A model generated the notes under the pieces. That model was not told the DNA's origin. It was given only the letters and a program-made list of their open reading frames with translations, and did not search any database. Positions 1 to 61,917 of a stretch of 61,917 nt of DNA are shown piece after piece. Made by a program: the position numbers and the translations under genes. Location: contig NZ_JAEULP010000021.1 in the NCBI RefSeq assembly GCF_016792905.1, forward strand, positions 1 through 61,917. Reading direction: 5' to 3'. This DNA is from Tabrizicola sp. GTDB lineage: Bacteria; Pseudomonadota; Alphaproteobacteria; Rhodobacterales; Rhodobacteraceae. The stretch's first letter is position 1, and each line of letters begins with the position of its first letter.

Positions 1-98
1 CTGAACGCTGAAACAGTGATCTCGCCGCATTCGGCATGGGCCATTCCACCCGCCAGCGCGAAGCTGGTGAAGGCGGCGGAGAGTAGCAGTTTCTTCAT
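1..98 (-). CDS. Secreted protein, probably an ABC transporter substrate-binding protein (5' end only)
   Basis: Only the first 32 codons are inside the window; the gene runs off the left edge. The start is an ATG behind a strong GGGAGGAAAT ribosome site. The peptide opens MKKLLLSAAFTSFALAG and ends its leader at a clear A-H-A site before ECGEITVSAF, so it is a Sec-exported periplasmic protein. An ECGE/D start of the mature chain is common in periplasmic binding proteins of alphaproteobacteria, for example glycine-betaine type, but the family cannot be fixed from this much. It is the last gene of a minus-strand series with a permease and a TIM-barrel protein. The 274-bp gap before it (99-372) holds no gene I can see and probably carries its own promoter. 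Confidence 0.6.
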   Translation of the reverse strand, partial: MKKLLLSAAFTSFALAGGMAHAECGEITVSAF

Positions 99-372
99 TG
101 ATTTCCTCCCTGAGGGGTTTGCAGTTCTTTACTTCGGCCGCAGCTGCGTCATTGGCACATGGCCGGCTGACACGCAGAGTTTGGCGTCGGTTCCCAACCT
201 GACGACCACGAATACGGGGTCGCATGAAGAGCGATTCTCGTCAAGAAAAACGTATCCGATTTTGGCTTTTCGTTTTCCTTTTTGTCCATTTTTGTATTCC
301 AGAATCCTGCCGATGGCGCCATCTCTCCCAAAGGAGCCGTGGCCACCACCCTGCTAGGAATCCGGTCCGAGT

Positions 373-1086
373 TCACGGCGCGTACGCGGAAATCGGCGAC
401 CCGTCTGCGCCGATGGTCTTCATGAGTCCGATGACCTTCTTCAGGTTCTCCCGAAAGTCTCCGCCCGGAACGAACCGCGCATCGAAAAGCGCGCTTCCCA
501 TCGTGAAGGCAAACGGGCCGATCTCGGCGACCAGGCGCATGCGGGCTTCGCTGGTGATACTTCCGGCAATTATGACGTCGGTGCCCGCTCCTGTGACCAC
601 CGAACGCGCCAAAGCCACTGGATCACCATCGGCATACCGCCAGGCTACGAGATCCAGCCCGTGGACGGCTTTCGCCGCAACCAGCCGTCGTGCATCCGCG
701 ACGATCTCCTCGACCGTTCCTCTGAGCGTGACCGGGCTGCCGGAGACGTCGCCGAAGAATGGAAAATACCGGATCGGCTTGTCCCTGAGGTATTCCGAGA
801 CGGACGGATAGAAGAGCGTGCCCGTGAGATAGTCGAAGCCCAGGTCCACCGCCATACGGGCATTCTCCAGGCAGGACTCCTCGTCATAGGTTACGACTTC
901 GAGGCAGGTCACTTTCCCGGCGGCCTTCATATCGGCCAAGAGCGCACGCGTTTCCTCGGCAGAGATGCCAACGTTCTTGAAACCCCAAAACTCCACCGGC
1001 AGGTCCCGGCAACTCCGGAAAACATCCCGCGCGTTCGGGACGGTCACGTCGTTCAACGTGAGCATGACAATCAGTTTGGCGTCCAT
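373..1086 (-). CDS. TIM-barrel (beta/alpha barrel) protein of unknown function
   Basis: A 237-residue soluble protein, MDAKLIVMLTLNDVTVPN..., with alternating short hydrophobic strands (KLIVML, PVEFWGFKNV, VTCLEVVTY, GLDLVAW, DVIIAGSI, PFAFTMGSALF) as in a (beta/alpha)8 barrel. The late G-S and MGSALF segments sit where phosphate-binding loops lie in the HisA/TrpC-like ribulose-phosphate-binding barrels. No family-specific catalytic motif is recognised, so no reaction is assigned. It starts 72 bp after the NCS1 permease stop on the same strand, so it may act on the imported compound or on a related nucleobase or hydantoin-like substrate. That link is inference from position only. Confidence 0.7.
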   Translation of the reverse strand: MDAKLIVMLTLNDVTVPNARDVFRSCRDLPVEFWGFKNVGISAEETRALLADMKAAGKVTCLEVVTYDEESCLENARMAVDLGFDYLTGTLFYPSVSEYLRDKPIRYFPFFGDVSGSPVTLRGTVEEIVADARRLVAAKAVHGLDLVAWRYADGDPVALARSVVTGAGTDVIIAGSITSEARMRLVAEIGPFAFTMGSALFDARFVPGGDFRENLKKVIGLMKTIGADGSPISAYAP

Positions 1087-1158
1087 TCCCGGAGCGTTCC
1101 TTGTATCTGAGGCATGGAAGGGAAAGGGCTGCTGGGCACCCCTTTCCAGTTTGCGGCG

Positions 1159-2604
1159 CTAGACCCGGACAGACCCCGTGCCCGGCGCGTTGTCCCTGAT
1201 CGAGTAATTCGCCAGAGCCGGGACGAGGTGCAGCACCCAATAGAGCGCGCCCGCGACCGCGAAACCGAGCAGGCTTGATGTCGTATAGTCGAAGATGGGC
1301 AGCCGACCGCGGTAGGCGATGGGATCGAAGACCGCCAGACCGACCGCCACGCCGGCAGCCAGGCAGACAAAGCCGATCAGGTTATAGCCGCCGGTGTATT
1401 CGTAGGCCCGGTTGCAATCGACTTCATAAGCTGCCCGCAGGTTCAGCCGCTGTTTCCGGATCACGAAGTAGTCGACGAAGAGAAGGCCCATGACTGGCCC
1501 GTACACATAGGCCGCGACCGAGATCATCGCTCCGAAATAGGTGATGATTTCACCCCACAGGACGATAAGCGCGGTGTAGGCCCCAAGCACCAGCACCAGC
1601 AAGTTGAACGAGGCGCGCGGAAAGGCCGACTTGTAGACGACCGACCACATGTAGGCGCCGGTGCCGTGCGTTCCGATGTTTGCGAAGGCGACCATCAGCA
1701 AGGTCATCAACGCAACCGGCGCACCACCGACGGCCGACAATTCAAGCGCGAGGTCCGACCCCATCGTACCGGTCTGGATGAACATGACGATGGCCAGCGC
1801 GCCACCCGCGACGATGAAGAGCGGAGTGACGACGCCGTAGGCTACTACGGTAGCCCAGTAGCCGTTCGACTCGGTCCGGCAGAGGCGGGGAATGATTGCG
1901 GTGCTGGCACACCAGGAAAAGGCAAAGGCGAAAGACGCCTCGACCCCGGCCGCATACGGCTCCAACGGACTGCGATAGGAACTGATATCCGGTTGATAGG
2001 TCAAAAGATCCGCCATCGGCACTGCAGTGAAAGCAAGAATCACGGCAATGACGCCAACAGCAAACAGGGCCGGAACCACCAGTCGGTTCACCCACTTGAT
2101 GGCGATTGGCCCGACGATCGCCAGCCAAGTTCCGACGCCCACGCAAAGAAGGCCCAGAGGCTTGTGCAGAGCGGGCGAGAGTTCGACACCAAAGATGTGG
2201 AACAAGTTGATCGTCGTGCTGGCAAAGATGTCCGCATTGACGCCGAACCAGGGGAAGTTGATCACGATGATCAACACGATCATCACCCGGATTCCCTTGG
2301 TTCCGAACACCGCCTTGAGCCACTGCCACATGTCGATGCCGTAGCGAACGGCGAATACGACCGGAAGCATGTAAAGGGCCAGCGCGAAGATATTCCCGGC
2401 GAATGCCGCCACCGTCAGCTGCTTGAAGTTCAGCATCGATGCCATGAACCCGCCCTGGGTGTAGCACCATGTCGCAACGCCATAGCCGCTCAGGACAAGC
2501 ATCGCGTCCCAGAAGCCGAACTGCCGCTCCCCCGGCATTACGGGAAGAACGCCGAACTCGGCCTCCTTCTGGATTGCTGTATTAATTGTTGATTTTCCAG
2601 ACAT
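1159..2604 (-). CDS. NCS1-family nucleobase/allantoin/hydantoin-type permease
   Basis: This 481-residue, very hydrophobic protein has about twelve membrane segments. The N-terminal block FGFWDAMLVLSGYGVATWCY and the following NFKQLTVAAFAGNIFAL are typical of the NCS1 (cytosine/purine/uracil/thiamine/allantoin) cation symporters, as are W-L-A-I-V-G-P near the middle and the C-terminal LFVDYFVIRKQRLNL segment. It would import a nucleobase-like or hydantoin-like compound across the inner membrane; the exact substrate cannot be read. A GAGAGGACA ribosome site lies before the ATG. A gene for a 57-residue membrane protein ends 34 bp upstream, and a TIM-barrel protein follows. The divergent GntR regulator is the likely controller. 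Confidence 0.85.
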   Translation of the reverse strand: MSGKSTINTAIQKEAEFGVLPVMPGERQFGFWDAMLVLSGYGVATWCYTQGGFMASMLNFKQLTVAAFAGNIFALALYMLPVVFAVRYGIDMWQWLKAVFGTKGIRVMIVLIIVINFPWFGVNADIFASTTINLFHIFGVELSPALHKPLGLLCVGVGTWLAIVGPIAIKWVNRLVVPALFAVGVIAVILAFTAVPMADLLTYQPDISSYRSPLEPYAAGVEASFAFAFSWCASTAIIPRLCRTESNGYWATVVAYGVVTPLFIVAGGALAIVMFIQTGTMGSDLALELSAVGGAPVALMTLLMVAFANIGTHGTGAYMWSVVYKSAFPRASFNLLVLVLGAYTALIVLWGEIITYFGAMISVAAYVYGPVMGLLFVDYFVIRKQRLNLRAAYEVDCNRAYEYTGGYNLIGFVCLAAGVAVGLAVFDPIAYRGRLPIFDYTTSSLLGFAVAGALYWVLHLVPALANYSIRDNAPGTGSVRV

Positions 2605-2638
2605 CTTGTCCTCTCCCCGCCCGACAGCCCGGGGGCCG

Positions 2639-2812
2639 TCACATTCCCGCGCCTGCGATCAAGAACCCGCCACTGACCATGATCGTAAGCAGTGCAAGTG
2701 CCCAGTCCGTGCCCGAGAAGCTGCGTGGGAACACGTGCTCCCGCCGCTCCATCGCTTCGACACGCTGCCTGACTTCCTGGTTGAAGCTGGCGCTCCATTC
2801 ATTCTCGTTCAT
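2639..2812 (-). CDS. Small single-pass membrane protein upstream of the NCS1 permease
   Basis: This 57-residue reading frame has an ATG preceded by a strong GGGAGGGGAG ribosome site and stops 34 bp before the permease start. The first half is polar and helical (MNENEWSASFNQEVRQRVEA). The second half is one hydrophobic segment, WALALLTIMVSGGFLIAGAG, close to the C-terminus. It is oriented and spaced as the first gene of the permease operon, so it is a candidate accessory or stability subunit of the transporter. I do not recognise a named family. Support comes from ribosome-site quality, position and a sensible composition. Confidence 0.65.
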   Translation of the reverse strand: MNENEWSASFNQEVRQRVEAMERREHVFPRSFSGTDWALALLTIMVSGGFLIAGAGM

Positions 2813-2868
2813 CGGACTCCCCTCCCTCTTGGTACGTGGCCGGCATGATCCGACTCAGCACCAAAGTT

Positions 2869-2878
2869 GTTGTACAAC
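2869..2878. promoter_or_regulatory. Palindromic GntR-type operator GTTGTACAAC
   Basis: A perfect 10-bp palindrome lies in the 179-bp region between the divergent permease operon and the GntR/UTRA gene. HutC-class GntR proteins bind TTGT-N-ACAA-like palindromes, so this is the natural operator for autoregulation and for control of the transporter. The assignment is inference from site shape and position. Confidence 0.5.
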
Positions 2879-2991
2879 TATCCAGATGATGGACTACATT
2901 TCGGACAACACGTCAAACAAAATCGCACAAGCGGGCCAGAAACAGCTTCTCGGGACTTGCAGACCGACCAACCGATGACTAACCTTTGGGC

Positions 2992-3762
2992 ATGTCTGTT
3001 TCCGCCGGTCCCACACAAACCAAGCCGACGCGCCTCAGCACCACCTCACGCATCGGCGATGTTCTTCGCCAGCGGATCGAGGCGGGCGAATGGCCGGTGG
3101 GTAAACGACTCCCGTCAGAGCCGGACCTCGCGCGGGAACTTGAGGCAAGCCGAGGCTCGCTTCGCAGCGCACTTGCTGCCCTCGAAAATGAAGGGCTCCT
3201 GCAACGCCGACACGGCTCGGGCACCTATGTCGCTCAGCCCCGTCAATTGGTCAGCAGCCTGCACGTGAACAAGAGTGCAGACCAGATGATCTCCGAGACG
3301 GGGCGCACCCCGGGGACATCGGAGCTGGCATGGCGAAGGCTGCGCGCCAGCACCGATGTCTGCAGGCACCTGAACATTCCCGACGGCAGCGAAGTCTTCG
3401 AGCTCTTCCGTGTCCGCACCGCCGACGGTCGTCCGGTGACCGTTTCGTTCGACTATGTCTCGACTGCCGTGATCCCGGACCAGCCGGCGCTTCTCGGCCC
3501 TTCGTTCTACTCCTTCCTCGCCGACGTCTGTGGCGTGCGGATCCGCTATGGTGTTGCCGAGCTGATACCGGCAACTGCCGACGCTACGATCGCAGCGCAT
3601 CTCGGGACCGCACAAGGTGCGCTTTGCCTCCTCTTGCGGCAGGTCGATTTCGACGAAGGGAACAAGCCGATTTCCTATTCGGTCGAATACCACCTCGCCG
3701 ACGCGTTCCGTTTCGAACTCCTGCGCTCCGGTCCCAGCGCGTCCGCAGATGCCACGGGCTGA
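2992..3762 (+). CDS. GntR-family transcriptional regulator, HutC type with UTRA domain
   Basis: A 256-residue regulator. Residues about 15-80 form the winged helix (RIGDVLRQRIEAGEWPVGKR, then LPSEPDLARELEASRGSLRS and the wing LLQRRHGSGTYVA). Residues about 100-250 form a UTRA effector domain, marked by EVFELFRVRTADGRPV, the ISYSVEYHLAD-type end segment and the small-molecule pocket layout. The start is the ATG at 2992; a TTG two codons upstream is also open. Its end overlaps the start of the downstream dehydrogenase gene by 14 bp, so the two are translated together. It probably controls the divergent permease operon through the palindrome at 2869-2878. The ligand is unknown. Confidence 0.85.
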   Translation: MSVSAGPTQTKPTRLSTTSRIGDVLRQRIEAGEWPVGKRLPSEPDLARELEASRGSLRSALAALENEGLLQRRHGSGTYVAQPRQLVSSLHVNKSADQMISETGRTPGTSELAWRRLRASTDVCRHLNIPDGSEVFELFRVRTADGRPVTVSFDYVSTAVIPDQPALLGPSFYSFLADVCGVRIRYGVAELIPATADATIAAHLGTAQGALCLLLRQVDFDEGNKPISYSVEYHLADAFRFELLRSGPSASADATG

Positions 3763-5401
3763 CACGGCATCAGGCAGTCTTTCCCTGGAAAGCCGAGCGA
3801 GAGCCCTCCAGGACCTCCAGACGACCGAGATCGACCTTTTGGTCGTCGGCGGAGGGATCACCGGTGCCGGCACTGCCCTCGACGCGGCAACACGCGGACT
3901 TAACGTCGCGCTGCTCGAACAGGGGGACCTCGCCAGTGGTACGTCCTCCAAGTCCAGCAAGATGATCCACGGCGGCTTGAGGTACCTTGAGCAGCTTCGG
4001 TTCGGCCTGGTTCAGGAAGCGCTTGCGGAACGTGAGCTTCTCGCGACCGTCATCGCGCCGCACCTCGTCCGGCCGATCCCGTTCCTGGTTCCGATCAATG
4101 GCTGGATCGAGCGGTTCTATTACGGGGCCGGTGTATGGCTTTACGATTGGCTGGCGCGAAAAGGCAGCTTCCCCAAAGCCAGACACCTCTCTCGCGAGGA
4201 GGTCGCGCGCATTGCATGTTCGCTGCGTACCAATCGTCATTCCGGCGCGATCCAGTTCTGGGACGCTCAGGAGGACGATGCCCGCTATGTTGTCGAGACC
4301 GCCCGAACAGCGGCCGCCCACGGTGCCCGGATCTGCACCTATTTCCGCGTCGAGAATCTGCTCAGGAACAGGGGGCGGGTAATCGGTGCCATTTGTCGCG
4401 ACCTTGAGTCCGACGAACCCTTCACTGTTCGGGCCCGACACGTCATCTGCGCTACCGGTGCCTCGTCGCAACAACTAACCCACCACAAGCCTCCCTATCC
4501 AAGGATACGCCCCTCGAAAGGCGTGCATATTCTCTTGCGCCGCGACCGACTGGAGCTGCAAGCCGGTCTTATCGGTCGGACATCAACCGGCCTTCTGTTC
4601 ATTATTCCATGGGGAGACCATTGGCTGGTCGGCGACACCGACACGGACTGGGACGACCGCGAGTGCTCACCTGTCGCGGACAGCGTGGACATCGGCATTC
4701 TCCTCGACCGACTCAACGCTGTTCTCACTGCCGATATCCGCCGCAGGGACATCGTGTCCACGTTTGCGGGCCTGCGCCCCCTCGCCGCCACGAGGCCCGG
4801 CGGAGACTCGAAGTCGACCAGCCGCTCGCATGTCGTAACCTCGCCGGAGCCTGGCCTGACCGAGATCTTCGGCGGGAAGTACACCACATACCGGCTCATG
4901 GCAGAGGCTGTCGTCGACCGGGCGTTGCTGGACCTTCCGGCCAGACTGCGGCGACCATCTTGCACGCGCACGATCCAGCTGATCGGAGCGGACCGCCTAA
5001 TCGAAATGAAGACTGCCCTCCCCGGTCTTGCAGTCTCGACCGGCCTTCCTTTGGAAACGCTTGAACGGCTCTTGTCGAAGTACGGCTCTCGGATGAGCGA
5101 GGTCCTGGACCTGCACGATCCTGAACATGCAGTGGAAGCTGGTAAAACACTTCTTGAAGCCGAGATTCTTCAAGCCTGCCGCCATGAAGGAGCTCTGCAC
5201 CCGGGCGACATCCTTGATCGCCGCACCCGGTTGAGCCTGACCTCTCCCGAAACGCTCACGGCCCTCACTGAGCGTGTATCCCGGATCTTGGCGAAGGAGT
5301 TGAACTGGACCGACTCCAGGCGCCTGTCCGAGCGCGACGCCTACCTACACAACTGGCACCAAAGCCAGTGTGCGCTTTCGGCAGCGTCGGGGAAAGGTTA
5401 G
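3749..5401 (+). CDS. glpD: FAD-dependent glycerol-3-phosphate dehydrogenase (GlpD type)
   Basis: A 550-residue protein of GlpD length. The FAD Rossmann motif VVGGGITGAG stands at residues 33-41, followed by DAATRGLNVALLEQGDLASG and SSKMIHGGLRYLEQ, which are hallmark GlpD segments; later come IRPSKGVHILL, WGDHWLVGDTDTDW and GGKYTTYRLMAE. It oxidises sn-glycerol-3-phosphate to dihydroxyacetone phosphate and feeds electrons to quinone at the inner membrane. The start chosen is the ATG at 3749, which overlaps the gntR stop; the longer open frame upstream is only the gntR gene read out of frame. No glycerol kinase or glycerol transporter gene is adjacent. A related FAD oxidoreductase acting on another substrate is therefore possible, though the motifs favour GlpD. 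It ends in a 4-bp convergent overlap with the next gene. Confidence 0.85.
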   Translation: MPRADTASGSLSLESRARALQDLQTTEIDLLVVGGGITGAGTALDAATRGLNVALLEQGDLASGTSSKSSKMIHGGLRYLEQLRFGLVQEALAERELLATVIAPHLVRPIPFLVPINGWIERFYYGAGVWLYDWLARKGSFPKARHLSREEVARIACSLRTNRHSGAIQFWDAQEDDARYVVETARTAAAHGARICTYFRVENLLRNRGRVIGAICRDLESDEPFTVRARHVICATGASSQQLTHHKPPYPRIRPSKGVHILLRRDRLELQAGLIGRTSTGLLFIIPWGDHWLVGDTDTDWDDRECSPVADSVDIGILLDRLNAVLTADIRRRDIVSTFAGLRPLAATRPGGDSKSTSRSHVVTSPEPGLTEIFGGKYTTYRLMAEAVVDRALLDLPARLRRPSCTRTIQLIGADRLIEMKTALPGLAVSTGLPLETLERLLSKYGSRMSEVLDLHDPEHAVEAGKTLLEAEILQACRHEGALHPGDILDRRTRLSLTSPETLTALTERVSRILAKELNWTDSRRLSERDAYLHNWHQSQCALSAASGKG

Positions 5402-6381
5402 CTGCATTTCAGCACGACCGAGCCGACCGTCTTCCGGTTCTCGACAGCAGCCTGCGCCAGTGCAGCATCCTCGAGCGCAAACCCGGTGATCTCGCCCGGC
5501 CGGATCGTCCCGTCGAGCAGGGCCGAGAAAAGCCTTGCCCCTGCCGCCTCGAACTCCTTCCGGTCTGACGTGTAATGGGCAATCGACGGCCGCGTCAGAT
5601 AGAGTGAACCCAGGCTTCCCAGTTGCGCAATTTCGACCGGCGGGACGGGACCCGAGGTTTCTCCAAAGCTCACCAGCAGGCCCCTCGGGCGCAAGGATTT
5701 CAATGAACCCGCAAAGGTGTCGGCCCCGACAGAGTCATAGACCACGCGCACCCCTGTGCCATCGGTCAATTCCCTGACCCGGGCGGCAAAGTCTTGCTTT
5801 CGGTAAAGGATCACATCGTCGCAACCGTTCGATAATGCCAGCCTTGCCTTCGCCTCCGATCCGACTGTGCCAATGACGCGGGCTCCCTTCGCCTTCAGCC
5901 ATTGGCAGGCGATCGATCCAACGCCCCCGGCTGCCGCGTGGAACAGAACGTTATCCCCCACCTGAACGTCGATGCAGCGATGCGTGAGGTACTCCGCCGT
6001 CAGCCCCTTGAAGATCGTCGCGGCCACAACATCGTCCGAAAGGCCGTCCGGGACTTTCAATGCACGGGCCGCGGGCACGTTACGCTCGGTCGCATAAGCA
6101 CCCGGTGGACCTCCGACATAGGCGACCCGGTCGCCGGGATAGAACCCCGCCACTCCCTCGCCAACCGCGACGACCACGCCGACACCTTCAACACCGATAC
6201 CACTGGGAAGCGGAAGCTTCGGCGCAAATACCCCCCTGCGATGGTAGATATCGATGTAGTTTACTCCAATAGCCCGCTGTCGCAGCCTGATCTCGCCCTT
6301 GCCGGGGAGGGGCACGTCCAGCTCTTGCACGTTTAAGACATCAACAGAACCGAACTCCGAAAACAGAAAGGCTTTTGCCAT
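5398..6381 (-). CDS. NADPH:quinone oxidoreductase, zinc-free medium-chain dehydrogenase family
   Basis: A 327-residue protein starting MAKAFLFSEFGS. The N-terminal GroES-like part holds LRQRAIGVNYIDIYHRRGVF, and the cofactor part holds the AAAGGVGSIACQWLKAKGAR motif at about residues 140-160, both diagnostic of quinone oxidoreductase (QOR, QorA-like). It likely reduces quinones or enones with NADPH in the cytosol. There are no zinc-binding cysteines of the alcohol dehydrogenase type. The start at 6381 is preferred over an ATG six codons upstream because it matches the family N-terminus. A LysR gene lies divergently 99 bp away and is the probable regulator. Its stop overlaps the glpD stop by 4 bp on the other strand. 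Confidence 0.88.
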   Translation of the reverse strand: MAKAFLFSEFGSVDVLNVQELDVPLPGKGEIRLRQRAIGVNYIDIYHRRGVFAPKLPLPSGIGVEGVGVVVAVGEGVAGFYPGDRVAYVGGPPGAYATERNVPAARALKVPDGLSDDVVAATIFKGLTAEYLTHRCIDVQVGDNVLFHAAAGGVGSIACQWLKAKGARVIGTVGSEAKARLALSNGCDDVILYRKQDFAARVRELTDGTGVRVVYDSVGADTFAGSLKSLRPRGLLVSFGETSGPVPPVEIAQLGSLGSLYLTRPSIAHYTSDRKEFEAAGARLFSALLDGTIRPGEITGFALEDAALAQAAVENRKTVGSVVLKCS

Positions 6382-6480
6382 GGCAGGTTCCCTTTGCATC
6401 TTTTCGGCGCGTAATCGCTTGTCAGCAGGGAAATTAGAACAGCTATTGTCGGGAAGCAGGTTTCCAGGAATGGAAAGCAG

Positions 6481-7404
6481 ATGGACTGGAACGATCTCAA
6501 ACCCTTCCTCGCTGTCTCTCGCGCCGGCTCCCTGTCCGGTGCTTCGGCGGTCCTCGGCGTCAGTACGTCGACCGTCAGCCGACGGATCGAGGCGCTAGAG
6601 ACGGCCATCGGGACACGCCTCTTCAAACCACATCGCGAAGGTTACCATCTCACCGATGCGGGCCGGACCCTCCTGCCCTTCGCCGAGAAGGCCGAGACAG
6701 ACATCGCGGCCCTTCTGCGTGCCTCCAAAGCACCTGAAGACCACCTGCGGCCGGTCCTGATCGAAGCGCCCGAACTTCTGGGCCAAGCCGTTCTGCTCCC
6801 GGCACTCGCTGTCCTGCTGGCAGATCATCCCGCACTTCGGATCGAGTTGAACAATTCGGTTCGTTCGATCAGTCTCAGAGACGAGGGTCCCGACATCATC
6901 TTCCGCCTCATGCGGCCCACACAGGGCCGATACCGGACACGTCGTGTCGCAAAGATCGGCTTTGGGTTCTATGCCTCACGCGATTACGTCCAGCGCCATG
7001 GTGTACCGACCGACCCACAAGATCTCGCGGGAAAACGGTTGATCGGATGGACCGATGCCTTCTCTCACTTGATCATGGCGCAATGGCTCAATGAACTTGC
7101 GCCCCACATTGCCCCATCACTGCGCTTGACCTCACTCGGCTCGCAGATGGCGGCTGCGCTTGAAGGCTTGGGCTGGGCAGTGCTTCCCGACTTTGCCGCT
7201 AGATCGACGCCGTTGGTGAGAGGGTTGGGAAAAGACTACTCCCTGAACTGCGATCTGTGGATGTTGGTGTCAGAAGAAGCTGAGGACGCACCTATGGTTC
7301 AGGTCGTCAAGGACCGGCTTGTGGATGCCTTGCATTCTGCATTGGCGTCTTCAGGCCCGCGCCGTAATTCAGCGAATGACGTCAGGTCGCATCCTGGTGT
7401 GTGA
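6481..7404 (+). CDS. LysR-family transcriptional regulator
   Basis: A 307-residue protein with an N-terminal winged helix-turn-helix (MDWNDLKPFLAVSRAGSLSG, then STSTVSRRIEALE and RLFKPHREGYHLTDAG) and a C-terminal substrate-binding-like domain. The short MDWNDLKPFL opening is typical of the LysR subgroup that sits next to oxidoreductases. It is divergent from the quinone oxidoreductase and probably regulates it and itself from the 99-bp shared region. The IS3 element inserted 17 bp beyond its stop did not truncate it. Confidence 0.88.
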   Translation: MDWNDLKPFLAVSRAGSLSGASAVLGVSTSTVSRRIEALETAIGTRLFKPHREGYHLTDAGRTLLPFAEKAETDIAALLRASKAPEDHLRPVLIEAPELLGQAVLLPALAVLLADHPALRIELNNSVRSISLRDEGPDIIFRLMRPTQGRYRTRRVAKIGFGFYASRDYVQRHGVPTDPQDLAGKRLIGWTDAFSHLIMAQWLNELAPHIAPSLRLTSLGSQMAAALEGLGWAVLPDFAARSTPLVRGLGKDYSLNCDLWMLVSEEAEDAPMVQVVKDRLVDALHSALASSGPRRNSANDVRSHPGV

Positions 7405-7421
7405 CTCGGCGATAGGCTACG

Positions 7422-7449
7422 TGGACCTGTCGCGGTTTGGTGCCGCTCC
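7422..7449 (+). repeat. IS3 left terminal inverted repeat
   Basis: Begins TGGACCTGTCGCGGTTTGG and is identical over 28 bp to the reverse complement of 8218-8245. It is flanked on the outside by ACG, the target duplication. Confidence 0.93.
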
Positions 7450-7484
7450 TTTGATCACGTAATGTGCAGCAAAGGAGATGAACC

Positions 7485-7760
7485 ATGGGCACAGGCAGAA
7501 CGGATGAATTTCGCAAGGACGCGGTGCGGATCGCGCTGACGAGTGGGCTTTCGCGGCGTCAGGTTGCGGATGATCTGGGCGTCGGCTTGTCGACCTTGAA
7601 CAAGTGGGTGAACGCACACCGCGACACGGATGTCGTCTCGTCCGAGGATCGCGAGCTGGCACGAGAGAACGAACGGCTTCGGCGCGAGATCCGCATCCTC
7701 AAGGAGGAGAGGGACATCCTAAAAAAAGCCACCCAGTTCTTCGCGAGCCAAAAGCCGTGA
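7485..7760 (+). CDS. IS3-family transposase OrfA
   Basis: A 91-residue protein with a helix-turn-helix (RRQVADDLGVGLSTLNKWV, residues about 24-44) and a C-terminal leucine-zipper-like coiled coil (ENERLRREIRILKEERDILK), exactly the OrfA layout of the IS3 family (HTH_Tnp_1). It binds the element ends. Near its end, seven A residues at 7721-7727 followed by G form the slippery site at which ribosomes shift by -1 into orfB to make the OrfAB transposase. The frame of orfB relative to orfA is indeed -1. Confidence 0.92.
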   Translation: MGTGRTDEFRKDAVRIALTSGLSRRQVADDLGVGLSTLNKWVNAHRDTDVVSSEDRELARENERLRREIRILKEERDILKKATQFFASQKP

Positions 7761-8207
7761 GGTTCAGGTTCGTCGAAGAACAGCGCGGGGCTTTCCCGGT
7801 CGACCGGCTGTGCCGGGTGATGAATGTCAGCCCGCGTGGCCTGCGGGCCTTCCGCAGCCGTCCGGCCAGCCGCAGGCAGCACATGGACATGGTCGTTCTG
7901 GCGCACATCAAGGAGCAGTCGCGGCTGAGCCTGGGCAGCTATGGCCGCCCCAGGATGACCGAAGAACTCAAGGAGGTTGGCGTCGATGTCGGGCACCGGC
8001 GTGTCGGGCGACTGCTATGACAACGCCGCCGTTGAGACCTTCTTCAAGACGATCAAGGCCGAACTGATCTGGCGCCGCGCGTGGGAGACCCGACGCCAGG
8101 CCGAAACCGCCATCTTCCAATACATCAACGGCTTCTATAACCCGCGCCGTCGGCACTCAGCATTGGGAGGCAAAAGCCCCTTGGCCTTCGAACGCCAAGT
8201 GGCCTAA
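7721..8207 (+). pseudogene. IS3-family transposase OrfB, internally deleted and frameshifted
   Basis: Two pieces of a DDE integrase are joined out of frame. The first (to the stop at 8020) contains VRFRFVEEQRGAFPVDRLCR and SYGRPRMTEELKEVGVDVGH. The second, in another frame, contains GDCYDNAAVETFFKTIKAEL and the C-terminal FYNPRRRHSALGGKSPLAFE. The central part with the first two catalytic aspartates is gone; only the final Glu region remains. Both sides of the junction would read GGGCGACTG in a full-length element, so the loss probably occurred between short repeats. Catalytically dead. Confidence 0.9.
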
Positions 8208-8217
8208 ACGAGCAATG

Positions 8218-8245
8218 GGAGCGGCACCAAACCGCGACAGGTCCA
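8218..8245 (-). repeat. IS3 right terminal inverted repeat
   Basis: A 28-bp perfect inverted copy of 7422-7449, followed by the second ACG target duplication. The region 8246-8423 beyond it holds no gene I can recognise, only the leader of the next gene. Confidence 0.93.
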
Positions 8246-8423
8246 ACGCGGATTATCCCATGCAGCCTGAATGAGGCGCTCAGAAGGTGCGTCGTAGAAC
8301 TACATTGGGCGTCGGGAGATCACTTAGCAGGATGCTGAAGACTGACCAGATCTCCATGGGGTCTTATAACTATGCTTACATCGCATTACATTTGAGGGAC
8401 GTACGAGGGAAGCGGACAACCCC

Positions 8424-8855
8424 ATGAAAGCGTCGTTTACAGTGGAACCAGAATGTCCAGAGGACCTGCAGGGGTCACTCGCGGTGGCATGTCCTGGCCA
8501 AGACCATTTGCATCCGAATTATCGTCGCGCTTGCCGAGAATGTGTGAACAAGATTTGCGCGAGAATGTGGGCCATCGGTCTGGACGATGACGGAAACGCG
8601 CTCCCAGCAAGTGATAGGCCGTTTTGTGGCGCCAGAACTAGAGCAGGCGGAACCTGCCGGCACAAGGTCGTCCCGTACATGGCGCGCTGCCGGTTCCACG
8701 GTGGAAAGTCAACGGGCCCGAGGACCTTGGAAGGGAAGACTCGCATTGCGGAGGCTCAACGGCAACGCTGGGCGAGATGGCGGCAGCGTCAACAGAAGGC
8801 CGACGACGACAAACACTGGAAGCTGGCGGGGAGTGTCGACGGCTTCCGAGGATGA
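8424..8855 (+). CDS. HGG-x-x-TGP-motif protein, phage/island type, function unknown
   Basis: A 143-residue basic protein. Residues 68-92 form a candidate zinc site (CGARTRAGGTC, then C89 and H92 in CRFHGG), followed directly by the conserved segment HGGKSTGPRTLEGKTRIAEA and RQRWARWRQRQ. Proteins with this HGG-S/T-TGP-T-EG-RI block are frequent in alphaproteobacterial prophages and islands, but I know of no established function. Three more cysteines lie at 37, 40 and 45. It ends 2 bp from the stop of hsdR in convergent orientation, so it forms the left side of the defence cluster. It may be DNA-binding, which is inference from charge and the metal site. Confidence 0.7.
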   Translation: MKASFTVEPECPEDLQGSLAVACPGQDHLHPNYRRACRECVNKICARMWAIGLDDDGNALPASDRPFCGARTRAGGTCRHKVVPYMARCRFHGGKSTGPRTLEGKTRIAEAQRQRWARWRQRQQKADDDKHWKLAGSVDGFRG

Positions 8856-8857
8856 CG

Positions 8858-11800
8858 TCAAGCCGAGTTAAGCTTGCGATAAGCCTCTGAAGACAGCCAA
8901 CCAGTTACGACCTTCTGGAACGATTTGTCATTCATGAACCGTGCAAATATCTCCTCGTTCTGATCCATGCGTTCGACGAAAAGCGCCTCAAGTAGGTTTT
9001 TGAAGACGAGTTCAAACTTGTCGCCAGGATTGGCGGCTGCCGCCTGCCTCAAGGCTCCATCAGAGATCGCTGCCTCTACAATTTGGTCGAAGAAGAGCTG
9101 ATCCGCCTGATTGAAGTCAGTTCCGAACCGGTCGTTGACGACGTCGATGAGCCGCGACAACGGAATCGCTTCTTCGTGCAACACACCGGTACCGACCTCG
9201 GACGGTCCATCTAGCTTGTTGGCCTGACCATCATTTAGGCTGATCGAGCCTTCGCTGATTTTCTGCAACCGGTAGTATTCGAGCCGCACCTCATCATCGA
9301 ACTGGTAGGAAGGGCCAGTTCCGCGCTTTGGCAGCTTAGTCGCAAGATGCCGAAGGAAGACGTAAAGGCGTTCAAGATCCGTGTCCTGATAGGGAATGAT
9401 CTGGCTGAGGAATCCGTAGAGACTGCAAAAGGCCATCAACTTGCCGCGCCACAGCTCGGCTTCGTCGGGCTTCTCCTGCTGGGTCTCCTTGAAGATGGCC
9501 ACACAAGGATCAAGCGCGGCGTTCATTACCTGATGATCATTTGGGCTCTGGCGTTGGCGCGGCTTGAAATAGATGGCGCTGAAGCGGTCCACGTCTGCAA
9601 CGATATAAATGCCCTCGGCGTCCAGTTCGCTCTTCAGCTCGTACATTCTGGCCGGATCGACGTCCTCGCCGACCTCCGCGCCTTCGAAATAGGTCTTGAA
9701 CGCCTCGCGGATCTCATCGGGCTCGTTGACGAAATCGAGGACGAAGGTGTCTTCCTTCAGGGGGTGGATTCTGTTCAGGCGAGATAGCGTCTGCACCGCC
9801 TGGATGCCGGCAAGCCGCCGGTCCACATACATCGTGTGCAGCAATGGTTGATCGAAGCCCGTTTGGTACTTCTCGGCGACGAGCAACACTTGGTATTCCT
9901 GCGTAGCAAAAACCTCCGGCAGTTCCTTCTCACGGACGCCGAGGTTCATGCCCTCCTCGGTATAGGTGACGTCCCTCATATTGTCGTCCGTGACTGCGCC
10001 TGAGAAGGCCACCAGCGATCTGATTGCGTAGCCCTTCTCCTTCACGTAGCGATCGAAACTCTGCTTGTAGCGAACGGCCTCGAGCCGCGAACCGGTCACC
10101 ACCATGGCCTTTGCGCGGCCACCGATCTTGTGCTGCGTGGCCCCGTGGAAGTGCTCAATCATCACTTCGGTCTTCTGAGCGATGTTGTGCGGATGAAGCT
10201 TAAAGAACCGCGCGAGGGCGCGTGCTGCCTTCTTCCGCTCGACGTTCGGATCATCCTCGCTTGCCTTGAGCAGCCGGAAATAGGTGGCGTAGGTCGTGTA
10301 GTGCTTCAGGACGTCGAGGATGAAGCCTTCCTCGATAGCTTGGCGCATAGTGTAGCGATGGGCAGCTTTGCTGTCGCGCCCGAAAACCTTGAGCGTCCTG
10401 TGCTTCGGCGTAGCAGTAAACGCGAAGAAACTGAGGTTTGCCTGCCTGCCACGTTTCGCCATGGACCGATACAGCTCGTCCATGCCGTCTTCGTCATTCG
10501 CCGCCATGGCTCGCGCAGCCTCTTCGCGAAGGCCTTGCCCGCCGAGAACTTCCCTGACGTCGGTTGCCGTCTCGCCGCCCTGCGAGCTGTGTGCCTCATC
10601 AATGATCACCGCACACCGGCGCATCTTCAGCACGCCTCCTTCGGCGTCGCCTCGCTCTTCGGCGATCTTGGCCAACTGACGCGAGACGAATGGAAACTTC
10701 TGCAGGGTGGTGATGACGATCGGCACGGCACTTTCGAGTGCTTCCGCCAGCTGGCGCGAGTCCTCGTCGATCTTCTGGACGACGCCGTGCTTGTGTTCGA
10801 ACTGATAAATCGTGTCCTGAAGCTGTTTGTCCAGGACCACGCGGTCAGTGATGACGATCACGCTGTCGAAAACCCGCGCGTTCGCTTCGTCATGCAGCGA
10901 TGCGAGCCTGTGCGTCAGCCAGCCGATGGTGTTGCTCTTTCCGCTGCCGGCCGAGTGTTCGATCAGATAGTTGTTGCCCACCCCTTCTCTCAACGCTTGG
11001 TCCACTAACAACCGGACCGCTTCAAGCTGGTGGTACCGCGGAAAGATCATCGTTTCCTTCTTGACCTTTCGACCTTGGTCGTCGCGCTTCTCCTCGACCT
11101 GGAGATGAATGAAGCGCGCCAGGAGGTCGAGCAGGCTATCTCGCTGCAGCACCTCTTCCCACAGATAAGCCGTTCGGTAGCTTCTACCTTTGGGATCAGG
11201 CGCATTACCGGCGCCACCGTTGTTTCCCTTGTTGAAGGGCAGGAAGTGGGTGGCCGCACCGGCAAGCCGGGTGGACATGAACACTGTGTCCGTGTCGGCG
11301 GCAAAGTGGACCAACATACGCCGCTTGAATTCAAAGATTGGCTCGCGTGGGTCGCGATCATGCCGGTACTGGTGCAGGGCGTGCTCGACAGTCTGTCCGG
11401 TCATCGGGTTCTTGAGCTCGACCGACACGACTGGAATGCCATTGACGCTCAGTACGACGTCTAGGGACTTTTCGGATGTCCTGGAGAAGTGCAATTGCCG
11501 CGTGAGCCCGACGCGGTTGGCGGCGTAGCGAGCTTCCAACTCCGGGTTCAGCCCGTGCGCAGCCTTGAAGAATGCAACGCGAAGAGTCTTGCCGTAGCAC
11601 TTGAAGCCGTGACGCAAGGTGGCCAGAGAGCCCTCTCGGTCCATCCACTTGGTCAGATCGGCCAGGACTTGGGAGCCAGTTTTCTCCCCATGGAGCGCCT
11701 CCAGAGCCTTCCATTCCTTCGGCTGTGTGTCGCGGATGAAGGAAAGGACGGTCTCGGGAAAGATGGCGCGATCACGGTCGAATCCCGACGCAGGTTCCGG

Positions 11801-11875
11801 CACGGTACCATTCGCCAGCATCGTAGCTTCGATGACGGTCTCGAATGCACCTTCTGAATGTCGCGAATGGTTCAT
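8858..11875 (-). CDS. hsdR: Type I restriction enzyme R subunit (HsdR)
   Basis: A 1005-residue motor nuclease that cuts DNA lacking the HsdM mark. The N-terminal nuclease domain has the D...E-x-K pattern in LDVVLSVNGIPVVSVELKN near residues 138-155. The SF2 translocase has Walker A HSAGSGKSNT near 305, the DEAH box VIIDEAHSSQGG near 427, FTATPKHRTL, and the later motifs EKYQTGFDQPLL and QTLSRLNRIHP. The start at 11875 is fixed by a 4-bp ATGA overlap with the preceding ptuB-like gene; the open frame extends 45 codons further upstream but only as ptuB out of frame. It is the last gene of a five-gene coupled operon. It appears intact. Confidence 0.96.
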   Translation of the reverse strand: MNHSRHSEGAFETVIEATMLANGTVPEPASGFDRDRAIFPETVLSFIRDTQPKEWKALEALHGEKTGSQVLADLTKWMDREGSLATLRHGFKCYGKTLRVAFFKAAHGLNPELEARYAANRVGLTRQLHFSRTSEKSLDVVLSVNGIPVVSVELKNPMTGQTVEHALHQYRHDRDPREPIFEFKRRMLVHFAADTDTVFMSTRLAGAATHFLPFNKGNNGGAGNAPDPKGRSYRTAYLWEEVLQRDSLLDLLARFIHLQVEEKRDDQGRKVKKETMIFPRYHQLEAVRLLVDQALREGVGNNYLIEHSAGSGKSNTIGWLTHRLASLHDEANARVFDSVIVITDRVVLDKQLQDTIYQFEHKHGVVQKIDEDSRQLAEALESAVPIVITTLQKFPFVSRQLAKIAEERGDAEGGVLKMRRCAVIIDEAHSSQGGETATDVREVLGGQGLREEAARAMAANDEDGMDELYRSMAKRGRQANLSFFAFTATPKHRTLKVFGRDSKAAHRYTMRQAIEEGFILDVLKHYTTYATYFRLLKASEDDPNVERKKAARALARFFKLHPHNIAQKTEVMIEHFHGATQHKIGGRAKAMVVTGSRLEAVRYKQSFDRYVKEKGYAIRSLVAFSGAVTDDNMRDVTYTEEGMNLGVREKELPEVFATQEYQVLLVAEKYQTGFDQPLLHTMYVDRRLAGIQAVQTLSRLNRIHPLKEDTFVLDFVNEPDEIREAFKTYFEGAEVGEDVDPARMYELKSELDAEGIYIVADVDRFSAIYFKPRQRQSPNDHQVMNAALDPCVAIFKETQQEKPDEAELWRGKLMAFCSLYGFLSQIIPYQDTDLERLYVFLRHLATKLPKRGTGPSYQFDDEVRLEYYRLQKISEGSISLNDGQANKLDGPSEVGTGVLHEEAIPLSRLIDVVNDRFGTDFNQADQLFFDQIVEAAISDGALRQAAAANPGDKFELVFKNLLEALFVERMDQNEEIFARFMNDKSFQKVVTGWLSSEAYRKLNSA

Positions 11876-12501
11876 TTGGTTGCACCTGCCAACTTCTCTT
11901 TCATGAACCAGACCGCTACTGGGCTGAAGGGCTGATGTTCTAGACCATTCACTCGGCTGTTGATCTGCTGCGGAATCTTCGTCTTGGCGTTTGGGGTGGA
12001 GCGCCACCATGCCAGTACCGAATCTAGGGCGGCTTTTCGATTGCTACGAAGAAACCCAATATTCAAGCCAAGGACCTCATTCAATTGTGAGTTGAAGTCC
12101 ACGTCGTTGCTTTCAATTGTACCATCAAAGAGATAACGTACTTTAGTCTCGATCATATGAGCGCTGTCTGCTGGGTTCCACTTAAGGTCTAGATTCCCCT
12201 TTTTTGTATCGCAATGTTGTTCAGCCGCTGATCGTCCATCTCCGCCCAGACAGGCGCCTAGGAGGTTCGCATAGACGAGTTGCAGTCCGGCATGATCGGA
12301 TTGGCATCTCCAATGCTCAATTTTCATCGAAGTCGAGTCAGCGCGGATCCGCCCAGTGCAATAGCAGCACAGGCCTTTCTGTTCGCCGACAAGCGCGGCT
12401 CGCAGTTCATCCTTTTGAGTATAGTTGTCGTAGTTGCTGTGTGCTTTCGCCCGATGTTCTGTCAAACTCTTGGGTTCTGCGCCCTTGGTGATCATCCTCA
12501 T
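11872..12501 (-). CDS. ptuB: PtuB-like HNH endonuclease (Septu nuclease, TIGR02646-type)
   Basis: A 209-residue protein with a complete HNH/beta-beta-alpha-metal fold signature: zinc pair C45-x2-C48 in GLCCYCTGRI, H63 in KIEHW, N79 in YANLLGAC with C84, and H96-C97 in QHCDTKKGN. This order is that of the TIGR02646 family, whose members serve as PtuB in Septu defence and as effectors in some retrons. It would be the DNA-cutting effector switched on through the neighbouring ATPase. It overlaps both neighbours by 4 bp (ATGA), so its expression is locked to the ATPase and to HsdR. Function is by family; activity is not shown by sequence. Confidence 0.85.
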   Translation of the reverse strand: MRMITKGAEPKSLTEHRAKAHSNYDNYTQKDELRAALVGEQKGLCCYCTGRIRADSTSMKIEHWRCQSDHAGLQLVYANLLGACLGGDGRSAAEQHCDTKKGNLDLKWNPADSAHMIETKVRYLFDGTIESNDVDFNSQLNEVLGLNIGFLRSNRKAALDSVLAWWRSTPNAKTKIPQQINSRVNGLEHQPFSPVAVWFMKEKLAGATK

Positions 12502-13748
12502 TCGTCCTCCTCCAAGAAGTCGAGGAGGGTCATTGCACGCGTGATTTCCGGATCATCTTCACCAATATCTTCGGAAAGAAGCTTTATTTCGGCCTTTGCA
12601 GCTTCTGATTTGCCATCGCCTATTAGCTTCGCAATTCTTGCTATTCTAGCTTCGACGCCTGCATTCCTTGGTCTTGTGTCCATGACCTCTTCAAGGATAC
12701 GGCTCGAGTCGATACCGAAAGAGCGCGCCGGCGAATATACTTGGCCGTCCTTGATCAGCAGGATTCTGTCGTGAGCTACTTCGCCAATTACCTGCGGTGA
12801 ATGGGTGGTGGCAATAAACTGGCAACCATGGAACGTCTCCGTCAAAAGGGGCACAATCTGCCGCTGCCAAAGCGGGTGCATGTGCATGTCGATTTCGTCG
12901 ATAAGAACAACTCCGATGCCGTCTCTGACAGGATCTTCGAGGTTTGGATTGGCTTGCGAGAGGCGGCGAGCTAGGTCGAGCGCCAGCGCAAGAACGCCTC
13001 TCTCACCCTCAGAGAGATATCGGACGTCGAGTTCAATACCGTCCTTCGAAATCAGAAGACGCGGCTTGTCCGCGCCATTGGTCGCCCTCAGGCCCGTGCA
13101 GGTGGGCAAGAAACGCGCTGTTGCAGACCTGAGAGCCTCAAGGTGGCTGCCCGCCCGCGGCAGTTCATCTGCAAGCGCCTCTTGCGCAAGCATCCAGGAA
13201 GCAAGCTCCCGCAGGTGTAGCGGCCGCACATCGGAAAGCGCATCGGCATAAGCCGAAGCGGGCCCAGACTGCGCCCGGCCGCCCCTTATCTGTTCGTCGG
13301 ATGGGTGGGAACGACGCGTTCCGAAATAGACCGCGATCGGCTGAGAGCCAGGCGGATACGGTTTCGACAGCCGCAGTGGCGTGAACTCCTCCCTTTCAGG
13401 CGTCTCGATGGTCCCTTCGCGTACCGATCCTTCCTTGCCCTCGACAAATCTCTCCCGCGGCTTGTGCAATAGGAAGCGCTGCTCGGCGTCATCAGGAAAG
13501 CGAAACAAGACGTCCACGGTCAACGATGCGGCGCCCAACCGAATATCATCTGCTGAGAACGCCAAAGGCGCCGCACGGCTTGCCGTGAACTTGGGCATGA
13601 CCCGGGACAGTGACACACGTAGTGCCTCAAGCACACTGCTCTTGCCGACGCCGTTGACACCCACCAGCAACGTGAACTGCGGATCGAAGTCAAAGGTCGC
13701 CTGGTCAAACCCACGAAGGCCGGCAACGCTGAGCTGTCTAATCTTCAT
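12498..13748 (-). CDS. ptuA: PtuA-like AAA/ABC-type ATPase (Septu ATPase)
   Basis: A 416-residue SMC/OLD-like ATPase. It opens MKIRQLSVAGLRGFDQATFD, has Walker A GVNGVGKSS at residues 30-38, the ABC signature LSEGERG near 245, Walker B VVLIDEIDMHMHP near 280, and the switch histidine in FIATTHSPQVI. That is the arrangement of PtuA-type ATPases that pair with an HNH PtuB. In Septu the ATPase holds and controls the nuclease until infection is sensed. It overlaps hsdS upstream and the HNH gene downstream by 4 bp each, so the pair is embedded in the hsd operon. Related RloA/RecF-like ATPases are an alternative name; the adjacent TIGR02646 gene favours Septu. Confidence 0.85.
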   Translation of the reverse strand: MKIRQLSVAGLRGFDQATFDFDPQFTLLVGVNGVGKSSVLEALRVSLSRVMPKFTASRAAPLAFSADDIRLGAASLTVDVLFRFPDDAEQRFLLHKPRERFVEGKEGSVREGTIETPEREEFTPLRLSKPYPPGSQPIAVYFGTRRSHPSDEQIRGGRAQSGPASAYADALSDVRPLHLRELASWMLAQEALADELPRAGSHLEALRSATARFLPTCTGLRATNGADKPRLLISKDGIELDVRYLSEGERGVLALALDLARRLSQANPNLEDPVRDGIGVVLIDEIDMHMHPLWQRQIVPLLTETFHGCQFIATTHSPQVIGEVAHDRILLIKDGQVYSPARSFGIDSSRILEEVMDTRPRNAGVEARIARIAKLIGDGKSEAAKAEIKLLSEDIGEDDPEITRAMTLLDFLEEDE

Positions 13749-14989
13749 GCGGCCTCCGAGATTTCGAGCTGGCCGGTCACGGCGGCCGCGATCAGGGCTG
13801 CGCGGCGTTCTTTCAGCAGGGCGATGGAGTTCTCGGTCGCAGTGCGCAGGCGGTCGATCTTGGCGGTCTCGGTGCTGATGTGTTCGACGATCTTTTGCTG
13901 TTCATCGAGCGGCGGCACCGGCCACCAGGTTTCGAAGAAGCCCTCGGGATAGAGCCGCAGTCGGGAGGACCAGACACCCTTGGAATAGCGGGTCACTTCC
14001 TGCGCGAAGATCGGGATGCGGACCAGCGCATCGACGTAATCGGGCAGCAGGCGCGGGTCCGGGGTGTAGACATTGTAGGCGGGGCTGACGATGCCATCGA
14101 CGCGGGCGGTGCCCATGGCGCCCATCCAGGCCCAGAGGGTGTTGATGGCGAGGTCCCCGGCGAAGCACAGCTTGTAGCCCGCGGTGCTTTCAGCCTCGAA
14201 CATGTTCACGTCCTTCTCGGACCGGGGGGTGACGCCGGTCAGGTGAGAGACCGTCAGCATTTCCTCTTCGCCGGTCTGGGACCGCTGGTCGCGTTCGGTG
14301 AACAGCCAGCGCGACCGCTCGATCTCCCAATGCGCAGGGATATCGCCAAGCCAGTCGATGCCTGACGGGCGCAGGGGCGCGGAAGGGTCGAGGCCGCGCA
14401 TGACGGCCTCGGCCACGATGGCACGCCGCTTCTCGGCCATCAGGTCGAGGAGTTTCTGCTTGGCAGAGATGAGGGCGTCGATTTCGGCGGTTTCAACTTC
14501 CACATAGTCAGCGATAAGTTTCTGGGCCGAGATTGGAGGCAAAGGGATCGCAATGTCTCCGATCTCCGATGCGTTGATCGCGGGGTAACTGATGCCGGTC
14601 GATCGCTTCTCCACTTCGGCCAGAAACGTCGGCTCGCGAAGGACATACCGGCAGAATTTCGCGTCCATCATTTCAGGACGCGGCCTGATCACCGCAAAGC
14701 CGGTCGAGACGATAAGATTCTCGGGCGGATTGGTGATCGGCGCAATAGCCTGAAGGTAAGTCCGAACCGTAGAGATTATGACATCACCGTCGCGAACAAT
14801 ACGCCGCGCCCGGCTCGGTGCGGCTTCGAAACGATAGGTTGCGATCTGATGTACTGCCCCTGACGAGTTCACGTTTCCAATGTCGATGTACTGAATCTCG
14901 AAATCTGGATCGACATCTTCGGTCAACGTCTCATCGTTGATTGTAGCTGCAAACTTCAGTCGCTCCCGCGGGAACAGGTTGTGGGACAT
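13745..14989 (-). CDS. hsdS: Type I restriction enzyme specificity subunit (HsdS)
   Basis: A 414-residue protein with two target-recognition domains, each followed by a conserved helical spacer: IPLPPISAQKLIADYVEVET with its long helix at about residues 150-200, and PVPPLDEQQKIVEHISTETA at about 355-400. HsdS reads the split DNA target and carries HsdM, and HsdR for cutting. The ATG at 14989 shares one base with the hsdM stop (TGATG); a GTG one codon earlier would give a 4-bp overlap instead. Both half-domains look intact. The recognised sequence cannot be deduced here. Confidence 0.94.
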   Translation of the reverse strand: MSHNLFPRERLKFAATINDETLTEDVDPDFEIQYIDIGNVNSSGAVHQIATYRFEAAPSRARRIVRDGDVIISTVRTYLQAIAPITNPPENLIVSTGFAVIRPRPEMMDAKFCRYVLREPTFLAEVEKRSTGISYPAINASEIGDIAIPLPPISAQKLIADYVEVETAEIDALISAKQKLLDLMAEKRRAIVAEAVMRGLDPSAPLRPSGIDWLGDIPAHWEIERSRWLFTERDQRSQTGEEEMLTVSHLTGVTPRSEKDVNMFEAESTAGYKLCFAGDLAINTLWAWMGAMGTARVDGIVSPAYNVYTPDPRLLPDYVDALVRIPIFAQEVTRYSKGVWSSRLRLYPEGFFETWWPVPPLDEQQKIVEHISTETAKIDRLRTATENSIALLKERRAALIAAAVTGQLEISEAA

Positions 14990-16992
14990 CACGCCGTCAC
15001 CTCCCGCAAAAGCCGAAGGATCTCGTCCTCCGCCTTCTTCAGGTCTGCGTCGATGTCGACCAGCCTGCGGGGCGGAGTGAACTGATAGAAGTGGCGATTG
15101 AAGTTGATCTCGTAGCCGACCTTGTCCTTGCTCCGGTCCATCCAGGCATCGGGCACATGCGGCAGAACCTCGCGCGCGAAGTAGGCGTCGATATCCTCTT
15201 TCAGGGGCACGTTCTCGAAGTCGCGCAGGTCAGGGTCGGCCTCGAAACCCTTGCCTTCCCTGACCTTCTCGGCCTCCGGATCCTTCTCGGTGAACACGTT
15301 GCGGAACAGCTTGACCTCGGGCGCGCGCCAGCGGGACTCGCGCTTTTTCAACAGCTTCTCGATGCTGGCCCAGACCTTGTTCCAATCCAGTTCCGGCTCG
15401 CGCCCCAGCGCCTGGTCGATCGCCTGAATGTCGTCGAGTAGGTGCGGTGCCGCGTCGAGGAAGCGGGCCTTGTCCTCGACCATCATCCGATAGCGCAGCC
15501 GGAGCGGACGTTCGACGGTGACGCGGGTATAGCCGAAATCGGCATTGTCGAAGATCTTGGACTTGGCGTTCTGCGCGTAGCCGCCGTAGAGGCGCACGAT
15601 CTCGGCGATCTGATCGGGTTCGTCCGGGCGATCATCCCCTTCGGGCGCCTTGCCCGCGCCGATCTTGCGGCGCTTGTCGCCCTGGCTGCGTCCCATGGGC
15701 ATCCAGATGTCGCGCGCGTCGACCAGTTGGATGGTGCCCTTGCGATGGTCGGGCTTGTTGTTGGTGACGACCCAGATGTAGGTGCCGATCCCGGTGTTGT
15801 AGAACATCTGTTCCGGCAGGGCGACGATGGCCTCGAGCATGTCGCGTTCGATGATCCATTTTCGGATGTTGCTTTCGCCGCCGCCCGCGCCCCCGGTGAA
15901 CAGGGGTGACCCCGAGAATACGAGGGCCGCGCGCGAGCCATACTTCTGTGCCTTCGGATTGACGTCTTCGAACTTCGAGATCATGTGCTGCAGGAACAGC
16001 AAGGAGCCGTCGTTCACACGCGGTAGGCCCGCGCTCCACGGGCTGTCCTGCGGGGCCTTTTCATGGCGCCGGACGATTTCCTTCTGCTGCTTTTTCCAGT
16101 CCACGCCGAAAGGCGGGTTGGCGATGAAATAGTCGAATGTCTGCCCGTCGAACTTGTCGTCGGTGAAGCTGTCGCCGTACTGAACATTCTCCCCACCACC
16201 GTTGTGGTCGACCTGCTTCATGAGCATGTCGGATGCGGCCGTCGCGAAGGCGCGCTTGTTGTAGTCCTGGCCGTAGACGTAGAGCTTCGCTTCCTTGTGG
16301 TGATCGCGCATGTAGCGCTGTGCCTCAGCAAGCATGCCCCCCGTGCCGCATGCCGGGTCGAGCATGCGCATGACGGTGCCTGGCTTGCTGAGCACGTCGT
16401 CAGCATCCATGAAAAGAAGATCGACCATAAGGTGGATCACCTCGCGGGGCGTGAAGTGATCGCCCGCAGTCTCATTGGCCAGTTCGTTGAATCGTCGGAT
16501 GAGGTTTTCGAATACGAGGCCCATCTGATCGTTCTTTACCCGGTCTGGATGCAGATCGACCTTCAGGAACTCTTTCAGCACGAGGTAGAGGATGTTCGCC
16601 TCGTCCATCTTCTCGATTTCGTTGGTGAATTCGAAGAAGTCGAATATGCGCCTCACGTTGGCCGAGAAGCCACTGATGTATGACGAAAGGTGGCGTGCCA
16701 AGTTGGGGGTATCGCCGATCATCGTTTGGAACGTCATCGGCGAACGGTTATGGAAGCGGTGCCCGGATGCCTTGTTCAGCATCCGGTCGAGAGCATCGTC
16801 CTCCAGCCTTCCACCCTTTCGCTTTTCATACTCCGCCAGAACCTGGTCCTTTGTATTGGCCAGCACGCAATCGAAGCGGCGCAGAACGACAAGCGGCAGC
16901 ATGACGCGCTCATACTGCGGCGGGCGATAGGGCCCGCGCAGGAGGTCCGCGATCTGCCAGATCAAGTTCGCCAGGTCCGAGTGGCTTGCCAT
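14989..16992 (-). CDS. hsdM: Type I restriction-modification DNA methyltransferase subunit (HsdM)
   Basis: A 667-residue N6-adenine methyltransferase. The helical HsdM N-domain (LIWQIADLLRGPYRPPQYER) is followed by FTPREVIHLMVDLL, the SAM motif MLDPACGTGGML and the catalytic ANPPFGVDWKK. It methylates host DNA at the HsdS target, using S-adenosylmethionine. It is longer than the roughly 500-residue classical HsdM; the extra C-terminal region (about 520-667) contains ESRWRAPEVKLFRNVFTEKD and is typical of the class of HsdM proteins with a helical tail. It starts 45 bp after the antitoxin-like gene and overlaps hsdS. Confidence 0.95.
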   Translation of the reverse strand: MASHSDLANLIWQIADLLRGPYRPPQYERVMLPLVVLRRFDCVLANTKDQVLAEYEKRKGGRLEDDALDRMLNKASGHRFHNRSPMTFQTMIGDTPNLARHLSSYISGFSANVRRIFDFFEFTNEIEKMDEANILYLVLKEFLKVDLHPDRVKNDQMGLVFENLIRRFNELANETAGDHFTPREVIHLMVDLLFMDADDVLSKPGTVMRMLDPACGTGGMLAEAQRYMRDHHKEAKLYVYGQDYNKRAFATAASDMLMKQVDHNGGGENVQYGDSFTDDKFDGQTFDYFIANPPFGVDWKKQQKEIVRRHEKAPQDSPWSAGLPRVNDGSLLFLQHMISKFEDVNPKAQKYGSRAALVFSGSPLFTGGAGGGESNIRKWIIERDMLEAIVALPEQMFYNTGIGTYIWVVTNNKPDHRKGTIQLVDARDIWMPMGRSQGDKRRKIGAGKAPEGDDRPDEPDQIAEIVRLYGGYAQNAKSKIFDNADFGYTRVTVERPLRLRYRMMVEDKARFLDAAPHLLDDIQAIDQALGREPELDWNKVWASIEKLLKKRESRWRAPEVKLFRNVFTEKDPEAEKVREGKGFEADPDLRDFENVPLKEDIDAYFAREVLPHVPDAWMDRSKDKVGYEINFNRHFYQFTPPRRLVDIDADLKKAEDEILRLLREVTA

Positions 16993-17037
16993 GTCGTTCA
17001 GTCTCCTGCCGGTTTGTCCGGTCTGTTGTTGTGCTGA

Positions 17038-17241
17038 TCAGTCTTCTTGCCCCGGGCGTTTGCCCGATGCCCCGGAAGCCACCTGCTTCTTCGCCTTTGC
17101 CGTCAGTCGCTCGAATTCTTCAACGGCAAGCACCACGACGACAGACCGGCCGTACTTCTCGATGGCAACAGGCTCCGCCCTCGCCATGTCGATCAGCCGC
17201 CCAAAGGCGTTCTTGGCATCGCGCGCCGACATGCTTTGCAT
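17038..17241 (-). CDS. Phd/YefM-family antitoxin-like protein, apparently without toxin
   Basis: A 67-residue protein, MQSMSARDAKNAFGRLIDMARAEPVAI..., with the Phd/YefM N-terminal DNA-binding and dimer fold (S-A-R-D-A-K-N-x-F-x-x-L, then E-K-Y-G-R-S-V-V-V-V-L). It has a clear GGGGAGG ribosome site. The usual toxin gene downstream (Doc, YoeB or PIN) is missing; hsdM follows after 45 bp. The most economical reading is that it represses the whole operon as a small transcription factor. A remnant of a toxin-antitoxin pair is the alternative. Confidence 0.85.
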   Translation of the reverse strand: MQSMSARDAKNAFGRLIDMARAEPVAIEKYGRSVVVVLAVEEFERLTAKAKKQVASGASGKRPGQED

Positions 17242-17401
17242 GGTGAGCTCCTCCCCGAGTTGGAGCTACTTTAGCCAAGATGTGAAGTGCTGGATAGACG
17301 CTCAAATCGAGGGCGAGGGAACTCGGCCGGTACAGCTCTACTTGCACATCGGTCACGGAGACGCGTGCGTTCGGCTTGCACCAAGCTATACCCTCAATCC
17401 T

Positions 17402-17520
17402 GTCGAAAGTGCGACTGGACAGGGGACAGACGGGACACCCCTACAGGGGGGTGTCCCATTTGTCCCCCCTTGGACAGTTGAGAAAGTTGGGACATTTGTC
17501 CCTTTTGTCCCATTTGTCCG
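17402..17520. repeat. GGGACA/TGTCCC repeat tract with a 10-bp hairpin and a 14-bp palindrome
   Basis: The 282-bp gap between the antitoxin-like gene and the RepA-like ATPase has no gene. It contains GGGACACCCC (17432-17441) facing GGGGTGTCCC (17448-17457) over a 6-base loop, the palindrome GGGACATTTGTCCC (17489-17502), and further TTTGTCC(C) units at about 9-base spacing up to 17519, directly next to the ATPase stop codon. Read on the minus strand they are GGGACAAA(T/A) units. They may be protein-binding iterons, an origin-like site or a degraded coding tail. Function is unknown. Confidence 0.7.
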
Positions 17521-17523
17521 GCT

Positions 17524-18741
17524 CTACCCATCGTCATTTACCTTCCACACGTAGCTGTCAAATTGGCGCACTAGGCCGTCGTCCATTAGCTTTTCAACAG
17601 CGCGATCGAATGCCTTTTTCAGGGCCGCGGGATTGTCGCTCGCTGTGATCCCATGCCGGCCGCACATCACCTTCCAGTCGCTGAGACTGACAACCGGACG
17701 GGTCGGATAGTTCGGGCTGCTGATGATGCGCCCGTTTTCGATAAGGGCTTCCGAAAGGGCCTGCATGGCCACGTCAGGTTTCTGCGAACCGCGTGGCCTT
17801 CTGGCGTTGGGCTTTGCGTCAACATCTCCATCCAGGCGCGGAACAAGGGTCGTGCCCCCGCTGGGCGTGTCCACGACGTCGAGGCGGAAACCCCACTTGC
17901 CGTTAGAGTCCGCGTCCTTGTGCCGGTCCACCGTCAGGATGGTTGTCAAATTATGCTTTACGCCTTCGGCTTTCAGGCGGGTGTCGAAGCTTCCCCAGAA
18001 ATGCGTGTGCATCCGGGCGCGGGTTTCGTCAGCCCAGCCAGTGTGTGCCACGGTCAATACCGCACATCCTAACTCGCGCATGATTCGATTGACATTGCGC
18101 ACCCAAGCCGTCGCTGTCTCATGGACGGTTTCCGGACCGGACATGGACGCGCCGAATATATCGACCAGGACCAGCGTTGGGAGTTCGGGAAGTCCGCGCC
18201 CCACCTCGATCAAGGCGTCAACCCAATCCGGCCGATCAAGCATCACCTCATCCGGTATGACCACGATGTTGCGACGAAGGGCTTGCGGAATCTGGTGCGC
18301 ATCCATCCAACCGGGGATCCTCTGCTTTGCAACACCGCGCGACCCTTCGGTGGCGACGTAGATCACTCGGCTAGGCTTCCCGGCTGTGGTCCCCTGCCAG
18401 CTGCTGCCGGTAGCGACCGCACAGGCCATGTCGATTGACAGGAAGGTCTTGAAGGCATTCGACTTGCCAAAAAGCAGAGCCGATGACTTTCTGGCTAGAA
18501 CGCCTTCAATCAGCCATTCCGGATCATCCAATGCCAGCATGTCGTCATAGGACCAGACGCGTAGCTTGGGTTTGTCGACGATTTGCTCGGCGCGCTCCCC
18601 ACTTGGAAACCGCATCACGTTCCCCGCCGCTTCCGTGGCGTAGGCCTCATCCGGCAGAGGCGGCGGGCAGCCGTCATCGTCATCCACCGGCGGGGCCAGC
18701 TTCAGTTCACGCAGCCACGAGGCGTCATAGTCGAGGGTCAT
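17524..18741 (-). CDS. RepA/AAA_25-type ATPase of a mobile element
   Basis: A 405-residue RecA-fold ATPase. Walker A is FGKSNAFKT at residues 91-99 after WLIEGVLARKSSALL; later come RVIYVATEGSRGVAKQR, the Walker B-like LPTLVLVDIFGASMSG and the AVLTVAHTGWADETRARMHT switch region. This matches the RepA/KaiC-like hexameric helicase family found in plasmids and integrated elements, for example RSF1010 RepA. A C-terminal winged-helix-like part (residues about 320-405) may bind DNA. Its start overlaps the preceding gene by 4 bp. Its stop is next to the GGGACA repeat tract, so it could act there in element replication, which is inference. Confidence 0.85.
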   Translation of the reverse strand: MTLDYDASWLRELKLAPPVDDDDGCPPPLPDEAYATEAAGNVMRFPSGERAEQIVDKPKLRVWSYDDMLALDDPEWLIEGVLARKSSALLFGKSNAFKTFLSIDMACAVATGSSWQGTTAGKPSRVIYVATEGSRGVAKQRIPGWMDAHQIPQALRRNIVVIPDEVMLDRPDWVDALIEVGRGLPELPTLVLVDIFGASMSGPETVHETATAWVRNVNRIMRELGCAVLTVAHTGWADETRARMHTHFWGSFDTRLKAEGVKHNLTTILTVDRHKDADSNGKWGFRLDVVDTPSGGTTLVPRLDGDVDAKPNARRPRGSQKPDVAMQALSEALIENGRIISSPNYPTRPVVSLSDWKVMCGRHGITASDNPAALKKAFDRAVEKLMDDGLVRQFDSYVWKVNDDG

Positions 18742-19154
18742 GCTGCGCCTCGCTTGACATAGTCCAGGAACGCCGCGCGGTCAGGCGCCGAAAGGCGGTT
18801 GAAACTTGCAAGGGCATAGGCCTTGCGTTCGGCCTTGCTGGCGAACGCGGCCCATTCGTTGGCCTCTTGCATCACAAAAGCGAAGACCGGGTCGGGCGCC
18901 CCGGCACGCATGGAAAGCAACGCAGCTTCCATGATCGCCAAAACGTCATCCCGCTCGCACTCGGCAATCGCGGCGCACAGGGCAGTTGCCGCCAGTGCCC
19001 GGTTGCGGTATTCCTCGGTCGTAAAGCTTTCCCAAAGCTTATCAGCCCCGGTTGCGCCCGCCAGCGCGCCGGGGTTTTCGTTTTCAACGCTTTCGTTCAG
19101 GGTATCAGGTTCACCGCTCGTGCTTGATTTGTCCTGATACGAATTGTAACCCAA
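18738..19154 (-). CDS. Unknown protein at the attachment-site end of the island
   Basis: The reading frame ends with a 4-bp ATGA overlap onto the RepA-like ATPase gene, so it is real and cotranscribed. Its start is unclear: no ATG lies near the 5' end, and the given TTG at 19154 is the first usable codon inside the element. Starts further in, such as the Met of MEAALLSMRAGAP, are possible. The readable part is acidic then helical (FTTEEYRNRALAATALCAAI, ANEWAAFASKAERKAYALAS, RLSAPDRAAFLDYVKRGAA). No family is recognised. The frame stays open through the tRNA fragment, as is common where integration joins an element gene to a tRNA end. Confidence 0.55.
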   Translation of the reverse strand: MGYNSYQDKSSTSGEPDTLNESVENENPGALAGATGADKLWESFTTEEYRNRALAATALCAAIAECERDDVLAIMEAALLSMRAGAPDPVFAFVMQEANEWAAFASKAERKAYALASFNRLSAPDRAAFLDYVKRGAA

Positions 19155-19180
19155 GCCATTGAAGTCGCTAACTAGCAGGC

Positions 19181-19228
19181 CGGATTGCAAATCCGTGAAG
19201 ACCGGTTCGATTCCGGTACCCGCCTCCA
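19181..19228 (+). other. 3' part of tRNA-Cys(GCA): probable attachment site (island end)
   Basis: The anticodon arm CGGATTGCAAATCCG (GCA at 19187-19189), the T-arm with TTCGATT, the acceptor strand ACCCGCC, the discriminator T and CCA are all present. The matching 5' half (acceptor GGCGGGT and D-arm) is absent upstream, so this is not a working tRNA. A tRNA 3' end bordering island-type genes on one side and housekeeping genes on the other is the usual attR left by integration into a tRNA gene. The intact copy is expected further left, outside the window. The rest of 19155-19442 shows no gene. Confidence 0.8.
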
Positions 19229-19442
19229 CTCCCCTCACGGACAGCCTTGCAGCCATTGCCCGTCGGCCACGGTAGCGGCAACTTGTTGACGTCGGGAAGA
19301 AAAAGGGGTGAAGGCGGCCTTGGCGCAGGCTATACTGCGCCCGGACAGAAGAATGGCGCCGAAAGAAACCGGCAATCCAGGGCAGGCGGAGACGATCATC
19401 CTGCTGCGGATCGCTTGCAACGGCGCAAGGCTGGAGGCAGCA

Positions 19443-21464
19443 GTGGTCGGCAAATTCCTTCTCGGCATGGTTACGGGCGGCTTGGTGGTCACGGGGGGGC
19501 TGGTCGTCGGATCGCTCCTGTTCCCGACCAGGCCCGCGAACGACAACGCGCCGGTCGCAGCGGCGGAAGCGCCGATTGCGGCACCCGAAGCGACCGCCCC
19601 GGAAGCCGGAGCCAAGGCCGATCCGGTCGAGATCGCGACCCCGGTCGAGCCCGAAGCGGTCGTCGCCACTCCGGCCGAGCCTGCGGCAGATCCTGCTCCC
19701 GCTGTGGCTGCTGTGCAACCGGAGGAACCGGCGGCGCCTGCCCCGGCAGAGGGCGAAGGCACTGCGGCAAACGAAGCGGCCACCGCGGTCGCGGGCGATG
19801 TGGCGAAACCATCGACCGAGGCCGCGCCGTCGAAACCGGCCGAGACCACCGCCGATGCCGCGGCAGAGACGCCAGAACCGGCGGCCCCGGTCGAAGCTGC
19901 CGTACCGGCCGGAACCGTGGTCGCGGAGGCCGGAACGGCAACGCCTGACCCGGCACCGGCAGCAGAGCCTGCCACCGTGGAGGAAGCGGTCGAGACCGCG
20001 ACGCCCGCGACCGAGACCGCGGTTGTCGAGCCTGCGCCCGACGCTGCGCCCGACGCTGCAACCGTCGAAACGGCCCCCGCTGAACCCGCGCCGGTCGAGG
20101 CCGCGACGACTGTCGACGCCCAACCCGCCGACGCCGCCCCCGTCGAGCCTGCACCGGTCGAACCGGCTCCGGTGGAACTCGCCCAGGTGGAGGAAAGCCC
20201 CGCCGTCGTGCCGGCGCCGGAACCGGAGCCCGCCCCCGCAGCCGAACCTGCTCCGGTCGTGACCGAACCCGCAGCCGAAGCGCCGGCCGAGGCGGCGGTC
20301 GAGGAGACACCAGTCACCGAGGCTGGCACCGCCCCCGCAGCGGAGGCACCGGCGACGGCCGCAACGGAAAGCCCGGTTGCCGAAGTCCCGACAACCGAAA
20401 CTCCGGTTGCCGAGGCCTCCGCAACGGAGGCCGCGACAACCGAGATCCCCGCGACCGATCAACCGGCCACCGAACAACCCGCAACCGAACAACCCGCAAC
20501 CGAAGAGCCTGCAACCGAACTCGCCGAGACCGCGCCGCTGCCGGAGACCGCGCCCCTGCCGGAGACCGAAACCGCGCCGGGCGCCGAAGTCGCCGAGATG
20601 CCGGGCACCAAGCCCGCAGCACTGCCCGGCGCGGCTGACGACAGCACCGCGACGGCCGTGACCGAGGAGAACGGCTCGACCTTCAAGCCCGCGCCCGGCC
20701 TGATCCGCGCGGGGGAAGGCGTGATCATCGGTCGCGGCACCGAAACAGCCGTGGACCCGGCTGCGGACAACGGCAGCGCCCCGGTCGATCCGCGCCCCAT
20801 CGCGCAATTTGCCGCGACCTTCGAGAACCCGGCAGCGAAGCCGCCCTTCGCCATCGTTCTGATTGATGACGGCAGCCCTGACCTTGACCGCACGGGGCTG
20901 GCCACCCTGCCCTTCCCGGTCAGCTTCGCGCTGGACCCGCTGGACCCCGCCACGCCCGACCGCGCCGCGATCTACCGCGCCGCAGGAAAGGAAGTCGTGA
21001 TGCTGGTGACGGGCATCGCCGAGGGTGCCCAGGCGTCGGACGTCGAGGTGGCCTTCCAGTCGATGGAACAGGGATTGCCCGAAGCGGTCGCGGTGATGGA
21101 TCTGGCCAGCCCGGTGTTCCAGAACAACCGCGGGCTCGCAAGCGCCGTGGTCCCGATCCTGAAGGCGGAGGGCCGCGGTCTCCTGACCTGGGATGAAGGG
21201 CTGAACGCCGCCGACCAGGTGGCCCGGCGCGAAGATCTTGAGGCCGCCGTCGTGTTCCGCAACCTTGACCAGGGTAGTGGCGACAAGGTCGCGGTGCGAC
21301 GGCTCCTGGACCGGGCGGTGTTCAAGGCCGACCAGAATGGCCGTGTGACCGTGGTTGGTACCGCCGATCCCGCGACGGTTGCCGCCCTTCTGGAATGGAC
21401 GGTCGAAGGCAAGGCCGCCACGGTGGCGCTGGCGCCGCTGACGGCGGTGCTGAAGGTGGACTGA
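19443..21464 (+). CDS. Divergent polysaccharide deacetylase family protein with long Ala/Pro/Glu-rich linker
   Basis: A 673-residue envelope protein. The start is the GTG at 19443 behind CTGGAGG; it gives MVGKFLLGMVTGGLVVTGGL, a single membrane anchor. Residues about 35-420 are low complexity (PVEPAPVEPAPV, ATEQPATEQPATE), able to span the periplasm. The C-terminal part from about residue 455 (FAIVLIDDGSPDLDRTGLAT, LPFPVSFALDPLDP, VVMLVTGIAEGA, GLLTWDEGLNAAD) is the divergent polysaccharide deacetylase (YibQ/DUF610) domain, probably acting on envelope glycan. It is convergent with trpE, with a 10-bp gap. A longer frame upstream lacks family support. Confidence 0.82.
   Translation: MVGKFLLGMVTGGLVVTGGLVVGSLLFPTRPANDNAPVAAAEAPIAAPEATAPEAGAKADPVEIATPVEPEAVVATPAEPAADPAPAVAAVQPEEPAAPAPAEGEGTAANEAATAVAGDVAKPSTEAAPSKPAETTADAAAETPEPAAPVEAAVPAGTVVAEAGTATPDPAPAAEPATVEEAVETATPATETAVVEPAPDAAPDAATVETAPAEPAPVEAATTVDAQPADAAPVEPAPVEPAPVELAQVEESPAVVPAPEPEPAPAAEPAPVVTEPAAEAPAEAAVEETPVTEAGTAPAAEAPATAATESPVAEVPTTETPVAEASATEAATTEIPATDQPATEQPATEQPATEEPATELAETAPLPETAPLPETETAPGAEVAEMPGTKPAALPGAADDSTATAVTEENGSTFKPAPGLIRAGEGVIIGRGTETAVDPAADNGSAPVDPRPIAQFAATFENPAAKPPFAIVLIDDGSPDLDRTGLATLPFPVSFALDPLDPATPDRAAIYRAAGKEVVMLVTGIAEGAQASDVEVAFQSMEQGLPEAVAVMDLASPVFQNNRGLASAVVPILKAEGRGLLTWDEGLNAADQVARREDLEAAVVFRNLDQGSGDKVAVRRLLDRAVFKADQNGRVTVVGTADPATVAALLEWTVEGKAATVALAPLTAVLKVD
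20460..20519 (+). repeat. Four 15-bp coding repeats (ATEQP units)
   Basis: Four consecutive 15-base units of the form CAACCSGCMACCGAA encode Q-P-A-T-E in the linker of the deacetylase protein. The second and third units are identical. This shows recent slippage or duplication inside the low-complexity region. Confidence 0.75.
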
Positions 21465-21474
21465 CGGTGCGGTC

Positions 21475-22983
21475 TTAGCTGTTTCCGCGCCCGGCGAAAC
21501 GGCCGGCATCCTCGGCCGCGCGACGCAGGGCGTTGGATTTGTTGACGGTTTCCTGGTACTCGGCTTCAGGGTCGCTGTCGAAGACGACGCCGCCCCCGGC
21601 CTGGATATACAGCGTCTCGTCCTTCAGGACCGCCGTGCGCAGCGCGATGCAGAAGTCCATCTCGCCGTTGGCAGCGAAGTAACCCACGCCCCCGCCATAG
21701 ACGCCGCGCTTTTCCGGCTCCAGCTCGTCGATGATCTCCATCGCCCGGACCTTCGGCGCCCCCGACACGGTGCCTGCGGGAAGGCCCGCCAGCAGCGCCG
21801 ACAGCGCGTCCTGTCCCTCGCCGATCTCGCCGACCACGTTCGACACGATATGCATGACGTGGCTGTAGCGTTCGATGATGAAGGTTTCGGTCGGTCGCAC
21901 CGTGCCAACCTTCGCCACCCGGCCCACGTCGTTCCGGCCAAGGTCGAGGAGCATCAGATGCTCGGCCCGTTCCTTGGGGTCGGCCAAGAGGTCGGCCTCC
22001 AGCGCGCGGTCCTCTTCCGGCGTCGCGCCCCGCTTGCGCGTCCCGGCGATGGGGCGGATCGTCACCTCGCCATCGCGCAGCCGAACCAGGATTTCGGGCG
22101 AGGCCCCGATCACCTGGAAGCCGCCGAAGTTGAAGAAGAACATGAAGGGCGAGGGGTTGGTGCGCCGCAAGCTGCGGTAGAGCGCGAAGGGCGGCAGGGT
22201 GAAGCGCTGCGACCAGCGCTGGCTCGGCACCACCTGGAAGATGTCGCCGGCGCGGATGTACTCCTTGGCCCTCTCGACCGCGGCCTTGTAGCCCGCATGG
22301 CTGAAGTTCGACTGCGCCGGGCCGACCGGGGCCTCCTCGCCCAGGTCGCGCGCCGCCGAAGGGGCCCGGTCAAGGTCGCGCAGCGCGTCCATCACCCGCT
22401 CGGCGGCCTGCGCATAGGCCGCCCGCGCCGATAGGCCAGAGGCAACCCAGGCCGGGGCCACCACCGTGACATCGCCCTTCACCCCGTCGAGCACGGCCAC
22501 GACCGAGGGGCGGATCAGTTCGGCATCGGGCAGGCCCAGCGGATCGGGGTTCACGTCCGGCAGGTGTTCCACCAGGCGGATCATGTCATAGCCGAGATAG
22601 CCGAAGAGCCCGGCAGAGACCGCAGGCAGCCCCTCGGGCATCTCGATCCGGCATTCGGCCAGCAGGTCGCGCAGGGTTTGCAGCGGGTGCCCGGCCAGAT
22701 CGGTGAAGCTTTGCCGGTCAAACCGCGCCTCGCGGTTGATCCGGCTTCTGTCGCCATGACACTGCCAGACAAGATCGGGCTTCATCCCCACGATGGAATA
22801 GCGGCCCCGGACCTCGCCGCCCGTCACCGATTCCAGCATGAAGGTGTCGGCCCGGGCATCCCCGAGCTTCAGCATCAGGCTGACGGGGGTATCGAGGTCC
22901 GCCGCCAGCCGCGCCCAGACGATCTGGTTGCGGCCCGCGTTCCAGCCCGCCTCGAACTCGGCAAAACCGGGGGACAGCTGCAT
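21475..22983 (-). CDS. trpE: Anthranilate synthase component I
   Basis: A 502-residue chorismate-using enzyme that makes anthranilate with TrpG glutamine amidotransferase (gene at 36072). The N-terminal tryptophan feedback site is visible (FMLESVTGGEVRGRYSIVG), as are the catalytic segments RPIAGTRKRGATPEEDRALE, DLGRNDVGRVAKVGTV and LPAGTVSGAPKVRAMEIIDE, and the C-terminal GGGVVFDSDPEAEYQET. The ATG shares one base with the stop of ppiD (TGATG), so the two form an operon. trpE is separate from the trpGDC cluster 13 kb away, which is normal in this bacterial group. Confidence 0.96.
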   Translation of the reverse strand: MQLSPGFAEFEAGWNAGRNQIVWARLAADLDTPVSLMLKLGDARADTFMLESVTGGEVRGRYSIVGMKPDLVWQCHGDRSRINREARFDRQSFTDLAGHPLQTLRDLLAECRIEMPEGLPAVSAGLFGYLGYDMIRLVEHLPDVNPDPLGLPDAELIRPSVVAVLDGVKGDVTVVAPAWVASGLSARAAYAQAAERVMDALRDLDRAPSAARDLGEEAPVGPAQSNFSHAGYKAAVERAKEYIRAGDIFQVVPSQRWSQRFTLPPFALYRSLRRTNPSPFMFFFNFGGFQVIGASPEILVRLRDGEVTIRPIAGTRKRGATPEEDRALEADLLADPKERAEHLMLLDLGRNDVGRVAKVGTVRPTETFIIERYSHVMHIVSNVVGEIGEGQDALSALLAGLPAGTVSGAPKVRAMEIIDELEPEKRGVYGGGVGYFAANGEMDFCIALRTAVLKDETLYIQAGGGVVFDSDPEAEYQETVNKSNALRRAAEDAGRFAGRGNS

Positions 22984-24854
22984 CAGGGCAGGCTCGTATG
23001 GACCGCGTTGATCGCGGCCTGATCAAGCGTGATCCCGGCCCCGGCGGTCAGCGCGGCGGTGAAGGCGGCGAAGGCATCCTTCGAGATCGCCTGCCGGGCC
23101 TGCGCGTCCAGCGAGGCCCGGAGCGCCGTCGCATCCTCACCCTCGGTGGCGGCGGGCAGGATCTTGTCAAGCTGCACCACGGCAGTGAAGCCATCCGCCT
23201 CGATCACCTGAACGCTGCCCTCGGCCATCTTGAAGATATCGGCAAGCAGGGTTTCCGGCGCATCGGCGACAGCACCCGAGCGCGCGGTTTCCGGCGTCGC
23301 GTCGACGATGCCGAAGCTGCCGATCCGGGCGCCGCCTTCCACGCCTGCCTTGATCTCGGCAGCGCGGGCGGACAGCGCCTTGGCAACCGCCTCCTTGCGC
23401 CAGTCCTCGGCCACCTTCTCCTTCGCCTCCTCGAAGGGGATCGGCGCGGCAGGCACGATCTCGTCCAGGCGCAAAGCGACGACGCCGCCGTCGTCCAGCA
23501 CGATCGCCTCGGGGAAATCGCCGTCCTGCACCGCCTCGGCCGCGTCGCGGAAGGCCGGGTAGCCCTCGATGGTGGTGTCGCCCTGCTGGCCCGGAACATA
23601 ATCCAGCGTGGCCAGCGCAAGACCCGCATCCTTGCCAAGGTCCTCCAGCGTCGCGCCCCCGGCCAGAAGATCGTCGATCTCCTCCACCCGGTCGCCGATG
23701 ACCTTGCGCGCGGCCTCGACCTGCATCTCGGCGGCGAGCGTCTCGCGCGCGTCGTCGAAGCTGGTTTCCTCTGCCGCAAGAACAGAATTCACCCGGTAGA
23801 GCGCCGGGCCAAGGTCGCTGGCCACCGGCCCGGCCACCGCGCCTTCGGCCGCGGCAAAGACCGCATCGCCAGCCGCGCCCAGGTCGGCCTTCGACACATC
23901 GCCCTGGTCGATCGCATCGAGCGTCAGCCCGCGTTCGGCCACCAGCGCGTCAAAGGTCGTGCCCGCATCGAGCTTGGCCCTGGCCGCATCGGCGCTGGCC
24001 TGATCGGGGAACACCAGCCGGTCCACGATCCGCCGTTCGGGAACCACGAACTCGGAAATCCGGTCGTCATAAAGCTTCTTCAACGCCGCCTCGTCCACCG
24101 GCTGGTCCTTGGCAATCGCCTCGGGCAACAGCGAGGCATAGGTGATACGCTTGGCTTCCGGCCTGGTGAAGCGGTCGATATGGGCGTCGTAATGCGCCTT
24201 CAACTCGGCATCGGTCGGCTCGGCCACCGGGGTCGCCAGGTCCGCCTCGGACAGGCGCAGCATGGAAAACCCCCGGCGCTCGGCGACCCAGGCATACAGC
24301 GTATCGGTCAGCGGCTTCGGTGCGGCGAACCCTCCGCCGACCGCGCCCTGCAACAGCTCGCGGCTGATGTCGCGCCGCAGGTTGCCTTCGAACTCCGCCT
24401 CGGACAGCCGGTTGCGGTCCAGCGTGGCACGATAGGCCTCACGGTCGAAACCGCCCGATGCGCTCTTGAAGCTGTCCATCTTCATGATCTCGGCCGCGAC
24501 GACTTCATCGCCGACCGAAAGGCCGACAAGCTGCGCCTCGTTGTCGAGCGCGGCCCGCGTGAGCACGCTTTGCAGCACCTGCTTGTCAATGCCGAAGCTC
24601 AACGCCTCCTGCATCGAAAGCTGCTTGCCGAACTGCTGCGACAAGGCGTTGACTTGGGTCCGCAATGCGCGCGCATAGTCGTCCGTGGTGATCTCGACCG
24701 AACCGACCGAGGCGATCTTGGTCATCCGGCCGGAAAAGTTGGTGACGCCGAACCCGCCAAGCCCGATGATCAGCATCCCCATCAGCGTCCAGACCGCGGC
24801 TTCCTGTGCCTTGCCGCGCGGGCGTTTCGCTTCTTCGGTCGGGATCTTGGCCAT
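22983..24854 (-). CDS. ppiD: Peptidyl-prolyl isomerase PpiD/SurA-type periplasmic foldase
   Basis: A 623-residue membrane-anchored protein. The cytoplasmic N-terminus KIPTEEAKRPRGKAQEAAVW is followed by one membrane segment (LMGMLIIGLGGFGVTNF, residues about 24-42), then a SurA-N-like helical domain (VEITTDDYARALRTQVNALS, LSMQEALSFGIDKQVLQSVL) and a parvulin-like region around residues 240-370. It helps fold secreted and outer-membrane proteins in the periplasm. It is the first gene of an operon with trpE. The parvulin domain is weakly conserved, so it may act mainly as a chaperone. Confidence 0.9.
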   Translation of the reverse strand: MAKIPTEEAKRPRGKAQEAAVWTLMGMLIIGLGGFGVTNFSGRMTKIASVGSVEITTDDYARALRTQVNALSQQFGKQLSMQEALSFGIDKQVLQSVLTRAALDNEAQLVGLSVGDEVVAAEIMKMDSFKSASGGFDREAYRATLDRNRLSEAEFEGNLRRDISRELLQGAVGGGFAAPKPLTDTLYAWVAERRGFSMLRLSEADLATPVAEPTDAELKAHYDAHIDRFTRPEAKRITYASLLPEAIAKDQPVDEAALKKLYDDRISEFVVPERRIVDRLVFPDQASADAARAKLDAGTTFDALVAERGLTLDAIDQGDVSKADLGAAGDAVFAAAEGAVAGPVASDLGPALYRVNSVLAAEETSFDDARETLAAEMQVEAARKVIGDRVEEIDDLLAGGATLEDLGKDAGLALATLDYVPGQQGDTTIEGYPAFRDAAEAVQDGDFPEAIVLDDGGVVALRLDEIVPAAPIPFEEAKEKVAEDWRKEAVAKALSARAAEIKAGVEGGARIGSFGIVDATPETARSGAVADAPETLLADIFKMAEGSVQVIEADGFTAVVQLDKILPAATEGEDATALRASLDAQARQAISKDAFAAFTAALTAGAGITLDQAAINAVHTSLP

Positions 24855-24949
24855 GGCTCTGCCTTCGGGTTGTTCGCTTGCGGTGAATAGTGGGAAGGCC
24901 GCGGGGGGGCAAGATCAAGATCGCCCGCCCCGCAGCGCTCACGCAGCTG

Positions 24950-26128
24950 TCAGGCCCGGAAGGCCGCCAGCCGCCGGATCACCTCGGCGATACCCTTCGC
25001 GTCGACATTGGCAAAGGCGATGCGGATCTGCCGCTTGCCCGCCGCCGACCCCTCGGGCTGGAACATCGTCCCCGGCAACATCAGAAGCGAGGCCTCGCTG
25101 ACCAGCCGCTTGCACAGCACGTCGCTCGCCATGTCATAGGGGTGTTCGACATAGGCGAAATAGGCGCCGCATCCCAGAAGCTTCCACCCTTTCAGGGTTG
25201 CGAAACCCTCGATCATCGCCTTTCGGCGGGCGAGGATTTCGTCGCGTTCCCCGGCCACCCACTGCCGCAGGTTCCGCATCCCCCAGAGCGCGCCGATCTG
25301 GCCCAGCTGGCTCGGGCAGATCGCGACGGTGTCGAGGAACTTCTCCACCTCCGCCAGCCGGGCCTGGCTGGCGATGACGGCCCCCACCCGATGCCCGGTC
25401 AGGCGGTAGGCCTTCGAGAAGCTGTAAAGATGGATCAGCGTGTCGGCCCAGCCGGGATCGGCAAACAGGTCATGCGGGGCCCCCGTGCGGCTGTCGAAGT
25501 CGCGGTAGGTCTCGTCCACGATCAGCGCCACACCCTTGGCCCGGCACAGGTCGCGGAAAGCCGTCAGCGTTTCCGCCGGATACTCCACCCCGCCGGGATT
25601 GTTCGGGCTGACCAGCACGATGGCGCGGGTCCGGTCGGTGATCAGCTTCGCGGCAGCCTCCGCCGAAGGAATCAGCGTCGCGTCGGTCTCCAGCGGCACC
25701 GTCGTCACGGCGGCCATGTCGAGCCACATCTTGTGATTGAAGTACCAGGGCGTGGTCAGGATCACCTCGTCCCCCGGTCCCGCCAGCGTTGCCATCACCG
25801 TGCAGAAGGCCTGGTTGCACCCCTGGGTGATCGCCACCTGCGACGGCCGGATGGCACCGCCATAGATCGCCGACCACTGCGTCGCGATTTCCTCCCGCAG
25901 GGCGGGCATGCCCAGCACCGGGCCGTAGAGATGCGCCTGCGGATCGTTCAGCGCGGCATCCGCCAGCGCCTGCCGCAGGCCCAGCGGCGGGCTGTCGACC
26001 GGGGCCGCCTGGCTGACGTTGATCAGCGGGCGGTCGGCGGGGAAAGTGACCCCCTCGACCCAGCGCCGCGCCTCCATCACCGGGGGCGGCTCGGTCGCGG
26101 CAAAGGCGGGGTTCAGGGGCAGGGTCAT
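24950..26128 (-). CDS. Class I/II PLP-dependent aminotransferase
   Basis: A 392-residue fold-type I aminotransferase. It shows the substrate and cofactor segments HLYGPVLGMPALREEIA, TQGCNQAFCTVMATLAGPGD, VSPNNPGGVEYPAET and LIVDETYRDF, and the Schiff-base lysine in LYSFSKAYRLTGHRVG. It transfers an amino group between an amino acid and a 2-oxo acid; the specificity is not readable. The ATG at 26128 matches the family length; an ATG four codons earlier is possible, and the open frame further upstream has no family match. The gap to ppiD holds nothing else. Confidence 0.9.
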   Translation of the reverse strand: MTLPLNPAFAATEPPPVMEARRWVEGVTFPADRPLINVSQAAPVDSPPLGLRQALADAALNDPQAHLYGPVLGMPALREEIATQWSAIYGGAIRPSQVAITQGCNQAFCTVMATLAGPGDEVILTTPWYFNHKMWLDMAAVTTVPLETDATLIPSAEAAAKLITDRTRAIVLVSPNNPGGVEYPAETLTAFRDLCRAKGVALIVDETYRDFDSRTGAPHDLFADPGWADTLIHLYSFSKAYRLTGHRVGAVIASQARLAEVEKFLDTVAICPSQLGQIGALWGMRNLRQWVAGERDEILARRKAMIEGFATLKGWKLLGCGAYFAYVEHPYDMASDVLCKRLVSEASLLMLPGTMFQPEGSAAGKRQIRIAFANVDAKGIAEVIRRLAAFRA

Positions 26129-26266
26129 CGGTCGGTCCATCCGTGGCGGGTCCCGCGCAGTGTCCCCGGATGGCGGGCGGTTGCAAGCCCCCTCGTCTTC
26201 CGCGCAATATTGATTCTTGGTACCTGTTGGCATAACCTGCGCTTCTCCAGATGAAGGACCAATGCG

Positions 26267-26515
26267 ATGCCCCGCAACACCTCGGTTTCCCTTGGCGACC
26301 ACTTCAGCAATTTCATCGACACCGAGGTCAGGTCGGGGCGCTACGGTTCCGCCAGCGAAGTCGTCCGGGCCGGGCTGCGCCTGTTGCAGGAGCATGAGGC
26401 GAAAGTGAAGGCGCTGGAAGCCGCGCTGATCGAGGGCGAGGAGTCTGGACAGGCCGGTCCGTTCGATTTCGAAGCATTCAAAACCAGAAAGCGGGCGGAG
26501 TATGAGGGTCGATGA
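26267..26515 (+). CDS. parD: ParD-family antitoxin (ribbon-helix-helix)
   Basis: An 82-residue protein, MPRNTSVSLGDHFSNFIDTE..., with the ParD layout: an N-terminal ribbon-helix-helix (NTSVSLGDHFSNFID, SGRYGSASEVVRAGLRLL) and an acidic C-terminal toxin-binding tail. It neutralises the ParE toxin encoded next to it and represses the pair. The ribosome site is GAAGGA before the ATG. The toxin gene overlaps its stop by 4 bp. Confidence 0.92.
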   Translation: MPRNTSVSLGDHFSNFIDTEVRSGRYGSASEVVRAGLRLLQEHEAKVKALEAALIEGEESGQAGPFDFEAFKTRKRAEYEGR

Positions 26516-26805
26516 AAGATCTCTCTTTCTCGCGCCGGGCTAACGCAGACATGGACTCAATCTGGGACTACAGTGCCAAGAACTGGGGACCGGACCAGGC
26601 TGACGACTATACCGACATGATCCGGGATACTTGCCAGTGGCTTGCATCTGGCCGGAAGCACGGGCGAAAATCGAGCGTTCGACCCGCTTCCCTGAAATAC
26701 AACTGCGGCTCACATGTCATCTGGTTCAAGGAGATGGATGATCGGATCGAGATCATCCGCATCCTGCACAGCGCTCAGGACATTGAGCGCCACCTGCACG
26801 ACTGA
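26512..26805 (+). CDS. parE: ParE-family toxin
   Basis: A 97-residue RelE/ParE-fold protein: FSRRANADMDSIWDYSAKNW near the start, DTCQWLASGRKHGRKSS in the middle and the HVIWFKEMDDRIEIIRILHS strand pair at the end, closing with DIERHL. ParE toxins poison DNA gyrase. It overlaps parD by ATGA. The convergent gpt gene ends 4 bp away. The pair looks complete and functional. Confidence 0.92.
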   Translation: MKDLSFSRRANADMDSIWDYSAKNWGPDQADDYTDMIRDTCQWLASGRKHGRKSSVRPASLKYNCGSHVIWFKEMDDRIEIIRILHSAQDIERHLHD

Positions 26806-26809
26806 CGGT

Positions 26810-27334
26810 TCAATCCGCCCCGCGCATCGGCTGGACGTATTGCAGAGCCATGTCCCAGGGGAAGAAGATCCAGGTGTCCTGGCTGACGGATGTGATGTAG
26901 GTGTCGGCCTGCTTCTCGCCCTCGGGCTTGGCATAGACGCAGGCGAAATGCGCCTTGGGGTAAAGGCCGCGGATCAGTTCCAGCGTCTTGCCGCTGTCGA
27001 CCAGGTCGTCGACGATCAGGATGCCCGATCCGTCGCCCATGATGTCGGCCTGTGGCGCCTTGATCACCTGTGCTTCGCGGCGCTGGTCGGCCTTGCCGCC
27101 GCCGGAGTGGTAAGATTTCACCGAAATGGAATCCACCACCCGGATGTCCAGCTCGCGGCTGACGATCATCGCCGGCACCAGCCCCCCGCGGGTGATCCCC
27201 ACCACCGCCTTCCAGGTCCCGCCCTCGCCGGGCCCCTTGCCGTCCAGCCGCCAGGCCAGCGCGCGGGCGTCGCGGTGGATCTGGTCCCAGCTGACGTGAA
27301 ATCCCTTTTCATGCGGCAGGCGGTCGGCGGACAT
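26810..27334 (-). CDS. gpt: Xanthine-guanine phosphoribosyltransferase
   Basis: A 174-residue purine salvage enzyme that joins xanthine or guanine to PRPP. The PRPP motif [13 protein letters not shown] stands at residues 105-117, with the upstream [19 protein letters not shown] segment and the C-terminal TWIFFPWD that stacks on the purine. The start is the ATG giving [12 protein letters not shown]. It is the third gene of a minus-strand set fabI-lysE-gpt with gaps of 11-13 bp, so probably one transcript. Confidence 0.95.
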
Positions 27335-27345
27335 GGGTCCCTCCT

Positions 27346-27960
27346 TCAGGTGGCGACGATCTTCACGCCCAATAGGGCCAACGCGGCCCCGAACGAGCGG
27401 TCGATCACGGTTTTCAGGCTGATGTAAGCCGCGCGGGTACGGTCCAGCGAGAAGATGCGGGCGACAAGGCTGTTCCAGGCCGTTTCGGCACCCAGGATCA
27501 GCAGGATCAGGCAGGCCAGCACCCAGGTGGGCGTGCCGGGGCCGATGGTGCCAAGGAAGATCGAGGAATACATCACCACGGCCTTCGGATTCGACAGGTT
27601 GGTCCAGAGCCCCAGCCGGTAGGCCGCGAAGGGCGACCGCGGGACGGGACGGGCGTCCTCGGCGATGAAAGGCTCTTTCGCGTCGCGCCAGAGATGCCAG
27701 GCCATCCACATCAGATAGGCCGCCCCGCCGATCTTCAGCGCCCAGAGCAGCGACGGTGCGGCGTCGAAGATCAGGTGCAACCCGAACATCGCCGCCAGCG
27801 CCCAGATGACCGCGCCGCTGGCGATGCCGAAGGCCAGCATCACGCCGGTGCGGAAGCCCTCGGTCAGCCCGGTGCGGGCCGACATCAGGACCGCCGGGCC
27901 GGGCGAGACCACGGCGAAAAGCACAAGTCCCGCAAAGGCCAGGAAGGCTGTGAGGCTCAT
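27346..27960 (-). CDS. LysE-family amino acid/homoserine exporter
   Basis: A 204-residue inner-membrane protein with six hydrophobic segments. It opens [26 protein letters not shown], where the SPGP motif marks the LysE/RhtB family, and carries [20 protein letters not shown] and [19 protein letters not shown]. It exports an amino acid or related small molecule; the substrate is not readable. It lies between fabI and gpt with short gaps. Confidence 0.9.
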
Positions 27961-27973
27961 GCCCGGGCGCGGC

Positions 27974-28804
27974 TCACTGGCCGCCCTCCTTCTTGCCGGT
28001 GACGATGTCGATGTCCGGCGCGTCGATCGCCTTCATGCCGACGATGTGATAACCCGCGTCGACATGCAGGTTCTCGCCCGTCGTGCCACTGCCAAGGTCC
28101 GACAGCAGATACAGCGCCGCCTTGCCGACCTCTTCCTGCGTCACGTTCCGCCGGAGCGGCGAGTTCAGCTCGTTCCAGCGCATGATATAACGGAAATCGC
28201 CGATGCCGCTGGCCGCCAGCGTCTTGATCGGCCCCGCTGAAATCGCGTTCACCCGGATGCCGTCCTTGCCCAGGTCCTCGGCCAGGTACTTTACCGAAGC
28301 CTCCAGCCCCGCCTTGGCCACACCCATCACGTTGTAATGCGGCATCACCCGTTCCGCGCCGAAATAGGTCAGCGTCAGAAGGCTGCCGCCCGGCCCCATC
28401 ATCGCCGCCGCCCGCTGGCAGACGGCGGTGAAGGAATAGACCGAGATGTCCATCGCCAGCGCAAAGCCCGCGCGCGAGGTGTCGACATAGCGCCCGCGCA
28501 GCTCATTCTTGTCGGCGAAGCCGATGGCATGGACGAGGAAGTCCAGCTGCCCCCATTCCGCCTTCAGCGCGGTGAAGAGGGCGTCGATGCTCTCGTCGCT
28601 CGCCACGTCGCATTCGTAAAGATGCGGCTGGCCCAGGCTTTCCGCCAGGGGCTCGACCCGCTTCTTCAGGGCCTCGCCCTGGTAGGAAAACGCCAGCTCC
28701 GCCCCCTGCCCCGCCACCGCCTGCGCGATGCCCCAGGCAATGGACTTGTCGTTCGCAAGCCCCATGATCAGGCCGCGCTTGCCTTGCATAAGTCCGGTTG
28801 ACAT
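27974..28804 (-). CDS. fabI: Enoyl-[acyl-carrier-protein] reductase (NADH), FabI
   Basis: A 276-residue short-chain dehydrogenase of the FabI class. The cofactor motif is KRGLIMGLANDKSIAWGIAQ near the start. The active-site Y-x6-K appears in YNVMGVAKAGLEASVKYLAE, preceded by LLTLTYFGAERV, followed by RVNAISAGPIKTLAASGIGD. It performs the last reduction of fatty acid elongation. The ATG at 28804 (MSTGLMQGKRG) is chosen by family length. It is divergent from pdxH. Confidence 0.96.
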   Translation of the reverse strand: MSTGLMQGKRGLIMGLANDKSIAWGIAQAVAGQGAELAFSYQGEALKKRVEPLAESLGQPHLYECDVASDESIDALFTALKAEWGQLDFLVHAIGFADKNELRGRYVDTSRAGFALAMDISVYSFTAVCQRAAAMMGPGGSLLTLTYFGAERVMPHYNVMGVAKAGLEASVKYLAEDLGKDGIRVNAISAGPIKTLAASGIGDFRYIMRWNELNSPLRRNVTQEEVGKAALYLLSDLGSGTTGENLHVDAGYHIVGMKAIDAPDIDIVTGKKEGGQ

Positions 28805-28897
28805 TCCTGACCCCTCGCCCTTTTCGTTGCCTTGACGTGTAGGCGAAGCGGGGCCGCCCTTCAAGGCAGGTCCTTAACGCAAAGGCAGGAGTCGCGC

Positions 28898-29500
28898 ATG
28901 GACCGTTCGGGCATCTTCGCTGGCAGCGATCCGTTCGCGCTCGCCCGCGCATGGCTGACCGAGGCCGAGGCGCAGGAGCCGAACGACGCGAATGCCATCG
29001 CGCTGGCCACGGTCGATCCGGACGGCATGCCGAACGTCCGCATGGTGCTGCTGAAAGAGATCGAAGCCGATGCTTTCGTCTTCTACACCAACTACGGCTC
29101 GGCCAAGGGGCAGGAGATCGCCGCCGCAGGCAAGGCCGCCTTCGTGATGCACTGGAAGTCGCTCCGCCGCCAGATTCGCGTCCGCGGCATCGTCACCCGC
29201 GAGGACGGCCCCCAGGCCGACGAATATTTCGCCAGCCGCAGCCTGAAATCGCGCCTCGGCGCATGGGCCAGCCACCAGTCGCAGCCCCTCTCCTCGCGCG
29301 AGGCATTGATGGCCGAAGCGGCGAAGGTCGCCCTGACCAAGGGCCCGAATCCTGCCCGCCCGCCCTACTGGGGCGGCTTCAGGATCCATCCGGTGGAGAT
29401 CGAGTTCTGGGCCGATGGTGCCTTCCGGTTGCACGACCGCTTCCGCTGGTCCCGCGCTGCCGTAGCGGCAGGCTGGACGGTCGAAAGATTGAATCCGTAG
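28898..29500 (+). CDS. pdxH: Pyridoxamine 5'-phosphate oxidase
   Basis: A 200-residue FMN enzyme that oxidises pyridoxamine or pyridoxine phosphate to PLP. It shows the FMN-binding [39 protein letters not shown] and the C-terminal [20 protein letters not shown] and RLHDRFRW. The start is the ATG of [13 protein letters not shown] behind GGCAGGAG. It is divergent from fabI over a 93-bp region. Confidence 0.95.
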
Positions 29501-29617
29501 GTTTCCGGGGACTTGGCCGTTTATCTGTGGATCAACTGCTGAATAGCCCTTGATCACAGCGGGATTATTCCCCCAATTGTGCCGCCAAGGGCTCATTCTG
29601 GGGAGAAGGCCTTCCGA

Positions 29618-30151
29618 ATGTCAGAAGATGAAGAGGTCATGCAGATCGTGCATGGTCGGGTTAAGTGGTTTGATCCTTCCAAGGGTTTCGGGTTCATCGT
29701 ATCAGACCAGACAGATGCAGACATCCTGCTCCACGCGAACGTTCTGCGGAACTTCGGGCAGGGGTCGGTGGCAGATGGTGCCGGGATCGAAGTGAAGGTC
29801 CAGAGGACCCAGCGCGGCGTTCAGGCCGTGGAAGTCGTGCGGATCGATCCGCCCGAGGGTGTCGTGCTGCCCTTTGGCGAGGATGCCGCGCAGCTGGTCA
29901 GCGCCGACATCCTGGCCCTGCCGATGGAGCCTGCGCGGGTGAAGTGGTTCGACAAGGGCAAGGGCTTCGGTTTTGCCAATGTGTTCGGCCGTCCTGAAGA
30001 CGTCTTCGTGCATGCCGAGGTGCTTCGGGTCTCGGGTTTTGCCGATCTGGCCGCCGGCGAGGCCGTGGCGCTGCGCATCATCGAGGGGCGGCGCGGACGG
30101 ATGGCCGTCCAGGTGATTTCCTGGGAATCCGCCGGGCGGGAGAAGCCCTGA
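29618..30151 (+). CDS. Protein with two cold-shock domains
   Basis: A 177-residue RNA/DNA-binding protein with two complete cold-shock domains: GRVKWFDPSKGFGFIVSDQT at about residues 10-75 and ARVKWFDKGKGFGFANVFGR at about 105-170, each with the RNP1-like KGFGF. Most Csp proteins have one domain of about 70 residues; the double form is common in Rhodobacterales. It probably acts as an RNA chaperone. The ATG at 29618 is favoured over earlier codons because MSEDEE precedes the domain in relatives. Its stop shares a base with the next gene's start. Confidence 0.9.
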   Translation: MSEDEEVMQIVHGRVKWFDPSKGFGFIVSDQTDADILLHANVLRNFGQGSVADGAGIEVKVQRTQRGVQAVEVVRIDPPEGVVLPFGEDAAQLVSADILALPMEPARVKWFDKGKGFGFANVFGRPEDVFVHAEVLRVSGFADLAAGEAVALRIIEGRRGRMAVQVISWESAGREKP

Positions 30152-30630
30152 TGGCGTCCCTGCGCCATGCCGTCTGTCTGGCTCTGATGACGCTGCCCGG
30201 CACTGCCTGGGCCGAGGCCGCCTGCGCGCCCGATCGGCTGGACCTGCGCTGGGATGGTGGACAGGAAAGCTTTGCGGTCGAGCTGGCCGATACCCCCGAC
30301 GAACGCGCGCAGGGGCTGATGTTCCGCACCGAGATGGCTCCGGCATCGGGAATGCTCTTCGTCTACGAGGTGCCGCGCCGTGTGCAGTTCTGGATGAAGA
30401 ACACGTTGATTCCGCTGGACATGGTGTTTGCCGACGCCACGGGAACGGTGACGCGGGTCCATTCCGGTGCAGTGCCGGGTGATCTCACGCCCATCGACGG
30501 CGGCGAGGGGGTGCAGTTCGTGCTGGAGATCAACGCGGGCCTGGCCAAGAAGCTCGGCATTGTGCCCGGCAGCGCGCTTCGCCACCCGGCAATCCCGGGC
30601 GCCGGCGCCGCCTGGCCCTGCGAAGGCTGA
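30151..30630 (+). CDS. Exported DUF192 protein
   Basis: A 159-residue protein with a Sec signal peptide (ASLRHAVCLALMTLPGTAWA, cleavage near residue 21) and a DUF192 domain: FAVELADTPDERAQGLMFRT, GMLFVYEVPRRVQFWMKNTL, PLDMVFAD and VLEINAGLAKKLGIVPG. The function of this small beta-rich periplasmic family is not established. It is coupled to the cold-shock gene by TGATG. Confidence 0.88.
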   Translation: MASLRHAVCLALMTLPGTAWAEAACAPDRLDLRWDGGQESFAVELADTPDERAQGLMFRTEMAPASGMLFVYEVPRRVQFWMKNTLIPLDMVFADATGTVTRVHSGAVPGDLTPIDGGEGVQFVLEINAGLAKKLGIVPGSALRHPAIPGAGAAWPCEG

Positions 30631-30671
30631 GGCTTTTCTTTCCGGCCCACTCCGTTTATGGAAGCCGCAGT

Positions 30672-30748
30672 CGGGGCGTAGCGCAGTCTGGTAGCGCGAC
30701 GGTTTTGGGTACCGTAGGTCGCGAGTTCGAATCCCGCCGCCCCGACCA
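30672..30748 (+). tRNA. tRNA-Pro (anticodon TGG)
   Basis: 77 nt. The acceptor CGGGGCG pairs with CGCCCCG, followed by discriminator A and encoded CCA. The D-arm is GCGC-AGTCTGGTA-GCGC, the anticodon arm CGGTT-TTGGGTA-CCG carries TGG, and the T-arm contains GTTCGAATC. All four arms fold, so it is a working gene, with no sign of integration next to it. Confidence 0.97.
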
Positions 30749-30876
30749 TCCGCCCCCAAAGTTCGCGACGGTTGCCCAGGTTTCCTGAGGAAGAAACTTG
30801 TCAAAATCCTTGCTCAGGGATTTTGGCTCCCGGTCGATGCCTTGCGCGACAGGCCCTCGGGGCGCATATCTCGGCC

Positions 30877-32283
30877 ATGACCATCGCCTTCGACCATTCC
30901 TACGCCCGCGACCTGCCCGGCACCTATCTGCGGGTTGCCCCTGACCCCGCGCCTGCGCCGCGGCTCTTGTACCTGAACCGCCCACTTGCCGCCGATCTTG
31001 GTCTGGACCTTTCCGACGCCGAGGCCGAGGCCTGGTTCTCCGGCGCCTCCCTTCCCCCCGGCGCCGACCCCATCGCCCAGGCCTATGCCGGCCATCAGTT
31101 CGGTGGCTTCTCGCCCCAGCTCGGCGATGGCCGCGCGCATCTTCTGGGCGAAGTGCTGGCACCGGACGGCCACCGCTTCGACATCCAGCTGAAAGGCTCC
31201 GGCAAGACCCCGTTCTCGCGCGGGGGCGATGGCAAGGCGGCAGTCGGCCCGATGCTGCGCGAAGTCCTGGTGTCGGAATTCATGGCGGCCACCGGCGTGC
31301 CCACCACCCGCGCGCTTTCGGTCGTCGCAACGGGCGAAGAGGTCTGGCGCGACACGAAGCTGCCCGGCGCGGTCCTTGCACGCATCGCCGCCAGCCACCT
31401 GCGCGTCGGGACCTTCCAGTTCTTCGCCGCCCGGGGCGAGCGGGACAGGGTCAAGGCGCTCGCCGACTATGCCATCGCACGGCACTACCCCGACCTTTCG
31501 CAGGTGGAAAATCCCTATCTCGCGCTGCTCGACGCCGTCATCGCCACCCAGTCCCGGCTGATCGCGGAATGGATGGGCGTGGGCTTCATCCATGGCGTGA
31601 TGAACACCGACAACATGGCCATTTCCGGCGAGACCATCGACTATGGCCCCTGCGCCTTCATGGAAGGCTATGCGCCGGGCACAGTCTTCTCCTCGATCGA
31701 CCACCAGGGCCGCTATGCCTATGCCAACCAGCCGCTGATCCTTGGCTGGAACCTCGCGCGGCTGGCCGAGACGCTGCTGCCGCTGCTCGACCCGGATCAG
31801 GACAAGGCCGTCGACATCGCCAACGACCGCCTGTCCGGCATCGCGCCGCGCTACCGCGCCGAATGGACCGGCGTGCTGCGCCGCAAGCTTGGTCTGGTCG
31901 GCGAAGACCCCGCCGACGCCCAGCTTGCCGAAGACCTGCTCTCCGCGATGGAGGGTGCCGACTGGACCCTCACCTTCCGCCGCCTCGCCGACGCAGCCGC
32001 CCTCCGCCCCCTCTCCAGCGACTTCACCAGGATGGAAGTCTGGCTCCCCCGCTGGCGCGCCCGCGCCGGGGAAGGCGCGGCGCAGCGGATAGCAGCAGCC
32101 AACCCCGCCGTGATCCCGCGAAACCACAAGGTCGAGGAAGCCCTGACCGCCGCCACCGCAGGCGACATGGCCCCCTTCCACGCCCTCCTTTCCGCCATCC
32201 AGTCCCCCTTCGCCGAGGCCGAACCCTACATGCTCCCCGCGCCCACCGGCTTCGGCACGTACGTCACCTACTGCGGCACCTGA
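30877..32283 (+). CDS. selO: Protein adenylyltransferase SelO (YdiU family)
   Basis: A 468-residue pseudokinase-fold enzyme that transfers AMP to proteins. Diagnostic blocks are AYAGHQFGGFSPQLGDGRAH, FDIQLKGSGKTPFSRGGDGK and TTRALSVVATGEEVWRD, the Mg-binding GVMNTDNMAISGETIDYGPC, and FMEGYAPGTVFSSIDHQGRY. The extreme C-terminus TYCGT carries the conserved redox cysteine found in place of selenocysteine. The start is the ATG giving MTIAFDHSYARDLPG. It is cytosolic and involved in redox stress responses in known family members. Confidence 0.95.
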   Translation: MTIAFDHSYARDLPGTYLRVAPDPAPAPRLLYLNRPLAADLGLDLSDAEAEAWFSGASLPPGADPIAQAYAGHQFGGFSPQLGDGRAHLLGEVLAPDGHRFDIQLKGSGKTPFSRGGDGKAAVGPMLREVLVSEFMAATGVPTTRALSVVATGEEVWRDTKLPGAVLARIAASHLRVGTFQFFAARGERDRVKALADYAIARHYPDLSQVENPYLALLDAVIATQSRLIAEWMGVGFIHGVMNTDNMAISGETIDYGPCAFMEGYAPGTVFSSIDHQGRYAYANQPLILGWNLARLAETLLPLLDPDQDKAVDIANDRLSGIAPRYRAEWTGVLRRKLGLVGEDPADAQLAEDLLSAMEGADWTLTFRRLADAAALRPLSSDFTRMEVWLPRWRARAGEGAAQRIAAANPAVIPRNHKVEEALTAATAGDMAPFHALLSAIQSPFAEAEPYMLPAPTGFGTYVTYCGT

Positions 32284-32320
32284 GTTGACGGGGCGGCCCC
32301 GCCCCGCCACCATGGGCCCC

Positions 32321-32872
32321 ATGGCCGACCGCTCCGACATTCACGACCGCCTCGCCGCCTCGCTCCGCGCCGCCCGCAAGGACCGCGGCCTCTCCCTTGA
32401 CGCCGCAGCGAAACTGTCCGGCGTCTCCCGCTCGATGGTCAGCCAGATCGAGCGCGGCGAATCCTCGCCCACCGTCGCCACGCTCTGGGCCCTGACCCAG
32501 GCCCTGCAGCTTGACTTCGCCGGCCTCCTCGAAGGCCGCCCCGCCCCCGGCATCGAAGTGACCCGCGCCGCCGCCGCCCCGGTGATCGACCGGAGCGGCG
32601 TCACCATCCGCATCCTCTCCGCCCCCGAATCCGTCGGGAGCCACGAGGTATATGAACTCCGCTTCGCCAAAGGTGCCCGCCTCACCTCCGAGGCCCACTC
32701 CCCCGGTTGCCGCGAGCACCTGACCGTCCTCGAAGGCCGCCTCACCGTCACCTCGGGCGAGGCGACCGACAGCCTTTCCCCCGGCGATGTCGCCCGCTAC
32801 CCCGCCGACCGCCCGCATGAGATCGCCGCCACGACGACCGCCCGAGCCATCCTCATCGTGCAGGACAGCTGA
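32321..32872 (+). CDS. XRE-family regulator with C-terminal cupin domain
   Basis: A 183-residue regulator. The helix-turn-helix is at residues about 8-65 ([40 protein letters not shown]), and the cupin sensor at about 100-180 ([38 protein letters not shown]). The class (PuuR/SutR-like) senses a small ligand or metal through the cupin. The start is uncertain by three codons (32312 or 32321). It lies 39 bp after selO and just upstream of kbl-tdh, which it may control. Confidence 0.9.
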
Positions 32873-32957
32873 TTTCCAGTTTAACGGATTGCCATCCGCC
32901 AAGTTGACACGCGCCCCGCCTTCTGCCAGTTTCCGCGAAACCGGAAAGGATTCTGCC

Positions 32958-34151
32958 ATGACGGATAGTTCAGCCTTCCTCGACCATATCACCGCGACCC
33001 TCGCCAGCATCGACGCCGAAGGCCTGATGAAACGCGAGCGCCTGATCACCGGCGCCCAGGGTGCGCATGTGCAGATGGATGGGCGCGAGATGCTGAACCT
33101 CTGCGCCAACAACTACCTCGGCCTCGCCGACGACCCCCGCCTGATCGCCGCCGCCAAATCCGCGATGGACGACCACGGCTTCGGCATGGCCTCGGTCCGC
33201 TTCATCTGCGGCACACAGGACCTGCACCGGCAACTCGAAACCCGCCTCGCGCAGTTCCTCGGCCATGACGACTCGATCCTCTTCGCCGCCTGCTTCGACG
33301 CCAACGGCGGCCTCTTCGAACCCCTCCTCGGCCCCGAGGACGCCGTCATCTCCGACGCCCTCAACCACGCCTCGATCATCGACGGCATCCGCCTCTGCAA
33401 GGCGAAACGCTACCGCTATGCCAACAGCGACATGGCCGACCTCGAAGCCCAGCTGAAACAGGCCCGCGCCGATGGCGCCCGGTTCATGCTGATCGCCACC
33501 GACGGCGTCTTCTCGATGGACGGCTTCTACGCGAATCTCCCCGATATCCGCGCGCTGGCCGACCAATACGGCGCGCTGGTCATGGTCGACGACTGCCACG
33601 CCACCGGCTTCACCGGCCCGAAGGGCGCAGGCACCCCCGCCCGGGCCGGAGTGCAGGTCGACCTCCTGACCGGCACCCTCGGCAAGGCGCTCGGCGGCGC
33701 CTTGGGCGGCTACATCGCCGGGCCCCAGCCGGTGATCGACCTCCTCCGCCAGCGCGCCCGGCCCTATCTCTTCTCCAACGCGCTCCCCCCCGCCGTCGTT
33801 GGCGCCGCGCTGGCCGCGCTCGACATCGTGGAAGGGGCCGACGACCTGCGCGCCCGCCTCACCGCCAACGCCACCTACTGGCGCGATGGGCTGACGAAAG
33901 CCGGTTTCACCCTCCTCCCCGGCAGCCATCCGATCATCCCCGTCATGCTTGGCGACGCGAAACTCGCGCAGGCCATGGCAGCCGATCTTTTCCAGCGCGG
34001 TGTCCATGTCGCAGGCTTCTTCTTCCCCGTCGTCCCGAAGGGCCAGGCCCGCATCCGCACCCAGATGAACGCGGCACTCACCCGCGACGACCTCGACTTC
34101 GCCCTGACCGCCTTCCGCGCCGCAGGCAAGGCTACCGGAGTCCTCAAATGA
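32958..34151 (+). CDS. kbl: Glycine C-acetyltransferase (2-amino-3-ketobutyrate CoA ligase)
   Basis: A 397-residue alpha-oxoamine synthase that splits 2-amino-3-oxobutyrate with CoA into glycine and acetyl-CoA. Visible are [40 protein letters not shown], the PLP aspartate in [11 protein letters not shown] and the lysine in [15 protein letters not shown]. The start is the ATG after GGAAAGGA. It overlaps tdh by ATGA, so threonine is degraded by two coupled enzymes. Confidence 0.96.
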
Positions 34152-35185
34152 CCAATGAAATGAAAGTCCTCGCCAAGTCGAAACCCGAACCCGGCCTCTG
34201 GATGGAGACCCGGCCCGTCCCCGAGATCGGCCCCGATGACGTCCTGATCCGCATCCACAAGACCGGCATCTGCGGCACCGACATCCATATCTGGAACTGG
34301 GACGCCTGGGCGCAGAAGACCGTCCCCGTGCCGCTGGTGACAGGTCACGAATTCGCCGGTGAGATCGTGGAAATCGGCAAGAACGTCGAGGGCCTGACCA
34401 TCGGCCAGCGCTGTTCCGGCGAAGGCCACCTGATCGGCAAGACCAGCCGCCAGAGCCGTTCGGGCAAGTTCCACCTCGACCCCGAAACCCGCGGCATCGG
34501 CGTCAACGAACCCGGCGCCTTCGCGCAATACCTGCGGCTCCCGGCCTTCAACGTCGTGCCCCTGCCCGACGCGATCGATGACGAGATCGGCGCGATCCTC
34601 GACCCCCTGGGCAACGCCGTCCACACCGCGCTTTCCTTCGACCTGATCGGCGAGGACGTGCTGATCACCGGCGCCGGTCCCATCGGCATCATGGCCGCCG
34701 CCGTCGCGCGGCACGTCGGCGCCCGGCATGTGGTGATCACCGACATCAACCAGGCCCGGCTCGACCTTGCCGGGCAGGTCGCCGACGTGGTGCCGGTCAA
34801 TGTCGCCACCACCGACCTGAAATCCGTCTATCCCGCGCTGAAGATGTCTCAGGGCTTCGACGTCGGGATGGAGATGTCGGGCAGCCAGCAGGCCCTCGAC
34901 CAGATGGTCGAGCACATGGTCATGGGCGGCCGCATCGCCATGCTCGGCATTCCCCCCGGCAAGTCGCCGGTCGACTGGTCGCGCATCGTCTTCAAGGCGA
35001 TCACCATCAAGGGCGTCTACGGCCGCGAGATCTTCGAGACCTGGTACAAGATGATCGCCATGCTGGAAAACGGCCTCGACATCCGCAAGGTGATCACCCA
35101 CCGCTTCAAGGTCGACGCCTTCCAGGACGGCTTCGCCGCCATGCGCTCCGGCCTCTCGGGCAAGGTGGTGCTGGACTGGACCTGA
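34148..35185 (+). CDS. tdh: L-threonine 3-dehydrogenase
   Basis: A 345-residue zinc medium-chain dehydrogenase that oxidises threonine to 2-amino-3-oxobutyrate with NAD. The catalytic zinc segment is [15 protein letters not shown], with [12 protein letters not shown] next and the Rossmann motif [20 protein letters not shown]. The C-terminal [15 protein letters not shown] is typical of Tdh. It supplies the substrate of Kbl encoded just upstream. Confidence 0.97.
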
Positions 35186-35521
35186 CCGGCGCACCGCCCA
35201 GAAGCCCATTCACCTGGCCCCAAGTATCCCCGCCGGAGGCTCGCCCGAGCCGGTTGCGCGTCCTTCACGCGCAGAGGCGAGACGAAAGGCTTGCGCGCCA
35301 GCGCTCGATTTATCAACCGCCCCGACCCGCGAACCGTCTGGGTCTCACAAGACCATGCCGCCGGAAGCGCCTCCCCTCCCCCTCGTGGCAAGGGGCCGGG
35401 GGTGGCGCTCCCCCGCCAGTCCCGGACCGCCGCCGAAATGCCCCGAAATAGCCCCGCCCTGTTAACTCCCCGCTAACCAATCTGCGGCGAGTCTGCCCGG
35501 GTGGATCAAGGGAACACCAGC
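35186..35521. other. Intergenic stretch without a gene
   Basis: A 336-bp gap between tdh and the cupin gene. It is C/G-rich, with no frame that looks coding and no RNA I recognise. It holds a CCCCTCCCCCTCG...AAGGGG-type region that can fold (about 35371-35405) and, at 35462-35477, the motif TTAAC-N6-CTAAC close to the cupin gene start, probably part of its promoter region. Confidence 0.5.
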
Positions 35522-35896
35522 ATGGACGGATCGAATCCCGCAGACTTCGCCGAGGCACCGATGGCCGCCTTCCGTCCGGCCGAACCGGCCCTTGCCGCCC
35601 CGACCCTCGCAGAAGGCCCGCGCTTCCGCGTCCGCTCCCTCAACCTCGCTCCGGGAGAGGCGACCGCGCTGCAATCCCACCTGCACCGCTCCGGACACTG
35701 GGTCGTCGTCGAAGGCACCGCCGAGATCACAGTGGGCATTCGCGCCCGGCTGGTGGGCGAGGGCGAGGCGATCCACATCCCCCTCGGCCAGCCGCACCGG
35801 CTGGAAAACCCCGGCCGCCTGCCCGTGCGGCTTATCGCCGTGGAAACCGGCTGCTACCTCGGTGAGGACGACCTGATCCGGCACGAAATGCCGTAG
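35522..35896 (+). CDS. Small cupin protein, mannose-6-phosphate isomerase type II-like
   Basis: A 124-residue protein whose C-terminal 80 residues form one cupin: LNLAPGEATALQSHLHRSGH (metal-binding H-x-H), VVVEGTAEITVG, GEAIHIPLGQPHRLENPGR and the final LIAVETGCYLGEDDLIRHEM. This matches the C-terminal half of type II mannose-6-phosphate isomerase/GDP-mannose pyrophosphorylase, but the pyrophosphorylase half is absent. The role is therefore open. The start is the ATG behind AAGGGA; a GTG seven codons upstream is an alternative. Confidence 0.82.
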   Translation: MDGSNPADFAEAPMAAFRPAEPALAAPTLAEGPRFRVRSLNLAPGEATALQSHLHRSGHWVVVEGTAEITVGIRARLVGEGEAIHIPLGQPHRLENPGRLPVRLIAVETGCYLGEDDLIRHEMP

Positions 35897-35981
35897 GGGC
35901 ACCCGCCTGACACCGGGCGAAAAGTTAACACCACCCTAACGCCCGCGAGAAAGCCTTTTACTCATAATGGGTTGAATGATT

Positions 35982-35996
35982 TGTCCACCGTGGACA
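35982..35996. repeat. 15-bp palindrome TGTCCACCGTGGACA (copy 1)
   Basis: A perfect palindrome with 7-base arms around a central C, 75 bp upstream of the trpG ATG. An identical copy is at 53024-53038. It could be an operator for the trpGDC operon or a chromosome-organising site. Unassigned. Confidence 0.6.
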
Positions 35997-36071
35997 TATC
36001 CGGTGGTGTCGCGGTTTACACCGCCCCCCGCATCGGCGATAACCAGCCGGAACCGGCCCGAAGGTGACGCG

Positions 36072-36659
36072 ATGCTCCTCCTGATCGACAACTACGACAG
36101 CTTCACCTGGAACCTCGTCCACTACCTGGGCGAGCTTGGCGCGGATGTCGTCGTCAAGCGGAACGATGCCCTGCAAGTCCAGGACGTGATCGCGATGCAG
36201 CCGGAGGTGATCGTCCTCTCCCCCGGCCCCTGCGACCCCGCCGCCGCCGGGATCTGCCTGCCCCTGACCAGGGCCGCCGCCACGGCGGGCATCCCCCTCC
36301 TCGGCGTCTGCCTCGGCCACCAGACGATCGGCGAAGCTTTCGGCGGCAAGGTCGTCCGCTGCCACGAGATCGTCCATGGCAAGATGGGCACCATGCACCA
36401 TTCCGGGACAGGCGTCTTCCGCGGCCTGCCCTCGCCCTTCCAGGCCACCCGGTATCACTCCCTCGTGGTCGACCGCGCCACTCTGCCGCCCGAGCTGGAA
36501 ATCACCGCCTGGCTGGAGGACGGCACGATCATGGGTCTGCGCCACCGCCAGCACCTGATCGAGGGCGTCCAGTTCCACCCGGAAAGCATCGCCTCGGAAC
36601 ACGGCCACCAGCTCCTCCGCAACTTCCTCGACGAAGCTCGCGCGAAAGTCCCGGCATGA
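36072..36659 (+). CDS. trpG: Anthranilate synthase component II (glutamine amidotransferase)
   Basis: A 195-residue class I amidotransferase. The opening is [20 protein letters not shown], the nucleophile is the cysteine in [17 protein letters not shown], and the His-Glu pair is in [13 protein letters not shown]. It supplies ammonia to TrpE. The ATG at 36072 fits the family start exactly. It overlaps trpD by 4 bp and leads the set trpG-trpD-trpC-moaC-moeA. Confidence 0.96.
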
Positions 36660-37669
36660 GCGACACCCTGAAGCCGCTGATCGGCATCGCCGCCAACCGA
36701 CCGCTGACCCGCGCCGAGGCCGAAGCCGCGTTCAACGCGCTCTTCGAGGGCGAAGGCACTCCCGCGCAGATGGGCGGCTTCCTGATGGCGCTGCGGACGC
36801 GGGGCGAGACGGTCGACGAATACGCCGCCGCCGCCAGCGTGATGCGGTCGAAATGCAACCCGGTTCAGGCCCCGCCGGGCGCGATGGACATCGTTGGCAC
36901 CGGCGGCGACGGCAAGGGCACGCTCAACATCTCCACCGCCACGGCCTTCGTCGTCGCGGGCGCGGGTGTGACCGTCGCCAAGCACGGCAACCGGAACCTC
37001 TCGTCCAAGTCCGGCGCGGCCGATGCGCTGACCGAACTGGGCCTGAACGTGATGGTCGGCCCCGAAGTCGTCGAGAAATGCCTCACTGAGGCCGGGATCG
37101 GCTTCATGATGGCGCCCATGCACCACCCGGCGATCCGCCATGTCATGCCGGTCCGGGCCGAACTTGGCACCCGCACGATCTTCAACATCCTGGGGCCCCT
37201 CACCAACCCAGCCGGGGTGAAGCGGCAACTGACCGGCGCCTTCTCCGACGCGCTGATCCGACCGATGGCCGAGACGCTCCTGACGCTGGGGTCCGAGAAG
37301 GCCTGGCTCGTCCACGGCTCGGACGGCACCGACGAGATCACCATCTGCGGCCCGACCTCCGTCTCGGCGGTCGAAAACGGCACCGTGCGTGACTTCACCG
37401 TCCACCCGGAAGACGCAGGCCTTTCCCCGCACCCGTTCGAGGCGATCCTCGGCGGCACCCCGGCCGAGAACGCCGCCGCCTTCCGCGCACTTCTCGACGG
37501 CGCTCCGGGCGCCTACCGCGACGCGGTCCTTCTCAATGCCGCCGCCGCGCTGGTCGTTGCGGACAAGGCGGGAACCCTGCGCGACGGCGTGGCGTTGGCC
37601 CGGGCGTCCATCGACTCCGGCGCCGCGAAAGCCAAGGTTGACGCCCTGCGCCGTCTGACGAACGCCTGA
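36656..37669 (+). CDS. trpD: Anthranilate phosphoribosyltransferase
   Basis: A 337-residue enzyme joining anthranilate to PRPP. The PRPP loop [20 protein letters not shown] is followed by [20 protein letters not shown] and [18 protein letters not shown], then [20 protein letters not shown]. It overlaps trpG and is followed by trpC after 10 bp. Confidence 0.97.
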
Positions 37670-37679
37670 GAGGCTCCCC

Positions 37680-38492
37680 ATGTCCACCATCCTCGACCGC
37701 ATCAAGGCCTACAAGCTGGAGGAAGTGGCCAGGGCCAAGGCCGCTACGCCTTTGGCCGACCTCGAAGCGACCGTCAAGGCCGCTTCCCCGCCGCGCGGCT
37801 TTGCCCGTGCCCTTCGTGAAGCGACGCTGACCGGCTACGGCCTGATCGCCGAGATCAAGAAGGCCAGCCCCTCCAAAGGCTTGATCCGCCCCGACTTCGA
37901 CCCGCCGGCCCTTGCCAAGGCCTACGAGGCCGGGGGCGCCACCTGCCTTTCCGTCCTGACCGACGCACCTTCGTTCCAGGGGGCCGATGACTACCTTGTC
38001 GCCGCCCACGATGCCGTGGCCCTGCCCTGCCTGCGCAAGGATTTCCTGTATGACACCTACCAGGTCACCCAGTCCCGCGCGCTGAATGCCGATTGCGTGC
38101 TTCTGATCATGGCCTCGCTTGACGACAGCCAGGCGGCCGAGCTGGAAGCCGCCGCGATGGGGCTTGGCATGGATGTGCTGATCGAAGTGCATGACGAGGC
38201 CGAGCTTGACCGGGCGGCGCTCCTCAAATCACCGCTGATCGGCATCAACAACCGCAACCTGCACACTTTCGAGGTGACGCTCGACACCACGCGCCGCCTT
38301 GCCCGCCGGGTGCCGGAGGACCGGATCATCGTCGCGGAAAGCGGGCTTCACACGCCTGATGACCTTGCCGACCTCGCGCAGTATGGCGCGCGCTGCTTCC
38401 TGATCGGCGAAAGCCTGATGCGGCAGGACGACGTGACCGCCGCGACCCGCGCGATCCTCTCGCATCCGCTGACGGCGCAGGGCGGGCTGTGA
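37680..38492 (+). CDS. trpC: Indole-3-glycerol phosphate synthase
   Basis: A 270-residue TIM-barrel enzyme. The catalytic lysine region is [20 protein letters not shown], with [56 protein letters not shown] and [16 protein letters not shown]. It closes the indole ring. A separate TrpF domain is not fused. Its stop overlaps the moaC GTG start (GTGA). Confidence 0.97.
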
Positions 38493-38980
38493 GCGGCCCC
38501 GACAAACAGCCGCTGTCGCATTTCGACGACCGGGGCCAGGCCCACATGGTCGACGTCTCGGCAAAGCCCGTGACCGACCGGGTCGCGGTTGCCGTAGGCG
38601 CGGTGCGGATGACCACGGAAACGCTGGCGCTGATCTCGGAAGGTCGCGCGAAGAAAGGCGATGTCCTTTCGGTCGCGCGACTGGCGGGGATCATGGCGGC
38701 GAAGAAGACCTCGGACCTGATCCCGCTGTGCCATCCGCTGCCGATCACCAGGGTCGCGCTGGAGCTGATGGCCGACCCCGCCCTGCCGGGGGTGCGGATC
38801 GAGGCGACCGTCAAGACCTCGGGCCAGACCGGGGTGGAGATGGAGGCGCTGACCGCCGTCTCGGTCGCGGCGCTGACGATTTATGACATGGTCAAGGCGG
38901 TCGAGAAATCCATGGTCATCGACGGGGTACGTCTGATCCTGAAAGATGGCGGCAAATCAGGTCGTTACGAGGCGAAATGA
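38489..38980 (+). CDS. moaC: Cyclic pyranopterin monophosphate synthase
   Basis: A 163-residue enzyme of molybdenum cofactor synthesis. It has a GTG start overlapping trpC. Family segments are [20 protein letters not shown], the active-site [38 protein letters not shown] and [19 protein letters not shown]. It follows MoaA in the pathway; moaA is not in the window. It overlaps moeA. Confidence 0.96.
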
Positions 38981-40149
38981 TGATTTCGGTAGAAGAGGCG
39001 CTTGCCCGCTGCCTGGCCCTTGCTGCGCCGTTGCCGCCGGAAACCGTGCCTCTGGCGCAGGCCGCCGGGCGCTGGATGTGCGCGCCCGCCGTCGCCACCC
39101 GCGACCAGCCGCCGTTTTCCGCCTCGGCGATGGATGGCTATGCGGTGCAAGGCGACCCCGGCCCGGACGACAACTTCCTGGTCATCGGCGAGGCAGGGGC
39201 CGGCCATGCCTTCACCGGGCAGGTCGGCCAGGGTGAGGCGGTGCGCATCTTCACCGGCGCCCCAGTGCCGCAAGGCGCGACGCGGGTGATCATCCAGGAA
39301 GACGTGGTGAAGGTCGGCGACCGGATCATCCTGCGCGAGGGGACCGAAGGCTCCACCAACATCCGTCCGCAAGGCCAGGACTTCCGCACGGGCGACAGCC
39401 TTTCCCCCCGCCGCCTGCGACCGAACGATCTTGCGCTTTTGGCGGCGATGAACATCCCCTCGGTGCAGGCCAGCCGTCGCCCGGTGGTGGCGCTGATCGC
39501 CACCGGGGACGAGTTGGTGATGCCGGGCGAAGACCCCCGCGCCGACCAGATCATCGCCTCGAACAGCTTCGCCCTGAAGGCGCTGATCGAGGCCGAGGGC
39601 GGGACAGCGCGCCTCCTTCCCATCGCACGGGACACCGAGGCGGAGCTGGCGACCGTGCTTGGATTGGCCGAGGGTGCCGACCTGATCGTCACCATCGGCG
39701 GGGCTTCCGTCGGGGATCATGACCTGGTGGGCAAGACCGCAGGCCTCGACCACAGTTTCTGGAAGATCGCGATGCGCCCCGGCAAGCCGCTGATGGCGGG
39801 GCGGTTGAACGGGGTGCCGATGCTCGGGCTGCCGGGCAACCCGGTTTCGGCCGTGGTCTGCGGGCATCTGTTCCTGTTGCCGATGGTCCGGGCGATGCTG
39901 GGCGACCCTTCTCCAGCGCCGCAGGCGCGGAAGGCAAAGCTGGCCGTTGATGTCCCCGCCAATGGCCCTCGGGCCCATTACATGCGGTCGCGGCTTTCTC
40001 CCGGCGAAGGGGTGCCAGCAATCACCCCCTTCGACCGGCAGGACTCCGCGCTCCTGTCGATTCTCGGGCAGGCCGACGCGCTCCTGATCCGTCCGGTGGC
40101 CGATGGCCCGCGTGGCGCAGGGACCATGGTCGACTACCTGCCACTTTGA
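38977..40149 (+). CDS. moeA: Molybdopterin molybdenumtransferase
   Basis: A 390-residue enzyme that inserts molybdate into molybdopterin. Domain marks are [14 protein letters not shown] near residue 50, [20 protein letters not shown], the binding motif [14 protein letters not shown] near 245 and [17 protein letters not shown]. The start lies in the moaC stop (ATGATGA), so either of two ATGs may be used. It is last in the coupled trp-mo run; lexA has its own promoter 80 bp on. Confidence 0.96.
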
Positions 40150-40166
40150 CCCCCCATGGATATTTC

Positions 40167-40195
40167 TTGACACAAACCGGGAACACGGGCAGAAC
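40167..40195 (+). promoter_or_regulatory. lexA promoter with SOS box GAAC-N7-GAAC
   Basis: A -35 TTGACA at 40167-40172 is followed by the alphaproteobacterial LexA box GAACACGGGCAGAAC at 40181-40195, which overlaps the -10 position. This is the classic autorepression layout. A second palindrome, TGTGTTAACACA (40198-40209), lies just downstream, between the box and the ATG. Confidence 0.88.
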
Positions 40196-40228
40196 ATTGT
40201 GTTAACACACGCTGTTGGGGGCCCGATC

Positions 40229-40915
40229 ATGCTGACACGCAAGCAGTTGGAACTTCTGGACTTCATCAAGACGCGGATGGACCGCGACGGGGTGCCGCCC
40301 TCGTTCGACGAGATGAAGGATGCGCTCGACCTGCGCTCGAAGTCCGGCATCCACCGGCTGATCACCGCATTGGAGGAACGCGGCTTCATCCGCCGCCTCG
40401 CCCACCGCGCCCGGGCGCTGGAAATCGTCAAGCTGCCAGAGGCGATGGAAAAGCCGGGCTTCTCGCCCAAGGTGATCGCGGGCGACAAGGTCGATCCGCC
40501 GCGCGGCGCGATGCCGGTTTCCTCGGTGCATGCGCTGGAACTGCCGGTGATGGGCCGGATCGCAGCCGGTGTGCCGATCGAGGCGATCTCCGAGGTTTCG
40601 CACCACATCGCCGTGCCGGGCTCGATGCTCTCGGGCAAGGGCCAGCATTATGCGCTTGAAGTCAAAGGCGATTCCATGATCGAGGCCGGGATCAACGATG
40701 GCGACATCGTGGTGATCCGCGAACAGTCGACCGCCGACAACGGCGACATCGTGGTGGCGCTGGTCGAGGATCACGAGGCCACGCTGAAACGCTATCGCCG
40801 CCGTGGCAACATGATCGCGCTGGAAGCCGCCAACCCGGCCTACGAGACGCGGGTGTTTCCCGACCACCTGGTCAAGGTGCAGGGCCGCCTTGTCGGGCTG
40901 ATCCGCAGCTACTGA
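40229..40915 (+). CDS. lexA: SOS repressor LexA
   Basis: A 228-residue repressor-protease. The N-terminal winged helix is [20 protein letters not shown], then [20 protein letters not shown]. The self-cleavage Ala-Gly is in [14 protein letters not shown]. The catalytic serine is in [15 protein letters not shown], and the lysine is in the following [17 protein letters not shown]. The ATG at 40229 is the family start. The promoter carries its own box. Convergent overlap of 7 bp with comEC. Confidence 0.97.
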
Positions 40916-43032
40916 GCGGCAAGTTTCAGGCCTTTCGCGGACAGGTCCGGCAACCGGGCCTCGCGCAGGGGCGGCGACCACAGCCGTCTTGCCCCCTTGG
41001 TCGTCACGATCCGCAGGCCCCCGCCCTCGCGCCAGATGGCCAGCGGGCCGGTGGCGGAAAGGGTCTTCGCGTCGATCAGCGGGCAGGCTTCGGGTGCGGC
41101 TGCGGCCTCGGCGGCCAGGATGACCAGCTCTGCCGACTGGCAGACTTCGGGCAGCTTCGCTTCGGCTCCCTTCCCCGACAGCGCCACGGCATGCAGCCCC
41201 GCCAGATCGAACCAGCGCTCGCCCTTCGGGCCGTCGAAGCCCGGCCGTTCCGCCGCCAGCGCCTGCGCAGCCAGGTCGCCATCGTTCTGCAACCAGTTCT
41301 CGGCCGCGAAGCCGCCGCCCTTGGGCGCGGAAAGCGCCCGACCTTCCGGCCCCTCCAGACCCAGAAGCCTGCCATCACCCGAGACCAGCAGCACTGGCCG
41401 CTCCGCCGTCAACCACAGGACCAGCGCCGCAAACACAGGCACCACGCCCGCCAGTTGCACCTTCCCCCGCCACAGGATCAGCCACAGCGCCCCAAGCGTG
41501 AAGAGCGGCAGCACCGAAGGATCGGGAGCGGGGATCGCCGTCACGGATCCCTCCAGCCCCGCAATCCAGTGCGCCACGAACAGGATCCAGCGCGCGCCCT
41601 GTTCCATCACCCAGAGCGGCAGCGCGGCAAGGCCGAACGGCGCGAGGAGTGCCGCCACCGCCCCCGCGGGCATGATCACCGCCCCCATGACCGGCACGGT
41701 CAGCAAGTTCGCGATCAGCCCGTAATCGGTGAAACGGTTGAAATGCGCTGCCGCATAGGGCGCGGTCGAAAGGCCGCCGATCAGCGAGGACAGCACCAAG
41801 GTGAAGACCGGCATCAGCCAGCGCGGGATGCGCTCGCGGTAGATGCTGCCGTCCAGTGCCGCGAAGCCGGTGATCAGCGCGATGGTCGCTGCGAAGGACA
41901 TCTGGAAGCCGGGGTCGAGCAGGCTTTCGGGCCGGGCAAGCAGCAGCAGCATCGCCGCAACCGCCACCGACCGCAGCGTCAGCGCCCGGCGGTCCAGAAG
42001 CACCGCGCCAAGGAAGACCGCGATCATGATGAAGGCACGTTCGGTGGCCACGTTCGCGCCCGACAGCAGCAAGTAGAAAAGCGCGACCGCGAAGCTGACC
42101 ACGGCCGCCACCTTCTTCGTGTTCACCCGCAACGCAGCGAAAGGCACCAGCGCCAGACCGTAGCGCAGCAGCGCAAAGACGAAGCCGGTAAGGAAAGCCA
42201 TGTTCATCCCGGAGATTGCCAGCAGATGCGCCAGCGAGGAATCCCGCAGCGCCTGCACCGTGTCCTCGGTGATGGCCGAGCGATCCCCCGTCATCGCGCC
42301 TGCCGCGAAGGCCCCCGCCTGTCCGTCCATGTGCGCGAGCATGCCCTGCGTCAGCCAACTGCGCAGCCGGTCGACGGGCAGCGCCCCGCCTGTCGGTTCC
42401 TCCAGCAGAAGGACCGGCGTCCGGGTGTAGCCGACGGCGCCCAATTGGTCGAAAAAGGCCATGCGGCGGAAGTCGAAAGCCCCGGGTTCCACCGGCCCCT
42501 CGGGTGCGGCAAGGTTCGCTGTCAGGATCACGACCTGCCCCGGTGTCGGGTGCAGCCAGTTTTGTTCGTCCTGCAACGAGATGCGGACGCGCAGGGGTGT
42601 CCGCGCGGGCGAAACCTCCTGCAGCACCACCTGGTCCAGTGTCAGCCGCAGCGCATCGGACTGCGAGCGGTCGATCTCGACGATCCGCCCCTCGACCGGG
42701 CCGTAGTAGCGGAAGCCCAGCATCGGCGCGTCGAGGGAATGGGCGCGGATCCCGGCGGCGATCCAGCCTGCGGCCGCGGCGGCGAGGGCGAGGCCCAGCG
42801 GGCGCGCGAGTTCAACCTTCGTGGCCAGCACCAGACCACCCGCCAGCAGGAGAGCCGCTAGCGAGTAGCTTCCGGCCCCCGGTTCCACCGGAACCGAGAA
42901 CCAGGCGCCGATCCCGCAGCCGACCAGCACGGCGATCCACGGGAAAAGCATCCCCCGTGCCGATTGCAGCGCCTGAAGCGGCCACAGGAGGACCCGCCAG
43001 ACCGTTCCGACCGCGGCCACCTTGTTTCCCAC
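40909..43032 (-). CDS. comEC: ComEC/Rec2-family DNA uptake channel protein
   Basis: A 707-residue membrane protein. A DUF4131-like N-terminal region with several membrane segments is followed by the competence domain, with [40 protein letters not shown] and [20 protein letters not shown]. The C-terminal part is short and lacks a clear metallo-beta-lactamase H-x-H-x-D-H, so nuclease activity is doubtful. The family moves single-stranded DNA across the inner membrane. The GTG start is uncertain. It is divergent from gltX with a 64-bp gap. Confidence 0.88.
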
Positions 43033-43096
43033 CCCGCGATTGCCTAAACCCGCTGGAATCCTAAGCCGGCCATGGTTTCCGAAAGGTTAACGCCTG

Positions 43097-44497
43097 ATGT
43101 CTTCGCAAGTTGTCACCCGCTTCGCACCCTCGCCCACGGGCTACCTGCACATTGGCGGCGGCAGGACGGCGCTTTTCAACTGGCTTTATGCCCGCGGACG
43201 GGGCGGCAAGTTCCTGCTGCGGATCGAGGATACCGACCGCGAAAGGTCCACCCCCGAGGCGACTGCGGCGATCCTGCGGGGCCTCACCTGGCTTGGCCTC
43301 GACTGGGACGGCGATGTCGTCAGCCAGTTCGCGCGCAAGGACCGCCATGCCGAGGTCGCGCATGAGATGCTTGCGCGAGGAACGGCCTACAAGTGCTTCT
43401 CGACACAAGAAGAAATCGCCGCCTTCCGCGCCGCCGAGGAAGCCGCCGGGCGTTACCCGGTATTTCTCTCGCCATGGCGCGACGCGGACCCGTCCACGCA
43501 CCCCGATGCCCCTTACGTCATCCGCATGAAGGCCCCCCGAACGGGAGAGACGCTGATCGACGACCAGGTGCAGGGTCGCGTCACGATCAGGAACGAGACG
43601 CTCGACGACATGATCGTCCTGCGCTCCGATGGCACGCCGGTCTACATGCTTGCCGTCGTGGTCGATGACCATGACATGGGCGTCACCCATGTGATCCGGG
43701 GGGATGACCACCTGAACAACGCCGCCCGGCAGCAGATGGTCTATGACGCGATGGGCTGGGCGGTGCCGGTCTGGGCGCATATCCCGCTGATCCACGGGCC
43801 GGACGGCAAGAAGCTGTCGAAGCGGCACGGGGCGACGGGGGTCGAGGAATACCAGGCGATGGGCTACCCGGCAGCGGGGATGCGCAACTACCTGACGCGG
43901 CTTGGCTGGGCGCATGGCGATGCCGAGATCTTTACCAGCGAAGACGCGATGCAGATGTTCGACCTGTCCGGAATTGGTCGAGCCCCGGCGCGGCTCGACT
44001 TCAAGAAGCTGGAAAACACCTGCGGGCATCACATGGCGATGGCCGACGATGCCGCACTGCTGCATGAATTGCAGGCCTTCCTTGTCGCCGCGGGCCGTGA
44101 TGCGCTGACCGAAGCGCAGGTTGAGCGGATGAAGATAGCCCTGCCCTTCCTCAAGAAATCTGCGAAGACTTTCCCGGAACTGATGGAAAAGGCGACATTT
44201 CTGCTTATCGAGCGCCCCATTTCCCCCGACGCAAAGGCAAGCGAGGCGCTGGACACGGTATCCCGTGGTATACTGAAATCATTGACGCCGCGACTGCAAA
44301 ATGCTAGCTGGACAAAGGACGCACTGGAACCGATCCTGAACCAGATTGCCGAGGAAAACGGCATCGGGTTCGGCAAGCTTGCAGCGCCTCTGCGGGCCGC
44401 GCTTGCGGGCCGGACTGTAACACCTTCCGTCTACGACATGATGCTGACCATCGGTCGTGAGGAAACCGTCGCCAGGCTGTCGGACGCCGCCGCTTGA
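43097..44497 (+). CDS. gltX: Glutamate-tRNA ligase
   Basis: A 466-residue class I synthetase. The HIGH-type motif is in [34 protein letters not shown] follows, and the KMSKS-type motif is in [18 protein letters not shown]. The C-terminal helical domain binds the anticodon. In alphaproteobacteria such enzymes often charge both tRNA-Glu and tRNA-Gln. The ATG at 43097 fits the family start. Confidence 0.95.
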
Positions 44498-44593
44498 AGT
44501 CGCGCCCCCCGGCCTTGAAGCCGCCCCGACCGGGGTGCAGGATAGCCAATGGCCGCCCCTGCCAGGGTGCGACCGCCATGATCGGGGAGAACC

Positions 44594-45883
44594 ATGTCGG
44601 ACAACGCTGCCAAGCTTGAGCTAAACGGGACCACCTATGACCTGCCCGTTCTCAAACCCACCCTCGGCCCTGATGTGCTGGACATCCGCAAGCTTTACGG
44701 CGAGGCGGATGTCTTCACCTTCGACCCGGGTTTCACCTCGACCGCCGCCTGCGAAAGCGCGATCACCTTCATTGATGGCGACGTGGGCGAGCTTCTGTAT
44801 CGCGGCTATCCCATTGAACAGCTGGCCGACAAGTCGACGCATCTCGAAGTCTGCTACCTGCTTCTCTATGGTGAGCTGCCGACCTCGTCGCAACTGGCCG
44901 ATTTCACCCAGCGCGTGACCCGGCACACGATGGTGCACGAGCAGATGCACTACTTCTTCCGCGGCTTCCGTCGCGATGCGCATCCGATGGCCACGATGGT
45001 GGGCGTCGTCGGCGCGATGGCCGCCTTCTACCACGACTCGACCGACATCAACGATCCCTGGCAGCGCGAGGTCGCCGCGATCCGGATGATCGCCAAGCTG
45101 CCGACCATTGCCGCGATGGCCTACAAGTACTCGGTCGGCCAGCCCTTCGTCTATCCGAAGAACGCGCTCAGCTATTCGGGCAACTTCCTGCACATGTGCT
45201 TCGCCGTCCCGGCCGAGGATTACGTCGTCTCGCCGGTCCTGGAAAAGGCGATGGACCGCATCATGATGCTGCATGCCGACCACGAGCAGAACGCCTCGAC
45301 CTCGACCGTGCGGCTGGCGGGGTCGTCGGGTGCCAACCCCTTCGCCTGCATCGCGGCGGGCATCGCCTGCCTCTGGGGGCCCGCGCATGGCGGGGCGAAC
45401 CAGGCGGCGCTGGAACAGCTGCGCGAGATCGGGACCGTCGACCGCATCCCGGAATTCATCGCCAAGGCCAAGGACAAGACCAGCGGCATCAAGCTGATGG
45501 GCTTCGGCCACCGGGTCTACAAGAACTTCGATCCCCGCGCGAAGGTGATGAAGGAAAGCGCCGACGAGGTGCTGGGCCTTCTCGGGGTCGAGAACAACCC
45601 GCTCCTTCAGGTCGCCAAGGAACTGGAGCGGATCGCGCTGGAGGATGACTACTTCATCTCGAAGAAGCTGTACCCGAACGTCGACTTCTATTCCGGCATC
45701 ATCCTGGAAGCGATGGGCTTCCCGACCGCGATGTTCACGCCGATCTTCGCGATTTCCCGCACCGTCGGCTGGATCAGCCAGTGGAAAGAGATGATCGGCG
45801 AGAAGAACCAGAAGATCGGTCGCCCCCGGCAGCTGTACATCGGCCCGGCCAAGCGCGACTACGTCGACCTGCGCCACCGTTGA
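44594..45883 (+). CDS. gltA: Citrate synthase (type II)
   Basis: A 429-residue enzyme condensing acetyl-CoA with oxaloacetate. Visible are [35 protein letters not shown], the histidine block [35 protein letters not shown], and the catalytic [18 protein letters not shown]. The ribosome site is GGGGAGAA. A strong terminator follows at 45905. Confidence 0.97.
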
Positions 45884-45904
45884 GGCATCGCATCATGCAA
45901 GACA

Positions 45905-45929
45905 AAGGCCGCCCTCGGGGCGGCCTTTT
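45905..45929 (+). terminator. Rho-independent terminator between gltA and the amidase gene
   Basis: AAGGCCGCCC pairs perfectly with GGGCGGCCTT over a TCG loop, followed by TTTTCC. On the other strand the hairpin is followed by TTTG, so it can also stop the convergent amidase transcript. Confidence 0.9.
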
Positions 45930-45947
45930 CCTTCTGAACGCTCGCTT

Positions 45948-46820
<873 letters not shown>

Positions 46821-46882
46821 GGGGCGCGGCCTTTGCACAGGGTTTGCCGCAGCCTAAAGCGCGGCCTCCGCCGCTTGAAGCC

Positions 46883-47956
46883 CTATTCTGCCGGTTGCTC
46901 GCTGGGCCAGCGCGTCCCGGCGGCAGCTATTGCCGTGGCGTGCAGCCGTTCCGAACGGTCGCGCCCTACCAGCCTTGGTCGCCGCAAGAGGAACGCCTTG
47001 CCCCAGCTGCGCCAGGTCCCGACCATCGGCGCCTCTGGATCGCAGGGAAACCGGGATCGCCAGCCCGCGGGCAGCGCGAGACCCAGCGCCTCGGCCCGTT
47101 CCAGCATCCAGACAAGGGGGATATTGGCCAAGGGCCGCGCCGCCGCGAAATCACCGATCTGTCCGCCAATGTCGGCATGGGCGCCGCGGAACCAGACCTG
47201 CTCGACGTTGCCCTCCCAGCCCGGCGGGCAGTCCCACAGGACCGGCGCAAAGGCCTCGCGCGTCTCGTTCAGGGCCAGGGCGTGATAACCGTGACGGATC
47301 GAGCTGCCAAGCTGATGGCTGTGAAAGCCGTGGCGGTCCTTCGCGAGCATCCAGAAGAACGGCAGCCGCAGCCCCAGCGCCTTGACCGTATCCCAGACGC
47401 CCACCATCTCGATCGGCGCTTCCGAATGGCAGAACCGCCGGACGAAGGCTTGGCTCGACAGGCTGTCCGACGCCCGTTCATAATGCCGCCAGGCCAGCCG
47501 AACCGCCCGTTCCGTGGCATGCTCCCGCTTCAGAAGCCCGACCCGGTCGATCACGCCCGCAAGCGAGCGCACCGCATAGGCGCCCCGCGAATATCCGAAC
47601 AGGAAGATCCGGTCCCCTTCGCGATAGCCCGAGGCAAGCCAGCCATAGGCCCGCTGAATCTGCGGCGCGGTGCCACGCCCCTCCAGGATCGCCACGCCGC
47701 GCAGCCAACCTTCCCACTGCATCCCGGGTTCATAGTACAGCCGCCGGTTGGCGTGGCGGCCCATTTCCTGCAAGAGCCGGAAGAGAAGCCCCGCATTGCC
47801 CTCCTGCCCCGGCTCCACGCTCGACATTGTGCCATCCAGAATCACCACATGGTCGACGACCCCGCGAACCCGACCCGGAACCGGCGCGGGCGCAGGTTCC
47901 ACCTCGGCCTCGACCGTGCGGCGGAAGAAACTGCGGATGCGATCCAGAAGGCGCAT
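46883..47956 (-). CDS. DUF2235 alpha/beta-hydrolase
   Basis: A 357-residue protein. It has VVILDGTMSSVEPGQEGNAG near residue 38 and the nucleophile elbow FLFGYSRGAYAVRSLAGVID near 120, then VGVWDTVKALGLR and VWFRGAHADIGGQ. This is the DUF2235 fold, known mostly from type VI secretion phospholipase effectors (Tle1) and related hydrolases. No secretion genes or immunity gene are adjacent, so here it is probably a stand-alone lipase- or esterase-like protein. It sits between two polyamine genes on the same strand. Confidence 0.82.
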   Translation of the reverse strand: MRLLDRIRSFFRRTVEAEVEPAPAPVPGRVRGVVDHVVILDGTMSSVEPGQEGNAGLLFRLLQEMGRHANRRLYYEPGMQWEGWLRGVAILEGRGTAPQIQRAYGWLASGYREGDRIFLFGYSRGAYAVRSLAGVIDRVGLLKREHATERAVRLAWRHYERASDSLSSQAFVRRFCHSEAPIEMVGVWDTVKALGLRLPFFWMLAKDRHGFHSHQLGSSIRHGYHALALNETREAFAPVLWDCPPGWEGNVEQVWFRGAHADIGGQIGDFAAARPLANIPLVWMLERAEALGLALPAGWRSRFPCDPEAPMVGTWRSWGKAFLLRRPRLVGRDRSERLHATAIAAAGTRWPSEQPAE

Positions 47957-48002
47957 GGGCCTCCCCTTGCAGAGGTCGGCCCGCCCGCGTCCAGCGTGGC
48001 CA

Positions 48003-48045
48003 TGCTAAAAAGCTAAACGCCCGGCGGGATTTGTCCAGCCGGGCG
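48003..48045 (-). terminator. Terminator after the decarboxylase gene
   Basis: On the minus strand CGCCCGGC and GCCGGGCG form an 8-bp stem (48018-48025 with 48038-48045), followed by the T-rich TTTAGCTTTTTAG. It separates the decarboxylase from the DUF2235 gene, so these are probably distinct transcripts. Confidence 0.75.
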
Positions 48046-48073
48046 CCACGATTTCACGAAGGTTTTCAGACAG

Positions 48074-49219
48074 TCAGAGTTTCAGGCTCAGGACCGTTGC
48101 CATCTGCAACTCGCCAAAGCCGTTGAAGCGGGTATTGGTGACGGTCGAATAGGACCCCATCCCCTGCCAGATCACGAAATCGCCCTCGGCCAGATCGGAC
48201 GGCAGCGAAATCTCTCCCGGCAGCCGGTCGACCGAATCGCAGGTCGGGCCGAAGACGATGCGTGAAACCGGGTCGCCCTTGCGCTTCTCGCCTGCGGGCG
48301 TCAGCACCTCGATCCGGTCGATCACCCCGATCATCGGCAGTTCGGTCAGCGAGCCGTAGACGCCGTCGTTCAGGAAGACATGCGTCCCGTCGCGCAGCGC
48401 CTTGACCCGGGCGGCCAGCGCGAAGGCATCGCCGCACAGTGCCCGGCCCGGCTCGCAGACCAGCGCCGGGCGATCAGCGCCGAAGGCCTCGGTCGCGACG
48501 CGGTCGATCAGGGCGAAGGTTTCCTCGATCTGCGGCACGATCCCTGTCATCCGGTGGTTCGGGAAGCCCCCGCCCACGTTCAGCCGTGCGATCTTCACCC
48601 CCGCCGTCCTCGCGATCACCGCCGCCTCGCGGATATAGGCTTCCCAGGCATGGGGGTCAGTGCATTGCGTGCCGGGGTGGAAGGTGATCGAGGGGATATA
48701 GCCCGCCTCGGCCACGGTCTTCAGAAGCTCCGCCGCCAGCTCTTCGGTCGCGCCGAACTTGGCGCCGAAGTTGTAGGCGGCCCCCGCAACCGGCAGCTTG
48801 AAGCGCACCGAGATCTCGGTGCCTTCGACTGGTACCATCTCGATCAGCTTCGCCAGTTCCGACTTCGAATCGACGCTGTAGCTCTTCACCCCCCGCTCGA
48901 CGGCATAGGCGATCTCGTGCCGCGCGCGGACCGGGTTGTTGTAGTGGATCGCCGCATCGGGCGCCAAGCGGCGGATCAGGTCGATCTCGAAGGGCGAGGC
49001 GCAGTCGAAGCCGCGCACGCCCGCCGCCGCCAGGTTCTCCACCATGGCCTCGCCGGGGTTCGACTTGACGGCATAGGTGACAAGGCCCGGGAAGCCGTCG
49101 ATGAACCGGCGCGCCGCGGCCTGTGCAGCGGACGGCGCGAAGAACAGCACCGGGTTCTCCGGCGCCTGTTTCTTCAGAAAATCGGTCGGGTTGGTCCAGA
49201 TTGTCTTGGAGAGTCCCAT
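48074..49219 (-). CDS. Ornithine decarboxylase, group IV (alanine-racemase fold)
   Basis: A 381-residue PLP enzyme. The PLP lysine is in FPGLVTYAVKSNPGEAMV, the substrate and cofactor loops are SITFHPGTQCTD, RLNVGGGFPNH and LVCEPGRALCG, and the catalytic cysteine of the neighbouring subunit is in FGPTCDSVDRLPG. It decarboxylates ornithine to putrescine; lysine as a second substrate cannot be excluded. The start at 49219 (MGLSKTIWTNP) has AAAGGGAAA upstream; an ATG eight codons earlier also exists. A divergent Lrp-type regulator is adjacent. The enzyme gives a second route to putrescine besides AguB. Confidence 0.9.
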   Translation of the reverse strand: MGLSKTIWTNPTDFLKKQAPENPVLFFAPSAAQAAARRFIDGFPGLVTYAVKSNPGEAMVENLAAAGVRGFDCASPFEIDLIRRLAPDAAIHYNNPVRARHEIAYAVERGVKSYSVDSKSELAKLIEMVPVEGTEISVRFKLPVAGAAYNFGAKFGATEELAAELLKTVAEAGYIPSITFHPGTQCTDPHAWEAYIREAAVIARTAGVKIARLNVGGGFPNHRMTGIVPQIEETFALIDRVATEAFGADRPALVCEPGRALCGDAFALAARVKALRDGTHVFLNDGVYGSLTELPMIGVIDRIEVLTPAGEKRKGDPVSRIVFGPTCDSVDRLPGEISLPSDLAEGDFVIWQGMGSYSTVTNTRFNGFGELQMATVLSLKL

Positions 49220-49406
49220 CGGCGTATTTCCCTTTGCCAACAAGACGCTTCGCCCTTCCCTCGTGCAGCTTCGGGACCGGGCACCAGCGTGGTTTCAAGT
49301 GAACCAGGCCAGGTGCGTATGAGCCGCCCTTTTCCTGCAATCGAGGATGCCGCATATGGTGTACAAACTCACCGAACAAAACTATATAAATGCACGTTTT
49401 CATAGT

Positions 49407-49412
49407 TATAAT
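49407..49412 (+). promoter_or_regulatory. -10 box TATAAT of the Lrp gene
   Basis: A perfect TATAAT lies 24 bp before the Lrp ATG in an AT-rich part of the 216-bp divergent region. The opposite strand carries TTTATATAG, a likely -10 element for the decarboxylase gene. Confidence 0.55.
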
Positions 49413-49435
49413 GCCGAAAAGGGACGACATTCTGC

Positions 49436-49867
49436 ATGGATGAGCTGGATCGCAACATCATCGGGCTTCTCTCCGCCGACGCACGGGTTTCGGTGGCCAC
49501 CCTCTCGCGCCGGTTGAAGGTCGCGCGGTCGACGATCCAGGCCCGGCTGGAGCGGCTGGAGACCTCTGGCGTCATTGCCGGCTACACGCTGAAACTGGGC
49601 GAAGCCGCACGGGAAGGTCGGCTGCGGGCGTCCGTCCTGCTCACCATCGAACCCCGCTCGCAGGCGGCCGTGCTGGCGCGACTGCGCTCGATTGCCGAGA
49701 TCGAGCGGGTGTTTACGACCAGCGGTCGCTTCGACTTCCTGGTGCAGGTCGCCTGCCCCAATACCCAGGTGCTCGATTCGGTTCTGGACCAGATCGGCGC
49801 GATGACAGGGGTGCGGGCCTCGGAGAGCCTGATCCACCTGTCGACGAAGATCGACCGGGCGGTGTGA
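49436..49867 (+). CDS. Lrp/AsnC-family transcriptional regulator
   Basis: A 143-residue regulator with the winged helix MDELDRNIIGLLSADARVSV and LKVARSTIQARLERLETSG, then the RAM ligand domain (LRASVLLTIEPRSQAAVLAR, VFTTSGRFDFLVQVACPNT). It most likely controls the divergent ornithine decarboxylase gene in response to an amino acid. That is inference from orientation. Confidence 0.92.
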   Translation: MDELDRNIIGLLSADARVSVATLSRRLKVARSTIQARLERLETSGVIAGYTLKLGEAAREGRLRASVLLTIEPRSQAAVLARLRSIAEIERVFTTSGRFDFLVQVACPNTQVLDSVLDQIGAMTGVRASESLIHLSTKIDRAV

Positions 49868-50017
49868 TCCGAGCGGGGGCAGGTCCGGGCCATTATTGCC
49901 GGTTCCGAAACGATCTGTCCGCCAACCGCCCGGCAATGGCTTGACCCAAGTCAAACCCCGGCAGAGCGGGGCACTCTAGACTTTGCGGGCTTCTTACGTT
50001 CCTTGTCAGGTGCGCCC

Positions 50018-51103
50018 ATGGAATTCGGTCTGTTCTTTTTCGCCAATGACACCTCCGGCGCCGGTCAGGTTGGCAAATACGACCTGATCTTCGAGGCCGC
50101 CCGCTGGGCCGACCAGAACGGCATGGCCCGGCTCTGGGTGCCGGAACGGCATTTCCACAGCTTTGGCGGGCTGTCGCCGAACCCCTCCGTCCTCGCCGCC
50201 GCCCTTGCGGGAGTGACGAAGCGCATCCAGATCTGCGCCGGCAGCGTGGTCCTGCCGCTGCACGACCCGATCCGCGTGGCCGAGGAATGGTCAATCGTCG
50301 ACAACGTCTCCGGCGGCCGGGTGGGGCTTGGCATCGCCAGCGGCTGGGTGCCGAATGATTTCGTCATCTCGGGCCACCAGGACGATTTCCGGAACCGCAA
50401 GGAAGTGTTCCGCGAGCGGACCGAGATGCTGCGCCGGTTGTGGCGGGGCGAGCCGCACCGCGTGACGAACCCGCTGGGCGAGGACTTCGATGTCCGCGTG
50501 ATGCCGCGCCCGGTGCAGCCGGATTTGCCGATCTGGATCACTGCCGCCGCCAACCCTGAAACCTTCCGCGAAGCCGGGGCGATGGGCGCGAACGTGCTGA
50601 CCCATCTTCTCGGCCAGACGGTCGAGGATCTGGCCCAGAAGATCGTGACCTACCGCGCGGCCAGGGCGGCTGCGGGACATGACGGCCGGGGCACCGTCAC
50701 CCTGATGCTGCACACGCTTGTCGGCGATGATGACGAGGAGGTGCATGACCTCGCCCGCCAGCCGATGATGAATTACCTTGGCGCGTCCTTCGACCTTGCG
50801 TCCCGGCATTTGGCCTCGGTGCCCTTCCTGAAGGACCCCAGCCGCATCGACGTGACGCAGTTGACGCCGGAACTCGCCGAAGCCGCGCTGGAAGCCTCGT
50901 TCGAGAAGTATTTCTACATGGGCAGCCTCCTCGGCTCCTACGACAAGTGTCTGGCGACGGTGGACCAATTGGCCAGGCTGGACGTGGACGAGGTGGCCTG
51001 TCTGGTCGACTTCGGGGTCGATCCGGCGGTGGTGATGAAGGGGCTCGAAAACCTCAACGTGCTGCGGAAACTCGCCAATCCGGAGCCCCTGCGCGCTGCG
51101 TGA
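50018..51103 (+). CDS. Luciferase-like FMN-dependent monooxygenase, MupA/Atu3671 type
   Basis: A 361-residue bacterial-luciferase-fold enzyme. MEFGLFFFANDTSGAGQVGK, RLWVPERHFHSFGGLSPNPS and VVLPLHDPIRVAEEWSIVDN are typical, with SGGRVGLGIASGWVPNDFV following. These match the MupA/Atu3671 subgroup, usually found in polyketide or siderophore clusters, where it hydroxylates a carrier-bound chain. No such cluster is visible here. It is cytosolic and needs reduced FMN; a flavin reductase gene is encoded 5 kb away. The start is the ATG at 50018. Confidence 0.85.
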   Translation: MEFGLFFFANDTSGAGQVGKYDLIFEAARWADQNGMARLWVPERHFHSFGGLSPNPSVLAAALAGVTKRIQICAGSVVLPLHDPIRVAEEWSIVDNVSGGRVGLGIASGWVPNDFVISGHQDDFRNRKEVFRERTEMLRRLWRGEPHRVTNPLGEDFDVRVMPRPVQPDLPIWITAAANPETFREAGAMGANVLTHLLGQTVEDLAQKIVTYRAARAAAGHDGRGTVTLMLHTLVGDDDEEVHDLARQPMMNYLGASFDLASRHLASVPFLKDPSRIDVTQLTPELAEAALEASFEKYFYMGSLLGSYDKCLATVDQLARLDVDEVACLVDFGVDPAVVMKGLENLNVLRKLANPEPLRAA

Positions 51104-51240
51104 AGTCGCGCAGGGACCGTTGGCGCGGAAACTGCCCGGCTCTCGATCAGGGAACGGCCTGCACCGAACGGGAAGCGATTGCCAAGTCCGTCCTTCCCCG
51201 GCTAGGCTCGCCCCGTCACTCAGCACGAAGGAGGAAGCCG

Positions 51241-51309
51241 GTGCGCCGCCATCGCTTCCAGCACGCAACCGGCCCTGTCTCTGCCCCGCGCCTGACCTCG
51301 CGGGGCTGA
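51241..51309 (+). CDS. Upstream leader peptide of the ABC-F gene
   Basis: A 22-codon frame, GTG start, with an excellent AGGAGG ribosome site six bases before it. It lies 78 bp ahead of the ABC-F gene, in a 283-bp gap with no other gene. The peptide begins MRRHRFQHATGP and is basic. Short coding leaders before ABC-F ATPases often couple ribosome stalling to expression. Coding is inferred from the ribosome site and position. Confidence 0.45.
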   Translation: MRRHRFQHATGPVSAPRLTSRG

Positions 51310-51327
51310 CCTCGGGCCGCATCGCCG

Positions 51328-51381
51328 TCTCAACGTCAGCCTTTCCGGCACGGCTTCCTGTGCCTTCCTGATCCGTTGAGA
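51328..51381 (+). promoter_or_regulatory. Stem-loop structure in the ABC-F gene leader
   Basis: TCTCAACG (51328-51335) pairs with CGTTGAGA (51374-51381), enclosing an inner hairpin GGCAC/GTGCC (51347-51351 with 51360-51364). The structure ends five bases before the ATG and would cover the translation start. Together with the leader peptide it suggests attenuation. Confidence 0.5.
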
Positions 51382-51386
51382 CCGCC

Positions 51387-52901
51387 ATGTCCCTGATTTC
51401 GCTCAAAGACCTCTCGCTGACCCGCACGCACGTCCTGTTCAAAGACCTCGGTCTTTCTATCGCCAAGGGGGATCGCCTTGGCCTTGTCGCCGCGAACGGC
51501 AAGGGCAAATCCTCCCTCTTGCGGATCATGGCGGGCATCGACGAAGCCACCACCGGCGCGCTGACCACCGCGCGCGGTCTGGTCGCCGCCCTCGCCCCGC
51601 AGGACCCGCCCGCCCACCTCCTGCCCCTCACCTTCCACGATGCCGTGCGCAATGCCCTCGCGCCCGAAGTCGCCGAAACCGAAGGCTGGCGCGTGGACAT
51701 CCTGCTGGATGACCTTGCCGTCGATCAGGCCACAAGACAGCGCCTTGTCCGCGACCTCTCCGGCGGCTGGCAGCGGACCATGCTGCTCGCCCGGGCCGCC
51801 GTGATCGAACCCGACCTCCTTCTCCTCGACGAACCGACCAACCATCTCGACCTTGGCCGCATCGGCGTGCTGCAACGGTTCCTGGCCGCCCTTCCGCGCG
51901 ACTGTGCCGTCGTCGCGGCCAGCCACGACCGGGCTTTCCTGGACGACACCAGCACCCGGACGCTCTTCCTGCGCACCGATACCAGCGAGGATTTCCCCCT
52001 GCCCTATTCCCGCGCCCTTGCAGCCCTGCAGGAGCGCGACACGGCACGCGGGCGGCAGTTCGAAAACGACATGCGCAAGGTCCGCGCCCTGCGCCAACAG
52101 GCGGCAAAGCTGAAGAACATCGGCATCAACTCCGGGTCCGACCTTCTGGTGGTCAAGACCAAACAGCTGTCCGACCGCGCCGACAGGCTGGAAGACAGCG
52201 CTAAGCCCCTGGTCGCGGAACGGTCGGCCGGATCCATCCGCCTGACCAACAGCGGCACCCATGCCAAGGCGCTGGTGACGATCAAGGACATGACCATCAC
52301 CACGCCGGACCAGCGCGCCCTGTTCCGGTCCGGGCAGTTCTGGATCGAAAACGGCGACCGCGTGGCCCTTCTCGGCGCGAATGGCACCGGAAAGACCCGT
52401 CTCGTCGCGCGGATCAGGGCTGCCATTCAGGGCGAAGGCGCCGATATCCGCCCGGCTGCAAGCCTCAAGCTCGGCTATTCCGATCAGGCGCTGGCGCAGC
52501 TTGACGGCTTTGCCTCGCCCTGGGAGGCGGTCAAGGCAAGCGCCGATATCGCCGACCAGCTGGCACGGTCGCAGCTCTCGGGCGCAGGCATCGCCATCGA
52601 CGCCCAGACCGCGACGATTGCACGGCTGTCAGGCGGCCAGAAGGCCCGGCTGGCCATGCTGATCCTGCGGCTGGCGCAGCCGAACTTCTACCTGCTGGAC
52701 GAGCCGACCAATCACCTCGACATCGAGGGCCAGGACATGCTGGAAAGCGAGCTGGTCGAACATGGCGCCGCCTGCCTTCTGGTCAGCCATGACCGGGCCT
52801 TCGTCCGCGCCGTGGCGACACGTTTCTGGGTCATCGAGGGGGGTCGGCTGACCGAAGTGGATGACCCCGACCCGGTCTTTGACCGGCTGATGCGGGGATG
52901 A
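51387..52901 (+). CDS. ABC-F family ATP-binding protein
   Basis: A 504-residue protein with two ATP-binding cassettes and no membrane segment. The first has Walker A GLVAANGKGKSSLL, signature LSGGWQRTMLLAR and Walker B LLLLDEPTNHLDL. The second has LLGANGTGKTRL, RLSGGQKARLAML and YLLDEPTNHLDIEGQ. The linker (about 235-285) is charged and helical. ABC-F proteins act on the ribosome as translation factors or give antibiotic protection; which applies cannot be told. It is preceded by a leader peptide and structured leader. Confidence 0.93.
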   Translation: MSLISLKDLSLTRTHVLFKDLGLSIAKGDRLGLVAANGKGKSSLLRIMAGIDEATTGALTTARGLVAALAPQDPPAHLLPLTFHDAVRNALAPEVAETEGWRVDILLDDLAVDQATRQRLVRDLSGGWQRTMLLARAAVIEPDLLLLDEPTNHLDLGRIGVLQRFLAALPRDCAVVAASHDRAFLDDTSTRTLFLRTDTSEDFPLPYSRALAALQERDTARGRQFENDMRKVRALRQQAAKLKNIGINSGSDLLVVKTKQLSDRADRLEDSAKPLVAERSAGSIRLTNSGTHAKALVTIKDMTITTPDQRALFRSGQFWIENGDRVALLGANGTGKTRLVARIRAAIQGEGADIRPAASLKLGYSDQALAQLDGFASPWEAVKASADIADQLARSQLSGAGIAIDAQTATIARLSGGQKARLAMLILRLAQPNFYLLDEPTNHLDIEGQDMLESELVEHGAACLLVSHDRAFVRAVATRFWVIEGGRLTEVDDPDPVFDRLMRG

Positions 52902-53023
52902 CCTCAGGGGGCGGGCCGGATGCCCGCTCCCCCGGCGTTCGGCCCCTTGTCTGCGGTAGCGGAAGTGTAAAGAACCGGTAAATGTCCGCGGCCAACCCAT
53001 TGTTTTTAAAAGGGCAGAAATTC

Positions 53024-53038
53024 TGTCCACCGTGGACA
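53024..53038. repeat. 15-bp palindrome TGTCCACCGTGGACA (copy 2)
   Basis: Identical to 35982-35996. This copy lies in the short convergent gap between the ABC-F and malonyl-CoA synthetase genes, 6 bp from the latter's stop, where an operator would be unexpected. Confidence 0.6.
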
Positions 53039-53044
53039 CCTCTC

Positions 53045-54505
53045 TCACCCGCCTGCGAACAGCCCCGCATGGAGCCGTCGAAGTTCCGCCTTCTGGACCT
53101 TCCCCATCGCATTCCTCGGCAGTTCCTCCAGCACGATCACCCGCTTTGGAATCTTGAAACCCGCCAGCCGGTCCCGCAGCGCCGCCCGCACCACCTCGGG
53201 GTCGACCCCGCCCACCACGCAGGCCACCACCGCCTCGCCGAAGTCCGGGTGCGGCACCCCGATGACAGCCGAGGCCGCAACCCCCGGCAGCTCGTCCAGC
53301 GCCGCCTCGACCTCGGCCGGGTAGACATTCAGGCCCCCGGTGATCACCAGGTCCTTCTCCCGCCCCAGGATCGACAGGTAGCCCCCGGCATCGAAGGCCC
53401 CCATGTCGCCGGTCACGAACCAGCCGTCCCGGAACTCCTCCGCCGTCTTCTCCGGCAGCCGCCAGTAGCCCTTGAAGACGTTCGGCCCCCGCACCTCGAT
53501 CGCCCCCGCCTCGCCCTGCGGCAGCGCCCCCTCCGGCCCAGTGATCCGCACCTCCACCCCCGGCAGCGGCATCCCCACGGTCCCCGCCTTCCGCTCCCCC
53601 TCATAGGGGTTCGAGGTGATCATGTTCGTCTCGGTCATCCCGTAGCGTTCCAGGATCGCATGGCCGGTGCGGTCCCGCCACTCGGCATGGGTCGCCGGGG
53701 AGAGCGGCGCCGAGCCGGAAATGAAGAGCCTCACCCCGGCGCAGACCTCGCGGGTCAGGCCGGGGTCGGCGAGGAGACGGGTGTAGAAGGTCGGCACCCC
53801 CATCATCACCGTCGCCTTCGGCAGCGCGGCCAGCACGGCGGCGGGCTGGAAGGCTGGGTGGAAGATCATGCTGGCGCCGGAGTAAAGGACGCAGTTGGTG
53901 GCGACGAACAGCCCGTGGGTATGGAAGACCGGCAGGGCGTGGAGAAGGACGTCGCCCCCGGTGAACCGCCACAGCGCCACCAGCGCCTCGGCGTTCGAGG
54001 CGAGGTTTTCGCGGGTCAGCATCACCCCCTTCGACCGGCCCGTGGTGCCGGAGGTGTAAAGGATCGCCGCCAGATCGTCGGGGCCGTGGTCGGGGTCGTC
54101 GAACGCTGCCCCCTGCCCCGCAGCCGTCGCCAGCAGCTCGGGCAGCGCCATCACCCGCGCGCCAAGGGCGGCGAGGCCGGCCACCCTTGCGGGATCGGTG
54201 ACGGCGAGCGCAGGTTCAGCGTCGGTCAGGAAATGCGCGGTCTCGGCGACCGTGTAGCCGGGATTGACCGGCAGGAAGATGACGCCGGTCCGCAGGCAGG
54301 CAAGGTATAGCGACAGCACCGCCTCGCATTTCTCGGCCTGAAGCAGCAGCCGGTCGCCCTTGCGCAGCTCCAGCGCCAGCAGCGCGTTCGCCAGCCGCCC
54401 CGTCTGATCCAGCAGCGCGGCATAGCTGACGGGACCATCCTGCAACCAGACCCGACGCGGATTCTCCGCCGCCTGCTTCAGCTTCGCGATGATGTCGGTG
54501 CTCAT
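53045..54505 (-). CDS. matB: Malonyl-CoA synthetase (acyl-CoA synthetase family)
   Basis: A 486-residue ANL-superfamily enzyme. The P-loop is ILYTSGTTGRSKGVMLTREN. VMMGVPTFYTRLLADPGLTR, as in MatB proteins, is followed by ERYGMTETNMITSNPYEGER, GWFVTGDMG and the catalytic lysine in ELPRNAMGKVQKAEL. It activates malonate (or methylmalonate) with ATP and CoA. The start MSTDIIAKLKQAA is chosen over an ATG eight codons earlier. No malonate decarboxylase or transporter is adjacent. Confidence 0.88.
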   Translation of the reverse strand: MSTDIIAKLKQAAENPRRVWLQDGPVSYAALLDQTGRLANALLALELRKGDRLLLQAEKCEAVLSLYLACLRTGVIFLPVNPGYTVAETAHFLTDAEPALAVTDPARVAGLAALGARVMALPELLATAAGQGAAFDDPDHGPDDLAAILYTSGTTGRSKGVMLTRENLASNAEALVALWRFTGGDVLLHALPVFHTHGLFVATNCVLYSGASMIFHPAFQPAAVLAALPKATVMMGVPTFYTRLLADPGLTREVCAGVRLFISGSAPLSPATHAEWRDRTGHAILERYGMTETNMITSNPYEGERKAGTVGMPLPGVEVRITGPEGALPQGEAGAIEVRGPNVFKGYWRLPEKTAEEFRDGWFVTGDMGAFDAGGYLSILGREKDLVITGGLNVYPAEVEAALDELPGVAASAVIGVPHPDFGEAVVACVVGGVDPEVVRAALRDRLAGFKIPKRVIVLEELPRNAMGKVQKAELRRLHAGLFAGG

Positions 54506-54570
54506 GGCCCTCTCCCCTGCTTGCGGCATTTAGGCAAGCTGGCGGCGGAACCGCAACCGGCTGTCGCCGA

Positions 54571-55323
54571 TCAGGCGCGGATGATCTTCGGCGGGGTCAC
54601 GGCGATGCGGAATTCGGCCTCGACCGCGTCCGCCCCATGGACCTGCGCCAGCTTGATCAGCGCGAACCGGACCCGTGCCACTTCGCGGTAGTAGGACAGG
54701 AACGCCGCGTTCAGCGCCGCGCCCGAGACGGCGCCGATCACCGGCACCGCCTGCGCAGCCAACTTCTGGCCCAGAACGACGGCCAGCCTCGGCGCGATGG
54801 TCTTGATCAGGTTCTGCACCGTCGACCCGGTCAGCGCCAGGCGCGAGGCCAGGAATGAAGTGTTCACGCCATCGTCCTGCGCCAGCGGGCTGCCGGCGGC
54901 AAAGACCTGCAGGCATTCGGCGCGCACCCAGTCCTCGTCGGGATCAAGCCCTGCCTCCCGGGCCTCGCTGCGGATCATGTTCAGGATGAGCGTCACCGTG
55001 ACCGGCAGTTCGGCCACCGCCGTCGCCAGCCCCCCGGCCCCGCCTGCCGCGCCTGCGGCCACGGCGGCTAGCATCGGCGCGCGGTCGCCAAGATCAGGGG
55101 CGCGACCCGCCAGCCCGTAGGAGGTTTCCAGCGCCTGCGCCGTCAGCCGCTCAAGCTGGGATCGGACGCCTTCGGGCAACAGCGAGAGCTGGCTTTCCAG
55201 CGTCAGGCCCAGCCGGTTCACCAGCCGGATCACCGGGCCATTCGCCCGTTTGTAGCGGCGGGCGAGCGGGGCGATCTCAGCGGCAAGGTCGGTGGCGGAC
55301 GGCACGGGCAGGTTCTGATCCAT
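54571..55323 (-). CDS. EcsC-family protein
   Basis: A 250-residue protein with the EcsC domain: GPVIRLVNRLGLTLESQLSL, a glycine/alanine-rich hydrophobic stretch AAVAAGAAGGAGGLATAVAE, ELPVTVTLILNMIRSEAREA, and the C-terminal VPVIGAVSGAALNAAFLSYY. The family takes its name from a gene in an ABC exporter operon of Bacillus; the biochemical role is unknown. It is probably membrane-associated. Confidence 0.85.
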   Translation of the reverse strand: MDQNLPVPSATDLAAEIAPLARRYKRANGPVIRLVNRLGLTLESQLSLLPEGVRSQLERLTAQALETSYGLAGRAPDLGDRAPMLAAVAAGAAGGAGGLATAVAELPVTVTLILNMIRSEAREAGLDPDEDWVRAECLQVFAAGSPLAQDDGVNTSFLASRLALTGSTVQNLIKTIAPRLAVVLGQKLAAQAVPVIGAVSGAALNAAFLSYYREVARVRFALIKLAQVHGADAVEAEFRIAVTPPKIIRA

Positions 55324-55363
55324 GAGGAATGATATGGCCCCGCCAGGCCCGCACGCAATCCCG

Positions 55364-55849
55364 TCAGGTCGCTTTCGTGACCACCCCGGTCACGCCGTCC
55401 CAAGCCCCCGCCTTCAGGTCCAGCCCCAACACGCGGTCGGGGTTGGTGGGGGGCGGCATCTCCACCCCGGTCAGCTTCCTGAACCCGAAGCGGGCATAGT
55501 AGGGGGCGTCGCCGACCAGCATCACCCGTTCCCAGCCCAGCCGCCGCGCCTCGCCCAGACTTTCGTTGATCAGAAGGCCGCCCAAGCCCTCGCCTTGGTG
55601 GGTGGGGTGGACGGCGACGGGTCCTAGAAGCAGCACGTCATGTTCGCCGATCAGCGCGGGCCAGTAGCGGATGACGGCGGCAAGCGCGCCGCCATCGTCG
55701 CGCAGCGTCAGGCAGAGGGGCGCAACAGTCGGCACGCCATCGCGCAGGCGATAGGAGGACAGCGCCGTGCGGCCGGGGGCGAAACAGAGGTCGTAAAGCG
55801 CCTCGACCTCCCACCAGTCGTCTTCAGTCTCTTCCTCAAGCCGGTACAC
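55364..55849 (-). CDS. GNAT-family N-acetyltransferase
   Basis: A protein of 161 residues with the GNAT fold: the acetyl-CoA loop LLLGPVAVHPTHQGEGLGGL near the middle and VMLVGDAPYYARFGFRKLTG after it. The start is uncertain. The GTG at 55849 gives the family-like opening before RLEEETEDDWWEVEALYDLC; an ATG at 55921 would add 24 residues without domain match. The substrate is unknown. Confidence 0.85.
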   Translation of the reverse strand: MYRLEEETEDDWWEVEALYDLCFAPGRTALSSYRLRDGVPTVAPLCLTLRDDGGALAAVIRYWPALIGEHDVLLLGPVAVHPTHQGEGLGGLLINESLGEARRLGWERVMLVGDAPYYARFGFRKLTGVEMPPPTNPDRVLGLDLKAGAWDGVTGVVTKAT

Positions 55850-55973
55850 GCCTGTGCTTTCCCACCTGTCTTGCCGCTCCGAATCCGCTGGCCCGAAACC
55901 ACTGGAAACGCGCCGTAACATGGCGCAGTCTCACGATCAATTTGCGACGGGCAATTTGTGAAAAGGCTACCCC

Positions 55974-56561
55974 ATGTTCTACCGCCCCGCCGAGGGCCAC
56001 GGCCTGCCGCACAGCCCGTTCTCGGCCATCGTCTCGCCCCGGCCGATCGGTTGGATCTCGACCCGCGCCTCGACGGGCGACAACCTGGCGCCCTATTCCT
56101 TCTTCAACGCCGTGGGCTACACGCCGCCGCAGGTGATGTTCGCGGGTGACTACCGCGACAGCATGGCGAACGCGATGGAAAGCGGGGTCTTCGCGGTGAA
56201 CATCGTGGGCGAGGCCGCGCTGGAGGCAATGAACGCGACCTCGGCCCGCTTCCCGCGCGGGACGGACGAGTTCCTCGCGGCGGGGGTGGCGAAGGCCGAG
56301 TGCGTCGCCATCGACTGCCCGCGTGTCGACGATGCTCCGGCAACGCTGGAATGCCGGGTGGTGAAGCTGGTCGATCTGATCGGGCCGGAAAAGCTCCTGC
56401 TGGGCGAGGTCGTCGGCATCCACCTCCGCGACGACTGCCTTGTCGACGGGCGGCTGGATCCAGCGCGCTACCATCCGGCGGCGCGGCTGGGCTATCACGA
56501 CTACACCTTCGTCCGCGAAGTGCGGGAATTGCGCCGCCCGAAGGACCCCGCGCAGGAATGA
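55974..56561 (+). CDS. Flavin reductase family protein (FMN-binding)
   Basis: A 195-residue flavin reductase-like split-barrel protein: FSAIVSPRPIGWISTRASTG, LAPYSFFNAVGYTPPQVMFA and the GVFAVNIVGEAALEAMNATS segment. Relatives bind FMN and reduce it with NAD(P)H or act on small substrates. Its stop overlaps the PACE gene by ATGA. Confidence 0.88.
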   Translation: MFYRPAEGHGLPHSPFSAIVSPRPIGWISTRASTGDNLAPYSFFNAVGYTPPQVMFAGDYRDSMANAMESGVFAVNIVGEAALEAMNATSARFPRGTDEFLAAGVAKAECVAIDCPRVDDAPATLECRVVKLVDLIGPEKLLLGEVVGIHLRDDCLVDGRLDPARYHPAARLGYHDYTFVREVRELRRPKDPAQE

Positions 56562-56977
56562 CCCCGGCCCGCCGCAAGATCGTCTATGCCGTCAGCTTCG
56601 AGGCGCTGGGGACGCTCGTCGCCTCCGTCGCCCTGACACTGATGTCCGACGCCAGCGCCGGGTCGTCGCTGGTGCTGTCGGCGCTGACGGCCACCATCGC
56701 TCTGTGCTGGAGCTTCGTCTTCAACACGGGCTTCGAGGCCTGGGAGGCACGGCAGCCGATGAAAGGTCGGTCCCTGAAACGCCGCACCGTCCATGCCCTG
56801 ATGTTCGAGGGCGGGTTGGTGCTGATCTGCATTCCGGTCATGGCCTGGTGGTTGCAGGTCGGCTACCTTGAGGCGCTGGCCTATGAGGCCGGGCTGATCG
56901 CGCTGTTCATCGCCTACACCTACGTCTTCACCTGGGGCTTCGACCGCATCTTCGGCCTGCCCGCCTCGGCCCGTTAG
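56558..56977 (+). CDS. PACE-family multidrug/biocide efflux protein
   Basis: A 139-residue membrane protein with four hydrophobic segments in two bacterial-transmembrane-pair repeats: IVYAVSFEALGTLVASVALT, SFVFNTGFEAWEAR, then RTVHALMFEGGLVLICIPVM and YTYVFTWGFDRIFG. The conserved F-E in each repeat and the N-T-x-F-E motif define the PACE (AceI-like) family, which exports chlorhexidine and polyamine-like compounds. It is translationally coupled to the flavin reductase. Confidence 0.9.
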   Translation: MTPARRKIVYAVSFEALGTLVASVALTLMSDASAGSSLVLSALTATIALCWSFVFNTGFEAWEARQPMKGRSLKRRTVHALMFEGGLVLICIPVMAWWLQVGYLEALAYEAGLIALFIAYTYVFTWGFDRIFGLPASAR

Positions 56978-56980
56978 CCC

Positions 56981-57008
56981 TTGCGCCGGGGCGGGCAATC
57001 TGTATAAG
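56981..57008 (+). promoter_or_regulatory. Probable promoter of the rpsF operon
   Basis: TTGCGC at 56981 and TATAAG at 57003 are separated by 16 bp, just after the PACE gene stop. They fit a vegetative promoter for the ribosomal protein operon. Confidence 0.5.
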
Positions 57009-57052
57009 GCCGCATCCTTTCCGCTTATCCATGAACCGGCGATGCCTCTCGT

Positions 57053-57085
57053 GGACGGGCTGCGGGAAGGGGTTTTCGCCCGTCC
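57053..57085 (+). promoter_or_regulatory. Hairpin in the rpsF leader
   Basis: GGACGGGC and GCCCGTCC form a perfect 8-bp stem around a 17-base loop, 33 bp before the rpsF ATG. Leaders of this operon in many bacteria bind the S6-S18 complex; I cannot confidently place the CCG-bulge motif, so the role is tentative. Confidence 0.4.
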
Positions 57086-57117
57086 TATGAAGCCGCCCTG
57101 AAACGAAGGAAGCCCGC

Positions 57118-57576
57118 ATGCCTCTTTACGAGCATGTCTTCATCTCGCGCCAGGACCTGTCCAACGCGCAAGCCGAAGGCCTTATCGAACACTTCTCCAC
57201 CGTCCTCGCGGACAACGGCGGCAAGGTCGTTGAAAACGAGTACTGGGGCGTCAAGACGATGGCCTACAAGATCAACAAGAACCGCAAGGGGCATTATGCC
57301 TTCCTGAAGTCGGACGCGCCCGCCGCTGCCGTGCAGGAAATGGAACGCCTGATGCGCCTGCATGACGACGTGATGCGCGTGCTGACCATCAAGGTCGACA
57401 AGCACGGCGAAGGCCCGTCGGTCCAGATGCAGAAGCGTGACGAGCGTGACCGCGATGGCGAGCGTTCGGATCGCGGCGACCGTGGCGGTTTCGGTGGCGA
57501 ACGCCGTGAGCGCCCGTCGTTCGGCGACCGTCCCGACCGTGGCGAGCGCCCGTCGTTCGGCGCCCCGCGTCGTTGA
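57118..57576 (+). CDS. rpsF: 30S ribosomal protein S6
   Basis: A 152-residue protein. The S6 fold occupies residues 1-95 (MPLYEHVFISRQDLSNAQAE, YWGVKTMAYKINKNRKGHYA, EMERLMRLHDDVMRVLTIKV). The tail (about 105-152) is a charged, disordered region rich in Asp, Arg and Gly with a repeated GERPSFG-like unit. S6 pairs with S18 on the 30S platform. First gene of rpsF-rpsR-rplI. Confidence 0.97.
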   Translation: MPLYEHVFISRQDLSNAQAEGLIEHFSTVLADNGGKVVENEYWGVKTMAYKINKNRKGHYAFLKSDAPAAAVQEMERLMRLHDDVMRVLTIKVDKHGEGPSVQMQKRDERDRDGERSDRGDRGGFGGERRERPSFGDRPDRGERPSFGAPRR

Positions 57577-57596
57577 TCTGAGAAAGGACATATACC

Positions 57597-57824
57597 ATGG
57601 CGAACAAACCGTTTTTCCGCCGCCGCAAGGTCTGCCCCTTCTCGGGCGACAACGCTCCGGCGATCGACTACAAGGACACCCGTCTTCTCCAGCGCTACAT
57701 CTCCGAGCGCGGCAAGATCGTCCCGTCCCGCATCACCGCAGTCTCGGCGAAGAAGCAGCGTGAACTGGCCACGGCCATCAAGCGCGCCCGCTTCCTGGCC
57801 CTGCTGCCCTATGCCGTGAAATAA
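57597..57824 (+). CDS. rpsR: 30S ribosomal protein S18
   Basis: A 75-residue basic protein: [40 protein letters not shown], and the C-terminal [13 protein letters not shown]. This is complete S18. It binds S6 and 16S rRNA. It lies 20 bp after rpsF and 12 bp before rplI. Confidence 0.98.
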
Positions 57825-57836
57825 GGAGCGACGCCA

Positions 57837-58406
57837 ATGCAAGTCATCCTTCTGGAACGTGTGGCCAAGCTTGGCCAGATGGGCGAGGTCGTGAACGTCA
57901 AGGACGGCTACGCCCGCAACTTCCTCTTGCCGCAAGGCAAGGCGCTGCGCGCGAACGACGCGAACATCAAGTCGTTCGAAGTAAAGAAGGCCCAGCTGGA
58001 AGCCACCAACCTGGAAACCCGCAAGGAGGCCGAAGCTGTCGGCGCCAAGCTGGACGGCCAGACTTTCATCGTGATCCGCTCGGCCTCGGACGCCGGTGCG
58101 CTCTACGGTTCGGTCACGCCGCGCGATGCGGCGGAAGCTGCCACCGATGCGGGCTTCACCGTCAACCGCGGCCAGATCGTGCTGGACCGCCCGATCAAGG
58201 ACCTGGGCCTGCACACCGTTTCGGTGGCGCTGCACCCGGAAGTCGCGGTGAAGATCAAGCTGAACGTGGCGCGGTCGGTCGAAGAGGCCGAGCTTCAAGC
58301 GTCCGGCAAGTCGATCCAGGAGCTTGCCGCCGAGGCGGAAGCCCAGGCCGAGTTCGAGATCGCCGAACTGTTCGACGAAGTCGGCGCGGCTGCGTCGGAA
58401 GAATAA
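57837..58406 (+). CDS. rplI: 50S ribosomal protein L9
   Basis: A 189-residue protein. The N-domain is [20 protein letters not shown] with [20 protein letters not shown], a long connecting helix follows, and the C-domain contains [13 protein letters not shown]. An acidic, Ala/Glu-rich extension of about 40 residues follows (residues 150-189), longer than the typical 150-residue L9. It ends before a strong terminator. Confidence 0.97.
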
Positions 58407-58429
58407 GGCTTTCCCGTCAAGGGATTGTG

Positions 58430-58465
58430 AAACCGCGCCCGGGCAACCGGGCGCGGTTTTTCTTT
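58430..58465 (+). terminator. Rho-independent terminator of the rpsF-rpsR-rplI operon
   Basis: A 13-bp perfect stem, AAACCGCGCCCGG with CCGGGCGCGGTTT, closes on a GCAA tetraloop and is followed by TTTCTTTT. Confidence 0.95.
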
Positions 58466-58476
58466 TAGGGCACACA

Positions 58477-58542
58477 TGTACAACACTCTTGTCATTTGTT
58501 GTACATGGCGCTATGTACAACAACCACAGAAAATGTTGTACA
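58477..58542. promoter_or_regulatory. Double operator: two copies of TGTACAACA-N11-TGTTGTACA
   Basis: Four 9-bp units lie at 58477-58485, 58497-58505, 58514-58522 and 58534-58542. They form two identical inverted pairs, each with an 11-base spacer, repeated with a 37-bp period. The last unit ends one base before the ATG of the nucleotidyltransferase gene and leaves no room for a normal ribosome site. It looks like a cooperative repressor site that covers promoter and start. Confidence 0.8.
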
Positions 58543-58543
58543 A

Positions 58544-59557
58544 ATGATCTCCCGCCACAGTCTCATCGCGAATGCAGCCTATCATGACCTCCTGCAAAGC
58601 CTGCGGGATGAGGCCGTGTCCACACTGAAAGGCACGCCCACGCGCGAGATGCGCAATGGCCGGGCCTACTGGTATGACGTGCATCGTGTCGGAACCACCG
58701 TCCGAAAATCCTATATCGGCGAGGACACGCCCGCTTTGGCAGAAAGGCTACAGCAGCACAGGGATCTCGCCCAGGAACGACAGGCCCGAGCTGCCGCGCG
58801 AACCCGGCTGGTCCGCACATTGCGCGCGGAGGGCATGCTTGGCACGGATGCCGCAGTCGGCTCGATCCTGCAGACAGCCGAGCGCCTCGGTGTGTTTCGC
58901 CTTGGAGGCACTTTGGTCGGAACTCAAGCCTTCCGCCAGTACGAAGGCGAATTGGGAATTCGCATCTCTGGCCAGCAACTTGCCCAGACCGGCGACATTG
59001 ACATAGCCCAATTCGAACGGCTGTCGTTTGCACTTGAGGACAAGGTGGAAAGCTCGCTTGCCGAAAGCTTCCACGCCCTTGATTTCGCACCCATCCCTTC
59101 CCTCAACCACCGCTCCGTCTGGCGTTGGCGGCAGACGAAATCCAACACGCTGGTCGAATTCCTCACCCCCTCGTTCCGCGCCGAAGAAGACATCCGCGAC
59201 CTGCCCGCCCTTGGTGTCGCGGCGCAGTCGCTGCATTTCCTGAACTACCTGATCGCCGAGCCGATCAAGGCGGCTGCCCTCTACCGCTCGGGCGTTCTGG
59301 TCCAAATCCCCCGGCCCGAGGCCTACGCCATCCACAAGCTGATCGTCGCCGACCGTCGCAAGGGGCAGGATCAGCTCAAATCCCGCAAGGATCGCGCGCA
59401 GGCCGCGCTGCTGATCGAGGCCTTGGCCGAGGACAGGCCCGATGAGCTGCGCGAAGCCTACGACGACGCGATGGAGCGCGGGCCGCAATGGCGGGCGCAT
59501 ATCGAGGCCACTTTAAAGCGAGTGCCCGAGACCGCCGCAAAGCTTGCCGCGCTTTGA
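58544..59557 (+). CDS. GSU2403-type nucleotidyltransferase-fold protein
   Basis: A 337-residue protein. The nucleotidyltransferase signature G-D-I-D-I occurs in AQTGDIDIAQFERLSFALED near residue 150, after GVFRLGGTLVGTQAFRQYEG, the G-S-like helix of the fold. The N-terminal 100 residues are helical and charged (RREMRNGRAYWYDVHR-like region, then EERQARAAARTRLVRTLRAE). The family is widespread but unstudied; toxin or tRNA-modifying roles are known for other members of the fold, so a regulated effector is conceivable. The ATG at 58544 is preferred; a TTG at 58496 would place the operator array inside the gene. Confidence 0.75.
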   Translation: MISRHSLIANAAYHDLLQSLRDEAVSTLKGTPTREMRNGRAYWYDVHRVGTTVRKSYIGEDTPALAERLQQHRDLAQERQARAAARTRLVRTLRAEGMLGTDAAVGSILQTAERLGVFRLGGTLVGTQAFRQYEGELGIRISGQQLAQTGDIDIAQFERLSFALEDKVESSLAESFHALDFAPIPSLNHRSVWRWRQTKSNTLVEFLTPSFRAEEDIRDLPALGVAAQSLHFLNYLIAEPIKAAALYRSGVLVQIPRPEAYAIHKLIVADRRKGQDQLKSRKDRAQAALLIEALAEDRPDELREAYDDAMERGPQWRAHIEATLKRVPETAAKLAAL

Positions 59558-59614
59558 CCAGTCGCTGTCGGGCAGAGGCAAGCCGGACGGCCCGGCCCGG
59601 GTAGCCTCACCCCC

Positions 59615-60559
59615 ATGCAGATGACAGCCACCAGCCGCGGAATCCTTGCCCTTGTTGTCGGGATCGCGGTGTTTTCCTTGCAGGACGTGATCCTGAAACT
59701 CCTGTCGGGCGACTATCCGCTGTATCAGGCGATGATCATCCGCAGCCTGACCGCGGTTCCGCTCCTCCTGATCATCGTCCGGATTCTGGATGGCCGCCTG
59801 ACCACGATCACCACGCCGAACTGGGCCCTGATGCTGGCGCGGGGTTTCCTGAACTTTGTCGCCTACACCGCCTATTACCTTGGCCTGGCGGCGATGCCGA
59901 TGGCGGACACGGTTGCGCTGTTCTTCACCGCGCCCCTCTTCATCACCCTCTTCGCCGCCTTCGTCTTCAAGGAGCGGATCGGACCGACCACCCTGTTCGC
60001 GCTACTGGCCGGGTTCGCAGGGATGCTAATGATCTTCAATCCCAGCGACAGCGTGTTCGACCCCGCCGCCCTGCTGCCGGTCCTTGGTGCGTTCGGCTAT
60101 GCGCTGACCCAGTTGGCGACGCGGGTGCTTGGCCGGACCGAGACGACGGCAGCGATGACCTTCTGGGGCAATCTGACTTTTCTCGCCAGCGCGCTTGCCC
60201 TTGCCGCCGTCTTCGGCTCCGGCGCCTATGAGGGCGCAACTCACCCCTCGCTGGCCTTCCTGACCCGGGGCTGGCAGGAGATGCCGCTTCGCGATCTCCT
60301 CCTCTTCATGTCCTGCGGGCTGATCGCCTCTATCGGGCTGTCGCTTCTGACCTATGCCTACCGCGTCGCGCCCTCGTCCTCGGTCGCGCCCTTCGAATAC
60401 AGCTTCATCATCTGGGGCGTGCTCTGGGGCTGGCTGTTCTGGGAACAGCTTCCAACGGAGCTGGCCTGGGCGGGCATCGGGCTCCTGATCGGCGCGGGGC
60501 TGCTGGTGGTCCGGGCCGAGGCGCAAAACGAAAAGGCCGCACCCGAAGGCGCGGCCTGA
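59615..60559 (+). CDS. DMT-superfamily (EamA) transporter
   Basis: A 314-residue membrane protein with ten hydrophobic segments in two EamA repeats: GILALVVGIAVFSLQDVILK, AMPMADTVALFFTAPLFITL, then VLGAFGYALTQLATRVLGRT and VAPSSSVAPFEYSFIIWGVL. It is probably a metabolite exporter or importer; the substrate is unknown. Its last codons contain the terminator of the convergent tig gene. Confidence 0.9.
   Translation: MQMTATSRGILALVVGIAVFSLQDVILKLLSGDYPLYQAMIIRSLTAVPLLLIIVRILDGRLTTITTPNWALMLARGFLNFVAYTAYYLGLAAMPMADTVALFFTAPLFITLFAAFVFKERIGPTTLFALLAGFAGMLMIFNPSDSVFDPAALLPVLGAFGYALTQLATRVLGRTETTAAMTFWGNLTFLASALALAAVFGSGAYEGATHPSLAFLTRGWQEMPLRDLLLFMSCGLIASIGLSLLTYAYRVAPSSSVAPFEYSFIIWGVLWGWLFWEQLPTELAWAGIGLLIGAGLLVVRAEAQNEKAAPEGAA
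60531..60556 (-). terminator. Terminator of tig, inside the end of the DMT gene
   Basis: Read on the minus strand, GGCCGCGCC and GGTGCGGCC form a 9-bp stem (one G-T pair) with a TTCG loop, followed by TTTT. It lies 32 bp after the tig stop and overlaps the last codons of the convergent transporter. Confidence 0.8.
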
Positions 60560-60587
60560 TCTCCTCCCGTCGGACCTGACCGGCCTC

Positions 60588-61917
60588 TTACATCTCGTCC
60601 AGCGCCTCGACGGCCTTCTGGAGCTTCTCTTTCGAGATTTCCTTCTCGGTCACTTTCGCAAGCCCGACCAGGTGGTCGACGACCTTGTCCTCGAAGACCG
60701 GCGCGCGCAGTTGCTGCTGCATCTGCTGGTTCTTCTGCACGAATTCGAAGAACTGGCGTTCCTGGCCCGGATACTGGCGGGCGGCGGCGAGGACCGCCTG
60801 GGTCATCTCGGCATCGGTCACGGTGACTTCGGCCTTGCGACCGACTTCTGCCAACAGAAGGCCCAGACGCACGCGACGCTCGGCCAGCTTCTTGTGCTCG
60901 TCCGTCGTCTCGATGGTCCCGTGGTTGTGGCCATGCTCGTTCGGGTTTTCCTCGTGCCAAAGCTGGTGCGCGATCTGGTTCGCCTCGGCTTCCACCAGGT
61001 TGCCCGGCAGGTCGAACTTGACCATCCCGTCCAGCTGGTCGAGGAGCGAGCGCTTCAGGACCGCGCGGGCCGCGCCCTTGTATTCGGCTTCCAGACGCTC
61101 GGCGACCTGCGTCTTCAGCGCGGCGAGATCGTCGGCGCCGAATTTCTTCGCCAGTTCGTCGTCGATCTCGGCCGCTTTCGGTTCCTTGACCGCCTTCACG
61201 GTGCAAGCGAAGACCGCAGCCTTGCCCGCCAGATGCGCAGCGCCGTATTCCGCCGGGAAGCTCACGTTGACCGAAACCTCGTCGCCGACCTTGGCGCCGA
61301 CAAGCTGGGCCTCGAAGCCGGGAATGAAGGAGTTGGAGCCCAACACCAGCGGATAGTCCTCGGCCGAGCCGCCCTCGAACAGCTCACCGTCGACCGAGCC
61401 CTTGAAGTCGATCACGATCTGGTCGCCGTCCTTGGCCTTGGCGCCCTTCTTGCGGTCGTCGTAGGACTTGGCGGAGCCGGCAAGGTTCTCCAGCGCCTCG
61501 GCAATCGCCTTGTCGTCGGCCTTCACGACCAGCTTTTCCAGCTTGATCTTGCCGGCGTCGACATCGGGGATCGGGGGCAGCGCGTCATAGGTCATCTCGA
61601 CCACGACATCAGTTCCCTCTTTCCAGTTTTCGCCGCCGACCATCTTCACCTCGGGCTGAAGCGCGGGGCGGTCGCCGGTCTTGTCGAAATGCTCCTTCAT
61701 CGCGCCGTCGATGGCTTCCTGCATCGCGTCGCCCAGGATACGGGTGCCGAACTGTTTCTTCAGGATGGCGAGCGGAACCTTGCCCTTGCGGAAGCCCTTG
61801 ATCTCGACCTCGGGCTGCGCCTCGATCAGCTTTTCCTGGACCTTCGCGTCCAGTTCGGCCGCCGTCACCGTGATGGTGTAGCCGCGCTTGAGGCCTTCGT
61901 TCAGGGTCTCGGTGACC
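60588..61917 (-). CDS. tig: Trigger factor (start beyond the window)
   Basis: 443 codons are inside the window. The visible N-terminus is [20 protein letters not shown], so only the first one or two codons are missing. The ribosome-binding signature is [17 protein letters not shown]. The FKBP-like isomerase domain is [20 protein letters not shown] with [20 protein letters not shown]. The helical C-domain follows, with a His-rich [13 protein letters not shown] segment. It folds nascent proteins at the ribosome exit. Confidence 0.97.

What the first reader, a model, noticed from the sequence alone, without database searches (positions are those of the whole stretch)
8858..17241. Septu-like PtuA-PtuB pair nested inside a type I restriction-modification operon
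Seen: hsdM, hsdS, an SMC/ABC-like ATPase, an HNH protein with the full C-x2-C...H...N...H-C layout, and hsdR lie on one strand. Every junction overlaps: 1-4 bp at hsdM/hsdS, then ATGA at the other three. Known: TIGR02646 HNH proteins with such ATPases form Septu (PtuAB), and the anticodon nuclease PrrC or Rlo proteins are nested in hsd operons elsewhere. Inference: the pair is a second-line guard that fires when phage proteins disable or alter the Hsd complex, with strict co-expression of both layers.
Basis: partly seen in the sequence, partly recalled or inferred. Interest (0 to 1): 0.88.

Follow-up and report, generated by a model that had tools for sequence, protein, structure and literature searches.

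The report
Septu pair inside a restriction operon
A bacterial operon that cuts foreign DNA carries, between its own genes, a second two-gene anti-virus weapon called Septu; the pairing recurs in many relatives, and the weapon part is repeatedly exchanged while the host operon stays much the same.

Summary
On the minus strand a Phd-like gene, hsdM, hsdS, ptuA, ptuB and hsdR lie in that order; hsdM to hsdR are joined by 4-base overlaps. Profiles and conserved motifs, and for PtuA the predicted fold, make the pair Septu PtuA-PtuB; no retron reverse transcriptase was found in the window. The order is not unique: ptuA follows hsdS in 17 of 18 readable loci of this hsd clade, window included, and in 12 of 13 found by HsdM alone. 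In more distant type I loci it was found in 0 of 62. The 17 nested PtuA form one branch (97/90), and Septu sits in the same slot of at least two other, distant hsd operons. On similar hsdM/hsdR backbones the HsdS recognition domains, parts of PtuA with PtuB, and once the whole pair, are exchanged. One relative carries IetAS instead, another both. I favour an autonomous second defence layer in a recurrent cargo slot, co-expressed with hsd (0.6). A PrrC-like guard gated by the Hsd complex (0.27) is not excluded and is worth testing. My capped paper searches showed no report of Septu nested in a type I operon.

The parts
17038..17241 (-). Phd/YefM-type antitoxin-like gene, 67 aa, first gene of the presumed operon; no toxin gene between it and hsdM
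   Evidence: PF02604 2.2e-10; homologous stretch in L031, L033, L038 but no hit in L032 (where the query was a 40-aa reading of the same DNA in another frame); annotated as Phd/YefM antitoxin in Ketogulonicigenium vulgare
14989..16992 (-). hsdM, type I DNA methyltransferase subunit, 667 aa
   Evidence: PADLOC MTase_I 3.8e-254; N6_Mtase and HsdM_N
13745..14992 (-). hsdS, specificity subunit with two variable recognition domains
   Evidence: PADLOC Specificity_I 1.3e-80; two exchanged blocks
12498..13748 (-). ptuA, Septu ABC-type ATPase, 416 aa, starts in ATGA overlap with hsdS
   Evidence: PADLOC PtuA1 2.1e-118; profile of nested PtuA matches solved PtuA 8ee4 over 1-415; model pLDDT 81.8 matches Septu and retron PtuA
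12501..12773 (-). PtuA residues 326-416, C-terminal part, exchanged together with ptuB in three relatives
11872..12501 (-). ptuB, Septu HNH nuclease, 209 aa, TIGR02646 family
   Evidence: PADLOC PtuB1 1.5e-68; TIGR02646 above cut-off; profile of nested PtuB matches PtuB 8ee7
8858..11875 (-). hsdR, restriction and translocation subunit, 1005 aa, starts in ATGA overlap with ptuB
   Evidence: SWI2_SNF2, HSDR_N; PADLOC REase_I 8.4e-36

Best explanation
A type I R-M operon with a defence cargo slot between hsdS and hsdR, filled by a complete Septu PtuAB pair. The pair has been kept with this hsd clade over wide divergence, is probably translated with it through 4-base overlaps, and most likely acts as an autonomous second layer: HsdMSR restricts unmodified DNA, and PtuA (ATPase) holds and releases the PtuB nuclease when infection changes the cell. 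Shown here: gene identity by sequence and fold, order, overlaps, lineage fidelity, exchange of parts, low dN/dS. Inferred: co-transcription, translational coupling, nuclease activity, its target (tRNA or phage DNA, as reported for other PtuAB), and independence from Hsd.
For: Septu identity by profiles and fold (PtuB fold weakly). ptuA directly after hsdS in 17 of 18 readable loci of the clade, window included; 12 of 13 among loci found by HsdM, window excluded. None in 42 and 20 more distant type I loci. One PtuA branch for the nested rows. Cargo behaviour: IetAS in place of PtuAB in G1025; PtuAB plus a pair 88 and 81% identical to that IetAS in G1109; GmrSD, KAP, AbiEii, HD-family and DUF4357 proteins in S-R slots of other operons; whole-pair exchange at gene borders in G942. 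In the passages that I saw, expressing PtuAB of Septu EcB88 was enough to keep E. coli from being quickly lysed by T4 and T6, though less so at high T6 doses (PMC13096335).
Against: The association is far more faithful than a random draw of cargo would give, and at least two further hsd operons hold PtuAB in the same place, which hints at a functional link. In G942 PtuAB was replaced by a PtuAB again, with a PtuB that groups with the PtuB nested in another hsd operon (long branches, placement warned). No activity was measured.
Confidence: 0.6

Rival explanations
1. Guard model: PtuAB is held inactive by the Hsd complex, as PrrC is by EcoprrI and as retron Ec83 PtuAB is by msDNA, and is released when a phage inhibits or alters Hsd; it then cuts tRNA or DNA and aborts infection.
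For: Same slot as prrC in the prr operon (slot order recalled; embedding of prrC and activation upon inhibition of EcoPrrI by T4 Stp in PMC12707154, passage). Lineage fidelity and nesting in other hsd operons. PtuAB of retron Eco7 arrests growth alone and is neutralised by RT plus msrmsd (PMC11555353, passage), so this effector type accepts an external gate. No RT found in the window.
Against: HsdM and HsdR 97 and 94% identical to the window's beside a PtuA only 32% and a PtuB 26% identical (G942); in L252 residues 41-240 of PtuA are 20-38% identical while HsdM and HsdR stay at 84 and 88%. A conserved docking surface is hard to fit with that. The slot also takes IetAS.
Confidence: 0.27
2. Hitch-hiking cargo: the slot is only a recombination hotspot next to hsdS, PtuAB sits there because hsdS recombines often, and the position brings neither functional nor regulatory benefit.
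For: Exchanged segments lie next to the recognition-domain exchanges; 31 of 42 distant type I loci have an ORF of 90 aa or more between hsdS and hsdR (ORFs are mechanical); [quoted passage not shown]
Against: PtuAB is kept in 12 of 13 HsdM-found loci rather than a random draw of cargo; frames and low dN/dS are kept.
Confidence: 0.1

Closest known systems
Stand-alone Septu (PtuA-PtuB; e.g. E. coli structure 8EEA, Septu EcB88)
   Same: PtuA ATPase and PtuB HNH by profile and fold; Walker, signature and H-loop residues invariant in 13 nested PtuA (motif names recalled)
   Different: Sits between hsdS and hsdR with ATGA overlaps; the nested PtuA form their own branch
Retron type I-A / Ec78 effector PtuAB
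   Same: Type-a PtuB groups with two of three retron PtuB rows (98/91); TIGR02646 family
   Different: No RT found in the window; below the Ec78 PtuA and PtuB cut-offs; PtuA 416 aa against 542 aa (Ec83) and 550 aa (Ec78; one entry of 456), with residue 3 aligning to residue 63 of the Ec83 protein
PrrC nested in EcoprrI (and RloC)
   Same: Accessory nuclease gene inside a type I operon (PMC12707154, passage)
   Different: PrrC is one protein (recalled); here ATPase and HNH nuclease are two proteins of the Septu family; gating by Hsd not shown
RptR-RMS-DarTG2-M48 island of enteropathogenic E. coli
   Same: Small regulator gene first, then hsdM, hsdS, a two-gene defence module, hsdR (PMC12255303, passages)
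   Different: First gene is Phd-like and its role untested; module is PtuAB; behind hsdR two of three relatives tested have a DUF4357/GIY-YIG-type gene, which the window lacks; the 143-aa ORF next to the window's hsdR has no Pfam hit
Septu with Hma
   Same: Hma occurs often with Septu type I (PMC8565338, passage); Septu embedded in Hma is stated in PMC12255303; an apparent case is L240
   Different: Host operon there is helicase-DUF1156-ATPase, not type I R-M
TgvAB in the V. cholerae VPI-2 type I operon
   Same: A two-gene defence module interrupts a type I operon (PMC11411939, passages)
   Different: GmrSD-related type IV enzyme, not PtuAB

Membership tests
Septu (PtuAB) | PtuA-family ATPase | tested here: met
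   PADLOC PtuA1 2.1e-118; profile match to 8ee4 PtuA, positions 1-415, 1.7e-64; fold matches
Septu (PtuAB) | PtuB HNH nuclease directly downstream with conserved His and Asn | tested here: met
   PADLOC PtuB1 1.5e-68, TIGR02646 above cut-off; E62, H63 and N79 invariant in 13 rows; fold model weak, pLDDT 67.8, best match Septu PtuB, only two matches at E 0.001 or better
Septu (PtuAB) | Oligomeric PtuA-PtuB complex and anti-phage activity | not testable with these tools
   needs expression and phage challenge
Retron type I-A | Retron reverse transcriptase beside ptuA | tested here: not met
   no hit at E up to 1 in six frames of the window, with one retron RT as query
Retron type I-A | Ec78 PtuA and PtuB equivalog cut-offs | tested here: not met
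   224.7 of 500 and 90.1 of 150 bits
Type I restriction-modification | HsdM, HsdS and HsdR genes on one strand in one gene cluster | tested here: met
   HsdR misses the TIGR00348 cut-off (201.1 of 284.55 bits) and HsdM that of TIGR00497 (85.6 of 242.75), but Pfam and PADLOC agree
PrrC-like Hsd guard | Accessory nuclease gene inside the hsd operon | tested here: met
PrrC-like Hsd guard | Nuclease silenced by the Hsd complex and released by anti-restriction proteins | not testable with these tools
   indirect evidence is mixed
PrrC / RloC protein families | Match to a PrrC or RloC family | tested here: not met
   none among the best 25 of 131 PADLOC families shown for PtuA, nor in its Pfam and NCBIfam lists; the other 106 PADLOC rows were not shown

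The most novel reading that the evidence does not exclude
A Septu effector that has been placed under control of a type I R-M complex: the Hsd methyltransferase or restriction complex takes the role that RT-msDNA has in retron Septu, so that inactivating or altering Hsd releases PtuAB, a split two-protein counterpart of PrrC, with the PtuA tail plus PtuB as an interchangeable warhead.
Probability: 0.25. Interest if true: 0.85.

Novelty: new variant of a known kind. Interest (0 to 1): 0.56.

Why it matters
Type I operons are known to harbour guard or cargo genes (PrrC, DarTG2, TgvAB). Here one cargo, Septu, has stayed with one hsd clade across wide divergence, while its effector end and the DNA recognition domains are both exchanged. 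That gives a natural series of operons with nearly the same HsdM/HsdR and different effectors, in which the question whether nested defence genes are gated by their host operon or merely travel with it can be tested directly. If the guard reading is right, the effector shared by Septu and retrons would have a further kind of controller, and anti-restriction proteins would be triggers.

Tried and rejected
Retron effector: rejected, no RT found in the window and below the Ec78 cut-offs.

Hit counts from PtuA searches as a measure of association: rejected as biased, since L031, L032, L262 and L210 came only from PtuA searches. The 12 of 13 uses loci found by HsdM: L033, L038, L128-L134, L138, L139, L252, L253. 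Left out before that count: the window; three of four near-identical K. vulgare plasmids; four viral contigs that end in hsdM or hsdS (L250, L251, L254, L255). The 28 unopened are partial or weaker matches, the best 53% over about two thirds of HsdM. Of 672 plasmid records with HsdM 668 lie under 60% and were not opened for this; the best listed has 47%. Four more viral contigs with HsdM at 39-45% (L256-L259) were scanned only by profile: none shows PtuA. G023 and the Paracoccus sanguinis record were taken as one genome because the contig lengths agree (31,921). L210 has only a fragment of HsdM (47% identical over 350 columns) and no hsdR on its contig; I count it in the clade because of its PtuA; without it the count is 16 of 17.

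The idea that the PtuA ATPase head is locked to the Hsd backbone: first supported (11 loci, residues 1-325 against HsdM r 0.95, against PtuB 0.19; 326-416 against PtuB 0.90, against HsdM 0.41, with G942 and L133 left out). Three loci added later weakened it (14 loci, G942 and L133 again left out: 0.84 against HsdM, 0.13 against PtuB; tail 0.88 against PtuB, 0.46 against HsdM; without the three type-b loci the tail tracks HsdM at 0.95 and the head tracks PtuB at 0.79), and L252 has its own PtuA head with a window-like tail. So I claim separate exchange of blocks, not locking.

Descent of the G942 PtuA: place unsure (long branch; pairing with the hsd3 PtuA not rejected, p 0.072). Common origin of hsd1 and hsd3 PtuA: p 0.049, borderline.

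Empty insertion site in three genomes of the same genus: not found, the left flank differs. E. coli search with the hsd2 pair: 187 of 5426 genomes have a place, all at 60-80% identity; the two that I opened are not beside hsd genes but between smrB and fimbrial genes, in one of them with the ATPase gene annotated in two pieces. The HsdR scan of viral contigs added no new locus.
Full report
WHAT IS THERE. On the minus strand, from 17241 down to 8858, lie a 67-aa Phd/YefM-type gene, hsdM, hsdS, ptuA, ptuB and hsdR. The overlaps between hsdM and hsdR read GTGA, ATGA, ATGA, ATGA. PADLOC gives PtuA1 at 2.1e-118 and PtuB1 at 1.5e-68 as best hits. TIGR02646 is passed by the HNH protein; the two retron-Ec78 equivalogs are missed. 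A profile of the nested PtuA matches the solved Septu PtuA 8ee4 over its whole length (1.7e-64) and the PtuB profile matches PtuB 8ee7 (2.3e-15). For an AlphaFold2 model of PtuA (pLDDT 81.8) the 50 best PDB matches listed are all from retron or Septu PtuA structures. The PtuB model is weak (pLDDT 67.8; two matches at E 0.001 or better), yet its nine best matches are all from Septu or retron PtuAB structures. In 13 PtuA rows the Walker A, signature, Walker B and H-loop residues are invariant; in PtuB, C45, Y47, E62, H63, N79 and K101 are. The motif names are from general knowledge. A search with one retron RT found none in the window.

THE ORDER RECURS. Relatives were sought by PtuA, by HsdM and by HsdR. 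Eighteen loci of one hsd clade can be read past hsdS, window included. Where measured, HsdM is at least 55% and HsdR at least 67% identical to the window's, except L210, whose HsdM is a contig-end fragment at 47%. PtuA follows hsdS in 17 of 18 (16 of 17 without L210). Thirteen are plain M-S-A-B-R. L131 has two short ORFs before hsdR, the first Phd-like. L134 has, behind ptuAB, a pair 88 and 81% identical to the IetAS pair of L132. L133 ends after ptuB. In L210 ptuB is cut short, with an ORF behind it that I read as a transposase. The exception, L132, has IetAS in the slot (PADLOC 1.4e-147 and 7e-302). In 12 relatives measured, the hsdS/ptuA overlap is 4 bases in 11 and the ptuB/hsdR overlap 4 bases in 8 (starts chosen by me).

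CONTROLS. Counting only loci found by HsdM and leaving the window out, PtuA follows hsdS in 12 of 13. Among 42 readable type I loci with HsdM at 38-48% (local identity) none has PtuA or PtuB in the slot (one weak PtuA-profile hit of 24 bits in L174 lies behind hsdR), nor do 20 further loci with HsdM at 48-52%, 18 of which include hsdR. 28 of 102 HsdM places were not opened (see Tried and rejected). Loci share descent, so these counts are not independent trials.

LINEAGE AND NUMBER OF ENTRIES. In a tree of 57 PtuA all 17 hsd1-nested rows form one branch (97/90, 96% of bootstrap trees; 14 rows gave 95/92). The row of G942 is on a long branch and its place unsure. Rows labelled as beside hsd genes need four changes on the tree. 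Two of these are complete nestings in other type I operons: an Enterobacter plasmid next to Tn7-like genes with hsdS-hsdM-hsdS-PtuA-PtuB-hsdR (L235; the same PtuAB DNA in three plasmid records), and G1042 with hsdM-hsdS-220 aa ORF-PtuA-PtuB-hsdR (L229; this hsdR is my reading of the sequence, my HsdR profile did not reach it). The fourth label, L222, has only hsdS upstream on a short contig. A Rhizobium plasmid has PtuAB between a helicase and a DUF1156 gene, as expected for Hma (L240). Of 56 PtuA-like loci in viral contigs 3 are hsd1-nested and no other has an HsdM or HsdR hit; my Hsd profiles come from this superfamily and, as L229 shows, can miss other type I families.

EXCHANGE OF PARTS. 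DNA comparison of the window with seven relatives shows hsdM and hsdR continuously similar, while other blocks drop out: the first HsdS recognition domain in all seven, the second in L032 and L033, the end of ptuA plus ptuB in L033, L038 and L130, and all of ptuAB in L128 (G942), from the end of hsdS to the start of hsdR, between stretches of about 85-97% identity. The replaced PtuB of L033, L038 and L130 (type b) lacks the second cysteine of the C-x2-C and the H-C-D motif. It groups with stand-alone PtuB (97/92; that group also holds the hsd2 row and L222), type a with two of three retron PtuB rows (98/91), and the G942 PtuB with that of hsd3 (100/99; both long, and the program warns of long branches there). 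G942 and hsd3 also share PDLC00315 as best PtuB model. The border in PtuA lies near residue 325, where the model passes from the ATPase core towards a helical end. In L252 it is the other way round: residues 41-240 of PtuA are unlike the window (20-38%), the tail and PtuB like it (58-72% and 65%). Correlations that first suggested a PtuA head tied to Hsd weakened with more loci. dN/dS of ptuA and ptuB is 0.05-0.14 in two pairs without an exchange and 0.31-0.35 for ptuA in two pairs that span one.

HOW IT LIKELY WORKS. Coupled translation with Hsd is inferred from the overlaps; co-transcription is inferred too. PtuAB of other systems is described as PtuA hexamers with two PtuB that degrade phage DNA (PMC12198126, table passage), or as cleaving or depleting tRNA-Tyr (Septu EcB88 on infection, PMC13096335, passages; retron Eco7, PMC11555353, passages). 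Which target this PtuB has is unknown. In retron Ec83 msDNA holds PtuAB inactive (PMC12948488, passage), and PrrC is activated when T4 Stp inhibits EcoPrrI (PMC12707154, passage). By analogy Hsd might hold PtuAB here. The fidelity of the association favours some link; the near-constancy of HsdM and HsdR beside an almost unrelated PtuAB, and IetAS in the same slot, favour independent layers. I put 0.6 on independence, 0.27 on a guard, 0.1 on mere hitch-hiking.

WHAT IS KNOWN. Modules between hsdS and hsdR are known: DarTG2 in enteropathogenic E. coli, where the authors call the site a potential hotspot and mention Septu embedded in Hma (PMC12255303, passages); TgvAB lies inside the VPI-2 type I operon (PMC11411939, passages). 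The PADLOC paper reports Hma often with Septu, and Septu with a reverse transcriptase (PMC8565338, passages). In a sample of ten accessory proteins from other type I operons read here, seven lie between hsdS and hsdR: GmrSD-type (L140, L153), KAP (L142), DUF4357 (L160), HD-family (L170), AbiEii (L177) and one without a Pfam hit (L174); three lie between hsdM and hsdS: AAA_15-type (L135), GmrSD (L137), Abi_2 (L145). I saw no paper that reports Septu inside a type I operon: searches over openly licensed PMC papers, of which I saw the listed rows only (several searches held more papers than were listed), and passages of 12 papers. The preprint of Payne and colleagues on embedded defences is not held and may contain such a case. 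Hence: new variant of a known kind.

Noticed in passing
window 17038-17241: A Phd/YefM-type antitoxin gene without a toxin gene between it and hsdM opens the operon, in the place where the enteropathogenic E. coli island has its repressor rptR; it could be the operon's regulator.
   Followed up: partly
window 7485-8860: A transposase piece (HTH_Tnp_1) and an unrelated 143-aa ORF lie behind hsdR. The window's HsdR lacks the last 14-17 residues of three relatives, and the DUF4357/GIY-YIG-type gene that follows hsdR in two of three relatives tested is missing, so the 3' end of the operon seems rearranged.
   Followed up: partly
L033:8262-8957, L038:8259-8942, L130:9139-9840: Type-b PtuB has lost the second Cys of C-x2-C and the HCD motif but keeps E62-H63 and N79; possibly an HNH nuclease without its zinc site.
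   Followed up: partly
L132:3913-7519: IetAS occupies the hsdS-hsdR slot of the same hsd clade in place of PtuAB; an 88 and 81% identical pair follows PtuAB in L134.
   Followed up: yes
L210:1-1965: ptuB is cut short, with a transposase-like ORF behind it, while ptuA and hsdS are open.
   Followed up: no
L238:7001-8851: PtuA and PtuB-like parts are encoded as one 616-aa protein in a Phocaeicola vulgatus plasmid, in a cluster with TIR, SIR2 and RloB-family genes.
   Followed up: no
L235:1-8921: An Enterobacter plasmid carries hsd genes with nested PtuAB directly behind Tn7-like transposition genes, so this combination may be transposon cargo.
   Followed up: partly
window 17524-18741: An AAA_25 ATPase gene lies upstream of the operon; three genomes of the same genus have other genes at this flank.
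   Followed up: partly
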